Source: Granulicella paludicola (GTDB taxonomy: Bacteria; Acidobacteriota; Terriglobia; Terriglobales; Acidobacteriaceae). From it: a DNA stretch of 64,000 nt. The DNA lies in NCBI RefSeq assembly GCF_025685545.1, contig NZ_JAGSYC010000024.1, forward strand, positions 62,001-126,000, given 5' to 3'. This document shows, piece after piece, positions 1-64,000 of the stretch. The notes beneath the pieces were generated by a model. That model saw nothing but the letters and a program-made list of their open reading frames with translations. It ran no database searches and was not told the origin of the DNA. A program made the position numbers and the translations under genes. Each line of letters begins with the position of its first letter. Within the stretch, counting starts at the first letter, position 1.

Positions 1-913
1 TGCCGTAGACGGCGGGCCAGGTGGCCTTGTCGGAGGCGGTGTCTTTGCCTGCGGTCTTACCGAGCTGCTCGGAGGATTGGGTCATATCAAGGATGTCGTC
101 GACGATCTGGAAGGCGAGACCGGCTTTTTCGCCGAAGGTGCGGAGGCGGGCGATGGTGTCGATACGCTTTGCATGTTGCTCCGCTAGCTGCGTCTCTGTG
201 GCTTCCTTCCGAATACGAACTGCCTCCTCGGGGGTGGCGTCCTTTGGGGTTATAAAGCCAACGTGCGCGGCTGACGTAAGGCCGAGGAGGCCGCCCGAGA
301 CGATGCTGGTGGTGATAAGGGCGCCGGTCTTGGCGCGGTGGATGCGCTCGACGAGGTCGGCGGTGGGCTTCTGGCCCTCGCCTTCGATATCCATGACCTG
401 TCCGCCGATCATGCCGGAGGGGATGCCCGTGTCCTGGTCTTCCTTGAAGCGGCCGACGCCGGTGCCGATGGCGAGAGAGAAGTCATGCAGGATGGCGACG
501 ATGGTCGCGGCGGGAGCGGGAAGCTGCGCGAGGGTCTGGAAGGCGAGGGTCTGCAGGGCGTCTCCAGCGAGGATGGCGATGGCTTCGCCGTAGACGACGT
601 GGCAGGTGGGCTGGCCGCGACGGAGATCGTCGTTGTCGAGCGCGGGGAGGTCGTCGTGGATGAGCGAGTAGGTGTGCACCATCTCGAGCGCGGCGCCAAG
701 GTCGGCTGCACCTTCAGGGAGAGTGCCGGCGACCATGCGTGCGGCTTCCATGCAGAGCACGGGGCGGAGGCGTTTGCCACCGGCGAAGGTGCTGTGGCGC
801 ATGGCGCGGTGGATAGAGTGAGGCATTGTGGTGGCAGAAGGGAGCAGGCGCTCCAGAGCGGCGTCGGTGAGGGCTGCGCCAGAGGTGAGGATGGTTTTGA
901 CGTCGGTGTTCAT
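1..913 (-). CDS. ispA: Polyprenyl (farnesyl/geranylgeranyl) diphosphate synthase, 3' end cut by window edge
   Basis: Trans-isoprenyl diphosphate synthase, condensing IPP with allylic diphosphates to make C15/C20 precursors in the cytoplasm. Seen: ATG at 913 and 304 codons open to the window edge. The first Asp-rich motif DDLPALDNDDLRRG has its DDxxxxD at about D87/D88/D93, preceded by the GGKRLRP substrate-binding motif near residue 45. The second Asp-rich motif DDILDMTQ is followed by GKTAGKD near the left edge. Only the extreme C-terminus is missing. Product chain length cannot be read from sequence alone; the two residues between the Asp clusters (PA) fit the bacterial short-chain class. 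uppS, cdsA and dxr in the same window use or depend on the same isoprenoid pathway. Confidence 0.93.
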   Translation of the reverse strand, partial: MNTDVKTILTSGAALTDAALERLLPSATTMPHSIHRAMRHSTFAGGKRLRPVLCMEAARMVAGTLPEGAADLGAALEMVHTYSLIHDDLPALDNDDLRRGQPTCHVVYGEAIAILAGDALQTLAFQTLAQLPAPAATIVAILHDFSLAIGTGVGRFKEDQDTGIPSGMIGGQVMDIEGEGQKPTADLVERIHRAKTGALITTSIVSGGLLGLTSAAHVGFITPKDATPEEAVRIRKEATETQLAEQHAKRIDTIARLRTFGEKAGLAFQIVDDILDMTQSSEQLGKTAGKDTASDKATWPAVYG

Positions 914-940
914 GGGCAGTTCTGATTCTACGGGAAGGCA

Positions 941-972
941 GGGAACAGGGAGTTAGGAGTAGGGAATAGGAG
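941..972. repeat. Purine-rich repeat, family D copy 1
   Basis: The stretch is built from variants of 'agtagggaatagg' just upstream of the ispA start. A close relative lies at 22139-22168 upstream of uppS. The rest of the 914-1100 spacer shows nothing recognisable. Confidence 0.45.
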
Positions 973-1100
973 AGCTGTTGGGACTGCGAGAGTGGCGGAT
1001 GGGCAGGTTTCTGTTCAGCCTGGAGCTTCGAGTGATTGAGCGAAGAGGGGACTCGCTTATGGCTTCGGGCCTTTGTGCAAGTGCTTGGCGCCCGGCCAGC

Positions 1101-3005
1101 TTAGGACCTGTAGGTTGGTTCTGGGTTCCAGAGGAGGAGCATGAGGGCAAGGCCGGAAAGGCAGAGGCCGAGGATCTGGTCTTCGCTATAGTGCCAGTCG
1201 ATGTTGACGAGCGTGGAGCCAGCGGCGGTGATCGGGATGACGAGCAGGCCGTCGTCGCGCTGCAGGTGTTTGGGTGCGAAGGGTACCGGGTCGGCTTCGC
1301 CGCGCTCGGTGACGCGCCAGCTGGGGTAGTCGCGGAGATTGAGAATGAGGTAGCCGGGGCGGTTGGTATGCACGGTGATGCTGTGCGGGGCTGGGGTGGA
1401 GAGGGTCTGGGAGTCGGGGATGGGAGTGTCGTCGGTGGTGATGCTGGGGTCGAGCTCGGCGGCGGTGGGCGTGGTGTGCAGCGCCTGTGCGTTAGGGCTG
1501 GTTGCGAGCCACCAGCCGGGGTTGTTGGAGCGGAGGGTGTCGTTGTCGGCGGCGATGGGTGTGTACTCGTCGGTGGGGGGAGCGCCGTGGTGCGTGGTGT
1601 AGAGGGTGGTGATGGTGTTGGGTTGGTCGGGGGTGTCGCAGGCCTGCGCGTAGAGGTGATAGCCGAGGAAGGTGAGGAGGAGTGGCAGGGCAAGAGCTGT
1701 GGCTGCGGACAAAAAGACAAATGCAGGGGGCTCTCCACTGCGTCTGCGCTCTGCTTCGTCTTCGGTCGAGATGACAGCGTCCTTGGTGGGATGGTGAGTG
1801 AGACGGTGGATCAGGAGGGCCAGGGCGAAGGCGAGGACTGCGGAGAGGAGGGTGAGGAGTCGCCAGGGGAACTGGAGGTATTGGAGGTTGGGCAGGTGCT
1901 GCCAGAGGAGCGACGAGGCGGGTGTGAGCAGCAGGCCGATGACCACGGTGAGGATGGTGAGCGTGGTGGCGAGGGTGCGGGTGGACTCGGCTGAGGCGAG
2001 GTCGCGGTCGGTCGTGTCGGCGGCGTCTTCGAGAGGTGACGGTGCGAAGAGGAAGAGGCCAACGAGGGTGAAGATAGTCAGCGCGAGGAGGGTGAGAGCG
2101 AGGGTGCTTGCGGTGTGGTTGACGGCGTTATGCGCGGCGTCGGCGGTGGTGGTGAAGAGGTAGTTGTCCTGCACGCGCATGTTGGGGATGACGGCCATGG
2201 CGACCTGTACGAACTGGCGTTCGTACGCGGCGGGGATGAGGTAGAAGGCGGGGAGGGTGAGTCCGAGGAGGGTGGCGTAGAGGAAGGTTTGGGTGAGGCG
2301 GAAGGGGCTGGGGCTTGCAGGTTGGAAAGCTCCGGAGAGTGTGGGGGCGTCCAGCTCTGTCGGGGTCCTTCGGCTGCGCTGCGCTCCGCTCAGGATGACG
2401 AACAGTATGCGGAGGAGGGCTAGCAGGGCGAAGGCGTAGCTGGCCATGACGGCGGCAGGGGCGTTGGTGAGCCAGAGCAGGGCGAGGGGGATCGCGAGGC
2501 CACGGACGGTGGGGCGTGGTTTGAAGAGGCCTGCGAAGAGGAGCGGGATCCAGGCGGCGGCGAGGAGTTCGGCGAAGGCGGTGCGCTCGTAGGCGCAGAA
2601 GAGGATGTAGGGGTTGGCGAGATAGAAGGCTGCGGCGATGAAGGCTGCGGTGGTGGAGGTGTACTGCCTGGCGAGGTGGTACATCGCGAAGCCCGAGGCG
2701 AGGAGCGCGAGGAAGATGTACGCGATGGGAGCGGCGGTGATGGGGAGGACGCTGGTGAGCGCTGCGCCGAAGAGCCAGGAGAGCGGCGGATAGAAGAGGA
2801 AGCGGGGTTCGCCGGCGTTCCATGCGGGCGTGATGGCCCAGCGGGGGTAGTCGCCCTGGCCGAGTTGGTGGGCGGCGTCGAGCCAGCTCTGGAGATGGAA
2901 GGACATGTCCTGCCCGCAGGAGATGCCGTGCAGGAGCAGCGGCAGGATGGCGAGGAGGGCCGCGATCGGCAGCAGGAACAAGGGGAGTTTGGTGGTGCGC
3001 GGCAT
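1101..3005 (-). CDS. Large polytopic membrane protein (6-pyruvoyl-tetrahydropterin-synthase-related / YfhO-like type)
   Basis: Inner-membrane protein of 634 aa with about 10-12 hydrophobic segments. N-terminus: signal-anchor at residues 7-27, then SCGQDMSFHLQSWLDAA and YPRWAITPAWNAGEPRF. This D-x-x-x-H pattern with a following proline/aromatic loop is typical of predicted integral membrane proteins related to lipid-linked glycosyltransferases (COG5617-like). Substrate unknown. A large soluble domain lies at about residues 445-600, followed by a final membrane span. Odd: two spans of the protein (about residues 203-214 and 410-429) are encoded by copies of dispersed repeats A and B that recur elsewhere in the window, both in frame and both in loops between membrane spans. 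Start is ATG at 3005; no good SD is visible. Confidence 0.75.
   Translation of the reverse strand: MPRTTKLPLFLLPIAALLAILPLLLHGISCGQDMSFHLQSWLDAAHQLGQGDYPRWAITPAWNAGEPRFLFYPPLSWLFGAALTSVLPITAAPIAYIFLALLASGFAMYHLARQYTSTTAAFIAAAFYLANPYILFCAYERTAFAELLAAAWIPLLFAGLFKPRPTVRGLAIPLALLWLTNAPAAVMASYAFALLALLRILFVILSGAQRSRRTPTELDAPTLSGAFQPASPSPFRLTQTFLYATLLGLTLPAFYLIPAAYERQFVQVAMAVIPNMRVQDNYLFTTTADAAHNAVNHTASTLALTLLALTIFTLVGLFLFAPSPLEDAADTTDRDLASAESTRTLATTLTILTVVIGLLLTPASSLLWQHLPNLQYLQFPWRLLTLLSAVLAFALALLIHRLTHHPTKDAVISTEDEAERRRSGEPPAFVFLSAATALALPLLLTFLGYHLYAQACDTPDQPNTITTLYTTHHGAPPTDEYTPIAADNDTLRSNNPGWWLATSPNAQALHTTPTAAELDPSITTDDTPIPDSQTLSTPAPHSITVHTNRPGYLILNLRDYPSWRVTERGEADPVPFAPKHLQRDDGLLVIPITAAGSTLVNIDWHYSEDQILGLCLSGLALMLLLWNPEPTYRS
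1721..1777 (-). repeat. Dispersed repeat family B, copy inside a membrane-protein gene
   Basis: Core 'ctctccactgcgtctgcgc' followed by 'cttcggtcgagatgac'. Same family as 22218-22271 and 46454-46510. Lies entirely within the 1101-3005 coding sequence without breaking frame, encoding about residues 410-429. Confidence 0.75.
2365..2399 (-). repeat. Dispersed repeat family A, copy inside a membrane-protein gene
   Basis: Read on the minus strand it starts 'gtcatcctgagcgg' and ends 'gaaggac', the signature of family A (also 3079-3170, 13091-13119, 29671-29700, 41404-41438). In frame within the 1101-3005 gene, encoding about residues 203-214 (VILSGAQRSRRT). Confidence 0.8.
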
Positions 3006-3078
3006 GGAGCTATTGTGCCATTGCGATGCGAGATGCGAGGTTCCAGGTGTTCAGGGGTTGAGTGGTCCTTTACAAGTT

Positions 3079-3170
3079 GTCATCCTGAGCGCAGCGAAGG
3101 ACCTACTTTCTGCCGGTGAGGTATGGATGCCTGCGCCAGAAGCAGACCTTTGCTGCGCTCAGGATGACAA
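3079..3170. repeat. Family A repeats as an inverted pair (large hairpin)
   Basis: 'gtcatcctgagcgcagc' at 3079 faces 'gctgcgctcaggatgac' ending at 3169, giving arms of about 17-23 bp around a loop of roughly 45 nt. It sits in the 216-bp spacer between the membrane-protein gene start (3005) and the MOSC gene stop (3222). The rest of the spacer has no gene. Confidence 0.8.
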
Positions 3171-3221
3171 TGGGAAGAGGTCGTACCTCGTATCTGGCAC
3201 CTAGAACCTCGCCTCTCGCAC

Positions 3222-3770
3222 CTAGACGGGGCCGAGGGGTTCGTGGGGCTCGGGTGGGAGTTCGACGCGGATGGGGTCATCCGGATGGATGAGGCCGCCG
3301 GTGAGGACGATGCTCATGATGCCCGCACGGCGGGTGCGCTGGCCGGTGGCGTCGCGGTCACCCCAGAGGAGTTGTTGCAGGCCGCTGGCGTGCTTGTCGA
3401 CTTGCGAGCAGGGTGTGCGGAGGCCGGTGACCTCGAGGATTGCTTCAGGTCCGATGTGGAGGCGCGTGGAGCGCGGGAGGGTGAGGAGATCGAGGTGGCG
3501 GGTGAGGAGGTTTTCGCCGATGTCTCCGGGCTGGAGAGGGAAGCCCTTGGCGGCGAGTTCGTCGAGCATCTCGGCGGCGAAGAGATGGACTTGCGCGAGG
3601 TTTGGCTGGGTGGGGTTCTTCCGTTTGAGGTAGAGGTGCTGGGTGGTGGTGCCGCGGTGGGCGTCGCCTTCGATGCCTTCGCCAGCGATGAGGCGCAGAG
3701 AGAGTTGTGGCTGCTTGGAGAAGCCGTGGCGGGAGCTGCAGGCGAGGGCGATGATGGTGGGTGAGGTCAT
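3222..3770 (-). CDS. MOSC domain-containing protein
   Basis: Protein of 182 aa with the MOSC fold (molybdenum-cofactor sulfurase C-terminal domain, YiiM-like), predicted to handle sulfur or molybdenum cofactor. Seen: GIEGDAHRG near residue 30, FPLQPGDIGENLLT, LHIGPEAILEVTGLRTPC with the conserved Cys, and GIMSIVLTGG near the C-terminus, all typical MOSC positions. Start is the ATG at 3770, whose first bases overlap the TGA stop of the upstream penicillin-acylase gene (ATGA), so the two genes are translationally coupled. An upstream in-frame extension to 4115 has the Arg/Pro/His-rich composition of a wrong frame and was discarded. The physiological partner is unknown. Confidence 0.88.
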   Translation of the reverse strand: MTSPTIIALACSSRHGFSKQPQLSLRLIAGEGIEGDAHRGTTTQHLYLKRKNPTQPNLAQVHLFAAEMLDELAAKGFPLQPGDIGENLLTRHLDLLTLPRSTRLHIGPEAILEVTGLRTPCSQVDKHASGLQQLLWGDRDATGQRTRRAGIMSIVLTGGLIHPDDPIRVELPPEPHEPLGPV

Positions 3771-6439
3771 TGGGGGAGCAGCTTCAGCGTGTGCGAGGTG
3801 GTGGGTTGGTTGAGGGGCATGAGGAGGGTTGTGCCTGCCTGCCATAGGGGAAACTGATCGAGGTAGAAGGGGCTGGCGGGGTTGCCGGATTCGCCGGTGG
3901 TGATGTTGGCGAAGGTGTGGTCGGGGTTGGCGAGGTCGGCGGTGAAGCGTTCGCTGGGGCCGAAGTGCAGGCCAGCGGCGTGGACGGTGGTGTTGTCTCC
4001 GCCGAGGGGTTGGAGGCCGGTACCGGTGCGTGCGCCTATGAGGCGGCTGAGGAAGGACTCGCTGCCGAAGACAGGGTGAGCGATCTCGACCGGATGATAG
4101 ACGCCGTACTTCCATGTGGCGAGGTTGCCGGGTGCCTGCTTGAGGGCGCGAGCGACGGCGCCGGTGAGGAGGTCGTTCCAGTTGGGGAAGTTTGCGGGGA
4201 GCCAGCGTTTGGGCTGGTGCGCGATGAGGCGTTCGAGCGCTGTGCCTTTCTCTCCCCAGAGATAAAGGGCGGTGAGGTCGGCGTTCTGTTTGTCATCGGT
4301 GACGCCGTGGGCGCGGAGTTGCGCGCTGAGGAGCATGGGCCAGAGCTCGGTGCGTGTGGCTACGGTGATGGTGGCTGCGGCGGAGTCAGTGGTGAGATCG
4401 CCGTGCCAGGCGCGCAGAAGATTGGCGGCGTCGTGGAGGCGCTTGTCGGCGTGGAGAGCAGAGGGTGATGCGTGGTCGAGGGCGTAGGCGAGGCGCTGCG
4501 CGATGACGAGGTCGACGTCGGAGTGGACATCTGTCTGGACGTGGAGCATGTCGGCTGGGGTGAGGTTGGTGCGGTTGTCGAGGAGATGCCGGATGCGCTC
4601 GACGCGGTAGGGATCGACCCAGTTGTTGGTGATGGTGTAGGGGTAATTGTCGGGGGTGATGCGGGCGTTGGCGGTTGCGAGGACTCCGAAGGGTGGGTCG
4701 ATGATGGAGGGCAGCTCGTTGTAGGGGATGTAGCCTGCCCACTGGTGCGTGGGGTCGAGGGCGTCGACGGGAGTGTTGGCGAGCGGAGAGCCGATGGTGT
4801 AGTCGATGACGGGAGCGGCGGGGGTCTGCTCGGGTGAGGGTTTGACGGTGAGCTGCGTGGGGTCTTCGTCGGTATCGGGTGAGACGGGCGCGGCGATGAG
4901 TGAGGGCAGGGCGCGCTGGCGATGATCGAGCGCGCCGCGAATGGGGATACGGCCAAGGGTGTGGTAGCCGATGTGTTGCGCGTCGGCGTAGACGAGGTTT
5001 TGCGAGGGACCGCCGAAGGTGCTGAAGGCGTTGACGAGCGAGGCGGCGTCCTGCGCGGAGTTGATGGCGAGGAAGGGCGAGGTGATGGCGGTGGGGTCGT
5101 AGATGTTCCAGGCGAGGGCGAGGGCGCGGCGCTCGGATTTGTAGAGCGGTGAGATGACGGGTGTCTGGATGGTGGAGGTGCCGATGCTGTGGGTGGTGGT
5201 GAGGACGTCGAGGGTGAGGTCGCGTCCGCCGCGGACGTGGATATTCTCGGGGTGGTGGGTGACGGGTGCCCAGGAGCCGTCGAGTTGCTGGAACTGGGTG
5301 TCGGAGCCGGAGCCTTGCAGGTGCTCGATGTAGAGGTCCTGCACGTCGGAGCCGGTGTTGGTGAGTCCCCAGGCAACGTGCTGGTTGCGACCGACGATGA
5401 CGAAGGGGACGCCGGGCAAGGTGAAGCCTTCTACGTCGAGAGAGTGATCGTTGATGTGTAAGGCGGCTTCGTACCAGATGCCGGGGGCTGTGAGCGAGAG
5501 GTGCATGTCGTCGGAGAGCAGGGGCGCGCCGGTGGCGGAGCGGTTGCCGGCGACGACCCAGTTATTCGAGCCTGCACGGCAGCCTTCGCAGGTCTCGCGG
5601 GAGAGGGCGGTGTTGGTGGTAAGGAGGTCGTGGGGCGTGGCGGTGGGTCGTAGCGAGGACTGTGAGTTGTCGAGGGGGATTTGGGGGACGTCGACCGGGG
5701 CGGTGAGGTCGACGGGCGGCTGCATGGGTGGATGATCACGCCAGGATCCGACGGGGTACATGTCGGCGATGAGGTTGGCTGGGAGATGTGCGGCGAGGGC
5801 TTCGCGATTGAGCTTGGTGGGGAAGCTAGTGCTGAGGTCCTGGCTCATAACGAGAGCGATGAGCAGCGTGTCGCGAGGTGTCCAGGGGGCGGGCGTGTAA
5901 TGGAGTACGTGGAACTCGACGGGCAGGGAGTTGGCATGGGTGTCAATGTAGGCGTTGATGCCGCGGGCGTAGGCGTTGAGCTGGTGCAGCTGGTCTGCTG
6001 GGAGAGCATTGACCGCTCGTTCGGCGGCGTTGCGGAGTTGGAGGTAGCGCTGCTGGCGATCGTGGTCGACCATGGACGGGCCGAGGATTTCGGCGAGCTC
6101 GCCCGCGCCGTGTCGGCGGAGGGCGTCCATCTGCCAGAGGCGGTCGGTGGCTGTGAGATAGCCCTGGGCGAAGAGTAAGTCGTCGAGGCTGTTGGCATCG
6201 ATCGAAGGGACGCCGTGCGGGTCGCGCGTGATCGTGACGGGGGCGCTGAGGCCAGCGATGTGGACCTCGCCGTCGAGCTGCGCGAGGTTCGTATGCAGCG
6301 TGTGGCGCAGGTAGATCGTGGTAACGAGGGCCGCGAGGACGAGGAGGAGCAGAAGGATCTCTGTGGCGAGGACGAGGCGCTTCGCCGTGTGGGTGCGGAG
6401 GCGAGAGGTGGTGCTGGTGGTGGGAGTGGCTGTGCTCAT
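3767..6439 (-). CDS. Penicillin acylase family protein (Ntn hydrolase)
   Basis: Secreted or periplasmic N-terminal-nucleophile amidase of 890 aa, in the family of penicillin G acylase, cephalosporin acylase and acyl-homoserine-lactone acylases. Seen: N-terminal membrane anchor at residues 22-43, alpha-chain features DPHGVPSI and LLFAQGYLTATDRLWQMD (residues 72-105), a spacer, then GCRAGSNNWVVAG with the predicted catalytic Ser at about residue 291. This would become residue 1 of the beta chain after autocleavage. Further family motifs are ALAWNIYDP and NARITPDNYPY. Natural substrate cannot be deduced; AHL, peptide or cell-wall amides are all possible. Coupled to the downstream MOSC gene by an ATGA overlap. 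Confidence 0.93.
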   Translation of the reverse strand: MSTATPTTSTTSRLRTHTAKRLVLATEILLLLLVLAALVTTIYLRHTLHTNLAQLDGEVHIAGLSAPVTITRDPHGVPSIDANSLDDLLFAQGYLTATDRLWQMDALRRHGAGELAEILGPSMVDHDRQQRYLQLRNAAERAVNALPADQLHQLNAYARGINAYIDTHANSLPVEFHVLHYTPAPWTPRDTLLIALVMSQDLSTSFPTKLNREALAAHLPANLIADMYPVGSWRDHPPMQPPVDLTAPVDVPQIPLDNSQSSLRPTATPHDLLTTNTALSRETCEGCRAGSNNWVVAGNRSATGAPLLSDDMHLSLTAPGIWYEAALHINDHSLDVEGFTLPGVPFVIVGRNQHVAWGLTNTGSDVQDLYIEHLQGSGSDTQFQQLDGSWAPVTHHPENIHVRGGRDLTLDVLTTTHSIGTSTIQTPVISPLYKSERRALALAWNIYDPTAITSPFLAINSAQDAASLVNAFSTFGGPSQNLVYADAQHIGYHTLGRIPIRGALDHRQRALPSLIAAPVSPDTDEDPTQLTVKPSPEQTPAAPVIDYTIGSPLANTPVDALDPTHQWAGYIPYNELPSIIDPPFGVLATANARITPDNYPYTITNNWVDPYRVERIRHLLDNRTNLTPADMLHVQTDVHSDVDLVIAQRLAYALDHASPSALHADKRLHDAANLLRAWHGDLTTDSAAATITVATRTELWPMLLSAQLRAHGVTDDKQNADLTALYLWGEKGTALERLIAHQPKRWLPANFPNWNDLLTGAVARALKQAPGNLATWKYGVYHPVEIAHPVFGSESFLSRLIGARTGTGLQPLGGDNTTVHAAGLHFGPSERFTADLANPDHTFANITTGESGNPASPFYLDQFPLWQAGTTLLMPLNQPTTSHTLKLLPQ

Positions 6440-6460
6440 GCGCTAGGGAGATTCTAGCGG

Positions 6461-6545
6461 GAGGCTACGGGGCTGAAGCCCCTGATTTTAGTCGGAAGGT
6501 ATGAGACCCGACCTTGAAGGGTCGGGCTATCTGAGCTGTGGCTCA
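6461..6545. repeat. Dispersed repeat family C, copy 1
   Basis: 'ggggctgaagcccc' followed by 'atgagacccgaccttgaag' and 'ggtcgggctatctgag', i.e. two small hairpins in a row. Related copies are at 9429-9490, 11098-11160, 32971-33013 and 41280-41355. Fills the spacer between the acylase start and the CPBP gene stop. Confidence 0.75.
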
Positions 6546-6553
6546 CGGTCTCA

Positions 6554-7642
6554 CTAATAGGTTGGGCTGATGGTGGGAGCGGTGTTGGCCTCCTCGGGTT
6601 GTTGCTCGATGGCGGGCTGTGAGCCTAGGCTGGCAAGGTGGATGGCGCCTAGCGTGAGCAGCAGGGCGATGCTGGCGAAGATGCTGCCTTCAGGGCCGTC
6701 GGCTCCGCCGGAGAGGATGGCTTTGCCTTGCGAGTGCGTGATGAAGAGGCGGCCGATGCTGATGTTGCCGCTGTCAGCTACACCGAAGAGGTAGGACTGT
6801 GCCCAGTCCCAGGTGGCGTGGAAGCCGATGCCCCACCAGAGCGAGCCGGTGCGCCAGAGGGCGTAGGCGAAGACCATGCCGGCGAGAAAAACCTGCACGA
6901 GGCCGAAGAGGTTTTCGCCACCGTTACCGAGGTGAGCGCAGGCGAAGAGCAGCGAGAGGAGGGTGGCGGCAATCCAGAAGGCTGCGGCGCGAGGGTTGCC
7001 CGGAGAGAGTCGCTCAGCCCAGCCCCAGACGCCGCGCATGAGGGTGAACTGCATGTAGCCGCGGAAGGAGTACTCCTCTGAGAAGCCGACGCACAGGAAG
7101 GCGAGCAGCCACTTGATGCCATAGAGGTAGATGGCTACGCCGTGGAGGTTCTGGCCGTCGAAGACGATGAAGTGACCGAGGTGCAGAACGAGGATGACGA
7201 GGCTGAGCATGACGAGTCCCCAGAAGGCACCGGGGAGGATGTCAGCGAGGCGATTGCGACCGATGCCGTAGGAGGCGAGCGGGCGGCGTTCGCCGCGCGA
7301 GAAGAACCAGGCGAGGGCGAAGAGGCCGAGAAAGCTGATGCCGTCCTGTACGGTGACGAGCACGGGAACGAAGTCGATGTGGATATGAGGCTTGGGAGCG
7401 CCAGGGCTGGCGCTGGCTTGAAGGCGGGCCTGCATGATCTGCTTTGCCTGGCCGGTGGCACCGACGGCGAAGAGGCCGCCGATGGCGGAGAAGATGATGT
7501 AGCCGAGGATCCAGATGGCGATGCCGTAGCCGGCGCGAAGACCGAAGCGACCGAAGAAGAGCGGGTTTGCAGCAGGCGGCGCAGGCGGCGGTGGGAATGT
7601 CAGGGGCTCTGCTGCGAGGGGCTGCTCGGAGTACGGTTCCAT
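6554..7642 (-). CDS. CPBP family intramembrane glutamic/metallo-endopeptidase
   Basis: Type II CAAX-prenyl-endopeptidase-like (Abi/CPBP) membrane protease of 362 aa. Seen: Pro-rich N-terminus (residues 12-25), about 8 membrane spans, motif 1 SEEYSFRGY with the catalytic E189-E190 and R194, motif 2 CAHLGNGGENLFGL with H237, and a third motif GIGFHATWDWAQS. All the residues expected of an active enzyme are present. In bacteria such proteins have been linked to bacteriocin immunity or regulated proteolysis; the substrate here is unknown. The ATG at 7642 stands alone, with family C repeat downstream. Confidence 0.88.
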   Translation of the reverse strand: MEPYSEQPLAAEPLTFPPPPAPPAANPLFFGRFGLRAGYGIAIWILGYIIFSAIGGLFAVGATGQAKQIMQARLQASASPGAPKPHIHIDFVPVLVTVQDGISFLGLFALAWFFSRGERRPLASYGIGRNRLADILPGAFWGLVMLSLVILVLHLGHFIVFDGQNLHGVAIYLYGIKWLLAFLCVGFSEEYSFRGYMQFTLMRGVWGWAERLSPGNPRAAAFWIAATLLSLLFACAHLGNGGENLFGLVQVFLAGMVFAYALWRTGSLWWGIGFHATWDWAQSYLFGVADSGNISIGRLFITHSQGKAILSGGADGPEGSIFASIALLLTLGAIHLASLGSQPAIEQQPEEANTAPTISPTY

Positions 7643-7713
7643 GGGGGTCCTTTGCGATTGCTACTGATGATACGTGCAAAGGCATTCGTGATGAGATAAG
7701 TATCCTGCAAAAC

Positions 7714-7746
7714 CATGTCCGAAGATCCGGACACGGGGCACCCGGA
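7714..7746 (+). repeat. Dispersed repeat family E, copy 1 (hairpin)
   Basis: 'atgtccgaagatccggacac' then 'ggggcaccc'. The TGTCCG/CGGACA arms form a hairpin. Relatives are at 18816-18862 and, in a coding sequence, 45818-45850. It would lie in the 5' leader of the antiporter gene if that gene's promoter is upstream. Confidence 0.6.
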
Positions 7747-7778
7747 GACGTTGTGGGTTAGGGTGTTGAGGAGGAGGA

Positions 7779-9386
7779 ATGGCTTTGACCCTTTCCGCAA
7801 TGCAGGGAATTCTGCTGATGCTGCTGGTGCTGGTGGCCGCTTGTGCGCTGCTGGCGGAGCGCGTGAAGGTGCCGTATCCGATTGTGCTGCTGGTGGCAGG
7901 GCTGGGTTTGAGCTTTGTGCCGCATGTGCCGCGGGTGCCGTTGAAGCCGGAGATTGTGTTCCTGGTGTTTCTGCCGCCGCTGCTGTATCACTCGGCGTGG
8001 CTGACGAGCTGGCGTGAGTTTCAGCGGAACATGGTATCAATCGTGATGCTGGCGGTGGGGCTGGTGACGTTTACGGTGGTGGGGATTGCGCTGTTTTCTG
8101 ACCATGTGATCGCGGCGCTGGATTGGAAGTCGGGGCTGGTGCTGGGAGCAGTCGTGGCGACGACGGACGCGATTGCGGCGACGGCGATCGGCAAACGTAT
8201 TGGTCTTCCGAAGGGAGTGATGGATCTGCTGGAAGGCGAGAGCCTGCTGAACGATGCGACGGGCCTGCTGGCGCTGGAGTTCGGCGTGCTGATCGTGGTG
8301 CAGGGGCAGACGCCAACCGTGGGCATGGCGGTGGGCAGGTTCCTGTGGTTGATCGTCGGTGGCGTGGGTGTGGGGCTGGTGCTGGGCGCGCTGGTGGTGT
8401 GGCTGGAGCGTTTTATCGACGATGCTCCGGTGGAGATTGTGATCAGCCTGGTGACGCCGTATGCGGCGTATCTGATCGGCGAGCGCATCGGGGCTTCAGG
8501 TGTATTGAGTGTGGTGGCATGCGGGCTGCTGGTGAGTCGCAAAGGGAGCCAGCTGTATTCGCCGGCTGCGCGCATGCAGTTGAGTGCGGTGTGGCAGTCG
8601 CTGGATTTTGTGCTGAACGGGCTGGTGTTCTGCCTGATCGGACTGCAGTTGCCGTATGTGCTTTCGGGGATGGTGCGTGGCTACTCGTGGGTGACGCTGG
8701 TGAAGTATGGGCTGGGGTTCAGCGCGGTGCTGATCGTTCTGCGGCTGTTGTGGATGTATCCGGCGGCGTGGGTGGCGTATGCGATTCGAACACGGTGGCT
8801 AAAACAACAGCATGCGCAGCCGTCGGTGAAGGGGACCTTCGTTGTGGGATGGACGGGGATGCGTGGCGTGGTGACGCTCGCTGCAGCGATTGGACTGCCG
8901 TACCAGCTGGCGGATGGGCGGCCGTTTGAGCAGCGCGACCTGATTGTGTTTCTGGCGTTTTGTGTGATCCTTGTGACGCTGGTGGGACAGGGGCTGACGC
9001 TGCCGATGTTGATTCGCGCGCTGGGCATGGCGGGTGTAGATACCGAGGTAGCAGAAGAGAAGAAGCTGGCTCGTGGTACTGCTCTGGAGGCTGCAGTCGC
9101 GTGGTTGAACGAGGAGCGCGCGAAGGCGGAGATGGCGTCGTGGCCGATCTTCGACAACATGCTGAAGACGTATGAGAGCCGTCTGAAAGTCTTGTGCAAG
9201 GCAGAGCCGGGCGAGAGTGGGACGCAGACGGCCAAGGTGCAGGAACTGGTGCGTGGAGCGGCGCGGCAGCAGCGACATGCGCTGCTGCGGCTGCGTGCTG
9301 AAGGTCGCGTGGGGGACGAGGCGATGCGTGCGGTGGAGCGTGAGCTGGACCTGATGGAGACGCGGCTGGATACGGCGAACTCGTGA
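7779..9386 (+). CDS. Na+/H+ antiporter, CPA1 (NhaP) family
   Basis: Monovalent cation/proton antiporter of the inner membrane, for pH and Na+ homeostasis. Protein of 535 aa with about 12 hydrophobic spans over residues 1-410, then a soluble C-terminal tail with helical, charged character. Seen: FLPPLLYHSAW near residue 64, TTDAIAATAIGKRIGLP around 128, the ion-binding motif EGESLLNDATGLLALEF with N158-D159, and GWTGMRGVVTLAAAIGLP near 357; all are CPA1 hallmarks. ATG at 7779 follows the purine-rich GAGGAGGA SD. Transcribed divergently from the CPBP gene. Confidence 0.92.
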   Translation: MALTLSAMQGILLMLLVLVAACALLAERVKVPYPIVLLVAGLGLSFVPHVPRVPLKPEIVFLVFLPPLLYHSAWLTSWREFQRNMVSIVMLAVGLVTFTVVGIALFSDHVIAALDWKSGLVLGAVVATTDAIAATAIGKRIGLPKGVMDLLEGESLLNDATGLLALEFGVLIVVQGQTPTVGMAVGRFLWLIVGGVGVGLVLGALVVWLERFIDDAPVEIVISLVTPYAAYLIGERIGASGVLSVVACGLLVSRKGSQLYSPAARMQLSAVWQSLDFVLNGLVFCLIGLQLPYVLSGMVRGYSWVTLVKYGLGFSAVLIVLRLLWMYPAAWVAYAIRTRWLKQQHAQPSVKGTFVVGWTGMRGVVTLAAAIGLPYQLADGRPFEQRDLIVFLAFCVILVTLVGQGLTLPMLIRALGMAGVDTEVAEEKKLARGTALEAAVAWLNEERAKAEMASWPIFDNMLKTYESRLKVLCKAEPGESGTQTAKVQELVRGAARQQRHALLRLRAEGRVGDEAMRAVERELDLMETRLDTANS

Positions 9387-9428
9387 GGCAATTCGGACAG
9401 GAACGGCGAAGTACCGACGTCCGCTCAC

Positions 9429-9490
9429 TCCGGGGCTAAAGCCCTGAACTTCATTTGACTCTAGACGTACGGGCTAAAGCCCGTACCCTT
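9429..9490. repeat. Dispersed repeat family C, copy 2
   Basis: 'ggggctaaagccct', then a perfect 9-bp hairpin GTACGGGCT-AA-AGCCCGTAC at 9467-9486. It lies in the antiporter/DHH spacer. A smaller palindrome TTATCCT-AAA-AGGATAA occurs at 9525-9541 about 20 nt before the next gene's start. Confidence 0.75.
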
Positions 9491-9560
9491 CAACGCGCGT
9501 ATGTGCAGAGATTCCGTGCGACCGTTATCCTAAAAGGATAAAGGTTTAAAAGGGTGACGC

Positions 9561-10565
9561 GTGTCTGCTTGCAAGGTTTTTTATCACGACAAATGTTTTG
9601 ATGGGGCGTGTTCGGCCGCGCTGTTCACGAAGTTCCATCGCGAGTGTGTGGGGACGGCGACGGAGTTTGCGTATCAGGGGTTGGTGCATCGTGCGGGACA
9701 GCTGATGGACGATGCCTGGTGGGGCGCGGGTGAGAATGCGATTGTGGATTTCAAATACTCGGCTTCGCCGCGGTTGACGTGGTGGTTCGATCATCATCAG
9801 TCGGCGTTTGCGAGCGCGGAGGATGAGGCGGCGTTTCGCGCGGGGCAGGGAACGGAGGGCACGCCGGGGCCATTGGCGATGCGGCAATTCTTTGACCCGA
9901 GTTATATCAGCTGCACCAGCTGGATCGCGAACATCGCGAGCACGAAATTTGGCATGGATATTTCGAGGTTGAAGGAGCTGTTGTACTGGGCGGACATCGT
10001 GGATGGAGCGAAGTATGAGAGCGCGAAGTCTGCGGTGGAGATGGAAGCTGCCGCGATGAAGCTGACGATGGTGGTGGAGAGTGCGAGCGATGTCGATGGT
10101 GTGTCGATGTCGCGGCAGATGATTCCGCTGCTGACGGAGATGCCGCTTGATGCGGTGCTGGGGCAGCCATTTGTGCAGGGGGCGCTGGGACCTCTGATGG
10201 GGCGGCATCATGCGCTGGTGAAGCTGATTGGAGAGCGCGCGGTGTGCGAGCGTGGCGTGATTCGCTTCGATATTACGGACCATCCGACGGAGGGATACAA
10301 CAAGTTCATCCCGTATTACCTGCATCCGGAAGGGACGTACAACGTGGGGCTGTCGCGGTCGAGCTTTCGGAACAAAGTGTCGGTGGGGACGAACCCCTGG
10401 ACGAAAAAGCCAGCGAGTGAACTGGCGAATATAGCGGCGATCTGCGAGCGGTTTGGTGGTGGGGGACATGCGCGGGTGGGAGCGATCAGCTTTCCGGTGG
10501 AGGCTGCGGAGGAGGCGAAAGCCGCGGCGAAGGTGATTGCGGAGGAGCTGGCTTTGCTGGGATGA
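9561..10565 (+). CDS. DHH/DHHA1 family phosphoesterase
   Basis: Mn-dependent phosphoesterase of the RecJ/NrnA superfamily, 334 aa, likely a nuclease or nanoRNA/cyclic-dinucleotide phosphodiesterase. Metal-binding motifs seen: FYHDKCFDGACSA (D10, D14), AIVDFKYS (D63), WWFDHHQ (the DHH signature, D77-H78-H79) and YWADIVDGA. The C-terminal DHHA1 substrate motif FGGGGHARVGA is near residue 300. The start is GTG at 9561; no in-frame ATG lies nearby and AAAGGG precedes it. Exact substrate is uncertain because it is neither full-length RecJ (no extra OB domain) nor a close NrnA match. Confidence 0.85.
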   Translation: MSACKVFYHDKCFDGACSAALFTKFHRECVGTATEFAYQGLVHRAGQLMDDAWWGAGENAIVDFKYSASPRLTWWFDHHQSAFASAEDEAAFRAGQGTEGTPGPLAMRQFFDPSYISCTSWIANIASTKFGMDISRLKELLYWADIVDGAKYESAKSAVEMEAAAMKLTMVVESASDVDGVSMSRQMIPLLTEMPLDAVLGQPFVQGALGPLMGRHHALVKLIGERAVCERGVIRFDITDHPTEGYNKFIPYYLHPEGTYNVGLSRSSFRNKVSVGTNPWTKKPASELANIAAICERFGGGGHARVGAISFPVEAAEEAKAAAKVIAEELALLG

Positions 10566-10641
10566 GAGGACTCCTGCGAAGGGTAAGTGTTCAGCGTAGA
10601 GCCAGGAGTAAAGACAGCCAGGAGTGGGGCTATGGCTTTCC

Positions 10642-10675
10642 TTCGCATTTCCATGTATATACATGGAAATGCGAA
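10642..10675. promoter_or_regulatory. Perfect 34-bp palindrome upstream of a small exported protein gene
   Basis: TTCGCATTTCCATGTAT is followed directly by its exact reverse complement, with no loop, centred on TATATA. It ends 10 nt before the ATG at 10686 and covers the likely leader. No T-run follows, so an operator for a dimeric regulator is more likely than a terminator. The inner ATGT/ACAT halves resemble PadR-type operators (inference). Confidence 0.6.
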
Positions 10676-10685
10676 TGGAGGTTTT

Positions 10686-11081
10686 ATGCGTTCTTTACTA
10701 ACGAGTGTTCTGGCTTTTGGAATTTGTGCGGGAGCTGCTGGCATGAGGGCGCAGGCTCCGATGATGCAGAGTGTGCCAACGACGAAGGTGCTGGCGATCG
10801 GGCATCTGACGGTGGAGCGCGGAGCCATCGGTGGCGTGATGCCGAGCGAGGTGCGGGAGACGGTGAAGCTGTATCTGGGCGGCAAGATTGACCAGTGGTA
10901 TGTGCGGCAGGACGGCAAGGGCGTGGTGTTTGTGATGAATGTGACTTCGGTTGAGGAAGCTCATGCGCTTCTGGAGAAGCTGCCTTTAGGGGTGAACAAG
11001 ATGATGGAGTTTGACCTGATGCCGCTGGGGCCGCTCCGCCCGCTGTCGATTTTGCTGGCTGAGCCTGCGGCAAAGCCATAA
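10686..11081 (+). CDS. Small exported protein of unknown function (YciI-like character)
   Basis: Protein of 131 aa with signal peptide at residues 1-22 (hydrophobic core, then cleavage near AGMRAQA). The mature part contains a repeated-beta pattern: VRETVKLYLGGKIDQWYVR, then GVVFVMNVTSVEEAHALLE and LPLGVNKMMEFDLMPLGPL. This arrangement of catalytic-like strands and a 'LMPLGPL' ending resembles secreted muconolactone-isomerase/YciI-like dimeric barrels, but the match is by eye only. ATG at 10686 was chosen because GGAGG lies 5 nt upstream; an earlier ATG at 10653 lies inside the palindrome. May be regulated through that palindrome and by the MarR gene just downstream. Confidence 0.75.
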   Translation: MRSLLTSVLAFGICAGAAGMRAQAPMMQSVPTTKVLAIGHLTVERGAIGGVMPSEVRETVKLYLGGKIDQWYVRQDGKGVVFVMNVTSVEEAHALLEKLPLGVNKMMEFDLMPLGPLRPLSILLAEPAAKP

Positions 11082-11097
11082 ATCCTGAAGCGCAGGC

Positions 11098-11160
11098 CTC
11101 AGGGGCTAAAGCCCCTTCTCAATTTAGGCGGGATGGATGTACGAGCTGAAGCTCGTACCC
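11098..11160. repeat. Dispersed repeat family C, copy 3
   Basis: 'ggggctaaagcccc' then the hairpin GTACGAGCT-GA-AGCTCGTAC. Fills the spacer before the MarR gene and is arranged like copy 2. Confidence 0.75.
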
Positions 11161-11206
11161 TTCAAAGCTATGCTCGATTTTCCCGGAGCAGATAAAGGGT
11201 GTTGTC

Positions 11207-11611
11207 ATGCGGTGCTATTGTGCGACGGTGCGGCGGTTGTCCCGGCGGCTGACGAAGATGTATGAGCAGGAGTTGTCGGCGGCGGGAATGAATGCGGCGC
11301 AGTATGAGTTGATGAGTCACTTGAAGGCGCGGCCGGGGAGCAGCCAAGGATCGCTGGCGGTGTCTGTCGATATCGATCAGACGACGCTGTCGCGGAATCT
11401 GAAGCTGCTGATGGAGCAGGGGCGCGTGGTGAGCGATGTGTCGAAGGCCGATGCGCGGCGCGTGGAGTATCGGTTGAGTTCGCAGGGTGTCCGCGATCTG
11501 AAGGCGGCTGTGCCTTGCTGGAAGCGCGCGATGGTGAGGGTGGAAAGAGAACTGCCACACCCTGAGAGTGTGTGGCAGTCGCTTGAAGCCTTAGGTGAAG
11601 CGGTCAGCTAA
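11207..11611 (+). CDS. MarR family winged-helix transcriptional regulator
   Basis: Small DNA-binding dimer of 134 aa. Seen: N-terminal dimerisation helix RRLSRRLTKMYEQELSAAG, then AAQYELMSHLKARPGSSQG, the recognition helix region IDQTTLSRNLKLLMEQG (about residues 60-76), and the wing VSKADARRVEYRLSSQG, all in the standard MarR order. ATG at 11207 with AAAGGG about 8 nt upstream. Cys4 near the N-terminus and Cys104 could be redox sensors, but this is speculation. Its likely target is nearby; the 34-bp palindrome at 10642 is a candidate. A perfect 10-bp inverted repeat is embedded in its last codons (11551-11579). Confidence 0.9.
   Translation: MRCYCATVRRLSRRLTKMYEQELSAAGMNAAQYELMSHLKARPGSSQGSLAVSVDIDQTTLSRNLKLLMEQGRVVSDVSKADARRVEYRLSSQGVRDLKAAVPCWKRAMVRVERELPHPESVWQSLEALGEAVS
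11551..11579. repeat. Perfect inverted repeat inside the 3' end of the MarR gene
   Basis: ACTGCCACAC, a 9-nt loop, then GTGTGGCAGT. The arms are perfect over 10 bp. It lies 32 bp before the MarR stop and opposite the convergent rseP gene; no T-run follows on either strand. Confidence 0.6.
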
Positions 11612-11612
11612 T

Positions 11613-12986
11613 TCATCGGCCTATGTGTAGTCGCGAGATGTCGTTGAACATGACGAAGACAAACATGCAGATGATGCAGACGAAGGCGATCTGGTAGATG
11701 CGCTCCTTGAACTGCTGGTTTACGTCGCGCCGGATGATGCTTTCGACCAGGAGGAAGAAGATCATGCCGCCGTCGAGTGGAGGGAAGGGCAGCAGGTTGA
11801 AGATGGCGAGGTTGATGGAGATGAAGCTCGTCATTTCAACTAAGGACCACGGGCCGATCTGGAAGGCGAGGTCGATCTGCTGAGCGATGCCGACGGGGCC
11901 GGACATCTGCTTGACGGAGACGTGGCGGGTGAAGAGGCCCTGCAGGATGCGGACGAGGAGAAGCGACTTCGCTTTGTTGTCCTTGATGGACTGAGCGATG
12001 GCCTTGCCCCAGGGCAATTGCACGACATCGACGGGTGCAGCCTTGGGCAGGAACCCTATTTGATACTGCTTGGTCTTGGCGTCGACGCTGACCTGCTCGG
12101 GCACCATGCTGAGCGTAACCTGCTGGCCGGAACGGTTGACGAGGATGGTTGCGGGTGCGCCGTTGCGGTCGTTGAAGTAGGCGTGCAGCGTCTGGACAGA
12201 GTGCGGCTGGATGTTGTCCACGCGCAGAATCTGGTCGCCGACCTTGAGGCCTGCGTGATCGGCGGGCGTGCCAGCGGAGACGCTGGAGACGCCGATGGCG
12301 TTGGCCTGCATCTGCGGGATGAGGCCGATGGTGGCGAAGGAGTCGAGCGAGAGTTCGCCGTCTGCGTCGGGGGTGATGGGCAGCGTGGCTGAGGTCGGCT
12401 TACCTTCGTGGGTAAAGGTGATGGGCAGCGACTGGTTCAGGTTGAGAGCGGACTCGTCGAGCACCTGCTCCCAGGTGGGATTGTCGGCGGTGCCGAAGTG
12501 CGTGAGGGTGTCTCCAGCGACGAGGCCGATCTTTGCGGCAGGTGTGTTGGTGGGGACGTAATCGACGACAGCCGGGCCGTTGAGGTACTGATCGACCTCA
12601 TGATGGTAGTGGCCTGCGAATGCGAGCAGGAAGAACGACAGCACAAAGTTCGCAGCCGGGCCTGCGAGCGCAATGAGGATGCGCTGGAAACGGGTCTTGG
12701 AGGTGAACTCATCGGGAGCACCGGTGTTGGATTCGCCACCCATTTCCCCGGCCATCTTGACGTAGCCGCCGAGGGGGAGCGCGGCGATGCGGTAGTCGGT
12801 GCCGTTGTGGGTGTAGCCGAAGAGCCGTTTGCCGAAGCCGATGGAGAAGACCTCGACGCGGACGCCGCACATCTTGGCGACGATGAAGTGGCCGAACTCA
12901 TGGATGAGCACCATGATGCCGAGCACGATGGCGAAGAGGACAACGATACGGGCGTCGACGAAGAGAGTGTGAAGGAAAGAGTGCAT
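11613..12986 (-). CDS. rseP: RIP metalloprotease RseP (site-2 protease)
   Basis: Inner-membrane zinc protease that cleaves within membranes: anti-sigma factors and remnant signal peptides in well-studied relatives. Protein of 457 aa. Seen: HEFGH at residues 29-33 in the first span (zinc ligands H29 and H33, catalytic E30), then FGKRLFGYTHNGTDYRIAA and LPLGGYVKMAGE. Two PDZ-like domains lie between about 130 and 300, and NLLPFPPLDGG provides the third zinc ligand near residue 405. Length fits the family. Downstream of dxr on the same strand, with a 160-bp gap holding a family A repeat, so it may have its own promoter. Confidence 0.96.
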   Translation of the reverse strand: MHSFLHTLFVDARIVVLFAIVLGIMVLIHEFGHFIVAKMCGVRVEVFSIGFGKRLFGYTHNGTDYRIAALPLGGYVKMAGEMGGESNTGAPDEFTSKTRFQRILIALAGPAANFVLSFFLLAFAGHYHHEVDQYLNGPAVVDYVPTNTPAAKIGLVAGDTLTHFGTADNPTWEQVLDESALNLNQSLPITFTHEGKPTSATLPITPDADGELSLDSFATIGLIPQMQANAIGVSSVSAGTPADHAGLKVGDQILRVDNIQPHSVQTLHAYFNDRNGAPATILVNRSGQQVTLSMVPEQVSVDAKTKQYQIGFLPKAAPVDVVQLPWGKAIAQSIKDNKAKSLLLVRILQGLFTRHVSVKQMSGPVGIAQQIDLAFQIGPWSLVEMTSFISINLAIFNLLPFPPLDGGMIFFLLVESIIRRDVNQQFKERIYQIAFVCIICMFVFVMFNDISRLHIGR

Positions 12987-13090
12987 AGTTTGGAGAGGTC
13001 AGTCGATACGGGTGCGGCTACGTCTTTGTCTCAAAGGTGCGTTCAATGGTCCCAGCGGTAAACGGGGATTGCCAACCGAAGCAAGAAGCA

Positions 13091-13119
13091 GGTCTTTCGC
13101 TGCGCTCAGGATGACAATG
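13091..13119 (-). repeat. Dispersed repeat family A copy between rseP and dxr
   Basis: 'ggtctttcgctgcgctcagg' then 'atgacaatg'. A single, unpaired copy. Confidence 0.75.
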
Positions 13120-13147
13120 CCTGCAGGGCAAAGTCAAAATCAAGACA

Positions 13148-14386
13148 CTAATTTCCGATGAAACTGCGGGCGCTTTCGCGCGCGCGGAGGTCGGCTGCAA
13201 GCACCTCCTGGATAGACGCAGGGGAACCGGTGGGGGTGTCCGCCAGAACCTTTTCGATTGTACGCGGTATGCCGAGGAAGGGCAGCTTTCCGTTGAGGAA
13301 CGCGTCGACGGCGATCTCGTCGGCGGCGTTGAGCGCGATGCAGTGGTTCTGGCTGGCTGCGGCGGCCTCGTAAGCGAGGCGCAGGCAGGGGAAGCGCTCG
13401 AAGTCGGGCTGCTGGAAGTCGAGATGCGCGAGGGCGGCCATGTCGAAGGTGAGCGGGGTCTTGCCTTCAACGGCGATGCGTTCAGGGTAGGAGAGCGCGT
13501 AGAGAATGGGCAGGCGCATGTCGGTGACGGAGATCTGCGCGAGGATGGAGCCATCGATGTACTCGACGAGCGAGTGGATGGTGGACTGCGGATGCACGGT
13601 GACCTTGACGGCCGAGGGCGGTAGATTGAAGAGGCGGCAGGCTTCGATGATCTCGAGACCCTTGTTGAGCATGGTGGCCGAGTCGACGGTGATGCGCTGG
13701 CCCATGACCCAGGTGGGATGTTTGAGGGCTTGTGCCGGGGTGATGTGCTCGAAGTCTGCGAGCGGCGTGTTGCGGAACGGACCACCGGAGGCAGTGAGCC
13801 AGATCTGCTTGACCTCGTTGGAGGCTCCGCCACGAAGGCATTGATGGATGGCGTTGTGCTCGGAATCGATGGGCAGGAGATCGACGCTTTGCTCGCGGGC
13901 GGCGGCGAGGATGAGATCGCCTGCGGCGACGAGGCACTCCTTGTTGGCGAGACCGATGGTCTTGCCGGAGAGCACGGCGGCGTAGGTGGCTTCGAGTCCA
14001 GCGACGCCGACGATGGCTGAGACGACGAAGTCGGCGTCGGGTAATGTTGCGACGCGGACGGTGCCTGCGGTACCGTAGACGACTTCGACGCCGGTGATGC
14101 CTTTTTCCCTGAGGCGCGTGGCGAGCTGGTGGGCGAGCTCTTTGGTGGCTATGGAGATGACCTGCGGACGCCAGCGTTCGCATTGCGCGAAGGCGACGTC
14201 GAGGTTGGTGCCAGCGGCAAGGGCGACGGGATGAAAGCGGTCGGGGTAGGACTCGCAGAGGCTGAGCGTGCTCTGACCGATGGAGCCGGTCGAGCCGAGG
14301 AGGGCTATCTTCTTCACATAAGTATTTTCGCAGAAGATAGAGCCGTTACGGGTGGGGTTCATCGGAACACGAGGCACAGGCAACAT
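13148..14386 (-). CDS. dxr: 1-deoxy-D-xylulose 5-phosphate reductoisomerase
   Basis: Second enzyme of the MEP pathway: NADPH-dependent conversion of DXP to MEP. Seen: the NADPH fold LLGSTGSIGQSTL, then NKECLVAAG, LLPIDSEHNAIHQ, LTASGGPFR with the substrate-loop serine, HPTWVMGQRITVDSATMLNKG and NAADEIAVDAFLNG; all motifs are present. The start is ambiguous. Most relatives begin at the equivalent of the GTG at 14317 (VKKIALLG). I report the ATG at 14386 because AGGGG lies 8 nt before it and the frame is open, giving a 23-residue extension of unknown value. Supplies precursors for the ispA and uppS products. Confidence 0.95.
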   Translation of the reverse strand: MLPVPRVPMNPTRNGSIFCENTYVKKIALLGSTGSIGQSTLSLCESYPDRFHPVALAAGTNLDVAFAQCERWRPQVISIATKELAHQLATRLREKGITGVEVVYGTAGTVRVATLPDADFVVSAIVGVAGLEATYAAVLSGKTIGLANKECLVAAGDLILAAAREQSVDLLPIDSEHNAIHQCLRGGASNEVKQIWLTASGGPFRNTPLADFEHITPAQALKHPTWVMGQRITVDSATMLNKGLEIIEACRLFNLPPSAVKVTVHPQSTIHSLVEYIDGSILAQISVTDMRLPILYALSYPERIAVEGKTPLTFDMAALAHLDFQQPDFERFPCLRLAYEAAAASQNHCIALNAADEIAVDAFLNGKLPFLGIPRTIEKVLADTPTGSPASIQEVLAADLRARESARSFIGN

Positions 14387-14480
14387 TTTGCACCCCTAAT
14401 GCATCTGCGACCGTCTATTACGGGAGCTGCCAACTGGCGGTGAACGCTCCTCGCGAGTGCATCGCGTAGTTGAAAGGCCT

Positions 14481-15512
14481 ATGAACCAAAGACAATTTTG
14501 CTTGTTTCTGCTGCTGGGGACTTGTGTGTCCGCAGGGGCCCAGGAAGTCCCTTCTCCGCATGCGAAAACTGAGTCGACAGCAGCCTTGATGGTATCGGCA
14601 CCGACACCGCAGACCGGCGTGGTGACAGGGATAGTTACGGACATCGATGGAGCAGCGATTCCTGGTGCGACGGTCATGTTGCAAGGAGCAACACCGGAGG
14701 ACCGCTGGATTGTGCGTTCGGATGATGGTGGTGCGTTCCACGTTGATGGTGTGAGGCCAACGGTTTCCTATGCGGTGTCCGTGAGTGCGAACGGGTTTGG
14801 TTCGTGGACCTCTACGGTGCAGGTGCAGCCGGGCGAGCACTTCGAACTAAAGGATGTCGCGTTGAAGGTGTCCGTAGTGGAGACGTCTGTTTCGGCGGAG
14901 ACGTCAGAGCAGATTGCGATAGAGCAGGTACATGCAGAGGAGCATCAGCGCGTATTGGGCATTGTGCCAAACTTTTTCGTGAGTTATGCGCCTGATCCGC
15001 AGCCGTTGTCGACGAAGCTGAAGTTTCAGCTGGCGTTTCGTGCGGCTACGGATTCGGTAACGCTGGCGAGCGCAGTGTTTGTGGGTGCGATTTACCAGGC
15101 ATCCGATACGCCGGGTTATGTGCAGGGTGCAAAGGGCTATGGGCAGCGCGTGGGCGCAGCGTATGCGAATGCAGCTACGGATGTGATGATCGGCGGCGCG
15201 ATTCTGCCTTCGTTGCTGCACCAAGACCCACGATATTTTTACAAGGGCACAGGCACGAAGAAGCAAAGGGCGCTGCATGCGTTGTCTGCTCCATTCATCG
15301 CGAGAGGCGATAACGGGAAGCAGCAGTTTAACTTCTCGAGTATCGGGGGTGACGTTCTCTCGAGCTCATTGGAGAATGTGTACTATCCGCCGGTGGATCG
15401 AGGGGCGCATCTGGTGGTGAATGGCGCGTTGATTGACACAGCCGGGCGGATGCTGAGTGCGCTGGCGCAGGAGTTTTTGCTGAACAAGGTGACGACGCAC
15501 AGCGGGCAATAA
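14481..15512 (+). CDS. Exported carboxypeptidase-regulatory-like protein, 'PNFF' family, paralogue 1
   Basis: Protein of 343 aa, not recognised beyond its N-terminal domain. Seen: signal peptide (FCLFLLLGTCVSAGAQ), then a CarboxypepD_reg-like beta-sandwich at about residues 45-125 (VTGIVTDIDGAAIPGATV, then a GGAFHVDGV turn). A C-terminal region follows with EEHQRVLGIVPNFFVSY, LSTKLKFQLAFR, a glycine/alanine-rich hydrophobic stretch, LHQDPRYFYKGTGT and QEFLLNKVTT. The C-terminal motifs recur in the gene at 24993-26033. The beta-barrel-like ending and secretion suggest an outer-membrane or periplasmic protein (inference). The ATG at 14481 was chosen for the signal peptide and GAAAGG just upstream; it is divergent from dxr. 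Confidence 0.85.
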   Translation: MNQRQFCLFLLLGTCVSAGAQEVPSPHAKTESTAALMVSAPTPQTGVVTGIVTDIDGAAIPGATVMLQGATPEDRWIVRSDDGGAFHVDGVRPTVSYAVSVSANGFGSWTSTVQVQPGEHFELKDVALKVSVVETSVSAETSEQIAIEQVHAEEHQRVLGIVPNFFVSYAPDPQPLSTKLKFQLAFRAATDSVTLASAVFVGAIYQASDTPGYVQGAKGYGQRVGAAYANAATDVMIGGAILPSLLHQDPRYFYKGTGTKKQRALHALSAPFIARGDNGKQQFNFSSIGGDVLSSSLENVYYPPVDRGAHLVVNGALIDTAGRMLSALAQEFLLNKVTTHSGQ

Positions 15513-15551
15513 GGCTGGTTGATGCCGCGCAGGGGCTGCACTGAAATAGAG

Positions 15552-15855
15552 TCAGCCGCGCGCACTTTTCGCTTCGAGGGCAGCCAAGCGTTCTCGAAGC
15601 TCTGTCGATTTTGTCTGATAGTTGTCGAAGGTTATCGGACAAGTGTTGCACCGATTGGGTCAGCTTATCGTCGATGGACTTGGTGGCCTGCACCTGTTTT
15701 TCATCTCGGCGCCGCATCTCTGTGCGAATCAAATCAAAACTGGTATTCATCTCGCTGCGAAGAGACGCAACCTCGACCTTAATCGCTTTAGGTTCAGGGA
15801 CAAGGAAGTCCTGAACAATCTCTCGTACCGAGTCGATGCTGCTCTCCGTTTTCAT
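15552..15855 (-). pseudogene. Small coiled-coil protein gene, interrupted by a single-base frameshift
   Basis: From the ATG at 15855 about 80 residues read as a charged coiled coil (MKTESSIDSVREIVQDFL, then heptad-like RSEMNTSFDLIRTEMRRRDE and SVQHLSDNLRQLSD). Continuing in that frame gives a tail of no coherent composition running into the antisense of the neighbouring gene. Shifting by one base near 15611-15617 gives TKSTELRERLAALEAKSARG and a stop at 15552, a natural coiled-coil ending. The true gene is therefore probably about 100 aa, with one extra base in this sequence. Function unknown. Located just downstream of cdsA on the same strand. Confidence 0.6.
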
Positions 15856-15890
15856 CGCGGTAACGGCCTGAGGGAGCTCCTATACCGGAG

Positions 15891-16736
15891 CTATAAATTC
15901 CCGAGCGAAAACGTATGCAGAAGGGCGATGACGAGCCAGAGTACGGGCGCAGCCATCAGCAGGGCGTCGATGCGGTCGAGGACGCCGCCGTGGCCGGGGA
16001 GCAGGGTGCCGGAGTCCTTGATACCGGCACCACGCTTGAGGGCGGATTCCAGGAGATCGCCGAACTGAGCGGCGACGTTGAGCAGCAACGCGAGCAGGAC
16101 GAAGACCCACCAGGGATCAGAGGTATGCAGGCTGGTAAAGCTGGAGCCCTGCTGACTGAACCAGTCGCCGAGCAGTACGATCGCCATGCCGAACACGATG
16201 CTGGCGACGACCGAGGCGATGGAGCCTGCCCAGGTTTTGTTGGGAGAGAGATGCGGGGCGAGCTTGCTCTTGCCGAAACGCTTGCCGATGTAGAGGGCGG
16301 CGATGTCTCCGGACCACACGCAGAGGAAGAGAAAGAGCAGCAGAGCGATGCCGTTCTCTTCGTTGTAGATCTTGGGGATGAGCGTGAGCGGGTAGGCGAC
16401 GTAAATGAGCATCAGCACGCCCGCGGAGGTTTCCCAGAGGACGCGTTCGAGTGAGGTTCTGAAGGCGGCGACGGCGAAGAGGATCAGCGTGACGGTAGAG
16501 ACGACGGTGATGGTGTCGTCGGGCTGATAGAAGACGGCGAGGAAGAAGGCGGCGATGGCTCCGAAGGTCCACCAGATGGGAAGGGGGCAGCCACCGGCGA
16601 CGGTGAAGCCGCGGAACTCCCACGCGGCGAGGCCGGCGACGATGGCGGCGAGGAGAGTAATCATCCAAGGCTTGCCGAAGAAGATGAGCGCGCCGACGAG
16701 GGCGATCAGAACGATGGCTGTAAGGATTCGCTTCAT
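15891..16736 (-). CDS. cdsA: Phosphatidate cytidylyltransferase (CDP-diglyceride synthase)
   Basis: Makes CDP-diacylglycerol from phosphatidic acid and CTP in the inner membrane, the branch point of phospholipid synthesis. Protein of 281 aa with about 8 spans. Seen: SPNKTWAGSIASVV (residue ~185), QFGDLLESALKRGAGIKDSG and the CDS signature LPGHGGVLDRIDALL near the C-terminus. ATG at 16736. Normally lies in uppS-cdsA-dxr-rseP order; here the four are on the same strand but spread over 10.5 kb. A short inverted repeat AGCTCC/GGAGCT lies just past the stop (about 15873-15890) without a clear T-run. Confidence 0.96.
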   Translation of the reverse strand: MKRILTAIVLIALVGALIFFGKPWMITLLAAIVAGLAAWEFRGFTVAGGCPLPIWWTFGAIAAFFLAVFYQPDDTITVVSTVTLILFAVAAFRTSLERVLWETSAGVLMLIYVAYPLTLIPKIYNEENGIALLLFLFLCVWSGDIAALYIGKRFGKSKLAPHLSPNKTWAGSIASVVASIVFGMAIVLLGDWFSQQGSSFTSLHTSDPWWVFVLLALLLNVAAQFGDLLESALKRGAGIKDSGTLLPGHGGVLDRIDALLMAAPVLWLVIALLHTFSLGNL

Positions 16737-16906
16737 AAGTCAATGTTGAGGATACAGGGGGTGGAAGGCAGGGGGAAGAGGAGAGGGGGTAGGGAGGTTC
16801 TATGAAGGGATAAGGGATACGGGATAGAGCAGGAGAGGTAAGGCGCAATGTATTGCCGGGTCGTTACAATCGATGGGCGTTTTCAATCCTGATGTCTGAG
16901 GTGCTT

Positions 16907-18772
16907 ATGGCTGGTCGAATTTCCAGACGGTCGATGCTGCGTGGTGGCGTACAGGCGGGAGCGGCGATGGCGTTGCCTCGAATGGCGTGGGGTGCGTTGG
17001 CGGGAGCGAAGCCGCTGGAGGAGGTGGGTTATGGGCAGGTGACGATGAAGAGCCCGCTGCTGGTTTCTCAGCGTGAGAGCTCGCACGCGGTGCTGATGGG
17101 GCTGGACAATGTCGACCTGGTGAAGCCGTATCGCGTGATGTGTGGGATGAAGGACGCGCCGGGTGAAGACCTCGGCGGCTGGTATACGTACAACGCGGAC
17201 TTCAACTACAGAGTCTGGCAGAAGACGGGATTTTGTCCAGGACATACGCTGGGGCAGTGGGTGTCGGCGCTGTCGCGGTACTACGCGACGACGGGTGATG
17301 TGGCCACACGAGACAAAGTGCTGGCGATCAACAAACTGTATGCGTTGACGGGAATGTGTTCTGCGGAGGCTGCGCAGTTTTATGCGAAGACTCGATTCAT
17401 AGCTTATACGTATGACAAGCTGACGTGCGGGCTGGTGGATTCGGCGACGCTCGTGAAGGACCCGGATGCATGGAAGATCCTGGGAGCGACGACCGATCAG
17501 GCAATGAAGGCTTTGCCGGGACATGCGGTGGAGTATGGCACACATTGGCGCGCAGGCAAGGACGACAGCTACTCGTGGGATGAGAGCTATACGCTGCCGG
17601 AGAACCTGTATCGCGCGTATGGCGCAGGGGCAGGAGCGCGGTATCGGCAGATGGCCGCGCAGTATCTGGACGATCCGCTGTACTTCGATCTGCTGGCGAA
17701 GAACGAGCCAGTGATTGCAGGCAAACATGCGTATAGCCATGTGAATGCCATGTCGTCGGCGATGCAGGCTTATCTGGTGGAAGGGAGCGATAAACATCTG
17801 CGTGCAGCGAAGAATGGCTTTGCGATGGTGCAGGCGCAAAGCTTTGCAACGGGTGGCTGGGGGCCGGATGAGTTGCTGCGTAAGCCGGGTTCGGAGGATG
17901 TGTTCGAAAGTCTGACGAAGTCGCACAACAGCTTTGAGACTCCGTGTGGCGCCTATGGGCATATGAAGCTGACGCGTTACCTGCTGCGCGTGACGCGCGA
18001 TGGTCACTACGGCGACAGCCTGGAGCGTGTGCTTTGGAACACGGTGCTGGGAGCACTGCCTCTGCGTGCGGACGGCACGGCGTTTTATTACCAGGATTTG
18101 AACTTCAAAGGGACGAAGAAGTATTCAGACAGTGTGTGGCCCTGCTGCTCGGGGACGCTGCCGCAGGTGGCGAACGACTATGGCATCTGTAGTTACTTCC
18201 GCGAGAGCGCCGCAGCGCACGGTCACAGCGCGGTGTGGGTGAGTCAGTACTTTGAGTCGGAGCTGCGGTGGCAGGAGGATGGGTCGCCGGTATTGCTGGA
18301 GCAGCGAGCGCCCCAAGGGCAGGCGGCGTATCCGCTGGGGGATACGGTGGAGTTTCGCGTGAGCGTAGAGAAGCCGACGCGGTTTGCATTGAAGCTGCGC
18401 ATCCCTGTGTGGTGCGAGAAGGCGACGATCTATGTGAATGGAGCGAAGGTGCCGGTTCAGCCGGTGCTGGGGTTCGCGACGGTGCAGCAGGTGTGGCGGG
18501 ATGGCGATCGCGTGGAGTTGGAGCTGCCTGCGAAGGTACGGCTTGAGCAGAGCTTCGCGACGCATCCAGAGGTGGTGGCGGTGATGTATGGGCCGCTGGT
18601 GCTGTTTGCGCAGACGAAGGAGCAGCCGAAGATTACGAAGGAGCAGGCGCTGGGAGCGCGGCGGGTTTCGAGAGGGGTGTGGGTAGTGGATACGGCGAGT
18701 GGGTCGTTGAAGCTGGTGCCTTATACGGATGTTGGCGATGCGGAGTATGCGACGTATCTGCGGATGACTTAG
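16907..18772 (+). CDS. Exported GH127-like (DUF1680) glycoside hydrolase with Tat signal
   Basis: Retaining beta-L-arabinofuranosidase-family enzyme of 621 aa, predicted to trim plant arabinan/extensin-type sugars outside the cytoplasm. Seen: twin-arginine signal RISRRSMLRGG followed by a hydrophobic stretch and an Ala-rich cleavage region. An (alpha/alpha)6-barrel core follows with GGWYTYNADFNYRVW, HSFETPCGAYGHMK-type residues (Glu and Cys) and WPCCSGTLPQ, matching the double cysteine that binds zinc in this family. A beta-sandwich C-terminal part begins about residue 465. Start at the ATG of MAGRISRR (16907), because TGAGGTG lies 6 nt upstream. Divergent from cdsA. Substrate is uncertain because sequence around the active site departs from the reference enzymes. 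Confidence 0.85.
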   Translation: MAGRISRRSMLRGGVQAGAAMALPRMAWGALAGAKPLEEVGYGQVTMKSPLLVSQRESSHAVLMGLDNVDLVKPYRVMCGMKDAPGEDLGGWYTYNADFNYRVWQKTGFCPGHTLGQWVSALSRYYATTGDVATRDKVLAINKLYALTGMCSAEAAQFYAKTRFIAYTYDKLTCGLVDSATLVKDPDAWKILGATTDQAMKALPGHAVEYGTHWRAGKDDSYSWDESYTLPENLYRAYGAGAGARYRQMAAQYLDDPLYFDLLAKNEPVIAGKHAYSHVNAMSSAMQAYLVEGSDKHLRAAKNGFAMVQAQSFATGGWGPDELLRKPGSEDVFESLTKSHNSFETPCGAYGHMKLTRYLLRVTRDGHYGDSLERVLWNTVLGALPLRADGTAFYYQDLNFKGTKKYSDSVWPCCSGTLPQVANDYGICSYFRESAAAHGHSAVWVSQYFESELRWQEDGSPVLLEQRAPQGQAAYPLGDTVEFRVSVEKPTRFALKLRIPVWCEKATIYVNGAKVPVQPVLGFATVQQVWRDGDRVELELPAKVRLEQSFATHPEVVAVMYGPLVLFAQTKEQPKITKEQALGARRVSRGVWVVDTASGSLKLVPYTDVGDAEYATYLRMT

Positions 18773-18815
18773 GCGGAAGAGAGATAGGCGGGAGCTGTCG
18801 TGTGTCTTAACGCGC

Positions 18816-18862
18816 GATGCCCACCTTAGCGACGATAGAGCCGTCGCAAAGATGGGGCACCG
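18816..18862 (+). repeat. Dispersed repeat family E, copy 2 (imperfect hairpin)
   Basis: 'tgcccaccttagcgacg' pairs imperfectly with 'cgtcgcaaagatggggca'. It lies between two convergent genes, where it could act as a two-way transcription stop. Confidence 0.55.
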
Positions 18863-18873
18863 GTTCATACTCT

Positions 18874-19791
18874 TCAGCCGCCGGCGCATTCCGAAAGCGG
18901 GATGTGGTTGGCTTCGCAGAAGGCGTCCTGCGAGGCCTTCTGGTTGGCCAGGCTGTTTTCGAACTCATGGTGAAGGATGAGTCCGCCGGCTACGCCTGCA
19001 GCCACCACGCTGCCGGTGATGATGAGGGCGGTACGCGCGAAGTGGTAGTTGGGGTAGGTTGTGAGTTCCGCTGTTTCAGTGTTGGAGAGGGGCTGGCCTG
19101 CGAGGACCTTCAGGCGGCTCAAAAGGTTGGTGACGGAGAGGTTTTCCCAGCGGGTGAGTGTGTCACCTCTGCCTTTGAGCAGGATGGGCGAGGTGACGGT
19201 CCAGAGCGGGACCATGGTTTGCGTATCGACGATGGTCAGCTGGAAGGCGGGCGAGACGATGGGGGTGACGCTACCTCGCGCTCCGGTGACGTTGGTGGTG
19301 GTGATGATGTTGCGAAGGCGGAAGATCAGTTCAGCCTGGGCAGGGGCGCTGACAAGTTGGTAGCGGCCCCAGCTTTGCAGGGCGGCATAGACCTGGTTGT
19401 AGACCTGCGTGGAGTCGATGGGGAAGTTGGGGTCGGCTCCGGCGTTCGTGAAGAAGATGGTGTGCGCGGTGCGAAGCTGGCTGGGCACAGGCGTATTCGG
19501 ATCCATGGGAGCGACGGGGTACTGTGGTCGTGAGGAACTGTATATCGGCGCGGACGTGGCATTGTCCTGTGCGTTCTGCATGGCTTGCTGTGCTGCCTGC
19601 ATGGCCTGCTGGTTTGCTTGTTGGGCAGCCTGTGCCGCCTGCTGGCTGGCCTGCATGGCGTCCTGCGCGGCTTGCGTGCCGGGGTCTATCTGGGCGAGTG
19701 CCCGATGGGAGAGAAGCGTGACGGTGAGGAAGAGGGCGACGACGGGGAGGGAAGAGAGACGGCGAATTGCACGGCGAGCGACGTTCTGCAC
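18874..19791 (-). CDS. Exported Gln/Ala-repeat protein of unknown function
   Basis: Protein of 305 aa, family not recognised. Seen: signal peptide with hydrophobic core VVALFLTVTLLSHRALAQ, then a low-complexity region at about residues 36-75 built from AAQ/QQA/AMQ units (five or six turns). This is followed by a globular part with TIFFTNAGADPNFPID, QAELIFRLRNIITTTN and PLWTVTSPILLKGRG, a transmembrane helix near residues 255-275, and a short tail with two cysteines. The globular part looks like a beta-rich exported domain. Start is GTG at 19791 with GAGG about 8 nt upstream; no competing ATG. Convergent with the GH127-like gene. Confidence 0.75.
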   Translation of the reverse strand: MQNVARRAIRRLSSLPVVALFLTVTLLSHRALAQIDPGTQAAQDAMQASQQAAQAAQQANQQAMQAAQQAMQNAQDNATSAPIYSSSRPQYPVAPMDPNTPVPSQLRTAHTIFFTNAGADPNFPIDSTQVYNQVYAALQSWGRYQLVSAPAQAELIFRLRNIITTTNVTGARGSVTPIVSPAFQLTIVDTQTMVPLWTVTSPILLKGRGDTLTRWENLSVTNLLSRLKVLAGQPLSNTETAELTTYPNYHFARTALIITGSVVAAGVAGGLILHHEFENSLANQKASQDAFCEANHIPLSECAGG

Positions 19792-19869
19792 GGGAGTGGC
19801 CTCAGGTTAGGCGGCTAGAAGATGTGCCAGTCAACCTGTAGGTGAAAACGTTGATACATAAAGGAAAGT

Positions 19870-19933
19870 CGCTCGTCGATGTAAATATTTTTACGGTAGC
19901 GGTAACGCGGGTTCTTTTCCGAACCGACGCTAC
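19870..19933. terminator. Possible hairpin downstream of the LprI-like gene
   Basis: 'cggtagcg' and 'gggttc' near 19895-19916 pair with 'gaacc' and 'cgctaccg' at 19921-19938, overlapping the stop of the 19930-21057 gene. The minus strand continues with an A/T-rich stretch rather than a clean T-run, so terminator function is uncertain. Confidence 0.35.
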
Positions 19934-21057
19934 CGCGGGTTGGTAATGAGTTCGCTGAGCTGCCGCGAGCGTTCGAGGGTGACGTAGGCGGCGGTCTGAT
20001 CGGCGATAGTGGGCGAAGCGTTGGTCAGAGAGATGAAGGCGCGCCAGTGGTCGCGGAGATTGAGCCAGATCTGTTCTGTGTCTTCGACGCCTTTGTAGGT
20101 GATGGTGGTGCCTGCGAGTTTTTTAGGGATGGCGACGCGTGCGGTCTTGAGGGACGCGTCCAGGGACTTTTCGGCTTTCTTGAGGTCGTACGTTTCGGTG
20201 AAGCTGGGAGCGGTGACGCGTTTGAGGTCTTCGAGGAATCGGTCGGCGAGGTTGTTCTGCTCTTCGAGCTGCGCGGAGCTGAGAAAAGGTGTCGCGGCGA
20301 CAGGAGGAGCAGGGGCTGCGGCGTCCGATGCGGGACGATCGAAGATATGCGTGATCTGGAACGTCTTCTCTGCTGTGTGGAAGCCGGCGAAGACGGGCGT
20401 TGCTCCGGTGAGGTCGAGTTCGTTCTGGATGTGTGCGTCTTCGAAGTCCTTCTCGGCGGCGAGTAGGTCGTTGAAGGGAACCCGTGCCGCTTCGGTTAGG
20501 TTGGCGCGGAGAGTGTCGAAGCCGCGGTTACGCTCGGCGGCGGACTGGCGAGCCTCGATGCTGGTACACCAGTCGCGGGTGTTGGCGGTGTCGGCGGTCG
20601 CGCAGAGGTCGAGTGGTTGTGCGGATGGCGTTTCGCGGGCTGCGGCGAGGTGGTCAAGGCGGGCCTCGATCTCCGAGGGTGCAGCCCAATTTTCGCAGGT
20701 GTAGCGCGTGGCGAGGTCGAGATTCTGCGCGGTGCCCTGGCCATTGGCGTAGATCATGCTGAGAATGCCTGCGCCGGGAAACGGATTGGAGGGGTTAGCT
20801 GCGGGATCGGGATGAGTGTATTCGACGGCGGCGCAAGCGAGGGCCGCTTTGTAATCGACCGCCTGACCAATGCCGAAGTAGGTGACGGTGGAGTCGCAGT
20901 CGGGCTTGAGATTGGGAGTGGCTGCGGGAGGCGTGAAGGTCTTTGCCAGAGCTTCTCGACAGACCGCGCGATATTGCGGGTCGGTGTCGTCGAGCTGGGC
21001 GTGAAGGGCGGGAGCCGAGACGCAAAGGAGTGCAAGGGCGAGCGAGAAGGTCTTCAT
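19930..21057 (-). CDS. Exported protein with Sel1-like and LprI-like (DUF1311) character
   Basis: Protein of 375 aa with signal peptide FSLALALLCVSAPALHAQ. Residues 55-130 contain a Sel1-type pattern (AVDYKAALACAAVEY, then GILSMIYANGQGTAQNLD). Residues 150-225 resemble lysozyme-inhibitor LprI N-terminal domains: DLCATADTANTRDWC, SAAERNRGFDTLRANL and a long helix. The C-terminal third is uncharacterised. Several cysteines suggest periplasmic disulfides. ATG at 21057 preferred over the TTG one codon upstream. An exact FNR-type box and a possible minus-strand promoter precede it. Likely envelope-located; function unproved. Confidence 0.7.
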   Translation of the reverse strand: MKTFSLALALLCVSAPALHAQLDDTDPQYRAVCREALAKTFTPPAATPNLKPDCDSTVTYFGIGQAVDYKAALACAAVEYTHPDPAANPSNPFPGAGILSMIYANGQGTAQNLDLATRYTCENWAAPSEIEARLDHLAAARETPSAQPLDLCATADTANTRDWCTSIEARQSAAERNRGFDTLRANLTEAARVPFNDLLAAEKDFEDAHIQNELDLTGATPVFAGFHTAEKTFQITHIFDRPASDAAAPAPPVAATPFLSSAQLEEQNNLADRFLEDLKRVTAPSFTETYDLKKAEKSLDASLKTARVAIPKKLAGTTITYKGVEDTEQIWLNLRDHWRAFISLTNASPTIADQTAAYVTLERSRQLSELITNPR

Positions 21058-21080
21058 CAAAGTGAGACAGGGTCTTCTTG

Positions 21081-21107
21081 GCTATAGATTTTGTTGATTT
21101 AGATCAA
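21081..21107 (-). promoter_or_regulatory. FNR/CRP-type box overlapping a putative -35
   Basis: TTGAT-TTAG-ATCAA at 21094-21107 matches the FNR consensus TTGAT-N4-ATCAA exactly. On the minus strand TTGATC (21107-21102) and TATAGC (21086-21081), spaced 15, could be -35/-10. The box centre lies about 43 bp before the ATG at 21057. A CRP/FNR-family regulator would be needed; none is encoded in this window. Confidence 0.5.
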
Positions 21108-21189
21108 GCCAAGTATAGGAGAGACGCGGGGGTACAGAAGGCGCAGTCAGAATGAGTGCCTTAAGCCAGTTCGGCTCGTGCTGCGGGAG

Positions 21190-22104
21190 TTAGCTGCGGG
21201 CGAGTTCGGCTTCGGTGGGGAGGGTGTCGGAGAGGTCTTCGTCGGAGGATTCACCGAGGCCGCCGAAGCGGCGCTCGCGCTGCTGGTAGTCGGCGATGGC
21301 TTCGAGCAGGTGGAGGCCGCGGAAGTCGGGCCAGAGGCGTTCGGTAACGAAGATTTCGGCGTAGGCGATCTGCCAGAGCAGGAAGTTGGAGATGCGCTGC
21401 TCGCCCGAGGTACGGACGATGAGGTCCGGGTCAGGCATGTGCGCGGTGTAGAGCGCGGAGGAGAGCTGCTGTTCGTCGAGGCGGGCGTTGATGGCGTCGT
21501 CGACGCCTTCGGTGGCGAGCATGTCCTCGACGGAGATGCCGCGGCGGTGGGCTTCGGCCAGCATGTTATGGACGAGCTTGCGGGTGGCGTCGACTATCTC
21601 CGACCGCGAGCCATAGTTGAGGGCGAGGGTGAGCGTGGTGCCGGTGTTTTTGGAGGTCTGCTCGGTGGCCCACTGCATGGTGTCCTGCACCTCGGAGGGC
21701 AGTTCGTGGGTGCGGCCGATGTAGGCCATGCGGATGTTGTTGTCGTTCATCCGCTTGACGTTCGAGATGAGGTAGCTCTTGAGGAGCTTCATCAGGAAGT
21801 TGACTTCGGTCTTTGGCCGTCGCAGGTTGTTTTCGAGCGAGAAGGCGTAGAGGGTCAGCCAGGGAAGGTTGATGCGCGAGGCGGTCTCGACGACGAACTG
21901 GACGGATTCGGCACCCTGTTGGTGGCCGAGGAAGCGCTTGAGGGCACGTTTGCCAGCCCAGCGACCGTTGCCGTCCATGATGATGGCGACATGCTGCGGG
22001 ATGCGGGTGGGGTCGAGCGTGGCATAGATTGCGCGCTCGTCTACTGAGAGCTCGTGAGCTCTGTCGGATGGTTGGAAACCGCGAATGTTATTGGTGTCGC
22101 GCAA
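21190..22104 (-). CDS. uppS: Isoprenyl transferase (undecaprenyl diphosphate synthase)
   Basis: cis-Prenyltransferase that builds the undecaprenyl carrier for peptidoglycan and O-antigen. Seen: HVAIIMDGNGRWAGKR with the catalytic Asp, GHQQGAESV, YAFSLENNLRRPKTEV, LALNYGSRSEI, then PDPDLIVRTSGEQRISNFL, IAYAEIFVTERLWPDF. The motifs after the first are all in family order. The first ATG in frame is only at MDGNG, too late. I chose the TTG at 22104, 304 residues. An earlier in-frame ATG (22359) lies in the hairpin after the next gene and would include repeats D and B. A true start slightly elsewhere is possible. Confidence 0.93.
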   Translation of the reverse strand: MRDTNNIRGFQPSDRAHELSVDERAIYATLDPTRIPQHVAIIMDGNGRWAGKRALKRFLGHQQGAESVQFVVETASRINLPWLTLYAFSLENNLRRPKTEVNFLMKLLKSYLISNVKRMNDNNIRMAYIGRTHELPSEVQDTMQWATEQTSKNTGTTLTLALNYGSRSEIVDATRKLVHNMLAEAHRRGISVEDMLATEGVDDAINARLDEQQLSSALYTAHMPDPDLIVRTSGEQRISNFLLWQIAYAEIFVTERLWPDFRGLHLLEAIADYQQRERRFGGLGESSDEDLSDTLPTEAELARS

Positions 22105-22138
22105 TGGTGTCTCGCAACAATGACGATAGCTCAAAAGC

Positions 22139-22168
22139 AGGAAGTAGGGAATAGGAAGTAGGGAATAG
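22139..22168. repeat. Purine-rich repeat, family D copy 2
   Basis: 'ggaagtagggaataggaag' then 'tagggaatag', a near tandem duplication related to 941-972. Upstream of uppS. Confidence 0.45.
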
Positions 22169-22217
22169 TGATGACGAGGGTGGTGCGGTTGCTCTGGTTT
22201 GGGCCCGCGGCCGCTAA

Positions 22218-22271
22218 GATGCAGATCTCTCCGCTGCAGCGCATAAAGCCTGCCTTCGGTCGATAGGACAA
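22218..22271 (+). repeat. Dispersed repeat family B copy upstream of uppS
   Basis: 'gatgcagatctctccgctgc' then a variable middle and 'ccttcggtcgataggac'. Intergenic, unlike the two other copies, which are inside genes. Confidence 0.65.
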
Positions 22272-22355
22272 CGTGTTTTGGAACGCCAAAAATAAACTTA
22301 GATTCCCTGCTGCGGGAATGACAAACCAGGCAGAGGAGGCGCGGGAGGGGGAGAG

Positions 22356-22397
22356 GCACCGCAGCGGCTCGACGAACGAGCGGAGCTGCCGCGGTGC
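22356..22397 (-). terminator. Strong GC hairpin after the XRE regulator gene
   Basis: GCACCGCAGCGGCTCG, a short loop, and a near-complement ending GCCGCGGTGC. It lies 31 nt past the XRE stop in the direction of transcription; no strong T-run follows. Confidence 0.5.
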
Positions 22398-22427
22398 TTG
22401 GAGAGGAGGTGTTTGCTGCTTCGCTGA

Positions 22428-23024
22428 CTAGGCGGAGCGGCGGGTGCGGGTCTGGTTGGCAGCCTGAGCCATCTCGCGTACATGGTTCAGAAAGATGGAC
22501 TTCTGCGTGGAGGTGAGGTGAGCGCTGTAGCGGGCTAGCTCAGCCAGGAAGGGATCGGCGGTGAGCATGGCCGTCTCGTCCTGGTGACGGGTGGGGGCGT
22601 CACGGAGCAGGGCGGAGATGTCCACCTGCAGGGCGCGGGCGAGGCGCTCAAGCGAGGACAGCGTGGGCATGGCCTTGCCGTTCTCGATCTTGGAGATGTA
22701 GGTGCGTGGCACGCTCATGCGGGCGGCGAGCTGACGCTGCGAGAGGTTGCGAACATGGCGCAGATCGCGGACGGCGGTCGCTACGGAGATACCTTCGCCC
22801 TTGATGGCGACGACGGCTTCAGTGACGAGAGCGATGGCCGACTGGGCTTTGGGGGGCTCGGGGAGCAGGGACTTCTTGCAGCGGCGGCAATGGTCGACGG
22901 CCGAGCGGAACTGGTTGAGCTTGCAGTGCTCACAGCGAACGACCTCTCGCTGGGGGGCAGCCTGCAGCTGCGATGCTTCCATAGGTCCGACAGGGTTGCT
23001 GACGGGCGCGATCATGGTTGCCAT
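22428..23024 (-). CDS. XRE family regulator with N-terminal zinc-ribbon
   Basis: Protein of 198 aa. Seen: a four-cysteine motif CEHCKLNQF then CRRCKKSL (about residues 30-50) that looks like a zinc ribbon. A helix-turn-helix follows (AVRDLRHVRNLSQRQLAARM and PRTYISKIENGKAMPTLSS, about residues 85-135), then a C-terminal helical region with AELARYSAHLTSTQKSIFL. Combination of metal ribbon and Cro/C1-type HTH suggests a regulator sensing metal or redox, or using the ribbon for contacts (inference). Start uncertain: ATG at 23024, with an earlier GTG at 23087; neither has a strong SD. Divergent from the HD hydrolase gene. Confidence 0.82.
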   Translation of the reverse strand: MATMIAPVSNPVGPMEASQLQAAPQREVVRCEHCKLNQFRSAVDHCRRCKKSLLPEPPKAQSAIALVTEAVVAIKGEGISVATAVRDLRHVRNLSQRQLAARMSVPRTYISKIENGKAMPTLSSLERLARALQVDISALLRDAPTRHQDETAMLTADPFLAELARYSAHLTSTQKSIFLNHVREMAQAANQTRTRRSA

Positions 23025-23212
23025 GTTGTGTGATGCGGACGGCTGCCAGAGCGGGGCACCGTACGGAGACGTCCCAAAGGAGGCCACCGATGAACATAGA
23101 GTGACACTGGGGTATCGTGTGAGTCAAGAGGAAGCCCGAAGATTCTGGCAAGAAACGTGGTATGAAGGGTACGAGAACCCAACTAGTTAACAGGCATCAG
23201 AAAGGCTGAGCG

Positions 23213-23824
23213 ATGGCAGAGTGGAGTGCGGTGGAAGCGGAGAGGTTGCTGCGGGAGTGGACGCAGGGTGAATCGCTGGTGAAGCATGGTCTGAGTGTGG
23301 CTCGAAGCACCGAGGGCTATGGGCAGCGTGAGGCAGCACGGCTCGGGTTGGAGGGTGCGGAGGCGGAGAGATTTGCGGAGATGTATCGCTGCGCCGGGCT
23401 GCTGCATGACATGGACTATGAGCGGCATCCGTCGGTCGAGGAGCACCCGTTTGTCGGCGTGGCGTATCTGCGGGAGAACGGTTGGCCGGAGGAGATTTTG
23501 CAGGCCATCCTGGCCCATGCTGACTACTCGGGCGTAGTGCCGGAGACGCACCTGCAGCGGGCGTTGTTTGCGTGCGATGAGCTGTCAGGGTTTCTGACGG
23601 CTTGTGCGTTGGTGAAGCCGACGAAGTCAATCGCGGATGTAGAAGTCGCTGGCGTGAAGAAGAAGATGAAGGATAAGGCATTTGCGCGGGCGGTGAAGCG
23701 TGAGGATATGACGCGTGGGGCGGAGTTGCTGGCGATTCCGATCGAGGAGCACATCGGGAATTGTCTGGTGGCGTTGCAGGCGCATGCGGCAGAGCTGGGG
23801 TTGGCGGGGACCAGCGCTGACTAG
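23213..23824 (+). CDS. HD domain phosphohydrolase
   Basis: Protein of 203 aa. Seen: H25 region (VKHGLSVARSTEGYG), the HD pair LLHDMDYERHP near residue 64, a later AILAHADYSG and an Asp in ACDELSGFL, which together form the metal-binding set of the HD superfamily. Predicted metal-dependent phosphohydrolase of small phosphoesters or nucleotides; the substrate is unknown. ATG at 23213. Its stop overlaps the convergent next gene by 4 bp. Confidence 0.88.
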   Translation: MAEWSAVEAERLLREWTQGESLVKHGLSVARSTEGYGQREAARLGLEGAEAERFAEMYRCAGLLHDMDYERHPSVEEHPFVGVAYLRENGWPEEILQAILAHADYSGVVPETHLQRALFACDELSGFLTACALVKPTKSIADVEVAGVKKKMKDKAFARAVKREDMTRGAELLAIPIEEHIGNCLVALQAHAAELGLAGTSAD

Positions 23825-24210
23825 CGGCAACCGCGCAGCATTGCGAACCAGACGATCGAGAGCACGATCGAGCCGAGGATGCCGAATATGAGCAGGGAGT
23901 TGCGGGGGCTCGAGACGGTGACCGAGGAGTAGGCGTGCAGGTGGTCGCTCGGGGTGTCGGGGTTGTAGCGGATGGGGAAGAGAGTGTTCTGGGCTAGATA
24001 GTGGTCGGAGACGAATTCGCCTCTGTGGATTGTGTCGACGCCGTCTTCGTTGGGGGCCCAGTAGTTGTAGGTGATGCGGAAGTGCTTCGTCGTCGGAATG
24101 CCGACGAGGGCGCGGCCTGCGCCGAAGTCGTATTTGCACGAGAGCACGGTGGCCAGGGCTTCGGGCCAAGCCTCGGGAGTGGTCGGGTTTTCGGCGGGGC
24201 TAACGGGCAT
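23821..24210 (-). CDS. Small membrane protein, DUF3592-like
   Basis: Protein of 129 aa with an N-terminal soluble beta part (KHFRITYNYWAPNEDGVDTI, then DTPSDHLHAYSS), and a C-terminal hydrophobic helix SLLIFGILGSIVLSIVWF. The 'Y-x-Y... YNPDTPSDH' pattern is typical of DUF3592-type proteins, whose function is unknown. ATG at 24210 overlaps the stop of pncA by 11 bp, so the two are probably co-transcribed. Confidence 0.7.
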   Translation of the reverse strand: MPVSPAENPTTPEAWPEALATVLSCKYDFGAGRALVGIPTTKHFRITYNYWAPNEDGVDTIHRGEFVSDHYLAQNTLFPIRYNPDTPSDHLHAYSSVTVSSPRNSLLIFGILGSIVLSIVWFAMLRGCR

Positions 24211-24877
24211 AGGGTTCGAGGGCTAGCACTTCTTCTGATGAGATGCGACGAACGTTGAGGTCGGCAAAAGTCTTATTTGTGGCCTCGATGCTGGCGGTGG
24301 CGATGCCCCGGCAGAGGTCTTCGATGACCCAGGTATCGAATCCAAGCTGGGCGGCGGCAATGGCGGAGAAGCCTACGCAATAGTCGTAGGCGAGGCCGCA
24401 GAAGAACAGGCGATGCAAACCGCGGGCCTGCAGATAGGCGGCGAGCCCCGTGGTAGTGGTGCGGTCGTTTTCGGTGAAGGCGGAGTAGCTGTCAATGTCG
24501 CGGCGGAAGCCTTTGCGGAGGATGAGCTCGGCGTGGGGGATGGAGAGCGCAGAGTACAACTCGGCGCCGGGTGAGCCCTGCAGGCAGTGGTCGGGCCAAA
24601 GATGCTGGATGCCGTACGGAGCCTGGACTGTGTCGGTGAAGGGCTTGAGGCCGTGCGTGCTGGCGAGGGAGATATGGCCTGCCGGGTGCCAGTCCTGCGT
24701 GAGGATGACGTGGGTGAAATGAGCAGCGAGAGCGTTGATGCCGGGAACGATCCCTTCGCCTCCAGGCACCGAGAGTGAACCTGTGGGGCTGACAAAGTCG
24801 TCCTGCATATCGATGACTAGCAGGGCGTCGTGGTCGGTGAGGGTGACGGGTGGGAGGGTGTGGACCTCTGCGCTCAT
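24200..24877 (-). CDS. pncA: Nicotinamidase (bifunctional with pyrazinamidase)
   Basis: Hydrolyses nicotinamide to nicotinate in NAD salvage. Protein of 225 aa with the cysteine-hydrolase triad seen as D23 (LLVIDMQDDF), K122 (LILRKGF) and C167 (LAYDYCVGF). Metal-site residues are in TQDWHPAGHISLASTH (about 61-76). A conserved cis-peptide region (GLAYDYC) is typical. ATG at 24877 preferred; an upstream ATG at 24961 would add 28 residues with no family support and would overlap the leader of the divergent gene. Confidence 0.93.
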   Translation of the reverse strand: MSAEVHTLPPVTLTDHDALLVIDMQDDFVSPTGSLSVPGGEGIVPGINALAAHFTHVILTQDWHPAGHISLASTHGLKPFTDTVQAPYGIQHLWPDHCLQGSPGAELYSALSIPHAELILRKGFRRDIDSYSAFTENDRTTTTGLAAYLQARGLHRLFFCGLAYDYCVGFSAIAAAQLGFDTWVIEDLCRGIATASIEATNKTFADLNVRRISSEEVLALEPYAR

Positions 24878-24992
24878 GCATTCGATTGTACGGCGATGCT
24901 GGCTGGAGACGGCTGGGTTGGCCGAGATGCGGGCAGGGAGCGAAAGTTTCTGTTTTTTCATGGTTACCCGCTATGCTCGGAAAGTGTTCTTG

Positions 24993-26033
24993 ATGCGAGA
25001 TAGGTTACCCACTGGCTGGGTACGTGGTGGGGTGCTGGGTTATCTGCTGTTGCTGTCGGTGCATGGAGCGCTGGCGCAGCAGACGTTACCCGATTCTCCG
25101 TCGGCTGTGCTGGCGCAGAACCAGAGCTTGAGTGGAGCGGTGAAGGACGTCGGTGGAACGCCGGTCGCCGATGCGACCGTGAACGTTGTCGGACCCGGCG
25201 GGTTTGCGCGTTCGACGACGACGGATGAGGATGGCGAGTACCGGTTTGAGGGCGTGCCGGTGGGCGAGTTCGTGCTGACCGTTAAGGCCGAGGGTCTGGC
25301 CGAGAGTTCTGCGAAGGTGGCGGTCGAGGCCAACGAGCAGAAGACTGTCGATGAGTTTTCACTGAAGCTGGTGGCGGCACACTTCGAGGTGAATGCGATC
25401 TCGCAGGTGCAGATGGCGGAAATTCAGCTGAAGCAAGAGGAGCAGCAGCGGTTGCTGGGAATTCTGCCAAACTTCTTCGTGACCTACGATCACAATGCCG
25501 TGCCGCTGACGAGTAAACAGAAGTTCAAGCTGGCGACACATAACGCGCTGGACCCGGTAAACATCGGGGTGGTTGCGCTGGTCGCGGGCGTGGAGCAGAT
25601 TGACGGTACTTTCTCAGGCTATGGCAGCGATATGCCTGCCTATGGCGAGCGGTTTGGCGCGGGCGCGGCCAACCTGGCGATCGGAACGTATCTTGGGGGA
25701 GCCATATATCCATCGCTGTTTCACCAGGACCCGCGCTACTTCTACAAGGGCACGGGCACGATTCGCCAACGGGCGTTATATGCGCTTTCGACTGCCGTGC
25801 GCCAGAAGGGCGACAACGGCAAGTGGCAGCCCGCGTATTCGAGCATTCTTGGAGACTTTAGTGCGACTGCGATTGCGAACGCTTATTACCCGCCGCAGAA
25901 CCGCAACGGTGCGGGGCTGACGCTAGGGCTTGGGGCTCTCACGGTTTTATCCGACGCGGTCAATAACCTCGTGCAGGAGTTTGTCCTGAACCACGTTACG
26001 ACCAAGGGCAAGAAGCAGAAGAGCACACCGTAG
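24993..26033 (+). CDS. Exported carboxypeptidase-regulatory-like protein, 'PNFF' family, paralogue 2
   Basis: Protein of 346 aa, clearly homologous to the product of 14481-15512. Seen: signal peptide (YLLLLSVHGALAQ), a CarboxypepD_reg-like domain (SGAVKDVGGTPVADATVNV, then DEDGEYRFEGVPVGEFVL), EEQQRLLGILPNFFVTY, TSKQKFKLATHNALDP, a Gly/Ala-rich hydrophobic stretch, FHQDPRYFYKGTGT and a C-terminal QEFVLNHVTT. ATG at 24993 chosen for GGAAAG about 8 nt upstream. Function unknown; secreted or outer-membrane location is inferred. Divergent from pncA. Confidence 0.85.
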   Translation: MRDRLPTGWVRGGVLGYLLLLSVHGALAQQTLPDSPSAVLAQNQSLSGAVKDVGGTPVADATVNVVGPGGFARSTTTDEDGEYRFEGVPVGEFVLTVKAEGLAESSAKVAVEANEQKTVDEFSLKLVAAHFEVNAISQVQMAEIQLKQEEQQRLLGILPNFFVTYDHNAVPLTSKQKFKLATHNALDPVNIGVVALVAGVEQIDGTFSGYGSDMPAYGERFGAGAANLAIGTYLGGAIYPSLFHQDPRYFYKGTGTIRQRALYALSTAVRQKGDNGKWQPAYSSILGDFSATAIANAYYPPQNRNGAGLTLGLGALTVLSDAVNNLVQEFVLNHVTTKGKKQKSTP

Positions 26034-26060
26034 GCGTAGCCTGTTAGCTGGAGGTGCATC

Positions 26061-26630
26061 ATGCGCAGAGGGTTGCTGATGGCGGTTTTGATGGTGGGAT
26101 GTGTGGCCGCGGGCGCGCAGGTTTCGAACCAGGCAGAGGCGGGCATGATCTCGCCATCGCAGCCAGTGCCGGTGGGCAAGGCACCGGGTATGAAGTGGCA
26201 GCTGGTGAAGGATACGCCCGGAGAGAAGGTTTACGCGGTCATCTTCTACAAGGGGGATGAAGCGCTGAGCGGACTGACGGACTTTGCGATTGCGAACAAT
26301 GTGAAGGACGCGCATTTCACTGGCATTGGAGCTGTGAGTAGCGCTACGCTGGCGGCGCTTGATCTGTCGAAGAAGAGCTATAAACGGATTCCGGTGACGA
26401 GCCAGGCTGAGGTGCTGAGCTTGATCGGTGATATCGCGTTGTTCAACGGCAAGCCAGTGGTGCATATGCACGCTACGATCGGGCGCCCGGATGGAACGGT
26501 CACGGGCGGGCATGTATTTGAGCTGAATGTGAATCCGACGCTGGAGGTTTTTGTGACAGCGTATCCTATGGGGCTGGCGAAGAGGCCGGATGATGCGTCG
26601 GGGATGAAGGTGATTGATCCGAAGCCGTAG
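26061..26630 (+). CDS. Exported PPC (DUF296) domain protein
   Basis: Protein of 189 aa. Seen: signal peptide (LLMAVLMVGCVAAGAQ), then a PPC/DUF296 fold: KVYAVIFYKGDEALSGL, FTGIGAVSSATLAALDL, and the metal-like motif KPVVHMHATIGRPDGTVTGG. Cytoplasmic relatives are called 'DNA-binding proteins with PD1-like motif'; here export makes a DNA role unlikely. ATG at 26061 follows TGGAGG. The HMG-CoA-lyase-like gene starts 32 nt after its stop on the same strand. Confidence 0.83.
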   Translation: MRRGLLMAVLMVGCVAAGAQVSNQAEAGMISPSQPVPVGKAPGMKWQLVKDTPGEKVYAVIFYKGDEALSGLTDFAIANNVKDAHFTGIGAVSSATLAALDLSKKSYKRIPVTSQAEVLSLIGDIALFNGKPVVHMHATIGRPDGTVTGGHVFELNVNPTLEVFVTAYPMGLAKRPDDASGMKVIDPKP

Positions 26631-26661
26631 GCTTATAGAGATTGGGAAGGCGAACAAGCGG

Positions 26662-27534
26662 ATGGTAAAGATTGTGGAGAGCACGCGGAGTGCGTGGCAG
26701 TCGTTGGCGAAGGTGGTGCCGACGGAGATCAAGGCGGAGTATCTGCGGGCGGTGGTGGCTGCGGGGTTTACGCATCTCGATGCGATGAGCCTGGTGTCAA
26801 AACAGGCGATGCCGCAGATGGCTGACGCGGAGCTGGTGCTGGAGTACCTGGATGCTCCGGAAGACACAGAGATCATTGCGATGGTGGCGAATGCGAAGGG
26901 AGCGGAGCGCGCTGTGGAGAGCGAGCGAGTGACGACGATGGCGTTTCCGTATTCGATCTCGCCGCTGTTTCTGGATCGCAACCAACGACAGACGCCGCAG
27001 GAGGCTCTGGACCAGCTCGAGCAGATCGGCGAGATTGCTTACAAGAACGGGCAGGACGTGGTGGCCTATGTCGCGATGGCGTTTGGCAATCCGTTCGGTG
27101 ATCCATGGGACATCGATGAGGTGGTGAGTGCTGTAGATCTGCTTGTCGATAACGGCGTGGCGCAGGTGGTGTTGTCGGATACTTCTGGCACGGCGACGCC
27201 GGCGTTGTTGAGCAACGTGATCGCATGCGTACTGGGAGTGCATGAGGATGTGGAGATAGGCGTGAAGCTGCGCGTCACCGCAAAGGATGGAGCCGAGAAG
27301 ATTCGCGCCGCGTTTGAGGCGGGTTGCCGACGTTTCGACGCGACGCTGGGTGGCGTGGGTGGACCCCCGATTGCGGCGGGGTTTGAGGCCGATGCCGTGG
27401 TAAATCTGCCGACCGAGTTGCTGGTGGAGACGCTGCGGAAGTTGGGCGCGGAGATGCCGGAGCTGGAGTCACTGGACAGGCTCGTGATGACGAGCCGCGC
27501 GCTGGAGAAACGCTACGCTGCGGTCGTGCAGTAA
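26662..27534 (+). CDS. HMG-CoA lyase homologue lacking key catalytic residues
   Basis: DRE-TIM metallolyase fold, 290 aa, similar in order to the short HMG-CoA lyases: KVVPTEIKAEYLRA, AAGFTHLDAMSLVS, MPQMADAE, VAYVAMAFGNPFGDPWD, VVLSDTSGTATP, and NLPTELLVETL. But the pieces that make the enzyme work are altered. The N-terminal motif reads R9-S10 where an acidic metal ligand follows Arg. The H-x-H metal pair is K202-L203-R204. The loop cysteine position reads GGVGGPPIA with Pro. The conserved Asn (N248) is kept. ATG at 26662 follows GGAAGG. Either inactive, or a changed activity. See finding. Confidence 0.8.
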   Translation: MVKIVESTRSAWQSLAKVVPTEIKAEYLRAVVAAGFTHLDAMSLVSKQAMPQMADAELVLEYLDAPEDTEIIAMVANAKGAERAVESERVTTMAFPYSISPLFLDRNQRQTPQEALDQLEQIGEIAYKNGQDVVAYVAMAFGNPFGDPWDIDEVVSAVDLLVDNGVAQVVLSDTSGTATPALLSNVIACVLGVHEDVEIGVKLRVTAKDGAEKIRAAFEAGCRRFDATLGGVGGPPIAAGFEADAVVNLPTELLVETLRKLGAEMPELESLDRLVMTSRALEKRYAAVVQ

Positions 27535-27587
27535 AGTAAATGATTCATGCTCACACATTTGAACGCTATATAGGTGGAGACAATTGC

Positions 27588-28043
27588 ATGAATCAGCGGG
27601 ATAAGGTTTTGGAGCAGGGGTACGCCGACACGCGGGTGCGTGTGCGGTATGCAGAGACTGACCAGATGGGTGTGGTGTATCACGCGAACTATCTGGTGTG
27701 GTTCGAGGTGGGCCGCGTGGAGATGATGCGCCAGATCGGTCTGGAGTATCGCGAGATGGAGCGCGAAGAGGGTGCGCTGATCGCGGTGGTTGAGGCGACG
27801 GCTCGCTATAAAGCTCCAGCACGCTATGACGATGAACTGATTATCCGGACGCGGATCGCGAGTGCGCGCGCGGCGGTGCTGCGCTTCAAATATGAGGTGC
27901 TGCGGGTCAGCGATGAGGCTTTGTTGTGCGAGGGTGAAACAGTTCACCTGGTTGTTGGACGGGACATGAAACGCCGCACGATGCCGGAGAAATATGTAGA
28001 GAAGTTTGGGTCACTGATCCTTAGGATGGTGAAGGCAGAGTAG
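27588..28043 (+). CDS. Acyl-CoA thioesterase, 4-hydroxybenzoyl-CoA thioesterase-like hotdog
   Basis: Protein of 151 aa with YbgC/FadM-type hotdog fold. Seen: RVRYAETDQMGVVYHANYL with the catalytic Asp at residue 25, then FEVGRVEMMRQIGLEY. The C-terminal part ends KFGSLILRMVKAE. Probably hydrolyses a short or aromatic acyl-CoA in the cytoplasm; the substrate is unknown. ATG at 27588 chosen for GTGGAGA 7 nt upstream; an in-frame ATG at 27540 lies beside the previous stop and lacks an SD. Follows the HMG-CoA-lyase-like gene by 53 nt on the same strand. Confidence 0.9.
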   Translation: MNQRDKVLEQGYADTRVRVRYAETDQMGVVYHANYLVWFEVGRVEMMRQIGLEYREMEREEGALIAVVEATARYKAPARYDDELIIRTRIASARAAVLRFKYEVLRVSDEALLCEGETVHLVVGRDMKRRTMPEKYVEKFGSLILRMVKAE

Positions 28044-28063
28044 CTCTGCCGGGAGCGAGAGTC

Positions 28064-28801
28064 ATGAGCGAGACAAAGATTGCGCTGATCAGCGGAGCGA
28101 ACAAAGGCATCGGGTTGGAGACGGCTCGGCAACTTGGCAAGCTCGGGTATACGGTGCTGCTGGGGTCGCGCGATGCGCTGAAGGGCGAGGTTGCCGCGCG
28201 AGTGTTGCGCGACGAGAAGATCGACGCGCGTGTGGTGAAGCTCGACGTAACGAAGCAGGGCGACATCGATGCGGCTGCAGCGATGGTCGAGGCAGAGTTC
28301 GGCAAGCTCGATGTGCTCGTGAACAACGCGGGCGTGATGATCGAGAAGGGCTGGACGAAGAACACGACCAGCGAGACGACGCTGGAAAATCTGCGCGCTA
28401 CGTTTGAGGCGAACTTGTTCGCGGTCTTTGCGCTGACGAAATCTTTGCTGCCTGCTCTGAAGAAGAGCGAGGCGGGCAGAATCGTGAATGTGTCGAGCAT
28501 CCTGGGATCGGTGAGCTTGCAGGCGACGAAGGGTTCGCCGACGTATTCGACCAAGCTGTTTGCGTATAACGCCTCGAAGGCTGCGCTGAATGTGCTGACG
28601 ATCTCGCTAGCGCATGAACTGCGAAGCACGAAGATCAAGGTGAACTCGGCACATCCGGGCTGGGTGAAGACGGACCTTGGCGGCGATGCGGCGCCGATGA
28701 ATGTGGTGGATGGAGCGAAGACCGAGGTGGAACTTGCGACGCTCGGTGAGGATGGACCGACGGGCGGATTCTTCCATAACGGCAAGGAGATCGCCTGGTA
28801 G
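28064..28801 (+). CDS. Short-chain dehydrogenase/reductase (SDR)
   Basis: NAD(P)-dependent oxidoreductase of 245 aa, classical SDR. Seen: cofactor motif SGANKGIGLE (11-20), VKLDVTKQGD, NNAGVM (87-92), NVSSILGSV (catalytic Ser ~144), YNASK with Y168 and K172, and AHPGWVKTDLGG. The pattern is like carbonyl reductases of the CBR1 type. ATG at 28064; starts 20 nt after the thioesterase stop, so the HMG-CoA-lyase-like, thioesterase and SDR genes may form one operon. A long dyad follows. Confidence 0.93.
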   Translation: MSETKIALISGANKGIGLETARQLGKLGYTVLLGSRDALKGEVAARVLRDEKIDARVVKLDVTKQGDIDAAAAMVEAEFGKLDVLVNNAGVMIEKGWTKNTTSETTLENLRATFEANLFAVFALTKSLLPALKKSEAGRIVNVSSILGSVSLQATKGSPTYSTKLFAYNASKAALNVLTISLAHELRSTKIKVNSAHPGWVKTDLGGDAAPMNVVDGAKTEVELATLGEDGPTGGFFHNGKEIAW

Positions 28802-28807
28802 GCATCA

Positions 28808-28876
28808 AGTGAGAAGACAAGAGTGAAAAGACCAGAGTGAATTCTTCCTTTGTTTCTTCACTCTTGTCTTGTCACT
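28808..28876. terminator. Long dyad between convergent SDR and GT2 genes (bidirectional terminator)
   Basis: 20-nt arms AGTGAGAAGACAAGAGTGAA and TTCACTCTTGTCTTGTCACT pair with one mismatch around a 29-nt loop. The left arm is followed by a degenerate direct copy (aagaccagagtgaa). A T-rich tract, tctatcttttt, follows on the plus strand, as expected of an intrinsic terminator. Confidence 0.75.
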
Positions 28877-29645
28877 ACTGTCTATCTTTTTCCCATGCTT
28901 TTGCGTACTTCCAGCTGGTGTAGGCAGCGTGGTAGAGATGCAGCAGGAAGCCCTCGCGGCCATCTGAGAAGCCGAAGCGGAAGAGGTAGTTCTTCACGAA
29001 CGTCAGCGCGGGGATGAGCGCTGTAGTGGTGATGAATGTGAGCAGCGATCGGCTGGTGCGACCTTTAGCGACGAGGACATCAGCGCCAAGGGAGCTGTAG
29101 CGGTCCATGTGCTCGATGTAGTCGGAGAGCGTGGGATAGGCATGGTGGATCAGATCGCCGTGGAGCGTTGCAGTGCTGCCGGTGAAGTGAATCACCTCAT
29201 GCACAGGGCGGACGGTGAAGCTTGGTGTGGCTTCGGCGCTGCGACGGAAGAGGCGCAGCTTGGCGTCGGGATAAAAACCGCCACGCTTGATCCAGCGGCC
29301 AAGGAAGAGGTTACGACGCTTGAGGTAGAAGCCTTCGGCTGCGGGCTGCTTGGTGAGGAGAGACTGGATTTCCTGCTGCAGTTCAGACGTAAGTTCTTCG
29401 TCGGCATCGAGCGAGAGCAGCCAATCGCCGGTGCATTGGGCGAGGGCGAAGTTCTTCTGCTCGGCGAAGCCAGGCCAGGCTCGCTCGATGACAGTGGTGT
29501 TAAAGCTGCGGGCGATCTCAACGGTGCGGTCGGTGGAGTGGGAGTCGACCACGACGATTTGGTCAGCCCAGGTGACGCTGGCCAGCGTGCGTGCGAGGTT
29601 GGCCTCTTCGTTGTGGGTAACGATCGCGACCGAGAGTGTGGGCAT
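28875..29645 (-). CDS. Glycosyltransferase family 2 (WaaE/KdtX-like)
   Basis: Protein of 256 aa. Seen: GT-A fold start LSVAIVTHNEEANLARTL, VVVDSHSTDRTVEIA, then the DxD-like SLDADEEL (about residue 79), KLRLFRR, and HLTGSTATLHGDLIHHAY-type C-terminal motifs. Close by order to lipopolysaccharide core glucosyltransferases (WaaE), which add a sugar to inner-core heptose. ATG at 29645. Donor and acceptor are unproved. Convergent with the SDR gene. Confidence 0.9.
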   Translation of the reverse strand: MPTLSVAIVTHNEEANLARTLASVTWADQIVVVDSHSTDRTVEIARSFNTTVIERAWPGFAEQKNFALAQCTGDWLLSLDADEELTSELQQEIQSLLTKQPAAEGFYLKRRNLFLGRWIKRGGFYPDAKLRLFRRSAEATPSFTVRPVHEVIHFTGSTATLHGDLIHHAYPTLSDYIEHMDRYSSLGADVLVAKGRTSRSLLTFITTTALIPALTFVKNYLFRFGFSDGREGFLLHLYHAAYTSWKYAKAWEKDRQ

Positions 29646-29670
29646 GGTGAGGATTATGGCTCAGAAAAGA

Positions 29671-29741
29671 ATGCAGATCCTTCGCTTCGCTCAGGATGAC
29701 AATGTTTCGCAGGATGACAGTGTTTCTGAGGATGACAATGC
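29671..29741 (-). repeat. Family A repeat with two degenerate tandem tail copies
   Basis: 'ccttcgcttcgctcaggatg' at 29679 onward is a family A copy. It is followed by 'cgcaggatgacagtgttt' and 'ctgaggatgacaatgctt', two partial copies of its end. Lies between the frataxin-like gene stop and the GT2 gene start. Confidence 0.75.
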
Positions 29742-29759
29742 TTCAAAGTTTGGCTAAGG

Positions 29760-30104
29760 CTAGGTGAGCGAGATCGAGTCGTCGCCGATCTGCTCGCGGA
29801 GCAGGCGCTCGGTGAGGGTGCGAAGGTCTTCGCCGGACTTTGGCAGCGTGAAGGCATTCTTTGCCTCGTCCCACTCGAGCTTGTAGCTGGTGGAGAGCGC
29901 AGAGATCCAGACCTGTCGGACGGGCGTGTTTGGCGTGAAGACGAACTTTGCTGAGCCGTCTTCAAAGAGAACATTGAGTACGCCATTCTTCTCTTCGGTC
30001 TCGAAGATGGGCTCATCACCAAGCTCTTCGGCGCGGATGAGGGACTGCTTCAAGGCTTCGAGAGCTTTGTCGGATACGTTGCGGAAGGTAGCTTCATCGA
30101 TCAT
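29760..30104 (-). CDS. cyaY: Frataxin-like (CyaY) iron-binding protein
   Basis: Protein of 114 aa. Seen: helical N-terminus NVSDKALEALKQSLIRAEEL, then a beta-sheet pattern of the frataxin fold: KNGVLNVLFEDGSAKFVF, PVRQVWISALSTSYKLEWDE, and KSGEDLRTLTERLLRE. The QVW-I (frataxin's QIWLA equivalent) and the E/D-rich first helix are the best clues. CyaY binds iron and regulates Fe-S cluster assembly through IscS. No isc/suf genes are in this window. Length is as expected. ATG at 30104. Confidence 0.75.
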   Translation of the reverse strand: MIDEATFRNVSDKALEALKQSLIRAEELGDEPIFETEEKNGVLNVLFEDGSAKFVFTPNTPVRQVWISALSTSYKLEWDEAKNAFTLPKSGEDLRTLTERLLREQIGDDSISLT

Positions 30105-30135
30105 GTCTCTACCAGTGTAAGCGGAGTGGACGAGA

Positions 30136-31116
30136 TTAGTGGCTGGCGGCGAGTGCGGCTGGCGGGCAGGGGCCGGAGTTCGCGGTGGGTTCGTAGCGCT
30201 GCGTCGTTTCGGAGAAGGCGTAGGGCTGGCAGGCGAAGGTGCGCAGGTGCGACTGCTGATAGGTCGCCGAGTTTGCGAGGGGATCGAGAGCTTCGCGGGG
30301 TGCGAGATGGCCGGTGGCCGTGACGAGCAGCGAGTGCTGCGTTGGATCGGCGGGATCGGGCTGCAGCCAGCGACGGGTGAGATCGCAGCCGGGACGCTTG
30401 GCGATGTTGCAGGCGCGGGCGCTGGAGACGAAGCTGATGAGGGTCGTGAGTTTGTTGTTCAGCACGCGAAGGTGCGCTTCGTTTTCGGTGAAGTCGCCGT
30501 TCGGGTTGTTCTGCGTGGCTCGATAGACGGCTCGGTAACGCTCGTGCTGCATCAGTGAGCGAGCAAGATGCAGGAAGGTCGCGGGCGTGGTGTTTGGGTC
30601 GCTGAAGGGCGTTGCGTAGACGACTGTAGCGATGCGGTGCCAGCTGTCGCCTTCGGGCACGAGGATGGCGCTGACCATGTGCTGGTCGAGCTCGATGGTG
30701 ACGATGGCGTCGAGATCGTCGGTGAGGCCGAGGGCGATGAGGTCGAGCTGGATCGAATGCGGATAAGGGACGTGTCCGCGTGAGAGATACTGGCCGGGCG
30801 TGCCGAGAGCGGAGAGCGCTGCGATGCGGGTCCGGTCGTCATCGGCCTGCAGCTGGCGGGTCAGGGATTGCGGCGCCGGGACACCGTAGTCGACGATGGC
30901 GATTTGCAGAGCGCCGAGGCCGGAGCTTACCGGGACGATGGCCTGCGTGTTGTTGCCTGGCTTTTGGGGTGGTGGGGTTGGCGGCGAGGAAAGACCGTTG
31001 TGGCGCTGCCCGTTTGCAGCTGGGGTAAACACAGCTGCAAACAGCGCGAGCGCGGACGCGAGCAGGCAAGGCACGAATGTCGATCTCGTTGGCAGCGAGT
31101 GAGGCAGGCGGCACAT
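30136..31116 (-). CDS. Exported protein of unknown function
   Basis: Protein of 326 aa. Not recognised. Seen: signal peptide (CLLASALALFAAVFTPAANGQ), a Pro-rich linker (residues 44-54), then a globular part with a possible HEAT-like start (RQLQADDDRTRIAALSALG), a beta region IVTIELDQHMVSAILVPEG, TPATFLHLARSLMQHERYRAVY and a C-terminal part with cysteines at about 236, 243, 294 and 316. No enzyme motif was found. Starts 30 nt past the ssb stop on the same strand and may be co-transcribed. Confidence 0.7.
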   Translation of the reverse strand: MCRLPHSLPTRSTFVPCLLASALALFAAVFTPAANGQRHNGLSSPPTPPPQKPGNNTQAIVPVSSGLGALQIAIVDYGVPAPQSLTRQLQADDDRTRIAALSALGTPGQYLSRGHVPYPHSIQLDLIALGLTDDLDAIVTIELDQHMVSAILVPEGDSWHRIATVVYATPFSDPNTTPATFLHLARSLMQHERYRAVYRATQNNPNGDFTENEAHLRVLNNKLTTLISFVSSARACNIAKRPGCDLTRRWLQPDPADPTQHSLLVTATGHLAPREALDPLANSATYQQSHLRTFACQPYAFSETTQRYEPTANSGPCPPAALAASH

Positions 31117-31146
31117 GAGGGCTGCAGTCCTTGCGGCGTCGAGTGG

Positions 31147-31629
31147 CTAGAAGGGGATGTCGTCGTCGGTGATCTGCTGATCGCCGTAGTCGGGCGTGGA
31201 GGCGTAGCTGGCACTGCTGCTCGTCGCCGGAGCGGACGAGGAGCGTGAGCCGCTGTAGGAGCCGGAGCCACTGCTGCTACCGCCGCCTTCACCACGACCG
31301 CCGAGCAGGGTGAGCTCGTTGACGAGGATCTCGGTGCGGTACTTCTTCTCGCCGGAGGTCTTATCGTCCCAGGAGCGGGTCTGGAGCTTGCCTTCGATGA
31401 AGACCTGCGAGCCCTTCTTGACGTAGTCGCGGATGATCTCAGCGGTGCGTTGGAAGGCTACGAGGTTGTGCCATTCGGTCTTGTCGACCCAGTTTCCTGT
31501 GGAGTCCTTGGCGCGCTCGGCGGTAGCGAGCGAGAAAGTGGCAACGGTCATGCCGTTAGGGGTGGTGCGGATTTCAGGGTCCTTGCCGAGGTTGCCGAGG
31601 AGCAGAACTTTGTTAACGCCTTTTGCCAT
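31147..31629 (-). CDS. ssb: Single-stranded DNA-binding protein
   Basis: Homotetrameric ssDNA-binding protein for replication and repair, 160 aa. Seen: OB fold start VNKVLLLGNLGKDPEIRTTPNG then WHNLVAFQRTAEIIRDYVKKG and VEGKLQTRSWDD-type residues, a Gly/Ser linker (residues 112-146), and the acidic tail DDDIPF that binds partner proteins. ATG at 31629. Confidence 0.97.
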   Translation of the reverse strand: MAKGVNKVLLLGNLGKDPEIRTTPNGMTVATFSLATAERAKDSTGNWVDKTEWHNLVAFQRTAEIIRDYVKKGSQVFIEGKLQTRSWDDKTSGEKKYRTEILVNELTLLGGRGEGGGSSSGSGSYSGSRSSSAPATSSSASYASTPDYGDQQITDDDIPF

Positions 31630-31708
31630 GAGTATGTCTCCGTATCGTTGTCGAGGATAGCAGAAGGGTGGGGGAGGATTCTGGGGGGAAAGGGCTCTGG
31701 ACCGGGTG

Positions 31709-32878
31709 CTAGGGGAGAGGTTGATGCATGGGGAATCGGTATTTGAGGCGGAGGAAGGGTTTTTCGATCAGCTGGAAAGAGAGCCAGGCGGTGGCCAAGG
31801 TGAGGGATAGCGCGAGCAGGAAGCGGACGGCGAAGTAGAGCAGGCCGTGGCCGGTCGGTATCAGCGTCAGAGTGAGTCTATGGATGGTTGGTTGCAAAAC
31901 GAGCTGAGAGAGGTAGACGCCATAGCCGATGCGTCCGACGAAGCGCAGAACGGAAGTGGAGAGCAGGATCCGAGGGGAGCCTGGGCGGAGGGCGATGAGG
32001 ATCAGCGCGGCGGAGGCGAGGGAGATGCCAGGAAGTCCGATGACGAACTGGGCGGGCGAGCCGGAGTTGAAGGTATGGGCGAGGAGGCTGGCAATAAGGT
32101 ACAGGCTTCCGCCGAGGAACAGGGCTGGGAGGGCCCACTTGTTGAGTTCGGCGTGGGTTTTCGTACCTCGGGAGCGCGAACGGAGGGCTAGCGCGGCACC
32201 TAAGAGAAGAGCGCCGCATTGAGTGAAGAGGAAATAGTCAAAATGATGGCGGAATGGGAAGACCCAGGGATTTCCGTAGACGGCGAGCAGGAAGACGAGG
32301 GTGAAAGCGAAGAGGGTGAGGGTGAGCTGGAGAAGTCCGCGGCGAGGGCTGTGGCTGCGCTGCGCGGCGAAGAGCAGAACGAGGGGCCAGATGAGGTAGA
32401 ACTGCTCTTCGACGGCGAGCGACCAGAGGTGATAGAGCGGGAAAGGGGAAGGGTTATCGAGCGCGCGGACCCAGATGACGGGCAGGTTTTGGAGAAAGAA
32501 AGCGAAGAGGGTGAGGCGTTGGAGCTGGTGCAGAGAGGCGCCGTGCAGGACGGCGCCGATAAGCGCTAGCAGGAGAACGAAGTAGTAGAGAGGGAGGGTG
32601 CGGAGGGCGCGTCGTGCGTAAAAGTTGCGGAGGAGATGGGGCTCGGAGAGGGAGTCGAAGAGGGAGCCGGTTATGAGGAAGCCGGAGAGGGCGAAGAAGA
32701 GGACGACGCCGATCCAGCCGGCTTGGACGAGTACGCCCAAAGCGTGCACGAAGGGGTTCGGTGAGGAAAGGCCACCGCCGAAGTGGAAGCAGAAGACGAG
32801 AAGCACGGCAAGTCCACGCAGGCCGTCGAGAGCGGGGTCGCGCGACGGTGAGGGAGCCCTGGTCGTGGAGGCGTGCAT
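31709..32878 (-). CDS. Acyltransferase family 3 (OafA/YrhL type)
   Basis: Inner-membrane O-acyltransferase, 389 aa, 10-11 spans. Seen: N-terminal ALDGLRGLAVLLVFCFHFGGG with the conserved Arg and catalytic-type His, GWIGVVLFFALSGFLITGSL, FYARRALRTLPLYYFVL, then LWSLAVEEQFYLIWPL. These are the Acyl_transf_3 hallmarks. Likely acetylates a surface polysaccharide or lipid. The ATG at 32878 was chosen; an in-frame extension to 33022 consists of non-conserved residues and includes repeat C4. Confidence 0.9.
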   Translation of the reverse strand: MHASTTRAPSPSRDPALDGLRGLAVLLVFCFHFGGGLSSPNPFVHALGVLVQAGWIGVVLFFALSGFLITGSLFDSLSEPHLLRNFYARRALRTLPLYYFVLLLALIGAVLHGASLHQLQRLTLFAFFLQNLPVIWVRALDNPSPFPLYHLWSLAVEEQFYLIWPLVLLFAAQRSHSPRRGLLQLTLTLFAFTLVFLLAVYGNPWVFPFRHHFDYFLFTQCGALLLGAALALRSRSRGTKTHAELNKWALPALFLGGSLYLIASLLAHTFNSGSPAQFVIGLPGISLASAALILIALRPGSPRILLSTSVLRFVGRIGYGVYLSQLVLQPTIHRLTLTLIPTGHGLLYFAVRFLLALSLTLATAWLSFQLIEKPFLRLKYRFPMHQPLP

Positions 32879-32970
32879 GGGCGAAGCGTAGAAGGGAAAT
32901 CGGGTGGAGTCAATGACGCGGGGCAAAGGGTATAGGGGATACGAACCAAAGCCCGATTCTGCGCGAGACA

Positions 32971-33013
32971 ATATGAGACCCGACGCTGAAGCGTTGGAGT
33001 GTCTGAGCGTGGC
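32971..33013 (+). repeat. Dispersed repeat family C, copy 4 (partial)
   Basis: 'atatgagacccgacgctgaag' type sequence with a CGCTGAAGCG hairpin and 'gtctgagcgtggc' tail. Only the second half of the family C unit. Confidence 0.6.
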
Positions 33014-33063
33014 GGTCGTCATTGCACCGGCGCCTGAGTGTCAGGTGGCGGTCGAGTGAGCTC

Positions 33064-34143
33064 TTAGTTTGTGGTTGGGGCTGGGGTAAAGCTGGGTTGA
33101 GGGGGTGGTGGCGGGTTCTTCTTCGCGTCGTCCTTTGCCTTCTTGTCCGCCTTTGCTTTGGCCTTGGCCTCACGGGCGAGGCGCTTGTCTTCTTCCTTGT
33201 CGAAGGAGGTCTCGTTGGGCTTAACGACCTTGGCCGGAGCCGCCGTTTCGGCGGGCAGGTCGGCGGGGGCTTCGGAGATCATGTGGAGGGTGACGGTAGC
33301 GTGGAAGCGGCGGTAGTTGGTGTAGGTGATGTCGCGGTGGATGCGGATCGCTTTATTCATCAGCTCGGCGAAGCGAACCGTCGTGTCCCAGGTCTGGTGG
33401 CTGGCGAGGGGGACGCCGTTGATGAGGGTGTAGTGGGTGTCGAGGACGCTGCCTTTGGAGAAGCCGGAGTCGTCGGCGAGGAACTCGATGCGGATGTCGA
33501 GGACGACCTGGGAGCTGTTCTCGATGTCGATTCTGATGTGGCGGGCATTCACGGGGGCGGTGCTGCCGGGCTTGGGGACGGCGTCGAGGATGACGCAGTC
33601 GTGGCCGTCGACGTCCTCATGGCCGAGGATGGAGAGGTCGAAGTTGGCGGCGAGCTTGTCGAGGTCGGTGCGGGAGCTGGTGCGGAGGGCGTGGCGCTCG
33701 AGGTTGGCGCGGGTGGCGAGGTCGAGCGAGGTGCGCTTCTTGACGGCTTCGTCATAAAGGGCGGTCTCGTGCTTGAGGTCTTTGCCGGCGAGGGGCTTGC
33801 CGTCGACCGAGGTCTTCCGCATGTAGGGAAGGTTGTGGATGAAGATGTTTTCGAAGACGGTGGTGTGATCGACCTGGAGCTGGCCGTCGATGTAGTTCTG
33901 GATGTGCTCGGTCTCGGTATAGGTGTACTTCTCGGTGAAGAGATTGGTGGCCTGGATGCCGCGGGCGGCGACGTCAGCGAGCTGGGCGGGGGTCATGGCG
34001 GAGGCCGTGACGGGGGCCTGTCCGGCGTTTTGGTCAGCAACCGCAGGAGCGGTCTGGGCGCGTAGCGGCGAGGCCGCCAGAGTCGCTGCGAGAAGGGGCA
34101 GCGCAAAAAAAGAAGTGAGAGAACCAGTAAAACAGGGGCGCAT
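33064..34143 (-). CDS. Exported protein, LolA-like fold
   Basis: Protein of 359 aa. Seen: signal peptide (FFALPLLAATLAASPLRAQ), a region resembling outer-membrane-lipoprotein-sorting proteins of the LolA superfamily (residues 60-285: NLFTEKYTYTETEHIQNYID, then MRKTSVDGKPLAGKDL, ILGHEDVDGHDCVILDA and IRIDIENSSQVVLDIRIEF). A Lys/Ala/Asp-rich C-terminus (about 310-345) ends in polyproline. Divergent from dnaK, so a shared control region is possible. Function unknown. ATG at 34143. Confidence 0.75.
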   Translation of the reverse strand: MRPCFTGSLTSFFALPLLAATLAASPLRAQTAPAVADQNAGQAPVTASAMTPAQLADVAARGIQATNLFTEKYTYTETEHIQNYIDGQLQVDHTTVFENIFIHNLPYMRKTSVDGKPLAGKDLKHETALYDEAVKKRTSLDLATRANLERHALRTSSRTDLDKLAANFDLSILGHEDVDGHDCVILDAVPKPGSTAPVNARHIRIDIENSSQVVLDIRIEFLADDSGFSKGSVLDTHYTLINGVPLASHQTWDTTVRFAELMNKAIRIHRDITYTNYRRFHATVTLHMISEAPADLPAETAAPAKVVKPNETSFDKEEDKRLAREAKAKAKADKKAKDDAKKNPPPPPQPSFTPAPTTN

Positions 34144-34249
34144 GAGGTTGAGGTATATCGGGAAAGCGCGATTGTGGCAAGGGGACGAATGTACTGAGGG
34201 TGGCTACAAATGTAATGGATTGAGAGGGATTGGGGCGAAGAGGGCGGAA

Positions 34250-34303
34250 GTGAGTGACTTATTATCTGGTTTACTTGACATAAAGTCACTCACATGTGAT
34301 TCT
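34250..34303 (+). promoter_or_regulatory. Inverted repeat flanking a promoter upstream of dnaK
   Basis: GTGAGTGACTTA at 34250-34261 and TAAAGTCACTCAC at 34281-34293 form a near-perfect dyad with a 19-nt gap. TTGACA (34275-34280) lies inside the gap and an extended -10 TGTGATTCT begins at 34295 (17-nt spacer to GATTCT). No CIRCE element is present. The halves contain TGAGT/ACTCA as in HspR's HAIR operator, but the spacing differs. Confidence 0.55.
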
Positions 34304-34403
34304 AGTTAAGGATTTTCGAGAGTCGTCAGCCATACCGAGGGGCGAATCTCCAATCAAAGGTGTAGATAGACGCCCCGGCGAGGCCGGGAGAGGTGAGGAC
34401 AAG

Positions 34404-36317
34404 ATGGGCAAGATTATTGGTATCGATCTCGGAACGACGAACAGCTGCGTCGCGGTGATGGAAGGCGGCGAGCCGAAGGTAATTCCGAACGAAGAGGGTG
34501 GTCGCACAACGCCGTCGATCGTTGCGTTCACTAAGGGTGGCGAGCGTCTGGTGGGTCAGGTGGCAAAGCGCCAGGCGATCACGAACCCGGAGAACACGAT
34601 CTACTCGGTAAAGCGCTTCATGGGACGTCGTCAGAACGAAGTAAACGACGAGATGAAGATGGTGCCGTACAAGGTTGTGGCGCATGGCGACAACGTTGCG
34701 ATCGTGGCACAGGGCAAGGAGTACACCGCGCCTGAGGTGTCGGCGATGATCCTGCAGAAGCTGAAGAAGGCTGCTGAGGACTATCTGGGTCAGAACGTAA
34801 CCGAGGCCGTCATCACGGTTCCGGCGTACTTCAACGACGCGCAGCGTCAGGCGACGAAGGATGCGGGCAAGATCGCGGGTCTCGATGTGAAGCGCATCGT
34901 GAACGAGCCGACGGCTGCTGCTCTGGCGTACGGCCTGGACAAGAAGAAGGACGAGACGATCGCTGTGTATGATTTCGGCGGCGGTACGTTCGATGTGTCG
35001 ATCCTCGAGGTTGGCGATGGCGTGATCGAGGTGAAGTCGACCAATGGCGATACGCACCTGGGTGGCGACAATCTTGACCAGCGCATCGTGGACTGGCTCA
35101 TCAGCGAGTTCAAGAACGAGAGCGGTCTGGACCTGACGGCGAAGGGCAATGAGATGGCCCTGCAGCGCCTGAAGGATGCTGCCGAGCGCGCGAAGATCGA
35201 GCTGTCGACGGCGCAGGAGACGGAGATCAACCTGCCGTTTATCACGGCCGATGCAAGCGGACCGAAGCACCTCGTGCGGACGCTGAGCCGTGCCAAGCTG
35301 GAGTCGCTGGTCGACGATCTGCTGCAGAAGTCGGTTGGACCCTGCAAGCAGGCGCTGAAGGATGCAGGCATCGATATGAGCAAGATCGATGAGGTTGTGC
35401 TGGTCGGTGGACAGACGCGCATGCCGGCGATTCAGAAGCTGGTGAAGGAACTGTTCGGCAAGGAACCGCATAAGGGTGTGAACCCGGATGAGGTTGTGGC
35501 GATCGGTGCCGCGGTGCAGGCTGGTGTTCTGGCCGGCGATGTGAAGGACCTGCTACTGCTCGACGTAACGCCGCTGACGCTCTCGATCGAGACGCAGGGT
35601 GGTGTGGCGACCGCGATGATTCCTCGCAACACGACAATTCCGACGAAGAAGTCGGAGACATTCTCGACGGCGGCTGATAACCAGACCGAAGTTGAGGTTC
35701 ACGTGATGCAGGGCGAGCGCCCGATGGCGACGCAAAACCGCACACTGGGCAAGTTCAAGCTGGGCGGCATCATGCCGGCTCCGCGTGGCGTGCCTCAGAT
35801 TGAGGTGACGTTCGACATCGATGCCAACGGCATTTTGAACGTTTCGGCGAAGGACAATGCGACGGGCAAGGACGCGAAGATCCAGATCACGAGCTCTTCT
35901 GGTTTGAGCAAAGAAGAGGTTGAGCGCATGGCGAAGGACGCCGAGGCGCACGCGGCCGAGGACAAGGAAGCCAAGGAGAAGATCGAGGCGAAGAACCAGC
36001 TCGATTCCATGGTCTACAACGTCGAGAAGATGCTGAAGGACGGCGGCGAGAAGATCGAAGGCTCGGATAAGGGCGATGTTGAATCGGCCCTGGCTGAGGC
36101 GAAGACCACGCTGAGCGGCGATGCGGACACGGCTGCTTTGAACGCAGCGCGGGAGAAGCTGACCGAGGCAAGCCACAAGCTGGCCGAGGCGCTATACAAG
36201 GCGAACGCTGCCGGTGGCGCTCCTGAAGGTGGCGAAGCTGCCGCTGCGGGAACTGCTGACGAGCACAAGAAGGACGAAGGCGTGATCGACGCGGAGTATG
36301 TCGATAACGAGAAGTAA
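34404..36317 (+). CDS. dnaK: Chaperone DnaK (Hsp70)
   Basis: ATP-dependent chaperone, 637 aa. Seen: [44 protein letters not shown] in the ATPase domain, [18 protein letters not shown] at the start of the substrate-binding domain, and a C-terminal Gly/Ala-rich tail with [11 protein letters not shown]. Fully intact. ATG at 34404 with GGTGAGG about 8 nt upstream; a frame extension to 34296 has no homology and was excluded. Followed by a terminator at 36391-36416. hspR and dnaJ are downstream in the window, but grpE is absent. Confidence 0.98.
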
Positions 36318-36390
36318 TGACCAGAACGGTACAGGCGGATCAAAAAAGAGTTAATCCGTAAGAACCGCCGATTCGTAGGGTGCGTACAGA

Positions 36391-36420
36391 GAAGGAGGGG
36401 CCGCGGCTCCTCCTTCTTGC
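36391..36420 (+). terminator. Terminator after dnaK
   Basis: GAAGGAGG at 36391 pairs with CCTCCTTC ending at 36416 around a GC-rich loop that is itself palindromic (GCCGCGGC). Followed by a weak T-containing tract, ttgc. Confidence 0.6.
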
Positions 36421-36577
36421 ACAAGAAGCAGTTGTCTATTCGGGTCAGCGTCTGAAAAGGATGACATGCCGGAATGCAGACACCGCATCAAGTGAGATGA
36501 ATGTGGGTTGAAGAAAGTGAACCGAAATAGGGCAGATCAAGCGTCCTATAGAAGAAGCAAAAAAGGGGGTAACGGCC

Positions 36578-36862
36578 ATGAAGAACGATAGAAACGACTA
36601 CGAGGTGGAGGTCGCGGACCGCGCTAAGCAGGACCGGGATGAGGCTTGGCCGGGACAGGTGCAATGGGACCTGGGAGCGGCGCACGGGTACATCGGCGAG
36701 TTGGTGTGGCGCTGTGACGCGCTGAGGGCGGGGAAGTTGTACACGCGCAACCTGTTCGGCAGCCAGGAAGAGGCGCGCCAATTCGTGGCTCGGATGCAGG
36801 AGAAAGAGCCGGACCAGATGTTCCAGGTGGAGAGCGTGCAGGCCAGCACCATGTGGAACTAA
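36578..36862 (+). CDS. Small conserved-looking hypothetical protein
   Basis: Protein of 94 aa. Seen: acidic N-terminus, then WDLGAAHGYIGELVWRCDALRAGKLYTRNLFGSQEE-type helical pattern split in two segments, and a C-terminal helix FVARMQEKEPDQMFQVE. ATG at 36578 follows the AAAGGGGG SD at the right distance, which is strong support for translation. No family recognised. It lies between dnaK and nei on the same strand. Confidence 0.7.
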   Translation: MKNDRNDYEVEVADRAKQDRDEAWPGQVQWDLGAAHGYIGELVWRCDALRAGKLYTRNLFGSQEEARQFVARMQEKEPDQMFQVESVQASTMWN

Positions 36863-36961
36863 GGCAGGGATTGAGGAAGAGCGACTAGCTATTAGTAATT
36901 TGATTGGGCCGGGGATGGAGTTTCGTCTCCGGCCTTTCTGCGAGGGTTTGAGGAGATTTGG

Positions 36962-37855
36962 ATGCCTGAAGGAAATGAGATACATCGCTGGGCGGAGCGG
37001 CATGAGGCTGCTTTTGCAGGGAAGCCGGTGATGGTGGATGGACCGCAGGGGCGGTTTACAGATGGGGAGATGCTGAGCGGCCGCAAGCTGGTGCGGGTAC
37101 GGGCGCAGGGAAAGCATCTTGGGTATGACTTTGGAAAAGACCTGATTCTGCATGTGCACCTTGGGCTGCAGGGAGATTTTACGGAGGGCTCCGGGCCGTT
37201 GCCACCGGTGAAGGGAGCGTTGCGGCTGCGTCTGTGGAGCGCGGCGAAGGTGAAGCTGCCCGCCGTACCGGGTGAGAGTAAGCGGCACGCGTGGTACTCG
37301 TCCGATGATGGAACGGGGCATCTTGATCCGGCTCAGGTGGCGTGGGTGGAGTTGCGGGGGCCGACGGACTGTTCAGTATGGAGCGAGGAGCAGTGGGAGA
37401 CGCTGGTGGCGCGGCTGGGTGTCGACCCGCTGAATGGCGATGGGCCGGAGAAGGCGTTTGCGAAGGTGGCGAAGAGCAAGAAGTCGATTGGACTGCTGCT
37501 GATGGATCAGGACGTGTTTGCGGGAGTTGGCAATATCTATCGAGCGGAGTTGTTGTTTCGAGCGCGACAGAGTCCGTTTACTGCGGGCAGGGATGTGGCT
37601 CCGGCGGTGATGCAGAAGATGTGGAAGGACATGGGACCGCTGATGCGCGCGGGTATGGTCGATCGGCGAATTGTGACGACGCTTGCGAAGGACAGGCAGC
37701 ACAAGACGGGAAAGGCGCAGGTGGGCGAGGAGCATTACGTCTATCGGCGAAATGGGCAGCCGTGTCTTGTGTGTGAAACGAAGGTGATGAAGCAGGAAGG
37801 ATTTGGCGGAAGGAATTTGTTCTGGTGCCCGATGTGTCAGGCGGAGGGTGTATAA
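36962..37855 (+). CDS. nei: Endonuclease VIII / formamidopyrimidine-DNA glycosylase family (Nei type)
   Basis: Base-excision-repair glycosylase/AP lyase of 297 aa. Seen: catalytic N-terminus PEGNEIHRWA (Pro2 nucleophile and Glu3), then RVRAQGKHLGYDF, LHVHLGLQGDF, the H2TH region LLMDQDVFAGVGNIYRAELLF, and a C-terminal zinc finger with C-x2-C (CLVCETKV and CPMCQA). The 'PEGNEIHRWA' start places it with the Nei family rather than MutM. All catalytic residues present. ATG at 36962. Confidence 0.92.
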   Translation: MPEGNEIHRWAERHEAAFAGKPVMVDGPQGRFTDGEMLSGRKLVRVRAQGKHLGYDFGKDLILHVHLGLQGDFTEGSGPLPPVKGALRLRLWSAAKVKLPAVPGESKRHAWYSSDDGTGHLDPAQVAWVELRGPTDCSVWSEEQWETLVARLGVDPLNGDGPEKAFAKVAKSKKSIGLLLMDQDVFAGVGNIYRAELLFRARQSPFTAGRDVAPAVMQKMWKDMGPLMRAGMVDRRIVTTLAKDRQHKTGKAQVGEEHYVYRRNGQPCLVCETKVMKQEGFGGRNLFWCPMCQAEGV

Positions 37856-37893
37856 CGCTTAGCGTATAACGCGAGACGTGATAGGATTGTGGC

Positions 37894-38172
37894 GTGATAG
37901 GTAGTTTCAAGAACGAAGAGACTCGCCGTATCTTCCAGCGTGAACCCAGCAGGCGCTTTGGTCTGCTGGCCCGGGTGATCTATCGAAAATTATTGGAGAT
38001 CGATGCTGCTATCACCGTCGACAAGCTACGATCTCCACCGGGAAATCGACTGGAAGCGTTGCGGGCAGATCGGGCAGGGCAACACAGCATTCGGGTCAAC
38101 GACCAATTCCGCATCTGTTTTGAATGGAGAGATGGACATGCCTACGACATTGAAGTCACGGACTACCACTAA
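37894..38172 (+). CDS. higB: Toxin HigB (RelE/ParE superfamily)
   Basis: Ribosome-dependent mRNA interferase-type toxin of 92 aa. Seen: [79 protein letters not shown]; this ending and the 'SIRVNDQFRICFEW' core are diagnostic for plasmid-maintenance killer (HigB) proteins. GTG start at 37894. The antitoxin gene begins inside its 3' end, the reversed (toxin first) order typical of higBA. Confidence 0.92.
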   Translation: MIGSFKNEETRRIFQREPSRRFGLLARVIYRKLLEIDAAITVDKLRSPPGNRLEALRADRAGQHSIRVNDQFRICFEWRDGHAYDIEVTDYH

Positions 38173-38521
38173 ACGGGTGTCTTCCAAAAGCGCTTTGAAG
38201 CGGATGCCGCCTGTGCATCCCGGTGAGATGTTGCGCGAGGAGTTTCTCGTCCCGCTGGGTTTGAGTGCGAACGCGTTGGCTCTGGCAATTTCTGTTCCTG
38301 CTACGAGGATTGGCGAGATTGTGAATGAACGTCGAGGGATCACGGGGGATACCGCGATTCGTTTAGGCGAGTATTTTCGGACAGGGCCGGAGTTCTGGAT
38401 CAACTTACAAGGCCGGTATGAACTGGAACTGGCCAGGGATGCTCACGACGCTGCAGGCATCGGAAAGATAGAGCCGGCTCCTGTTGATGAAAGTGGAATG
38501 CTGCTGGCACGCAGCGCTTAG
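38138..38521 (+). CDS. higA: Antitoxin HigA (XRE family)
   Basis: Protein of 127 aa that should neutralise HigB and repress the operon. Seen: [48 protein letters not shown] and [22 protein letters not shown], the classical HigA helix-turn-helix. The ATG at 38138 has GGAGAG about 6 nt upstream; an in-frame ATG two codons earlier is also possible. Overlaps higB by 35 bp. dnaJ starts 11 nt after its stop, so higBA and dnaJ could share transcripts. Confidence 0.92.
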
Positions 38522-38532
38522 AAGGGTTCAAG

Positions 38533-39774
38533 ATGGCATCGACACAAACGAAGGACTATTACGGCACGCTGGGCGTGAAGAAGACGGCGACGGCGGATGA
38601 GATTCGCAAGGCGTTTCGCAAGCTGGCGCGGAAGTATCACCCGGATGTGAATCCGGGGGACAAGAAGGCTGAGGAGAAGTTTAAAGAAATCTCCGAGGCG
38701 AACGATGTGTTGAGCGATGAAAAGAAGCGGAAGATCTTTGACCAGGTCGGCTTCTATTCGGACAACATCGACGCGGCAACGGCGGAGGCCTATGCGCGTG
38801 GCGGTGGTGCTCCCGGAGCTGGTGGCTTCGGAGGCGGAGCGGGGCCGAGAGGTCAGCGCGGTGGGCCCGTGGATTTTGAGGGCTTTGATTTTTCGGGCTT
38901 TCAAGGTGGCGGCGCGCGCGGGGCTCGCGGCGACGAAGGCTTTGGATCGAGCTTCAAGGATGTGTTCACCGGGATGTTCAACGGAGGCGGTGGCAGACAG
39001 GCCCGTGGACCGCAGCCGGGAACAGACGTTGAGTACAAGGTGGAGATCGACTTCTGGACGGCGATCCGGGGCGGCGTGACGCGGCTGGAGATTCAGCGGC
39101 AGGAACAGTGCCCGACGTGCAAAGGACGTGCCGTTACGGGTGGGGCAATGACGTGTCCGGAGTGCGAGGGTTCAGGCCAGGTTACGCAGATGGGCGGACG
39201 CATGAAGTTCAACATCCAGTGCCCACGCTGCGGTGGCAGCGGACAGGTGCAGAATGCCTGCCGCACCTGCGATGGTGCGGGCGTGGTTTCGAAGCGTGAG
39301 CCGCTGGAGTTTCGTGTGAAGGCAGGAACGCGCGACGGGCAACGGATTCGGCTGGCGGGCAAGGGCAATGCCGGGACCGAGGGAGCGCCTGCGGGCGATC
39401 TGTACCTGATCATCGCGGTGACGGGGAACAAGCTTTTCCGGCGTGTAGGAGACGACATTCATGTGACGGTGCCGGTGACGGTGATGGAGGCTGCGCTGGG
39501 AGCGAAGATTGATGTGCCGACCATTGACGGTGTGGGCACGCAGGTTGGGCAATCGCAGCTGAAGATTCCGCCGGGAACGCAGACGGGGCAGAAGCTGCGG
39601 ATGCGCGAGAAGGGCGTGACCAGCGCGACGCGCGAGGGCGTGCGCGGCGACCAGATCGTCGAGGTGAAGATCGTGGTGCCGAAGGTGCAGGATGAGCGGT
39701 CGAAGGAGATTCTGCGTGAGCTGCAGAAGCTGAATCCGGAGGACCCGCGGGCGGAGCTGCTGGAAGGGGTCTAG
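38533..39774 (+). CDS. dnaJ: Chaperone DnaJ (Hsp40, type I)
   Basis: Co-chaperone of DnaK, 413 aa. Seen: J domain with H36-P37-D38 in [11 protein letters not shown], Gly-rich linker (about residues 90-160), a zinc-finger domain with all four C-x2-C-x-G repeats (CPTCKG, CPECEG, CPRCGG, CRTCDG), then the C-terminal substrate-binding domain. ATG at 38533 with AGAAGGG upstream. Separated from dnaK by three genes; see findings. Confidence 0.97.
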
Positions 39775-39776
39775 CT

Positions 39777-40736
39777 TTATGGCGGTGCTTTGGGCAAGAT
39801 AAGTTCATTGCTGACGGCGTTGGCGAACTGCAGGGTTTCGGGGCAGAGGCCACCGAAGCGAGCGGCGAGCCAGGCCTGCGGGGTGATGGTGATCTCGGCG
39901 CGGTTGGATTCGACGGCGCGGAAGACCTTATTGGCGGCGTGTTCGACGCTGGTGGCGAAGATGTGGCTCTTGGCAGCGAAATTGAACCAGCGTTTCTCTC
40001 CTTCAACATTGCCTATGAACTTGGCGTGGGCCTCGCCGCCGGTGCGCATGAGACCGGGGCAGACGGTGGTGACGAGCACCTTCTTGCCGTGGAGCTCGGC
40101 GTGGAGACCTTCGGAGAAGCCGACGAGCGCGAACTTGGCGGTGGTGTAAGGAAGCATGTGGGGGACGGCGATCTTGCCGCCGATGCTGGCGATGTTGACG
40201 ATGGCGGCGCGGCGCGGGCCTGCGATGGGGGCCTGCTGAAGCAGGCGCGGAAGCGCCGCCCAGGTGGCGTGGAAGGCTGCGAGGAAGTTGATCTGCAACG
40301 CGCGCTCGAAGGCTTCGGTGGGTTGGATTTCGGCGGGCCCGACCTCCATGATGCCGGCGTTGTTGACGAGGACGTCGATGCGGCCGAAGCGGGCGAAGGC
40401 TTCGGCGATGAGGCGCTGGCATTCGGCTGGCTTGGCGAGATCGGCTTCGACGAGGTGGATGTCTTCGGGCTTGAGGTGAGCGTAGTGGGTGAGAAGCTTT
40501 GCTTTCGCCTGCTCAAGTTCGTCAAGGTGACGTGCGGCGAGGACGAGGCGGGCGGAGAGTCTCTGGGCGAAGCGGGAGGCGATGGCGAAGCCGAGGCCGC
40601 GTGAGCCTCCGGTGACGACGATGACAGCCCCTGCGGGCAGGCGCACGGAGCTGAGCGCGCGGGTAATGCCGATCGAGAGGAGAAGCAGGGCGAAGATGAC
40701 GGCGGCGAGTGTGATCCAGTAGAGCGGGGTGTGCAT
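39777..40736 (-). CDS. Membrane-anchored short-chain dehydrogenase
   Basis: SDR of 319 aa with an N-terminal membrane helix (residues 8-28). Seen: cofactor motif VVTGGSRGLGFAIAS, DVLVNNAGIM, NIASIGGKIAVP, YTTAKFALVGF with the catalytic Tyr-Lys, and VCPGLMRTGG. Resembles sphingosine/steroid-like or lipid-linked SDRs such as corticosteroid-11-beta type, but the substrate is unknown. The gene is on the opposite strand, converging with dnaJ (2-nt spacer) and divergent from hspR. Confidence 0.9.
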   Translation of the reverse strand: MHTPLYWITLAAVIFALLLLSIGITRALSSVRLPAGAVIVVTGGSRGLGFAIASRFAQRLSARLVLAARHLDELEQAKAKLLTHYAHLKPEDIHLVEADLAKPAECQRLIAEAFARFGRIDVLVNNAGIMEVGPAEIQPTEAFERALQINFLAAFHATWAALPRLLQQAPIAGPRRAAIVNIASIGGKIAVPHMLPYTTAKFALVGFSEGLHAELHGKKVLVTTVCPGLMRTGGEAHAKFIGNVEGEKRWFNFAAKSHIFATSVEHAANKVFRAVESNRAEITITPQAWLAARFGGLCPETLQFANAVSNELILPKAPP

Positions 40737-40836
40737 GAGAGAGTCCTGTCGACTTCGAGATTACATGGGTGGCCTGCAAGTTCTTTGATGCGATAGGGTG
40801 GACGCGGTATTCTTGTGGCAGGTATCCAAGTAACCA

Positions 40837-41265
40837 ATGGCAACGAAGCGTAAAAGCAAGGGCGCGTACATGATCTCTGCGGTGGCGGAGATGTACCAGA
40901 TTCATCCGCAGACACTGCGTTTGTATGAGCGCGAGGGGTTGTTGCGGCCGTCGCGGTCGGACGGCAATACGCGGCTGTATACGGATGAGGACCTGGAGCG
41001 GCTGGAGTTTATTTTGAACCTGGCGCGGGACCTTGGCGTGAATATGGCGGGGATCGCGATTGTGCTGCAGATGCGCGAGCGCATGGAGGAGATGAACCGG
41101 CAGATGCAGGGGTTCGTAGACTACGTGCGAGTGGAGATGCTGGCGCGAATGCAGGAGCAGGCACCGATGGCGGGGCTGGTGCCGGTGCGGCGGACGATTC
41201 GTCCGGTGGTGAAGGTGGTGGCGAAGCCGGTGAAAGAAACGAAGGTGGGGAAGAGCAAGGGGTAG
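40837..41265 (+). CDS. hspR: Heat-shock repressor HspR (MerR family)
   Basis: MerR-type regulator of 142 aa. Seen: AYMISAVAEMYQIHPQTLRLYEREGLLRPSR-type HTH split as ISAVAEMYQIHPQTLRLYE, then SDGNTRLYTDEDLERLEFIL and a helical arm NMAGIAIVLQMRERMEEMN. This arrangement, with no metal-binding cysteines, is that of HspR, which represses dnaK operons and is titrated by DnaK. A basic tail (VKETKVGKSKG) ends it. ATG at 40837. Position near dnaJ supports the assignment. Confidence 0.88.
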   Translation: MATKRKSKGAYMISAVAEMYQIHPQTLRLYEREGLLRPSRSDGNTRLYTDEDLERLEFILNLARDLGVNMAGIAIVLQMRERMEEMNRQMQGFVDYVRVEMLARMQEQAPMAGLVPVRRTIRPVVKVVAKPVKETKVGKSKG

Positions 41266-41279
41266 GGAAGGCATATCTT

Positions 41280-41355
41280 TGGGCTAAAGCCCAATTTCTC
41301 TTTCGAGGCTATGAGACCCGAGCCTCAAAGCTCGGGGTCCCCGAGTTGTGGCTGA
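41280..41355 (+). repeat. Dispersed repeat family C, copy 5
   Basis: 'gggctaaagccc', then 'atgagacccgagcctcaaag' and 'ctcggggtccccgagttgtgg'. The tail 'ttgtggcttatatc' is echoed once more downstream, at about 41365. Part of a 300-bp gene-free stretch. Confidence 0.7.
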
Positions 41356-41403
41356 TATCCGAAATTGTGGCTTATATCGGGGATCGAGGGTATCTCCATC
41401 AAG

Positions 41404-41438
41404 ATGCAGATTCCTTCGCTTCACTACGGAATGACAAA
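41404..41438 (+). repeat. Dispersed repeat family A copy, diverged
   Basis: 'atgcagattccttcgcttca' then 'ctacggaatgacaa'. The core has changed compared with other copies. Between hspR and the GT21 gene; the remaining bases of 41266-41568 show no gene. Confidence 0.6.
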
Positions 41439-41568
41439 GGGTTGAAGTCGTGCGGAACGACGAAGGTTAAGGCGTTGGGCGGAGCGGTCGCGTAGACTTA
41501 TCTAGTTTGGCTGCGGGCGGCGTCAGGTCGTTGTTGCGGCTGGGCATATTCCGAGTTGGCGCGGTGCG

Positions 41569-42750
41569 ATGAAGGTCTTGCTTCACATTTTGTTCTGGGT
41601 GGCGGCGTTGGGGTCAGTGACCTCGACCATTTATTGCTTTATGGTGCTGGCTGCGGCGACGCGGTTCGGGCTGATCAAGCGGCGCGAGCAAAATGAAGCA
41701 ATCGATTACCTGCCGCCGATCAGCGTGTTGAAGCCGCTGCATGGGACTGAAGATGGCATGGAGCGGAATCTCGAGACGTTCTTTGAGCAGGACTATCCGG
41801 AGTTCGAACTGCTGTTCTGCGCGCGTCACGCGACCGATGAGGGGTTGCTGCTGGCGGAGCGGGTGGGGCAGCGGTATCCGCAGGTGCCTGCGAAATATGT
41901 GACGTGCGGCGAGCCGATGCCGAAGTTTCACAATGCGAAGGTGTACTCGTTGGCGAAGCTGGACTCGATTGCGAGGTATGACACGTACATCACCGCGGAT
42001 GCGGATGTGCGTGTGGAGAAGAACTACCTGCAGCGCATGGTGCAGACGCTGAAGGACCCGAAGATTGCGATAGCGAGCTGCGTGTACCTGGGCACGGCGC
42101 ACCAGGGCGCGGGGTTTTCGTCGAAGCTGGATGCGGTGGGCAAGAGCGTGGAGATGAGCAGCGGCGTGCTGGTGGCGACGATGCTGGAAGGCACGAAGTT
42201 TGCACTGGGCGCGACGATGGCGCTGCCAAAGAAGAGCTTTCAGGATGTGGGTGGGTTCGACGAGCTGGGGCAGTTCTATGCTGATGACTTCGTGATCGGC
42301 AACCGGCTCGCGGGACAAGGCAAGGGAGTACGGATGGCGACGCATATCATCCGGCTGATGGTGCAGGACTCGCCGTTCTGGCTGAGCTTCCGCAACCAGT
42401 TGCGGTGGATGCAGAGCACGCGGCGGTCGCGGCCGTGGGGACACTTTGGGTCGGGGCTTACGTTTGCGATGCCGTTCGGCGTGCTTGGACTGCTGTGGGG
42501 CTTGCTGAGCGGACATGCGCTGCTGGGGCTGGCGTGGCTGGTGGCGATGGCGGTGAATCGCTGGCTGCAGGCCGGGGCGATCCTGAATGTGCTGGGCGAT
42601 CCGGACTGGGTGTACTACACGGCGATCTATCCGCTGCGGGACCTGCTGGGCGGGATTCTGTGGGTAGGGAGCTATGGTGGTGAAAACTTCTACTACCGGG
42701 GCAAGGTGTACAAGCTGAAAGAGGGCGGTCGGGTCGAGGCGCCCGAGTAG
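41569..42750 (+). CDS. GT21-family glycosyltransferase (ceramide glucosyltransferase/HpnI-like)
   Basis: Processive GT-A membrane glycosyltransferase of 393 aa. Seen: N-terminal membrane span, PPISVLKPLHGTEDGMERNL, FCARHATDEGLLLAE, ITADADVRVEKNYL (D144 and D146), FYADDFVIGNRLAGQG (D239-D240), and NQLRWMQSTRR, then C-terminal spans. This is the order for ceramide glucosyltransferases and the hopanoid enzyme HpnI (UDP-GlcNAc transfer to bacteriohopanetetrol). No other hopanoid gene is in the window, so function is inferred. Ends in a strong terminator. Confidence 0.85.
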   Translation: MKVLLHILFWVAALGSVTSTIYCFMVLAAATRFGLIKRREQNEAIDYLPPISVLKPLHGTEDGMERNLETFFEQDYPEFELLFCARHATDEGLLLAERVGQRYPQVPAKYVTCGEPMPKFHNAKVYSLAKLDSIARYDTYITADADVRVEKNYLQRMVQTLKDPKIAIASCVYLGTAHQGAGFSSKLDAVGKSVEMSSGVLVATMLEGTKFALGATMALPKKSFQDVGGFDELGQFYADDFVIGNRLAGQGKGVRMATHIIRLMVQDSPFWLSFRNQLRWMQSTRRSRPWGHFGSGLTFAMPFGVLGLLWGLLSGHALLGLAWLVAMAVNRWLQAGAILNVLGDPDWVYYTAIYPLRDLLGGILWVGSYGGENFYYRGKVYKLKEGGRVEAPE

Positions 42751-42773
42751 GATAGGGATTGCGAAATGACAGA

Positions 42774-42802
42774 GCCCGCCCGAAACGGGCGGGCTTCTTT
42801 CG
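42774..42802 (+). terminator. Intrinsic terminator after the GT21 gene
   Basis: GCCCGCCCG at 42774-42782, loop AAA, CGGGCGGGC at 42786-42794, then TTCTTTCGTTT. Perfect 9-bp GC stem and a T-rich tail. Confidence 0.9.
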
Positions 42803-42839
42803 TTTGGTACAAGCTATGTGATCTACCGGACGGACGGTT

Positions 42840-42864
42840 GCTCAAGTCAGGCATTGACTTGAGC
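42840..42864. repeat. Perfect 10-bp inverted repeat in a gene-free region
   Basis: GCTCAAGTCA, loop GGCAT, TGACTTGAGC. It sits 46 bp after the GT21 terminator, in the convergent spacer before the GT39 stop. No T-run follows either side. The rest of 42803-43039 has no convincing gene. Confidence 0.6.
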
Positions 42865-43039
42865 TATGCCTATGCCACAGTTCATTTCGCGGAAGGGAGA
42901 TCACGGCGAATCGGTATGTACGATTTGCCGAGTGGCCATCTTCGCTTCGACCGAGCAGCCTCTTGCCGAAGCCGAGCAAATACACCGGTGTCATCCGCTG
43001 GACATTATGGTTCTTTTGCAGGAGCCGTAATGGATTCTT

Positions 43040-45037
43040 TTATCGGTTGGTGAGGATGGTCTTGCCTCCGGAGTCCGCGAAGATGTGGACTCCGCCGAAC
43101 GGGGTGAGGTCGGGGATGCGCTTGTCGGGGTGATAAGTGAGCAGGAAGATGCGGTGGGAGCCTTGCCAGAGCTGGTGAAGCTGCGAGTCATCGGTGAAGA
43201 TGTGGGGTGAGTTCGGCCAGAAGCTGCCGAACCAGGGACCGTTCTCGTGGCCGTTGACGAGCAGCGTGTTGGGGGCGGGAGTGCGGCTGTAGAAGAGCAG
43301 GGTGGAGCCTGCGGTAAGCTCTCCATCGATGAGGACAAGGTCGCCGGGCTGGCGCACGGCGTCGATCTGCAGAGCGAGATCTTTTGAACCGAGGATGGGA
43401 TAGAAGCGGACCAGGCCTTCGTGCGCGGCGAGCAGGACGGCGGACATCGCGGCGGTGATGAGCAGGTTCGCGAGAAAGGTATGTCCTTTGCGGCGGACAA
43501 GGTAAGCGATGGGGCCAAGCGTCAGCATGCCGAGGGCGACGGTGAGGAGTGGACCGCGGAAGAGTCCCATGGCGCGACCAGTGATGTCGAAGACGTGGCC
43601 GAGCGAGAGGTTGTAGAAGTAGGGATTACTGCTGAGTAGCGAGCTGAGGGTTTCGCCGGGGTGAGGTGTGGGGGCGGTGACAGCGAAGTAACCGCAGACG
43701 AGGAAGAGCAGCGTGCCGAGCGGAACGAGGAAGTAGAACGAACCGCGCAGCGCCTGCAAACGTGCGTTAACGCGAGGCCGGAGGGTGGGTCCGCTGGAGG
43801 TGCTGGCGCCGGGGGCGGCATCGGCGGCGGCAAGGAGTCCTCCGACGAGAAGCGCGAGGGCGGGCAGCGCGGGCAGGTGGTAGTACTCCTGTCGTGAGCT
43901 GAGGGTGAAGAAGCCGAGGATGATACCAGCCCAGAGCAGGAGGGCGAGCGCGGCCTCGTAGCGGCGAGCGGTGGCCTGCATGAGGCTGATGGTGTCAAGG
44001 CCGGAGAAGATGTCGGAGTCGAAGCGGCGTGAGTTGCTGCGGTTGCTGCGGAGCTCGCGCACGGCGTCGATGAGGGCTCCGACGAGGAAGGCGACCCAGG
44101 GGAAGAGCCAGAGCAGGAGCAGGAGCCAGAAGAGAGGGATGGGAACCTGGCCGTAGTCGTGGGGGACGCGCTTGCCGAGGAAGCGGGCGATGTGCTCGTT
44201 GTAGAGGTAGAACCAGGCCCAGCCAGCGTGGGCGGGCAAGCCTGCGGCTTGGGCTTCGGCGGGCATGGCGATGGCGGGGTTTCGTAGCGCGGCGAGGATG
44301 TGCCAGGGAGCGGCGATGAGCAGGAAGAAGACGGTGGCTGCGGGGATCTGGAGTTTGGCGAGCAGGCGAAGGCTGCTGGTGATGGCGAGATAGAGGAAGA
44401 CGAAGAGTAGCGGAAAGACGACGCCGATGAGTCCTTTAGTGAGGACGTCGAGAGCGAGGACGGCGGCGAAGCCGTGCATGGGCAGAAGCGCGGAGCGGCC
44501 TTCGCGGATATGATCGAGCGCGATGAGGAAGAGATGGATGGAAAGCGTCATCCACAGCGCGATGAGGATGTCGGGGATGTAGAACCGGGTGTAGAGGTAG
44601 GGGCCGAGGGCGGTGGCCATGGCGAGGGCGGCGTAGAGACCTCCGCGATCGGGGGCTGACGCGGGCGAGACAGCACGGAAGAGGCGGATACCGAGCGCGT
44701 AGGTGGCGAAGAGGAGAGCGAGCACGCCGAGGGCGAGTGGGAGCCGAGCAGCCCAGTCGTGCGGGCCGAAGAGACGCATGGAGCCGGCGGCCATCCAGTA
44801 CATGAGGGGCGGCTTGTCGAAGAAACGGATGCCGTCGATGGTGGGGGTGACGAAGTCGTGCCGCTGCAGCATCTCGCGGGCGATCTGGATGTAGACGGAG
44901 TCGACGTCGTCGAGCAGGCCGGGCGTGAAGAGGCAACCGATCTGGAGGACGAGCCAGGGCAGGGTGATGAGGGCAAGCGAAGAGAGGCGCCAGGACTTTG
45001 CGGGCGCGTGGTGCGTGATGCTGTGGGTTGCGTTCAC
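43040..45037 (-). CDS. GT39-like membrane glycosyltransferase (ArnT/PMT_2 type), 1
   Basis: Inner-membrane lipid-linked sugar transferase of 665 aa, 10-12 spans then a soluble C-terminal domain. Seen: LLDDVDSVYIQIAREML near residue 40 with the catalytic acidic pair, GIRFFDKPPLMYWMAAGSMRLFG, then PAHAGWAWFYLYNEHIARFLGKRVPHDYG around residue 270. This is the order of the ArnT (aminoarabinose to lipid A) and protein mannosyltransferase family. Real sugar and acceptor unknown. GTG start at 45037 overlaps the stop of the upstream GT39 gene by 4 bp (GTGA), giving translational coupling. Confidence 0.88.
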   Translation of the reverse strand: MNATHSITHHAPAKSWRLSSLALITLPWLVLQIGCLFTPGLLDDVDSVYIQIAREMLQRHDFVTPTIDGIRFFDKPPLMYWMAAGSMRLFGPHDWAARLPLALGVLALLFATYALGIRLFRAVSPASAPDRGGLYAALAMATALGPYLYTRFYIPDILIALWMTLSIHLFLIALDHIREGRSALLPMHGFAAVLALDVLTKGLIGVVFPLLFVFLYLAITSSLRLLAKLQIPAATVFFLLIAAPWHILAALRNPAIAMPAEAQAAGLPAHAGWAWFYLYNEHIARFLGKRVPHDYGQVPIPLFWLLLLLWLFPWVAFLVGALIDAVRELRSNRSNSRRFDSDIFSGLDTISLMQATARRYEAALALLLWAGIILGFFTLSSRQEYYHLPALPALALLVGGLLAAADAAPGASTSSGPTLRPRVNARLQALRGSFYFLVPLGTLLFLVCGYFAVTAPTPHPGETLSSLLSSNPYFYNLSLGHVFDITGRAMGLFRGPLLTVALGMLTLGPIAYLVRRKGHTFLANLLITAAMSAVLLAAHEGLVRFYPILGSKDLALQIDAVRQPGDLVLIDGELTAGSTLLFYSRTPAPNTLLVNGHENGPWFGSFWPNSPHIFTDDSQLHQLWQGSHRIFLLTYHPDKRIPDLTPFGGVHIFADSGGKTILTNR

Positions 45038-47076
45038 TGAAGGTCTTTCATGGAAGAGGTTGGATCGAGGGGGCGGTCGGTGAAGAGGGCTTTGCCGGAG
45101 GCTTCGGTGATCAGGATTTTGCGTGAGCCGAGGAGGTGGTCAACCTGATCGCGGAGCTCGAGGGGGACGAAGAGGATTTTACGGGGGCCGGTGCCCCATG
45201 CGGCGAGGAGTTGCTGATGGGTGAGGAAGAGGGATGGGGCGTCTGGGAAGGTGCTGCCGAAGAGCATGGAGGTGGTGCGGCCGTCGACCAGAGAGACATG
45301 ACGATGGAGGTAGAAGGGGATGGAGGAGCCGTAGGCCTGATCTCCGAAGAGAAGGATTTGCGAACCGGGCGCGATGCGGTGCGTGGCTTCGAGGGATTCG
45401 ATGGTCTGCGCGAAGCTGGCGGAGGAGAGCATCGGGGCGAAGCGGAGCAGGGCGAGGTGCGCGGCGACGAAGAAGACGGCGCTGGTGGCGGCGATGGTCA
45501 GCATCGCGGCGAGTTCTTTGCGCCGAGTGTGTAGCAGCCAGGCGAGGCTGGGACCGACGAGGAAGGCCAGGGCGGCGAGGATGGCGGGAAGGCGCAGGGC
45601 GGCGAAGGAGGTGTCGGTGAGGTCGAAAAAATGGGACATCGATAGGGTGTAGTCGCCGACGCCGCGATGGGCGAGGGCGGAACCGATGTCGGGGTTGTAG
45701 GGGAGGGCGCGGGAGGACCAGAGGCCAACGGTGAGGGCGGTGGTGATAAGGAGCCCGAGGACGGTGTAGGCGGCGAAGGCGAAGGTGGTGGCGCTGGTCG
45801 AGGTTTGAGGGGATTCAGCCCATGTCCCAGCGGCGGGACATGGGGCACCCAGATTGGTAGTTCGAGGTGAGAGCGCGGCAGCCAGGAGCATCAGGAGCGG
45901 GAGATAGACGGGGAAGGTGTAGTATTCCTGATTGGTCGAGAGCGAGAAGAAACAGAGGACCAGCGCGGAGAAGATGCCGAGCAGCAAGATGGTGCGGGAT
46001 GCGCGGGCGGGGGCGAGGAGTTCCGTGCGGCGACGCCATGCTGTGAAGATGGCGGCGGGAGCGAAGAGGCTCCAGGGGAAGAGCCAGACGAGGTGCAACG
46101 ACCAGTACAGCGCGAAGGGGAGCTTGTTGTAGTCGCGGGGCAGACGCTGGCCGAGGAAGCGCAGTAGGTGCTCGTTGACGAAGTAGAACCAGAAGAAGCC
46201 GTGGCCGGGAGCGAAGCCGAAGCCGCCGAGGCTGCCGGTGTTGCGAAGGCCGGCGAGGATGTGCCACGGGGCGGCGATGGCGAGGAAGAGCAGCGTGCCG
46301 GTGAAGGGTCTCAGCTCGCGCCAGCGGGAGAGCTGCTTCGTGATTGCGAGATAGAGTGCGACGGTGGCGAGAAAAAAGACGGGGGCGATGAGGCCCTTGG
46401 TGAGGGTGGCGAGGGCGAGGGTGGCCCACATGGCAAGAGCGGTGGCAGTTTGCGATGCAGATCTCTCCACTGCGTCCGCAAATTGCGCGGACTTCGGTCG
46501 AGATGACAATTTTGTTGTCTGGGTGTCGTCGAGGATTCGTTGGAAAAGATAGAGCGCGAAGGCAAGCAGCAGGGAGAGCAGGGCGTCGGGGATGAAGACG
46601 CGTGTGAAGAGGAAGGTGCCTGCGGAGGTGAGGAGGAAGATGGCGGTGAGGAGCGCGGCTGTTTCGTTGAAGGCGCGGCGGGACCAGGCGTAGCCGAGCA
46701 GCGCGAGTCCGAGGATGGTGAGCGCGAGCGGCAGATGGATGGCGAAGGCCGGGTGTGCGCTGAAGAGACGAAGGCTGACAGCCGCGATCCAATAGGGGAG
46801 TGGCGGTTTTTCAAGGTAACGGATGCCGTCGACGTGCAGGGTGACCCAGTCGCCGGTAGAGAGCATGGCCTGTGCGGCCTGTGCGTGGGTGGCGTCGGCA
46901 TCGTCAAGCAGCGTTGGGCCTGCGAGGGCGGAGGTGAAGATCGCCAGCCACAGCGTGAGGAGGATGCAGAGGTGGGGGGCGCGCCAGCGTCCGGCTAGCA
47001 CGGCAGAAGGGGAGGCGGAGATCGCAGGGTTGCGGTCTGTTTGCTGTCCGATGTCTGTGGCTGTCGTGGTTCCCAT
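45034..47076 (-). CDS. GT39-like membrane glycosyltransferase (ArnT/PMT_2 type), 2
   Basis: Homologous in order to the downstream gene, 680 aa. Seen: LLDDADATHAQAAQAML, GIRYLEKPPLPYWIAAVSLRLF near the N-terminus, PGHGFFWFYFVNEHLLRFLGQRLPRDYNKLP-type motif around residue 290, and a long soluble tail. ATG at 47076 chosen; an in-frame extension upstream to 47532 is antisense to ppx and has no homology. Odd: residues about 189-208 (SSRPKSAQFADAVERSASQ) and about 409-420 (APCPAAGTW region) are encoded by repeats B and E, in frame, in loops. Confidence 0.86.
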   Translation of the reverse strand: MGTTTATDIGQQTDRNPAISASPSAVLAGRWRAPHLCILLTLWLAIFTSALAGPTLLDDADATHAQAAQAMLSTGDWVTLHVDGIRYLEKPPLPYWIAAVSLRLFSAHPAFAIHLPLALTILGLALLGYAWSRRAFNETAALLTAIFLLTSAGTFLFTRVFIPDALLSLLLAFALYLFQRILDDTQTTKLSSRPKSAQFADAVERSASQTATALAMWATLALATLTKGLIAPVFFLATVALYLAITKQLSRWRELRPFTGTLLFLAIAAPWHILAGLRNTGSLGGFGFAPGHGFFWFYFVNEHLLRFLGQRLPRDYNKLPFALYWSLHLVWLFPWSLFAPAAIFTAWRRRTELLAPARASRTILLLGIFSALVLCFFSLSTNQEYYTFPVYLPLLMLLAAALSPRTTNLGAPCPAAGTWAESPQTSTSATTFAFAAYTVLGLLITTALTVGLWSSRALPYNPDIGSALAHRGVGDYTLSMSHFFDLTDTSFAALRLPAILAALAFLVGPSLAWLLHTRRKELAAMLTIAATSAVFFVAAHLALLRFAPMLSSASFAQTIESLEATHRIAPGSQILLFGDQAYGSSIPFYLHRHVSLVDGRTTSMLFGSTFPDAPSLFLTHQQLLAAWGTGPRKILFVPLELRDQVDHLLGSRKILITEASGKALFTDRPLDPTSSMKDLQ
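45818..45850 (-). repeat. Dispersed repeat family E copy inside a GT39 gene
   Basis: 'gcccatgtcccagcggcggg' then 'acatggggcaccc', a CATGTCCC/GGGACATG hairpin as in 7714-7746. In frame, in the predicted loop near residues 409-420 of the GT39 protein. Confidence 0.7.
46454..46510 (-). repeat. Dispersed repeat family B copy inside a GT39 gene
   Basis: 'gatgcagatctctccactgc' then a variable middle and 'acttcggtcgagatgacaa'. In frame; encodes about residues 189-208. Confidence 0.75.
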
Positions 47077-47221
47077 AGCTGCTTTGAGATTCGGCGATGT
47101 ACTGCAGAATGCTCTGTAGTAAGGATATCGGACGGTTGTGGATTGCAGGCCGGTGCGAGGTGCTTTCTCAGCATGTATCGTGATCGAAAGAGCGTTTCTG
47201 GTTGAAGGGGAAGTGTTACCT

Positions 47222-48796
47222 ATGCCTACGTTTGCAGCGATCGATATTGGTTCGAACTCATGCCGCCTGGCGATTGCGTCGGTGCAGCAGCACAAGCTGA
47301 AGATTCTGCATGAGGATCGCGAGGTGACGCGGCTGGGCGAGAGTGTCTTCGATGCCGGGGTAATCTCTCCAGAGGCAATGGCCGCGACGGTGGATGCGCT
47401 GAAGCGATTCCAGAAGGCGGTGCAAGCGCATGTGGTGGACAAGGTGCGGGTGGTGGCGACGAGCGCGACGCGCGATGCGCGGAACTCAGCGGCGTTCAAG
47501 GCGTGGGTGAAATCGACGACCGGTTGGGACATGGAGGTGATTTCAGGTCTCGAAGAAGGTCGGCTGATTCACCTCGGCGTCGTGACGCATGAGGCTGGAG
47601 CGCGCGGCAAATGTATGCTGATCGATCTTGGCGGAGGCAGCTGCGAGGTCACGGTGTCGGAGAACGGCCGCATCAAGGAGATGGTGAGCCTGCCGCTGGG
47701 CGCGGTGCGATTGCAGCAGGAGTTTCTGCGCAACGATCCTCCGGGCAAGGATGATATTGCGCGGCTGAAGAAGTTTATCGACCGCGAGTTGAAGCGCGGC
47801 GAGCGCAAGCTGGGACAGCCGAAGGTGGGGTTGGTGATTGCGACGTCGGGTACAGCGGCGGCGCTGGCTAGTGTGGGCGTGGAGGAGATCGTCGCGGCTA
47901 AGAAGCCGTTGAAGGCGACGCGGACGGTGCGGACGCGCGCGAAGGCAGGCTATGTGGTACTGTCGGCGGAGACGAAGGCGGTGCGCTGGCTGGCGGAACG
48001 GCTGCTGAAGATGAACAACGCGCAGCGGGCGGCGGTGCCGGGCATCGGGCCGAAGCGTTCGGAGATCATCTCAGGCGGAGCGCAGGTATATGCGGCGCTG
48101 CTGGAGCGGTTCGGACTGAAGGGTTTCCGGTATTCTCCGCTGGGGTTGCGGGATGGTGTGCTGGCGCAGATGCTGGCGGACTCGGATGTGCGGGCGAGCG
48201 CTCACCAGACGATGGAGGCAGAGCGCTGGGAGGGTATACACGAGGTCTGCCGCCGATATGGTGTAAACCCGCGGATGGCAGAGCCGGAACGGGTGCATGC
48301 GGGGCAGCTCTTCGATCAACTGCAGAGAGTGCATGAACTGCCGCCGGAGTATCGGCTGTGGCTGGAGTCAGCGGCGATGATGCAGGGAGTGGGCAAGTTC
48401 CTGAATCACCAGGGGCACCATCGCCACTCGCAGTACATCATTGCGCACTCGGAGATCTTTGGATTTTCGCCGTCGCAGCGGGCGATTGTGGCTGCGATTG
48501 CACGATACCTAGGGCGCAGCCGGCCGGATCCGATGGACCGCACGATGCGCATGGTGCCGGTGGACGAGCATATCCATGTGCAGCGCGCCGTGGTGCTGCT
48601 GCGGCTGGCGCAGGCGCTGAATCAGGATCGGGCGACGGATGCGGTGAAGCTGCACACGAAGGTGTATCCGAAGCGCGTGTTATTGCAGTTGCTGCCTGCG
48701 CGTGGGCGCGCCGATCTTGAGGTGTGGGCGCTGAAGAAAGAGGCGGATTATTTCCGCGAGGTCTTCCGGCGGGAGCTCTTGGTCGACGTGGAATAG
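47222..48796 (+). CDS. ppx: Exopolyphosphatase / guanosine pentaphosphatase (Ppx/GppA)
   Basis: Hydrolyses polyphosphate (and possibly pppGpp), 524 aa. Seen: actin-like ATPase fold with FAAIDIGSNSCRLAIA, VRVVATSATRDA, a second phosphate loop MLIDLGGGSCEVTV, and AVPGIGPKRSEIISGGAQVYA, then a C-terminal HD-type domain with LNHQGHHRHSQYIIAHSE. ATG at 47222 chosen because GAAGGGGAAG precedes it by about 10 nt. Tail overlaps the convergent sixA gene by 49 bp. Confidence 0.93.
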   Translation: MPTFAAIDIGSNSCRLAIASVQQHKLKILHEDREVTRLGESVFDAGVISPEAMAATVDALKRFQKAVQAHVVDKVRVVATSATRDARNSAAFKAWVKSTTGWDMEVISGLEEGRLIHLGVVTHEAGARGKCMLIDLGGGSCEVTVSENGRIKEMVSLPLGAVRLQQEFLRNDPPGKDDIARLKKFIDRELKRGERKLGQPKVGLVIATSGTAAALASVGVEEIVAAKKPLKATRTVRTRAKAGYVVLSAETKAVRWLAERLLKMNNAQRAAVPGIGPKRSEIISGGAQVYAALLERFGLKGFRYSPLGLRDGVLAQMLADSDVRASAHQTMEAERWEGIHEVCRRYGVNPRMAEPERVHAGQLFDQLQRVHELPPEYRLWLESAAMMQGVGKFLNHQGHHRHSQYIIAHSEIFGFSPSQRAIVAAIARYLGRSRPDPMDRTMRMVPVDEHIHVQRAVVLLRLAQALNQDRATDAVKLHTKVYPKRVLLQLLPARGRADLEVWALKKEADYFREVFRRELLVDVE

Positions 48797-49284
48797 AGAG
48801 CGCGGACGATGCGTGGGTCGAGCAGGCTCTGCAATACAGCGGGGCCGCGCATAAGGCTGACACGGGCGAGTGATCCCTTGCGGAGCCGGACGCCGGGGAT
48901 AGTGGTTTCGCCAGGGGCCGCGAGGAGTTGGCCGAGGAACTGCGTCAAATTAGGGTTGTGACCGACGACGAGAACGTTCTCATAGTTGGAACAGTCACGA
49001 AGCAGCTTCTGGAAGTCGGCGAATGTGGCCGCAGGCGACAGGCCGTTGGAGATGACGATGTTCTGCTCGAAGCCGGTTTCGGTGGCGACGAGTTGGGCGG
49101 TCTGCAGGCTGCGCTTGAGCGGGCTGGAGACGACGAGGTCGAAGTTGATCTTCATGGCGTTAAGCACATGCGCTAGCTGCAGGCAGTGGCTCTTGCCGTC
49201 TTTATCGAGGGGACGCTTCGTATCGAGTGTGGGATTGAGTCGGCGCAGACCTGCGCTGGCGTGACGGAGTACGTAAAGATTCAT
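48748..49284 (-). CDS. sixA: Phosphohistidine phosphatase SixA-like
   Basis: Histidine phosphatase superfamily, 178 aa. Seen: MNLYVLRHASAG with the catalytic His, VVSSPLKRSLQTAQLV, ENVLVVGHNPNLTQFLG with the second His. E. coli SixA dephosphorylates a phosphotransferase-system protein (NPr); here the substrate is unknown. The C-terminal Ser/Lys/Arg-rich tail is read from DNA overlapping the end of ppx. First gene of a minus-strand run's downstream end; 81-bp gap to the methyltransferase gene. Confidence 0.9.
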   Translation of the reverse strand: MNLYVLRHASAGLRRLNPTLDTKRPLDKDGKSHCLQLAHVLNAMKINFDLVVSSPLKRSLQTAQLVATETGFEQNIVISNGLSPAATFADFQKLLRDCSNYENVLVVGHNPNLTQFLGQLLAAPGETTIPGVRLRKGSLARVSLMRGPAVLQSLLDPRIVRALYSTSTKSSRRKTSRK

Positions 49285-49365
49285 CGGTGTGTCTGACTTC
49301 CCTTGGTTTTCTGGTGTGCGGGACTATCGGCACTCTTGTTATTTTACCGGATGTTAACAATTCGC

Positions 49366-50007
49366 TTATGGGAGCAGCCAAAGCTCTGTGTAAAGCAGGC
49401 CGAAGAGCCGCTGGTGGTGAGCTATGCGGGTAAAGCCAGCGCGGGTGAGGGCGGATTGCGGGTCGGGCAGGTGCGAGGTGTGGAGACCTGTGAGGAGGGC
49501 GAAGGCGAAATAGAGCGCTCGGATGTAGAGGCTGGCAAGAGGCCTCAGGAATGGGTGAGCGGGGATCGCGAAGTCCGAGACGAGCCAGAGTGTGCCGGGA
49601 GCGAGTTGTGCGGCGAGGCGCTGGGTGAGCGCGTCGACCTCGGGCTGGGTGAAGCAGTCGAGTAGGAAATGTGTGGTGATGAGGTCGGTGCCGGGTGGGG
49701 GATGGAGGGTGAGAGCGGAGGTCTGCTGCGTGTGAAGGCGGTCTGAGGCGAAGGTGCAGCGCGTGCGGAGGAGTTGCAGCATGGTGGCGCTGGTGTCGAT
49801 GGCGAGGGCTTGCAGGGTAGAGTTCTGGTGGAGGAGACGGGCGAGGAAGCGACCGTCTCCGTCGCCGAGGATGAGGGCGTGGCGGCGATCGGTAAGGGCA
49901 GGCAGGTGATGCTCGCGGGTGCGTTCGAGCAGGGGACCGAGGGAGAGATATTCCGCCCAGCGATAGATGTGGGCGACGCGGTCGAAGTTGGGGCAGCGCT
50001 GCGTCAT
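49366..50007 (-). CDS. SAM-dependent methyltransferase (class I)
   Basis: Protein of 213 aa. Seen: a Rossmann-like motif I HALILGDGDGRFLARLL near residue 48, an acidic motif II ALAIDTSATMLQLL, DLITTHFLLDCF, and a hydrophobic insertion (HPFLRPLASLYIRALYFAFAL). The GDGDGR loop departs from the usual GxGxG only slightly. Substrate unknown; neighbours suggest a lipid or quinone. The ATG at 50007 overlaps the upstream UbiA-like stop (ATGA), so coupled expression is likely. Confidence 0.83.
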   Translation of the reverse strand: MTQRCPNFDRVAHIYRWAEYLSLGPLLERTREHHLPALTDRRHALILGDGDGRFLARLLHQNSTLQALAIDTSATMLQLLRTRCTFASDRLHTQQTSALTLHPPPGTDLITTHFLLDCFTQPEVDALTQRLAAQLAPGTLWLVSDFAIPAHPFLRPLASLYIRALYFAFALLTGLHTSHLPDPQSALTRAGFTRIAHHQRLFGLLYTELWLLP

Positions 50008-51029
50008 CGAGTGAAGAGAAAGAGCAGCGGAGTGAGCAGCACGAGATCGGCGGCGGCGCGGAGGTGGAGCGGCGTGAGGCGACGGCGCTGGATGTGAAGC
50101 AGGAAGAGTAGGGCGATGCTGAGAGCGCAGGCGATCGCAGGAGCGACGGCGATGGGCGTGCGGAGGATGACAGCGATGCTAAGAGCGAGGAGACCGAGAC
50201 TAAGCTGTGGGAGATGGCGAATGGCCCAGAGCGTCGTCCAGTGGGCGTTGGGTTGGGAGTGTGGCTGGGGTGGGTGCTCCCATGCGTAGAGAAAGAGGCA
50301 GTTGAGGGTGCAGGCGGCGGCGAAGAGCGCGGCGATGGGGAGCAACTGGAGTTGAAGCTGTGGGACGCGCGCGACTGTGGGAATGAAGATGGCTGCCGGG
50401 AAGAAGATGCCGACGGCGAGTTCTTTGGGAAGGCGCTGGGCTCCTTTGTGCGGTTGAGGCCGCACGTGAATGAGCAGCAGCCAGGTGCCGAGCAGGGTGG
50501 CGAGGAGCATATAGAGCTCGAGGGCCCGGTGATGGATGTTGAGCAGGAGAGCTGTGAGTGCGAGTGAGGCGAGGACGATGACGGAGAGGAAGCGCGAGCG
50601 ATGGCGGTGGTGGAAGCGGTGGCGCTCTTCGAGGTCTCTCGAGGAGAACTCGGTGTCGAGCTGACGGGCGTCGAGAAGACGGGCATCAAGGAGTCGGTCG
50701 GCGGCGTAGATCATCCAGACGGCGGTGAACATGGCGGCGATGGCCTGCCATGGCAACGCGAGGCCTAGGGAGTGGGCGATGAACCAGGTCCAGAGGGCAG
50801 CGACGCTGGGGGCGTCGAGCGAGAGCAGGTGCCAGAGTGCGAGGGGGGTGTGGCGTCTTGGTCGGGGTGGGACAAGGTACGGACGGGAGCCAAGGTCTTG
50901 CGGGGCGAGATGTGGGTGGCTTGGCAAACGGCTGTCCCTGAACAAGTCTATTTGGATTGGATGCTCAGGGAGAGTGTTTGGTAGGGAGAGTCTGCAAACC
51001 CAGCTCCGAGATCCAGAGCCGGGGCACAT
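50004..51029 (-). CDS. UbiA-like membrane prenyltransferase-type protein
   Basis: Protein of up to 341 aa with about 8 membrane spans. Seen: AVWMIYAADRLLDARLLDAR (position of the first UbiA Asp motif), a following charged His/Arg stretch RDLEERHRFHHRHRSRFLS, KELAVGIFFPAAIFIPT (position of the second motif), and hydrophobic spans to the C-terminus. The Asp motifs are atypical of active UbiA enzymes, so function is uncertain. The start is unsure: the ATG at 51029 has an AAAGG too close, and the first 55 residues are not conserved in character. Coupled to the methyltransferase. Confidence 0.65.
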   Translation of the reverse strand: MCPGSGSRSWVCRLSLPNTLPEHPIQIDLFRDSRLPSHPHLAPQDLGSRPYLVPPRPRRHTPLALWHLLSLDAPSVAALWTWFIAHSLGLALPWQAIAAMFTAVWMIYAADRLLDARLLDARQLDTEFSSRDLEERHRFHHRHRSRFLSVIVLASLALTALLLNIHHRALELYMLLATLLGTWLLLIHVRPQPHKGAQRLPKELAVGIFFPAAIFIPTVARVPQLQLQLLPIAALFAAACTLNCLFLYAWEHPPQPHSQPNAHWTTLWAIRHLPQLSLGLLALSIAVILRTPIAVAPAIACALSIALLFLLHIQRRRLTPLHLRAAADLVLLTPLLFLFTR

Positions 51030-51079
51030 CCTTTGGGTATTCGACGTTAGGCGAGGGAGCTGGGGAGGAACTTGGCGAC

Positions 51080-52903
51080 CTATGTGTTGGAGGGAGCCTG
51101 CGAGGCCGGAATGTTCGAGCGGGCTGGCGGCTCCTGTGAGCGGTTGCTGCTGGCGGTGGGGGTTCCGCCTTCGCGATGTTGGCGTGAGCCGGTGGCCCAG
51201 AAGGTGGGATCGATGTCGGGGAAGATGCTGTCGCGGTGCTCGATGGCGGCGACGCGGGCTTCGTGCTCCGGCAGGATGGAGCCGTAGTGGTCGAAGTCGT
51301 GCCAGATCTTCTTGAGCTCGTTGAACTGATCGTTGTGGCTGTTGAAGCGAAGCTCGGCGTAGTCGCGGGCGGCGCCGGTAGTGATGAGGAACTGCCAGTC
51401 GGAGGATTCGAGGAGCAGGAGTTCACGGCAGAGCTGCTTGATGATGCGCTCGCCGAGACCGCCATCGCGCCACTTGTCCGTGGAGCAGACCTCGCGGGTG
51501 AAGAGCTCCGCTGGATAGAGGTGCGTGTAGGTCCAGGAGGTATCCGGGTTGAGCCAGACCTGGTTATTACCTTCGGCTCCCCACGAGCCTTCCTTCATGG
51601 AGATCAGGCCGGCGCGCGGGAATTTGTCCAGGTAGTCCGAGCACGAGATGAGCTTGAGATCGCCGGGGAACTCATGCAGGATGCGGGCGACGGCTTCGAG
51701 CCAGAGCGGACCTTCGAACCACCAGTGACCAAAGAGCTCGGCATCGAAGGGCGAGCAGAGGATTGGCGGGATGGGGTCATTGAGATTGTGCTGAAGGGCT
51801 TCCCAGACGAGGTGCACGAAGTGGGCTGCGTGGCCGCGGACGCGGACAGCGGCGTCCTGCGGGTAGTAGGGTTCCTTGTCGCCCATGTCGACGCCATGGC
51901 CGGTGACGCGCCAGTAGCGATGGCCGCCGGGCCAGCGCTTTTTGTGGAAGTCGAGGTAGTTGCTGTCTCCGGGATAGCCGGAGTCGCCGGACCAGACCTG
52001 CACGCCGGTGCGCGGATCGCGCGGGAAGACGGTGGTAGCGTGCTGCTTATCGTAGGGGCCGTCGACGAAGTAAGGCTGATAAAGGGCGCGCGTGTTGCTG
52101 CTGGGATCGCCGAGGACATGCGCTACCTTACCCGCCATGAGGTCATACGGCGAGTTCGCAGCGGAGGCCTGCTCGATGAGGTGGGTATCGACGAAGAAGT
52201 ATTCGAGATCGCTTTCGGAGAGCGCTTGTTCAACCCCGATGCGTTCGAAGTCGGCGTTGGTGGAGCCGTCGGCGTTGGGGACGGGGTAGCTCCATAGGCC
52301 GGAGGGGCGATAACCGCATTCAGGTGACCAGATGCCACGCGGAGCTTTGCCAATGTGACGCTTGTGGGCGTTGACGCCGGTGCGGACCTGCGCGCGAACG
52401 CTCTCGTCGGTGCCGAGCAATGGCATGTAGCCGTGGGTGGCGGCGCAGGTGATGATCTCGATGAGACCCTTGTCGTTGAAGTAGCGGAAGCCGCGGATGA
52501 TGTCGCTGTCAAGTGCGCGGAAGTCGACGAGCGCTTCGGAGAAAAAGCGGTGCCAGAAGCGGGCGGTCTCGGCGTACTGATGCTCGTTGATGGAGACGAA
52601 GAAGGCTTCGTCTTCTCGGGCGGCGGCGATCTTGCGCTCGAGGTAATGAGGGAACTCGGTCTTGAAGACCGGGTGTGCGAGCTGCTCGAGCAGGATCGGC
52701 GAGATATTGAGGTTACAGTGGAGTGCGATGCCATCGGCTTCGAGGCGGCCGAACACGCGAAGGAGGGGGAGGTAGGTTTCGGCGGCAGCTTCGTGTAGCC
52801 ACTCCATACCGTGAGGCCAGGTGCCGTGATTCACCACATAGGGCAGGTGCGCGTGCAGGGTAAAGGTGAGAAAACCGGTCGGCTTCGCGGCAGGTGCGGT
52901 CAA
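51080..52903 (-). CDS. GH57 family glycoside hydrolase (1,4-alpha-glucan branching enzyme type)
   Basis: Retaining alpha-glucan enzyme of 607 aa. Seen: GFLTFTLHAHLPYVVNHG at the N-terminus (GH57 region 1), GIWSPECGYRPSGL with the nucleophile Glu (about residue 195), CSPFDAELFGHWWFEGP with the acid Asp (about residue 387), and SSDWQFLITTGAARDYAELRF near residue 530, which is typical of the branching enzyme group with its DUF1957 tail. TTG start at 52903 chosen because AAGGGGA lies 8 nt upstream and it fits the family start; an ATG at 53005 extends with non-homologous residues. Makes glycogen branches, in which case it should work with glycogen synthase elsewhere. Confidence 0.9.
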   Translation of the reverse strand: MTAPAAKPTGFLTFTLHAHLPYVVNHGTWPHGMEWLHEAAAETYLPLLRVFGRLEADGIALHCNLNISPILLEQLAHPVFKTEFPHYLERKIAAAREDEAFFVSINEHQYAETARFWHRFFSEALVDFRALDSDIIRGFRYFNDKGLIEIITCAATHGYMPLLGTDESVRAQVRTGVNAHKRHIGKAPRGIWSPECGYRPSGLWSYPVPNADGSTNADFERIGVEQALSESDLEYFFVDTHLIEQASAANSPYDLMAGKVAHVLGDPSSNTRALYQPYFVDGPYDKQHATTVFPRDPRTGVQVWSGDSGYPGDSNYLDFHKKRWPGGHRYWRVTGHGVDMGDKEPYYPQDAAVRVRGHAAHFVHLVWEALQHNLNDPIPPILCSPFDAELFGHWWFEGPLWLEAVARILHEFPGDLKLISCSDYLDKFPRAGLISMKEGSWGAEGNNQVWLNPDTSWTYTHLYPAELFTREVCSTDKWRDGGLGERIIKQLCRELLLLESSDWQFLITTGAARDYAELRFNSHNDQFNELKKIWHDFDHYGSILPEHEARVAAIEHRDSIFPDIDPTFWATGSRQHREGGTPTASSNRSQEPPARSNIPASQAPSNT

Positions 52904-53009
52904 AGTGCGTTCCCCTTGCGGTTGTATGTAACGATGACGAGCTGGCGGGCTGTTCCCTGCGCCAAGTGTAGCAGCGAGTCTTTGCGGTAAAGGTCGGGGG
53001 AGCAAACAG

Positions 53010-53038
53010 AACGGGCGAAGCTTGAGGCTTCGCCCGTT
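53010..53038 (-). terminator. Strong hairpin between the BON lipoprotein and GH57 genes
   Basis: AACGGGCGAAGC, loop TTGAG, GCTTCGCCCGTT: perfect 12-bp stem. On the minus strand it is followed by TCTGTTTGC. It is placed about 60 nt past the BON-gene stop, as expected of that gene's terminator. Confidence 0.85.
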
Positions 53039-53097
53039 GGGCTGTGCTGCTCGTTGAAATTGGATGCTTAAGGACTGACTGAGGTTTTCACAGGTTC

Positions 53098-54132
53098 TTA
53101 ACGCTGCTGCAAACCGGGGTTTTCGTCATCGACGTCGGCCGCCTGTTCGGTGGTCTGCACGGTAATCGAGTTGGTGAGGCGGAAGGGAATGACGGACTCA
53201 GAGCTAATGCCCACCTGCTGGCCGCGGGTTGCGCCCTGCAGGATCGTGCCGCCGCCGGCACCGGCTCCAGCACCGATGGCTGCTCCCTTGCCGCCACCGA
53301 AGATGCCGCCGAGGACTGCGCCGATCGCGGCGCCGCCGCCAATCTTCTCTGCGGTGTTCTTGCCGCGACCCTTACCCTCGAGGACGTAGGGCTCAGCCTG
53401 GATGGGAATGCGCTCGCCATGGCGACGCACGGAGTCAAGCCGAAGGACCAGCAAGGAATTGCCCTTGAAGTGGCCTGCGTCCTTCGCGTCGGTCACGGTC
53501 CCCTGAACGGACGCGCCTGCAGGGATGACGACATAGCCATCTCGGATGATGGGGCGAGAGACGACGCCGGAGAACGGCGTGCCGGGCTGAGTGGTTTCGC
53601 TGCTGAGGCTCTCGGTGATGCGGATGGAGAGGTTGGTCCCCGAAGCCAGCGTGATGTTATGCACGATCGGTGCAGGCGGTGCGGGAGCGGCTGCCGTAGG
53701 TGCAGGCGGCGGAGGCAGCGGCTGATGCTGCTGGATGGCGACGCGCTCAGTCTTGGTGGCGAGGCGTGGGGCAGCAGGTGCCGAGGGCTGCGTAATGGTC
53801 GGGGCGACGGCTAGACCTGCGATGGTGAGGTTGTTGACGACCTCTTTGACGCCGTCTACCTTGGCGGTGTCCTGGGCGGCGAGGGAACTGGCGGTCTCGT
53901 CGGTCACATTGCCTGTGAGCGTCACAACACCAGCCTGCGTTGCAACCTGGATGGGCTGCTGTGCGATGACGGAGTCTCCCGAGAGAGCAGCCTTGACGTT
54001 GTTGTTCAGGGTTGCGTCATCGACCGTCTTCTTGCAGCCTGCGAAGGACAGCAGAGCGAGAGCGGCTACGGCGGCGGACATCCCAACACGCGTGCGGGTC
54101 GAGAACCGATGTAGATCAGATGTGTGCTTCAT
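53098..54132 (-). CDS. BON-domain lipoprotein with glycine-zipper
   Basis: Outer-envelope lipoprotein of 344 aa. Seen: lipobox LLSFAGC after a hydrophobic stretch (Cys at about 34), a BON domain at about 38-105 (DDATLNNNVKAALSGDS, then VATQAGVVTLTGNVTDE and VKEVVNNLTIAG), a Pro-rich linker, a beta-rich middle part with VIPAGASVQGTVTDAKD, and a glycine-zipper-like stretch GGGAAIGAVLGGIFGGGKG. BON domains bind membranes or phospholipids. ATG at 54132 preferred (GAGG about 10 nt upstream). Function probably in envelope integrity (inference). Confidence 0.85.
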   Translation of the reverse strand: MKHTSDLHRFSTRTRVGMSAAVAALALLSFAGCKKTVDDATLNNNVKAALSGDSVIAQQPIQVATQAGVVTLTGNVTDETASSLAAQDTAKVDGVKEVVNNLTIAGLAVAPTITQPSAPAAPRLATKTERVAIQQHQPLPPPPAPTAAAPAPPAPIVHNITLASGTNLSIRITESLSSETTQPGTPFSGVVSRPIIRDGYVVIPAGASVQGTVTDAKDAGHFKGNSLLVLRLDSVRRHGERIPIQAEPYVLEGKGRGKNTAEKIGGGAAIGAVLGGIFGGGKGAAIGAGAGAGGGTILQGATRGQQVGISSESVIPFRLTNSITVQTTEQAADVDDENPGLQQR

Positions 54133-54446
54133 ACTGGGATAACCTCGTAATTGGAGGGAGTTGCTATGTTGTATCTCTGAGCTGAGAAACGAGCTCAATG
54201 GCTATGTTGGATGCGCGACAAAGAGCTTTGGGTGGAAGGATTTACACAACTTCCAATGGGTCGTCAGCAGAAGTAAATGCAACGTTGAGGTTGCAACCCG
54301 GCGGAGTGCTTCTATCATCTACTCCATACGCGTCCTTCTATGCAAATAGATAGAGATGGCACGCTGATGGAACCGATGTGATCGGGGCTAGTAAAAGTTT
54401 ATGGATTTAGTGTTAAGCGGCGTAAACGCCAGAAGGAGTGATAGCA

Positions 54447-54836
54447 ATGGCAGATAACGAGAACGGTGGATTTGGATGGTTTCTGGCTGGCCTAGGCATT
54501 GGTGCCCTTGTGGGTGTTTTGTATGCGCCGAAGTCTGGTAAGGAGACGCGCGACGACTTGAAGGCCAGTGCTCTGGATGCGAAGGATCGCGCTGCTAAGC
54601 TGTACGTCGAGACGACGGATCAAGTGACCGGCTACGTGCGCCAAGGCAAGGATGTCGCCAACGACTACGTCGACAAGGGCCGCGAGTACTACGAGAAGGG
54701 CCGCTCGCAGTTCAACGATTATGTGGACAAGGGCAAGGATCTGATCCAGAACCAGGCGGATGCCGCGAAGGCTGCCGTCGAGGCGGGTAAGAGCGCCTAT
54801 GTGGAAAAGACGACCACCAATCCTCCGTTGGTTTAG
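54447..54836 (+). CDS. YtxH domain protein (envelope stress type)
   Basis: Protein of 129 aa. Seen: N-terminal hydrophobic helix FGWFLAGLGIGALVGVLYAPKSG (split family signature LAGLGIGALVGVLYAPKSGK), then a long amphipathic helix with repeats of YVDKGREYYEKG and DYVDKGKDL (about residues 55-95), typical of general-stress YtxH proteins. ATG at 54447 with AGAAGGAG upstream. Function unknown; likely membrane-associated. Confidence 0.85.
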   Translation: MADNENGGFGWFLAGLGIGALVGVLYAPKSGKETRDDLKASALDAKDRAAKLYVETTDQVTGYVRQGKDVANDYVDKGREYYEKGRSQFNDYVDKGKDLIQNQADAAKAAVEAGKSAYVEKTTTNPPLV

Positions 54837-54851
54837 CTTTCTCTTGGATAG

Positions 54852-54910
54852 GCCCCTGCCGTTGCACGCTGGCGATTTGCTCGTGCACGGCGGGGGCTAT
54901 TATGTTTTGA
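54852..54910 (+). terminator. Terminator after the YtxH gene
   Basis: GCCCCTGCCGTTGCACG pairs with CGTGCACGGCGGGGGC, allowing one bulge, around a 13-nt loop. Followed by tattatgttttg. Confidence 0.75.
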
Positions 54911-54935
54911 ACAAATTCTTGGATTGAGGAAGACG

Positions 54936-55490
54936 ATGACTGTATCTATCGCAGCGCTTGCAATGTTTCAGGGCACGGATGCTGCCGCTGCACATGATGT
55001 TCACATGATGATGTACGCGGTGTGGATCATTGCGATCGCTCTGGGAGTGGCTGCGGGCGCGATGGTGCTGATCGCGGGCTATGCAGCGAAGCTTCTTTTG
55101 ACCGTAAATGGCATGGCGAAAGAGGTGAAGGAGAATACGGCGCCGCTGCTACAGAAGACCCATATGCTGGTCTCTGAAATTGCTCCGAAGATCAGCAGCT
55201 TTACGACGAATGCGGAGCATGTCAGTTCGACGGTTCGCGCAAAGGTCGATGAGCTTTCGGTGACGGTAACACAATTAAATGCGACGGCGCAGAACCTGAA
55301 TGCTCGTGCCCAGGTACATGTGGCTCATGCGGATGACATTGTGAAGGACGCCTTGGATGCAGCTGAGGATATTTCGTACACCGTGCAACAGCAGATCAAG
55401 GCTCCGCTGCGGCAAGTGATCGGAGTAGTGGCTGGCGTTCGGGCCGGAGTGGAAAAACTGATCCAGCTATCACCATTCGGTCGCGGGTAG
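54936..55490 (+). CDS. DUF948-like membrane protein
   Basis: Protein of 184 aa. Seen: N-terminal hydrophobic region, a membrane span WIIAIALGVAAGAMVLIAG, then a long helical part with TAPLLQKTHMLVSEIAPKISS, heptad-like AEHVSSTVRAKVDELSVTV and LNARAQVHVAHADDIVKD, and a further helix near the C-terminus. Such DUF948-type proteins frequently sit beside YtxH proteins and are tied to general stress. ATG at 54936 chosen with AGGA upstream. Probably a scaffold in the membrane. Confidence 0.8.
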   Translation: MTVSIAALAMFQGTDAAAAHDVHMMMYAVWIIAIALGVAAGAMVLIAGYAAKLLLTVNGMAKEVKENTAPLLQKTHMLVSEIAPKISSFTTNAEHVSSTVRAKVDELSVTVTQLNATAQNLNARAQVHVAHADDIVKDALDAAEDISYTVQQQIKAPLRQVIGVVAGVRAGVEKLIQLSPFGRG

Positions 55491-55612
55491 GCGGGGAGAC
55501 TGCGGGTCTGCTCGTGGGGGATGTTCCGTTTCGCGACATGAAGAGTTTCAGATTCGGCGCCGATAGGGAGTGGGAAGTGCAGACTTCCATCGCTCTATCG
55601 GAGCCGAAGAGT

Positions 55613-56283
55613 ATGACCAGCGTAGCCCTGAGCAACAGTTTGTTTTCGCAGATGGCCGGTTCGTCCGGCACTGAGAATGTTTTTGCCACCGACCTTAGTC
55701 AACTGACGCAAGACCTGCAAAGCGGCAATCTATCGGCCGCTCAGCAGGACTGGGTGACGTTGTCATCGGATGCTTTGAATGGAGCGTCGGCGACAAGCGC
55801 GACGACTTCGGCCAGTGGGATCAGTGCGGACGTGTTGAGCAATCTGGCGGTAGCGCAAGCGCGACGAGTACGTTTGTAAGCGAACTGAATCAGGTTGGAA
55901 CTGATTTGCAGAACGGCGACTTGAGCTCAGCCCAAGGCGATATGCTGGCCGTGGATGCGACGGTGATGGGAGCTTCGCCAGCTTCGACGAGTAGCGGCAC
56001 GAGTGTAGCGACGCCAAGCACGATTGCAAAGACTACGGACAACGAAGTATTGATCGCGGCGATTGTGAAGGCCATGGGGGCAGGTGATACTTCGCTGGTG
56101 AGCACCGGCCTCTCTCAACTTGCAGCGTCTTCGTCGAGCTCTGAGGGAGCGAGTGTGCTGGCTTCGATGAGTGGGGGTTCGGTTGCATCGAGTGCGAGCG
56201 GTTCTGCGACGAGCCAGGTGAGCCAGCTATTGCAGAGCCTGACGACGAATAGTGCGAGCTCGTCGCTAAGCCTGCTGGCGTAG
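55613..56283 (+). pseudogene. Ser/Ala-rich repeat protein gene with one-base frameshift
   Basis: The ATG at 55613 (GGAG upstream) gives MTSVALSNSLFSQMAGS, then TDLSQLTQDLQSGNLSAAQQ. In that frame a stop comes at 55877-55879 after nonsense residues. Reading on in the -1 frame gives SASATSTFVSELNQVGTD, LQNGDLSSAQGDMLAVDA and continues to a stop at 56281-56283 with the same Ser/Ala/Gly style. The two pieces share the unit F-x-x-x-L-x-Q-x-x-x-D-L-Q-x-G-x-L-S-x-A-Q, so they are one gene. The shift lies at about 55840-55860. Function unknown; looks like a surface or low-complexity protein. Confidence 0.7.
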
Positions 56284-56300
56284 CGACAAGCTCCCTTTCA

Positions 56301-57488
56301 CTATTCGGCGTTCTTGAACATCTGGCGGATGCCGCGAAGCGCCTGGCGCGTGCGCTCTTCGTTTTCGATGAGCGAGAAGCGAACGTGGGTGTCTCCGAGG
56401 TCTCCGAAGCCAACGCCGGGGCTGACGGCGGTGTGGGCTTCGGCGAGGAGTTTCTTGGAGAACTCGATGGAGCCGAGCGCTTTGAATTGATCAGGGATCT
56501 TTGCCCAGACGAACATGGTGGCCTTCGGCATGTCGACGTGCCAGCCGAGTTTATTCAGGCCGGGGACGAGGACGTCGCGACGACGCTTGTAGACGTCGAC
56601 GATGTCGGCGACACATTGCTGAGGGCCTTCAAGCGCGGCGATCGAGGCGACTTGAATCGGCGTGAAGGTGCCGTAGTCGAAGTAGCTCTTGATGCGCCCG
56701 AGAGCGTAGACGAGTTTTGGGCAGCCGACCATGAAGCCGACGCGCCAGCCGGGCATGTTGTAGGACTTGGAAAGCGTGAAGAACTCGACGGCGATGTCTT
56801 TCGCGCCGGTGACTTCAAGGACGCTGGGGGCGCGGTACCCGTCAAAGACGATGTCGGCGTAGGCGAGGTCGTGGACGATAAAGATGCCGAGCTCTTTGCA
56901 GAGCGGCACGAGCTTTTCAAAGAAGCTGAGATCGACGCACTGCGTTGTGGGGTTCGCCGGGAAGTTGAGGATGAGGATCTTGGGCCGCGGCTCGAGGCGT
57001 GGGAGCTGGTAGGCAAACTGCTCGAACAGGGCATCGGAATCAGCGTTGGGATCAAGCTGCAGGGACTGCACCTGCGAACCGGCGATGACGGGTCCGAAGA
57101 TGTGAATCGGATAGCTGGGATTCGGGACGGCGACGGTGTCTTTATCGTCGAGCAGGGCGAGACAGAGATGGGCGATGCCTTCCTTGCTGCCGATGGTGAC
57201 GATGGCTTCGGTGTCGGGGTTCAGGTCGACGTCGTAGCGACGCTTGTACCAGTCGCAGATAGCTTTGCGCAAGCGCGGGATGCCTTTGGAGAGCGAGTAG
57301 CGGTGCGTGGTGGTGCGCTGTGCGGCTTCGATGAGCTTGTCGACGATGAACTTGGGGGTCGCGCCGTCGGGATTGCCCATGCCGAAGTCGATGATGTCTT
57401 CGCCGCGCTTGCGTGCTGCTGCCTTCAACTCGCCTGTGATGTTAAAGACGTAGGCGGGGAGGCGAGTGAGGCGGCGAAATTCTTCCAT
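56301..57488 (-). CDS. PLP-dependent aminotransferase (AlaC/LL-DAP aminotransferase-like)
   Basis: Fold-type I aminotransferase of 395 aa. Seen: [74 protein letters not shown], and [18 protein letters not shown] with the PLP lysine K241. The order is that of AlaC (alanine:2-oxoglutarate) and LL-diaminopimelate aminotransferases. AlaC is more likely because of the sequence [15 protein letters not shown], but this is not certain. ATG at 57488. Confidence 0.88.
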
Positions 57489-57575
57489 GATGGTGCGCGA
57501 GCTCCTTAAAAAGATGTTCGTTAAGGGTAGCGCATTGTGAGGAATGGGAGTTGCTGTAACAGGTGCGTTCCGCGA

Positions 57576-58718
57576 TTAAACGATCCAGCCGCCCCCAGCA
57601 ACCTCATCGCCCTGGTAGAAGACGGCGGACTGGCCGGGCGTGATGGCACGCTGCGGCTCGTCGAAGGTGGCTTCGATCTGGGTGTCTCCGTTGGGGCCGG
57701 GGCCGAGGACGCGGAGTGTGGCGGGTGCGGGTTCGTGGCGATGGCGTATCTTGATGTCGACGCGGATGGGGGCATCGGGTTCGGGGATCGAGACCCAGTT
57801 GAGCCGGTCGGCGATGAGCGTGCGCGAGAGCAGGGCGGTGTCAGGGCCGACCTCGACGGCGTGGCTGTCAGGGTGGATCTTCAACACGTAAAGCGGGTCA
57901 GGCGAGCTAAGACCGAGTCCCTTGCGCTGGCCGACGGTGAAGCTGTGAATGCCTCCGTGGCGACCGACGACGGCAGTTTCGCCATTGGGTCCTGCGGTGA
58001 CGAGCTCGCCCGAGGAATCGGGGAGAGCTTCACCCTGCTCGTCGAGGTAGGCCTTGAGAAAGTCGGAGTAGCTGCCGCCCGGTATGAAGCAGATCTCCTG
58101 GGAGTCAGGCTTCTGAGCGAGGGCGAGGCCGTGGTCGGCGGCCATCTCGCGGACGGCAGGCTTCTGCATCTCGCCGAGCGGAAAAAGGGTGCGCGAGAGC
58201 TGCTCCTGGGTAAGACCGAAGAGGAAGTAGGTCTGGTCCTTGCTGCGATCGGCGGGGCGCGACAGCACCCAGCGCTGGCGCCCCTCTTCGAAGTGGTTGC
58301 GGGCGTAATGGCCGGTGGCGATGCGGTCGGCACCGATCTGGCGGGCCGTGAGCAGCAGTTGATCGAACTTGAGATGGTTGTTGCAGAGGGTGCAGGGAAT
58401 AGGCGTGCGACCGGCGAGGTACTCGGAGACAAAGGGACGGACGACCTCGGCCTCGAAGCGGTCCTGAGCGTTGATGAGGTAGTAAGGAATGCCAAGGTGC
58501 TCGGCGACGCGGCGAGCATCGTAGACGTCGTCGATGGAGCAGCAGCGGCCCTGCGAGGTCTCCGGAATGCCGGGCTTGCCGGCGAGCCGGCGCTGGTTCC
58601 AGAGCTGGAGGGTGAGGCCGACGAGCGAAAGTCCCTGCGCGTGCAGCAGGGCTGCAACGGCGGAGGAGTCGACGCCGCCGGACATGGCTACGGCTACGGT
58701 TTCATTGAAGTCAGACAT
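57576..58718 (-). CDS. mnmA: tRNA-specific 2-thiouridylase MnmA
   Basis: Thiolates U34 of tRNA-Lys, Glu and Gln using a persulfide relay, 380 aa. Seen: PP-loop VAMSGGVDSS (10-19), CTLCNNHLKFDQ with catalytic C109 and C112, DSQEICF with C210 of the persulfide pair, and HYARNHFEEGR. All the catalytic residues are present. ATG at 58718 next to the divergent MFS gene. No persulfide donor genes nearby. Confidence 0.97.
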   Translation of the reverse strand: MSDFNETVAVAMSGGVDSSAVAALLHAQGLSLVGLTLQLWNQRRLAGKPGIPETSQGRCCSIDDVYDARRVAEHLGIPYYLINAQDRFEAEVVRPFVSEYLAGRTPIPCTLCNNHLKFDQLLLTARQIGADRIATGHYARNHFEEGRQRWVLSRPADRSKDQTYFLFGLTQEQLSRTLFPLGEMQKPAVREMAADHGLALAQKPDSQEICFIPGGSYSDFLKAYLDEQGEALPDSSGELVTAGPNGETAVVGRHGGIHSFTVGQRKGLGLSSPDPLYVLKIHPDSHAVEVGPDTALLSRTLIADRLNWVSIPEPDAPIRVDIKIRHRHEPAPATLRVLGPGPNGDTQIEATFDEPQRAITPGQSAVFYQGDEVAGGGWIV

Positions 58719-58892
58719 AGGGTTTCGAAAAAAGCGTCAACCCGACTAGCCCGGTGGATGTACCGGTCGCGGGAGCGGAGGGAAACTCCGTCTACAGAGA
58801 TGATAGTCTCCGGTAGGTAGGCAGGGAAAGCTGTTTGACCGGTGGAGACAATCGGCTGCCTCGTAAGGTAGACTCGGCCAAACATAATTCCA

Positions 58893-60164
58893 ATGGAGAA
58901 AGAGTTTCCAATCCGTCAGAGGCAGTGGGTCCTCGCGTTCCTCGGGCTGGCGTGCGCGGTGGGCGTGGCGTCGATTTATTACAACCAGCCCCTGCTGCTG
59001 GTTATGGGGAAAGACTTTGGCGCCGGTGCACGGGCTATGGGGTTTGTCGCGGTGGCGACGCAGGTGGGTTACGCCCTGGGAATCCTTTTCTTCGTGCCAC
59101 TGGGTGACGTAGCGGAGCGCCGCGCCTTGATGATGCGGATGTACGCAGGCGTAAGCGTGGCGCTGCTGATGTGCGCGTTCGCACGTGGGCTGGGGTGGAT
59201 GATTGCTGCCAGCGCGCTGATCGGTCTACTAGCTTCGGTGACGCATGTGGCGCTCCCGATGGCTCCTGATCTTGTACCTCACGAGCGTCGCGGTCGGGCG
59301 ATCGGAACGGTGATGACGGGGCTGCTGTTGGGTATCCTGTTGGCTCGGAGCTTTGCTGGCTGGGTGGCGAAGCTGAGCCACTTTACGGGTGTGCTTGCAC
59401 CAATCAGCGGATGGCGCACGGTGTATGTTGTGGCCGCGCTGATGAACCTGGCGTTTGTGCCGGTAATCTTCCGCATCATGCCGCGGATGGAGCCGCGCCA
59501 GTCGCTGAGCTACGGGCAGACGATGCAATCGCTCTGGACGCTGTTCCGCACGGAGCCTCTACTACGAGAATCTTGCGCGATGGGGGCTCTTTGTTTTGCG
59601 TCGTTTAGCTGCTTCTGGACGACCCTCGCTTTTATGCTGCACACGCACTACGGCATGGGCCCGGATGTGGCGGGTACCTTTGGTGTAGTGGGCGCTGCGG
59701 GTGCGTTGACAGCTTCGCTGGCAGGGCGCATGGCGGACCGCAGGGGGACGCGGTATGTGCTCGGGATTGCCGGTGGCGTGTTGACGCTCTCGTACTTGGT
59801 GCTGTGGGTTGGGGACCGACTGCATGTCTCGACGCCATGGCACATGGCGGCGCTAGTCGTCGGCGTGGTGGTGCTCGATGTCGGGGCGCAGATGATGCAG
59901 GTGGGAAATCAGACCCGCATCTTTGGTCTGGGGTCCGAGGCGCGGAGCCGATTGAACACGATCTACATGACGGTGTACTTCGCTGGTGGAGCGATGGGTT
60001 CGGCGCTGGCAGGAGTGGCCTGGTCGCGGTGGGGCTGGGACGGGGTCTGCGTGCTGGCACTGGGGTTGGTTGGGCTTGCAGGGCTGCGCCACGCGACAGG
60101 GTATAGCCGGAGGCACAAAGAGGCCGCGGTGCATATCCCGGTTGTAGAGCAAGAGCCCGCCTAG
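58893..60164 (+). CDS. MFS transporter
   Basis: Major facilitator superfamily exporter of 423 aa, 12 membrane spans. Seen: VASIYYNQPLLLVMGKDFG at span 1, LGDVAERRALMMRMYAG (the loop 2-3 motif, variant G-x-x-x-D-x-x-x-R-R), ASVTHVALPMAPDLVP, and ADRRGTRYVLGIAGG in the second half. Similar to YgaY/arabinose-efflux-like drug transporters. Substrate unknown. ATG at 58893. Confidence 0.9.
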   Translation: MEKEFPIRQRQWVLAFLGLACAVGVASIYYNQPLLLVMGKDFGAGARAMGFVAVATQVGYALGILFFVPLGDVAERRALMMRMYAGVSVALLMCAFARGLGWMIAASALIGLLASVTHVALPMAPDLVPHERRGRAIGTVMTGLLLGILLARSFAGWVAKLSHFTGVLAPISGWRTVYVVAALMNLAFVPVIFRIMPRMEPRQSLSYGQTMQSLWTLFRTEPLLRESCAMGALCFASFSCFWTTLAFMLHTHYGMGPDVAGTFGVVGAAGALTASLAGRMADRRGTRYVLGIAGGVLTLSYLVLWVGDRLHVSTPWHMAALVVGVVVLDVGAQMMQVGNQTRIFGLGSEARSRLNTIYMTVYFAGGAMGSALAGVAWSRWGWDGVCVLALGLVGLAGLRHATGYSRRHKEAAVHIPVVEQEPA

Positions 60165-60408
60165 ACTATCCGATGGCGATGGCTTCGGCTTTGAATCATC
60201 TTCAAATGTGCCCCTGCCCTTACGCCAGTTGAGTCATTGGCGAGGTACTTGTTGCCTGTGTCAAAACACTCTGGGCGTCTGATTCTACTTATGAGCGCAA
60301 GAGGGCAACCCACCGCATGAGGTGGGCATCTGTTGGCGAAGTGCAGATACCACTTCACAGGTTGGGTAAAGACGTTTTGTTATCACTTCAATGGAGATTC
60401 GCGTCGGA

Positions 60409-60438
60409 TTGACAACGGTCAGTCGATCTCGATATACC
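60409..60438 (+). promoter_or_regulatory. Candidate sigma-70 promoter upstream of the TonB-dependent receptor
   Basis: TTGACA at 60409-60414, 18-nt spacer, TATACC at 60433-60438. It lies 167 bp before the ATG at 60605, inside a 440-bp spacer (60165-60604) that has no convincing gene. Confidence 0.35.
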
Positions 60439-60604
60439 GATTGGGCTCGCAAGGATCGCCCAACGACGTTCGCGAACGATAAACCAGATGGTCGGCTTGA
60501 CTGATCGCGCGCAATACCCGATTCAAACTCCCTACAGCTAATCACTTGAACGCCCAACCCCAGACCTGCGCCTGCGGGTTGATACCAAAAGAGGGTCACA
60601 GAGA

Positions 60605-63600
60605 ATGCATCAACTTATTTCGGAGTACCGGGCCACGCAATGGAAACGTTTCCAACCAGTTGGATTGAACCCTTTCAAATCATCTCTAGCTTCCATCTCC
60701 ACATTTATCGTGGCCATCGTTATCTTCCTGAGCGGTAGCACAGGACTATCTCAGAACGTTACGTCTTCTATTTCCGGCACAATCTCCGACGCTACGGGTG
60801 CGGTGGTTCCGAATGCAAAGATCAACGTACATAACGACGGGACAGGGCAGGCCTTATCGGTCACGACCGACGCGCACGGCAGTTATACGCTGACCAATAT
60901 TCAGCCCGGCAATTACACGCTGAGCGTGTCTGCCGAAGGCTTCCAGGCGGAGACGCAGAAGGGCATCACGGTCGACCCGAACATCGGTCGCCAAGTGAAC
61001 GTCGCTCTCAAAACCGGCAGTTCGAGCACGAGCATCACGGTAGACGCCGATGCGAATGCGCTGCAGACGGAGTCCGCTTCTGTAGGCCAGTTGGTGACGA
61101 GTGACCAGGTGAAGTCCATTGCACTGAATGGCCGCAACCCGATCTACCTATCTCAGCTTGAGCCCGGTGTGACGCGTAACTCTCCGCTGACCTCCTTCAA
61201 CTTCACGCCCGACTTTGGCGGTCCGCAGATCAGCGGAGCGCGTAACGACGAGATCTCCGTCACGCTGGATGGCGCCCCGATGATCCGCACACGCGGCAAC
61301 GGCACCACCACTGGTGTCGCCGACGTCGACAGCGTGTCGTCGATGCAGATTCTTTCAACTACGTATCCTGCGCAGTACGGCGGGACCTCCGGCGGTATCC
61401 TGGCACAGGTTCCGAAGACGGGCGGGCGCGAGTTCCATGGCACGGTCTTCGAATACCTGCGCAACTCTTTTTTCAACGCGAACACATGGGTGAACAAGCA
61501 GTCCACCGATCCGCAAGTGGCGGACCACCCGTCGCCCTTCCGTTACAACCAGTTCGGCTGGAACCTGAATGGTCCTGTCGCCATTCCGCATCTGTGGGAG
61601 GGAGCACGCAACAAACTGTTCTTCCTCGTGGGTCAGGAGTATCTGCGTTATCGCCAGTCGCCAACTCAGACCGGTAAGGTGCCTTCAGCGCTCATGCGCC
61701 AGGGCAACTTCAGCGAACTGCTGGTCCCCGGCAACATCTACAGCGCTTGCACAGGCACCGGAACGGGCGCAGCCGCTTGTGCCAATAACCAGGTCTACAT
61801 CCCCGGAACCACGGTTGTGAATCCGACGACCGGCGCTGTGACGGGTACGCCATATCAAAACAACGTGATCCCGACGGCGTCATTGAGTGCGAACGGTCTC
61901 GCACTGCTGAACGCGTTCCCAGCGGCAAACCAGAACCAGCCGCAATACAACTGGGAGGCGCAGTCTCCCTACCCGCAGAACCAGCGCAAGGACACCGTCA
62001 CGTTGGACTACCTGCCCACATCAAACAACCAGATTCGGTTCTCCTTCCTGCACTATGACTACTACCAGGACAGTCCGTTTGCTGGAAACTTCAACCGCAC
62101 GCCGCAGATCTGGCATTGGCCGGACGAGGTAGGTGTCGTTCACTGGACTTCGACGATCCGACCGACTCTCGTGAATGACTTGACGGTTTCGGGTTCAACC
62201 GATCACGTAACCATTACCGACGATCTGTCGAGCGGACTGTACGACCGCACGAACTACGGGATCAACTTCCCCTATCTCTTCCCGGCTGCTGACAAGCTGC
62301 TGCCAACCAAGATCCCGACGATCGAGATCCAAAACTTCACCACTCTCGACGGCGGACCCTATCCTTCGCACTCGGGCGGTATCGTCATCTCCGCTGCAGA
62401 TAATTTGACGAAGATCCTCGGCCGGCACACGATCACCGTCGGCGGTGTGTACTCGTATTCGGGTGAGAACAACTTCGATCAAATCGACGTAAGCAGCACG
62501 ACGCCTGGCGCAACCAACAACCAGAACGGCCAGTTCGGCTTTACGAACCAGCGCAATGCCTACTCCGCACCCACGTCGAACGTGGCCATCGCGAATACGG
62601 CGCTGGGCTTGTTCGATACCTATGGCGAGATCGGGCAGAAGTCGTATACGCTCTTCCGCGGCAATGCGGGTGAGTTCTTTGCACAGGACAGCTGGCATGC
62701 AACGCCGAAGACCGTGATCGAATACGGCATTCGGTACAGCTTGTTCCAGCCGTACTATGCACTGTGGGGCAATCAGTCGATGTTCAACGCCGGTCTTTAC
62801 AACCCCAGCATTGCACCGACGGTGAATCCGACGACGGGCGTAGAGACGGCAAATGGTGTTGCCAGCATCTACGACGGCATGGTGATTCCGGGTAGCGGGT
62901 TCCCCAGCAAGGCCAACGGACACGTACCGGCGGCGCTTCTGGGTGGTGCATACAACGTGCTGTTCCATAACTTCAGCCCAAGCTACTCGCCGACGCAGAA
63001 GAACACGGTTCAACCGCGCCTCGGCATCACGCAGCAGATCTCATCGACCACGGTATTCCGCGCAGGCGGTGGACGGTTTATCCAGCGCACTGGCATAAGC
63101 GATGCTTTGCAGCTCGGCGGCAACGCGCCGTTCCAAGCGGCTGAGTCGGTGACGAACGGCAACGTGGATAACCCTGGTGGTACAACGAGCAACCTGTATC
63201 CGCTGCAGATCTCGTCGCAGGCTTACAACTTCCCGAACCCGGAGGCGTGGGCGTGGAGTGCGAGCCTGGAACAGGACCTGAAGTTCGCCAACCTTACCAT
63301 CTCCTATGTAGGTCGGAGGGGCATTCACCTCGGCCAGCTCGGCAACCAGAACGAATTGCAGCCGGGAACGATCCAGGCGAACCCGGGCGTAGCTCCTGAT
63401 GCTCTGCGTCCATACAAGGGTTACTCGGACATCATCGAGCAGTCCGATCGCGGCAGCTCGAACTATAACGGCATGCAGGTCGACCTGAAGCGCCGTTTGA
63501 CGAAGAACGTTTCGTTTGGCGCTGCTTACACGTGGGCCAAGCTGTTGGACTACGGTTCGAGCAAAGGCTACGAGCTGCCGAATTACTACAACCCGAAGAG

Positions 63601-64000
63601 CAACTACGGACCGGCTGACTTCGATCTGCGCAATGTGCTGGTTCTGAACTACCTGTGGAACATGCCGTATGCAGATCATGCGAACAACTGGTTCGTGCGG
63701 AATGCTCTCGGCGACTGGCAGCTTTCAGGCGTGACGCAGGCGCAGACAGGACAGCCGTTCAACATCACCGATGGTCAGGATTACGCCGGTGTTGGACCGG
63801 GGGCGGGCTCGCAGCTGTACCGACTGGTGAAGCCGGTGCGCACGCTGAAGCACTTCGGTTCAGCGGGCTGGTTCGATACGAGCTCGTTTGCTGCTCCGTT
63901 GACTGGAACGTTCGCTCCACGCGGCAGCCGCAACGCCGTGAACGAGCCGGGCTTCCAGAGCTGGAACATCGCGCTGGAGAAGCCGTTCCACGTGATTCCA
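60605..64000 (+). CDS. TonB-dependent receptor, Oar-like with carboxypeptidase-regulatory domain; C-terminal end outside window
   Basis: At least 1132 aa, open to the right edge with the frame intact. Seen: N-terminal hydrophobic signal (STFIVAIVIFLSGSTGLSQ), CarboxypepD_reg-like domain (SGTISDATGAVVPNAKINV, then TDAHGSYTLTNIQPGNYTL), a plug-domain region with SIALNGRNPIYLSQLEPGV and GGPQISGARNDEISVTLDG, and many beta-strand-like segments with LTKNVSFGAAYTWAKLLD near residue 970. This is the Oar-type family abundant in acidobacteria, thought to import polymers or large siderophores. ATG at 60605. Confidence 0.93.
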   Translation, partial: MHQLISEYRATQWKRFQPVGLNPFKSSLASISTFIVAIVIFLSGSTGLSQNVTSSISGTISDATGAVVPNAKINVHNDGTGQALSVTTDAHGSYTLTNIQPGNYTLSVSAEGFQAETQKGITVDPNIGRQVNVALKTGSSSTSITVDADANALQTESASVGQLVTSDQVKSIALNGRNPIYLSQLEPGVTRNSPLTSFNFTPDFGGPQISGARNDEISVTLDGAPMIRTRGNGTTTGVADVDSVSSMQILSTTYPAQYGGTSGGILAQVPKTGGREFHGTVFEYLRNSFFNANTWVNKQSTDPQVADHPSPFRYNQFGWNLNGPVAIPHLWEGARNKLFFLVGQEYLRYRQSPTQTGKVPSALMRQGNFSELLVPGNIYSACTGTGTGAAACANNQVYIPGTTVVNPTTGAVTGTPYQNNVIPTASLSANGLALLNAFPAANQNQPQYNWEAQSPYPQNQRKDTVTLDYLPTSNNQIRFSFLHYDYYQDSPFAGNFNRTPQIWHWPDEVGVVHWTSTIRPTLVNDLTVSGSTDHVTITDDLSSGLYDRTNYGINFPYLFPAADKLLPTKIPTIEIQNFTTLDGGPYPSHSGGIVISAADNLTKILGRHTITVGGVYSYSGENNFDQIDVSSTTPGATNNQNGQFGFTNQRNAYSAPTSNVAIANTALGLFDTYGEIGQKSYTLFRGNAGEFFAQDSWHATPKTVIEYGIRYSLFQPYYALWGNQSMFNAGLYNPSIAPTVNPTTGVETANGVASIYDGMVIPGSGFPSKANGHVPAALLGGAYNVLFHNFSPSYSPTQKNTVQPRLGITQQISSTTVFRAGGGRFIQRTGISDALQLGGNAPFQAAESVTNGNVDNPGGTTSNLYPLQISSQAYNFPNPEAWAWSASLEQDLKFANLTISYVGRRGIHLGQLGNQNELQPGTIQANPGVAPDALRPYKGYSDIIEQSDRGSSNYNGMQVDLKRRLTKNVSFGAAYTWAKLLDYGSSKGYELPNYYNPKSNYGPADFDLRNVLVLNYLWNMPYADHANNWFVRNALGDWQLSGVTQAQTGQPFNITDGQDYAGVGPGAGSQLYRLVKPVRTLKHFGSAGWFDTSSFAAPLTGTFAPRGSRNAVNEPGFQSWNIALEKPFHVIP

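Follow-up and report, generated by a model that had tools for sequence, protein, structure and literature searches.

Short hairpin repeats, very probably mobile, inserted in frame into the loops of a membrane protein of Acidobacteriaceae

Palindromic repeats that are read in frame within genes are already known, and the selfish repeats of this kind are best known from Rickettsia. The RPE have been described as inserted in frame in unrelated protein-coding genes (PMC3733652, PMC10969869). Two of them, RPE-4 and RPE-6, are placed in the superfamily of CGTC/TGTC-tagged REPs in the survey by Di Nocera et al. 2013 (PMC3733652 section 6), where many intragenic REPs are also described. According to this survey, the tag of these REPs is followed by AT, the stem is 8-9 bp in length with AT in its first two positions, the loop is 4-5 and the unpaired tail is mostly CCA; the units occur mainly as head-to-head pairs and are described there as not associated with tyrosine transposase genes (PMC3733652). 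Different REPs have been noted at approximately the same site of recB in two Xanthomonas species (PMC3733652 section 15), and acidobacterial tyrosine transposases (TIRYTs) flanked by inverted repeats are also on record (PMC3733652 section 16). Section 4 of the survey names five phyla for the CGTC repeats and Acidobacteria is not among them (PMC3733652). Literature searches returned no description of intragenic REPs in Acidobacteria.

The locus compared here belongs to an Acidobacteriaceae source genome of 4.96 Mb in 26 contigs and lies within a stretch of 64,000 nucleotides, the whole of which is referred to as the window. Judged from sequence comparison, short mobile hairpin repeats have very probably been inserted in frame into loops of the membrane protein encoded by the following host gene.

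1101..3005, minus strand: host gene, a polytopic membrane protein of 634 aa with orthologues in Acidobacteriaceae.
2364..2399, minus strand: repeat A, 36 nt, in frame (phase 0), residues 203-214 (VILSGAQRSRRT), in loop 1 of the host gene.
1719..1775, minus strand: repeat B, 57 nt, in frame (phase 0), residues 411-429 (VISTEDEAERRRSGEPPAF), in loop 3 of the host gene.

An earlier note on this DNA had read A and B in frame in this gene and assigned their residues to predicted loops between membrane spans. Both statements hold, with the ends and residue numbers now as listed. Searches of Pfam, NCBIfam and the PDB gave no match for the host protein and hence no family name.

Similar to the CGTC/TGTC-tagged REPs, as far as the survey characterises them, A and B combine a TGTC/CGTC tag and a following AT with a short unit, the absence of an adjoining dedicated transposase gene and the presence of intragenic copies. 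The tag was recorded in 27/28 intergenic and 14/16 in-gene strict A/B units of a 1.19-Mb sample of the source genome (C20 and part of C17); the AT after it is built into the search pattern and is present in the window copies. A differs from the published description in its short interrupted stem, rare closing AT and TGC in place of CCA. The typed A consensus (ending GGAT) has a stem of 5 bp followed by an internal loop, and the unit of subfamily F has one of 6 bp with a loop of 3. The ends of 34 A units read GAC in 24, GAA in 8 and GAT in 2, and the next three bases are TGC in 19/34 and CCA in 0/34. A and B work like these REPs and like RPE but are not filed as members of the superfamily, as they miss the CCA tail and the length of stem given in the survey and, in most copies, the closing AT. 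The likeness to RPE proposed in the earlier note is upheld, RPE-4 and RPE-6 being members of the superfamily which A and B resemble (PMC3733652). The term palindrome used there fits poorly, as window A, window B and the typed A consensus fold no better than shuffled sequences (z +0.30, +0.43 and +0.34).

A genome-wide copy count, proposed earlier as a check, places A at 77 sites in the genome (23-base pattern, up to 3 mismatches) and B at 47 (17-base pattern, up to 1 mismatch), with 0 for both reversed-pattern controls; at 3 mismatches the B pattern is noisy (83 vs 18 in the control). The A pattern is present in 115/150 genomes of Acidobacteriaceae, with 0 control matches in every genome. The over-represented 12-mers of the 1.19-Mb sample group as A, a sister unit TTTGTCATTCCCGCAGGG, AGGGAGTAGGGA, an A-tail word, GGGCTGAAGCCC and B. 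The copies in the window outside the host gene include the following.

3079..3168, no strand assigned: inverted pair of A units, intergenic, just upstream of the host gene.
13089..13115, minus strand: single A unit.
29674..29700, minus strand: single A unit.
41406..41436, minus strand: unit of the sister subfamily X (GTCATTCCG...GGAATC; also written GTCATTCC...GGAATC), not A.
22221..22269, minus strand: degenerate B unit, adjoining a subfamily F unit (GTCATTCCC) that ends at about 22323.

These are the copies to which the earlier note had pointed; three are A and one is a degenerate B, but the copy given at 41404 belongs to the sister subfamily. Other repeats were seen in passing. A short intergenic repeat of type AGGGAGTAGGGA lies at about 940-975 of the window, its 12-mer counted 17 times vs 0.05 expected in the 1.19-Mb sample. 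An inverted repeat at 28808-28876 of the window has 25-base arms, 88% complementary and spaced by 19 bases. Three F units (GTCATTCCCGCAGGGA) stand in tandem at G000 C20:58656-58730 with a spacing of 37 bases.

The host protein was found in 20/28 genomes of the same genus, its own included. A scan of named genomes gave 54 orthologue loci, of which 12 were removed as duplicates, and the 42 new loci brought the total to 60 rows; the fragments L082, L083 and L093 and second matches of genomes already present were excluded from the first alignment. In the alignments, blocks at approximately 203-233 and 403-434 are absent or far shorter in most orthologues. No other aligned row has the window's residues at the B site, and two relatives, G008 and G012, have A units at the A site that are read in another frame. 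This alignment of orthologues had also been suggested beforehand, and the lack of the A/B residues in most orthologues supports insertion. The expectation that relatives would lack the residues is borne out for most, but several contain other repeats in the same loops. The earlier claim of direct evidence for movement was too strong: insertion into coding sequence and its tolerance in loops stand, but movement is inferred from a comparison in which the nearest orthologues are about 60% identical, loop alignment is uncertain at 40-60% identity, and exact insert ends and target duplication are not visible.

Repeat-bearing loops occur at residues of approximately 200-240, 318-347 and 400-437 of the host protein in many species. 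Five repeat families, A-E, are found in these three loops in different frames, family C having the form GGGTGCCCCA-hairpin-TGGG and family D the form GAGGCTTCAGCC. Fixed signatures matched 34 times in the three loops, in 21/60 rows, and 5 times elsewhere in the gene; the loops comprise 12,195 of the 99,531 aligned coding bases, inserts counted. A accounts for 6 further positions in the loops of 5 other rows. The sense orientation is used in 33/34 loop matches; A and B are each read in two frames, C in three, and D and E in one each. The remaining match, in L181, is an antisense A match with one mismatch and is likely due to chance; once it is removed, rows with a loop signature number 20/60. 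The non-loop matches comprise one-mismatch A matches of L162 and L206, at residue 159 with no insert, which look like chance; C units of L177 and L180, which precede the first residue of the window protein and may sit in an over-long ORF start; and a doubtful C unit of L194, which is aligned beside residue 477, close to where a cut ORF ends. C-like inserts in loop 1 of L165, L170 and L197 were missed by the regular expression, seen by eye and labelled by hand for the tree only. L193 has a second, degenerate B match beside its B unit, and L199 is counted twice (D and E).

Changes of loop state were counted on a tree of 57 rows (3/60 under 380 aa excluded), built by a quick method with the loop columns removed, in which 20/54 inner branches are open. 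Loop states were labelled by hand, and rows too short to cover loop 2 (4/60) or loop 3 (7/60) were scored as ‘none’ where they are in the tree. When family and frame are distinguished, the three loops require a minimum of 10, 9 and 2 changes, 21 in total; for presence and absence only, the minima are 8, 6 and 2, 16 in total. Within the literature searches made, there is no description of several repeat families that have repeatedly and independently come to occupy one set of three loops. The recB case in Xanthomonas is alike in that different REPs occupy approximately the same coding site in relatives; as described in the survey, that case concerns one gene in two species, whereas here three loops, five families and 21/60 rows (20 without the likely chance match) are involved.

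B is multi-copy in every genome with a loop B (50, 43, 93, 39 and 47 places for L162, L166, L167, L174 and L193; controls 0 or 1), the reversed controls of the B search across genomes being 0-1 and up to 3 in one genome. D occurs at 36 places in G010 and 16 in G025, both of which have D in loop 1, and the control gave 0 in both. One C subtype is present in 8/16 genomes tested, with a control of 0 in all; the other 8/16 have 0 of this subtype, though several have loop C units of other subtypes.

Hydropathy and charge averaged over 47 rows place all three loops between predicted spans, the topology being crude hydropathy, with a length of only a few residues for several of the predicted spans. 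Lysine/arginine exceed acidic residues in each loop (3.7 vs 0.8, 3.9 vs 1.4 and 2.2 vs 0.4), so that a cytoplasmic position is probable for all three under the positive-inside rule. Acidic residues prevail in the long segment 446-616 (8.8 vs 17.3), which has no signature match except the doubtful one of L194. The stretch 156-172 is short, is also rich in lysine/arginine and has no insert.

The inserts are not confined to this protein. A second host gene in the window, overlooked in the earlier note, contains units of B and C.

45034..47532, minus strand: second host gene, a PMT_2-type membrane glycosyltransferase-like protein, its 5′ end probably over-extended.
46460..46507, minus strand: repeat B in the second host, in another frame (SSRPKS..., LSSRPKSAQFADAVERS), residues 342-358.
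45818..45850, minus strand: repeat C (GGGTGCCCCA-hairpin-TGGG) in the second host, residues 561-572.
43040..45037, minus strand: neighbouring paralogue of the second host, in which the B residues are absent.

The loop of this paralogue at the C site is unrelated but not shorter. Further in-frame inserts in the 1.19-Mb sample were found in a class II ribonucleotide reductase with three units, a glycosyltransferase-like protein with A and B, a photolyase-related protein, an S9 peptidase and HemC, and as antisense units in an aldehyde dehydrogenase and in Lon. The gap in a solved relative was examined for HemC and Lon only. HemC aligns with a solved porphobilinogen deaminase as far as residue 325 and resumes at 387, so that 326-386 form an insert where the partner has no gap; Lon has 38 residues vs 10 in its solved relative. 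The approximately 61 extra residues of HemC (G000 C20:523154-524611; L120:3154-4611) lie at the junction of its domains and are made up of one D/E-like and two A units. An A-like unit was also seen by eye at L031 2820-2880 (G000 C19), apparently inside an ilvB-like gene. On the description of RPE in PMC3733652, A, B and their kin are alike in forming in-frame inserts in many unrelated genes. They differ in occurring in another phylum as units of about 25-60 nt, in belonging to several families of which some flank Y1 transposase genes, and in that many species show parallel arrivals in the same loops of a single protein.

The source genome contains 3 Y1_Tnp genes, and such genes were found in 12/15 genomes at 48 places in all; they are called RAYT-like on a Pfam Y1_Tnp match, which covers RAYT and other Y1 transposases alike. 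Flanks within 400 bases were tested for 30 of the 48 places, the overlapping loci being L284/L297, L290/L304 and L282/L289. C lies near 12/30 and D near 9/30 of these loci, at a density about 9 times that farther away, and both sides are occupied by C in 6 and by D in 5. A and B were each found near 1/30, at approximately background density, and none lies within 400 bp of the source genome's own loci (L031-L033). The transposase gene of L032 (G000 C17:2312-5545) lies between C units, with D and E units on one side as well, and that of L031 is flanked, as seen by eye, by other inverted repeats of its own. On this sequence evidence C and D, unlike A and B, have the look of REPs mobilised by a RAYT; similar to REP/RAYT systems and the acidobacterial TIRYTs, as the survey presents them, C and D flank Y1_Tnp genes, in which A and B differ. 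The absence of a helper transposase noted earlier is thus amended by the 3 RAYT-like genes of the genome, although over the loci examined such genes go with C and D. RAYT was rejected as the helper of A/B on the flanks of the 30 Y1_Tnp loci.

The orientation of units relative to genes was also recorded. In unidirectional intergenic regions of the own-genome sample, 21/24 units of A/B type (loose pattern) read in the gene direction, and stricter full-length patterns in the same regions gave 9 sense and 2 antisense for A, 3 and 0 for B, and 6 and 3 for F. Unidirectional regions in the G010 stretches gave 10 sense and 4 antisense. Within genes, the loose pattern gave 34 sense and 23 antisense in the own sample, probably with many chance matches. 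Strict in-gene units at any distance numbered 11 sense and 2 antisense for A, 3 and 0 for B, 2 and 2 for F, and 1 and 1 for X; at more than 150 bases from the ORF start, the counts were 8 and 1, 2 and 0, 1 and 0, and 1 and 1, respectively. That the elements are inserted or retained in a single orientation with respect to transcription is a tentative and rather unlikely proposition. The 21/24 intergenic and 33/34 loop units in the gene direction would then suggest single-stranded DNA as the target, with insertion linked to transcription or replication.

Of all 36 places of D in G010 C1, the 19 before about 2.2 Mb are on the plus strand (0 minus), and those beyond it divide into 4 plus and 13 minus (Fisher p 1e-6, breakpoint chosen post hoc), a strand switch which may point to replication-linked insertion. 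GC skew gave no usable origin or terminus in the stretches examined.

In the relative G003, many A units are paired with their tags outward, about 200 bases apart, in a conserved unit of about 220-240 bases with nested hairpins. Outward-tag pairs number 20 among 72 units in 800 kb of G003 and 2 among 53 units in the own sample. Such pairs, common in G003, may correspond to the head-to-head arrangement reported for the tagged REPs, whereas A and B are mostly single units in their own genome. As many G003 units are symmetrical pairs, the orientation counts above cover the own sample and G010. At loci L209-L236 of G003, a repeat of about 220-240 bases in many copies has an extended flanking inverted repeat (CCACAGAATC/GATTCTGTGG).

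The explanation given high confidence is that two loops received A and B, mobile REP-like repeats of short length, by in-frame insertion and that both were kept because the added polar residues are harmless there. Insertion itself would not be aimed at genes. Insertions that shift the frame, run into a stop, or land in the long C-terminal segment or a membrane span would be removed by purifying selection, so that a few cytoplasmic loops remain as permitted sites. C and D would be mobilised by the RAYT-like Y1 transposases which they flank; A and B, without an adjoining dedicated transposase, may have been moved in trans or may be relics of a lost one.

Harmlessness is challenged by the proposal that the inserts are selected for a function, either as cytoplasmic linkers or as mRNA hairpins slowing translation between membrane spans. 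Their position between predicted spans, their recurrence in the same loops and the single orientation of 33/34 would agree with this, but 39/60 rows have no loop signature, the families, lengths and frames vary, soluble proteins also have inserts, and window A and B fold no better than shuffled sequences; selected function is accordingly judged improbable. It is likewise improbable that the residues are instead ancestral loop sequence, made repeat-like by recombination or gene conversion with intergenic copies and not by insertion of a mobile element. Homology-independent recombination would look alike at this distance, exact ends not being visible, yet repeat-free copies of loop 3 are short and vary little in length, separate arrivals are required for five families in different frames, and C and D adjoin transposase genes.

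Chance matching, in which the likeness to the repeats stems from low-complexity, C- or G-rich codons in the loops, would explain three single-mismatch A matches that have this look (the antisense loop match of L181 and the non-loop matches of L162 and L206). Set against the 39 signature matches found, a data set of the 60 genes with shuffled codons yields about 3.3, and the loops have exact 12-mers and whole hairpins in common with the repeats. Chance is refuted as the source of the main set of matches, and the probability left to it is negligible. Insertion of mobile repeats into tolerant loops is a well-supported reading.

A large family of mostly soil bacteria behaves in the manner known from Rickettsia, with several repeat families at once. 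The many independent arrivals at the same three loops of one protein make a natural map of insertion tolerance in a membrane protein, and the recurrent loop inserts offer a way to ask whether such inserts ever gain function. Peptides such as HPERSEG, VISTEA and GAPYLDSEMW in acidobacterial proteins can derive from repeats and need not be conserved motifs. If the one-orientation reading were true, each lineage would be a natural insertion-scanning experiment on its own proteins, and the cytoplasmic loops of membrane proteins would be among the preferred survivors.
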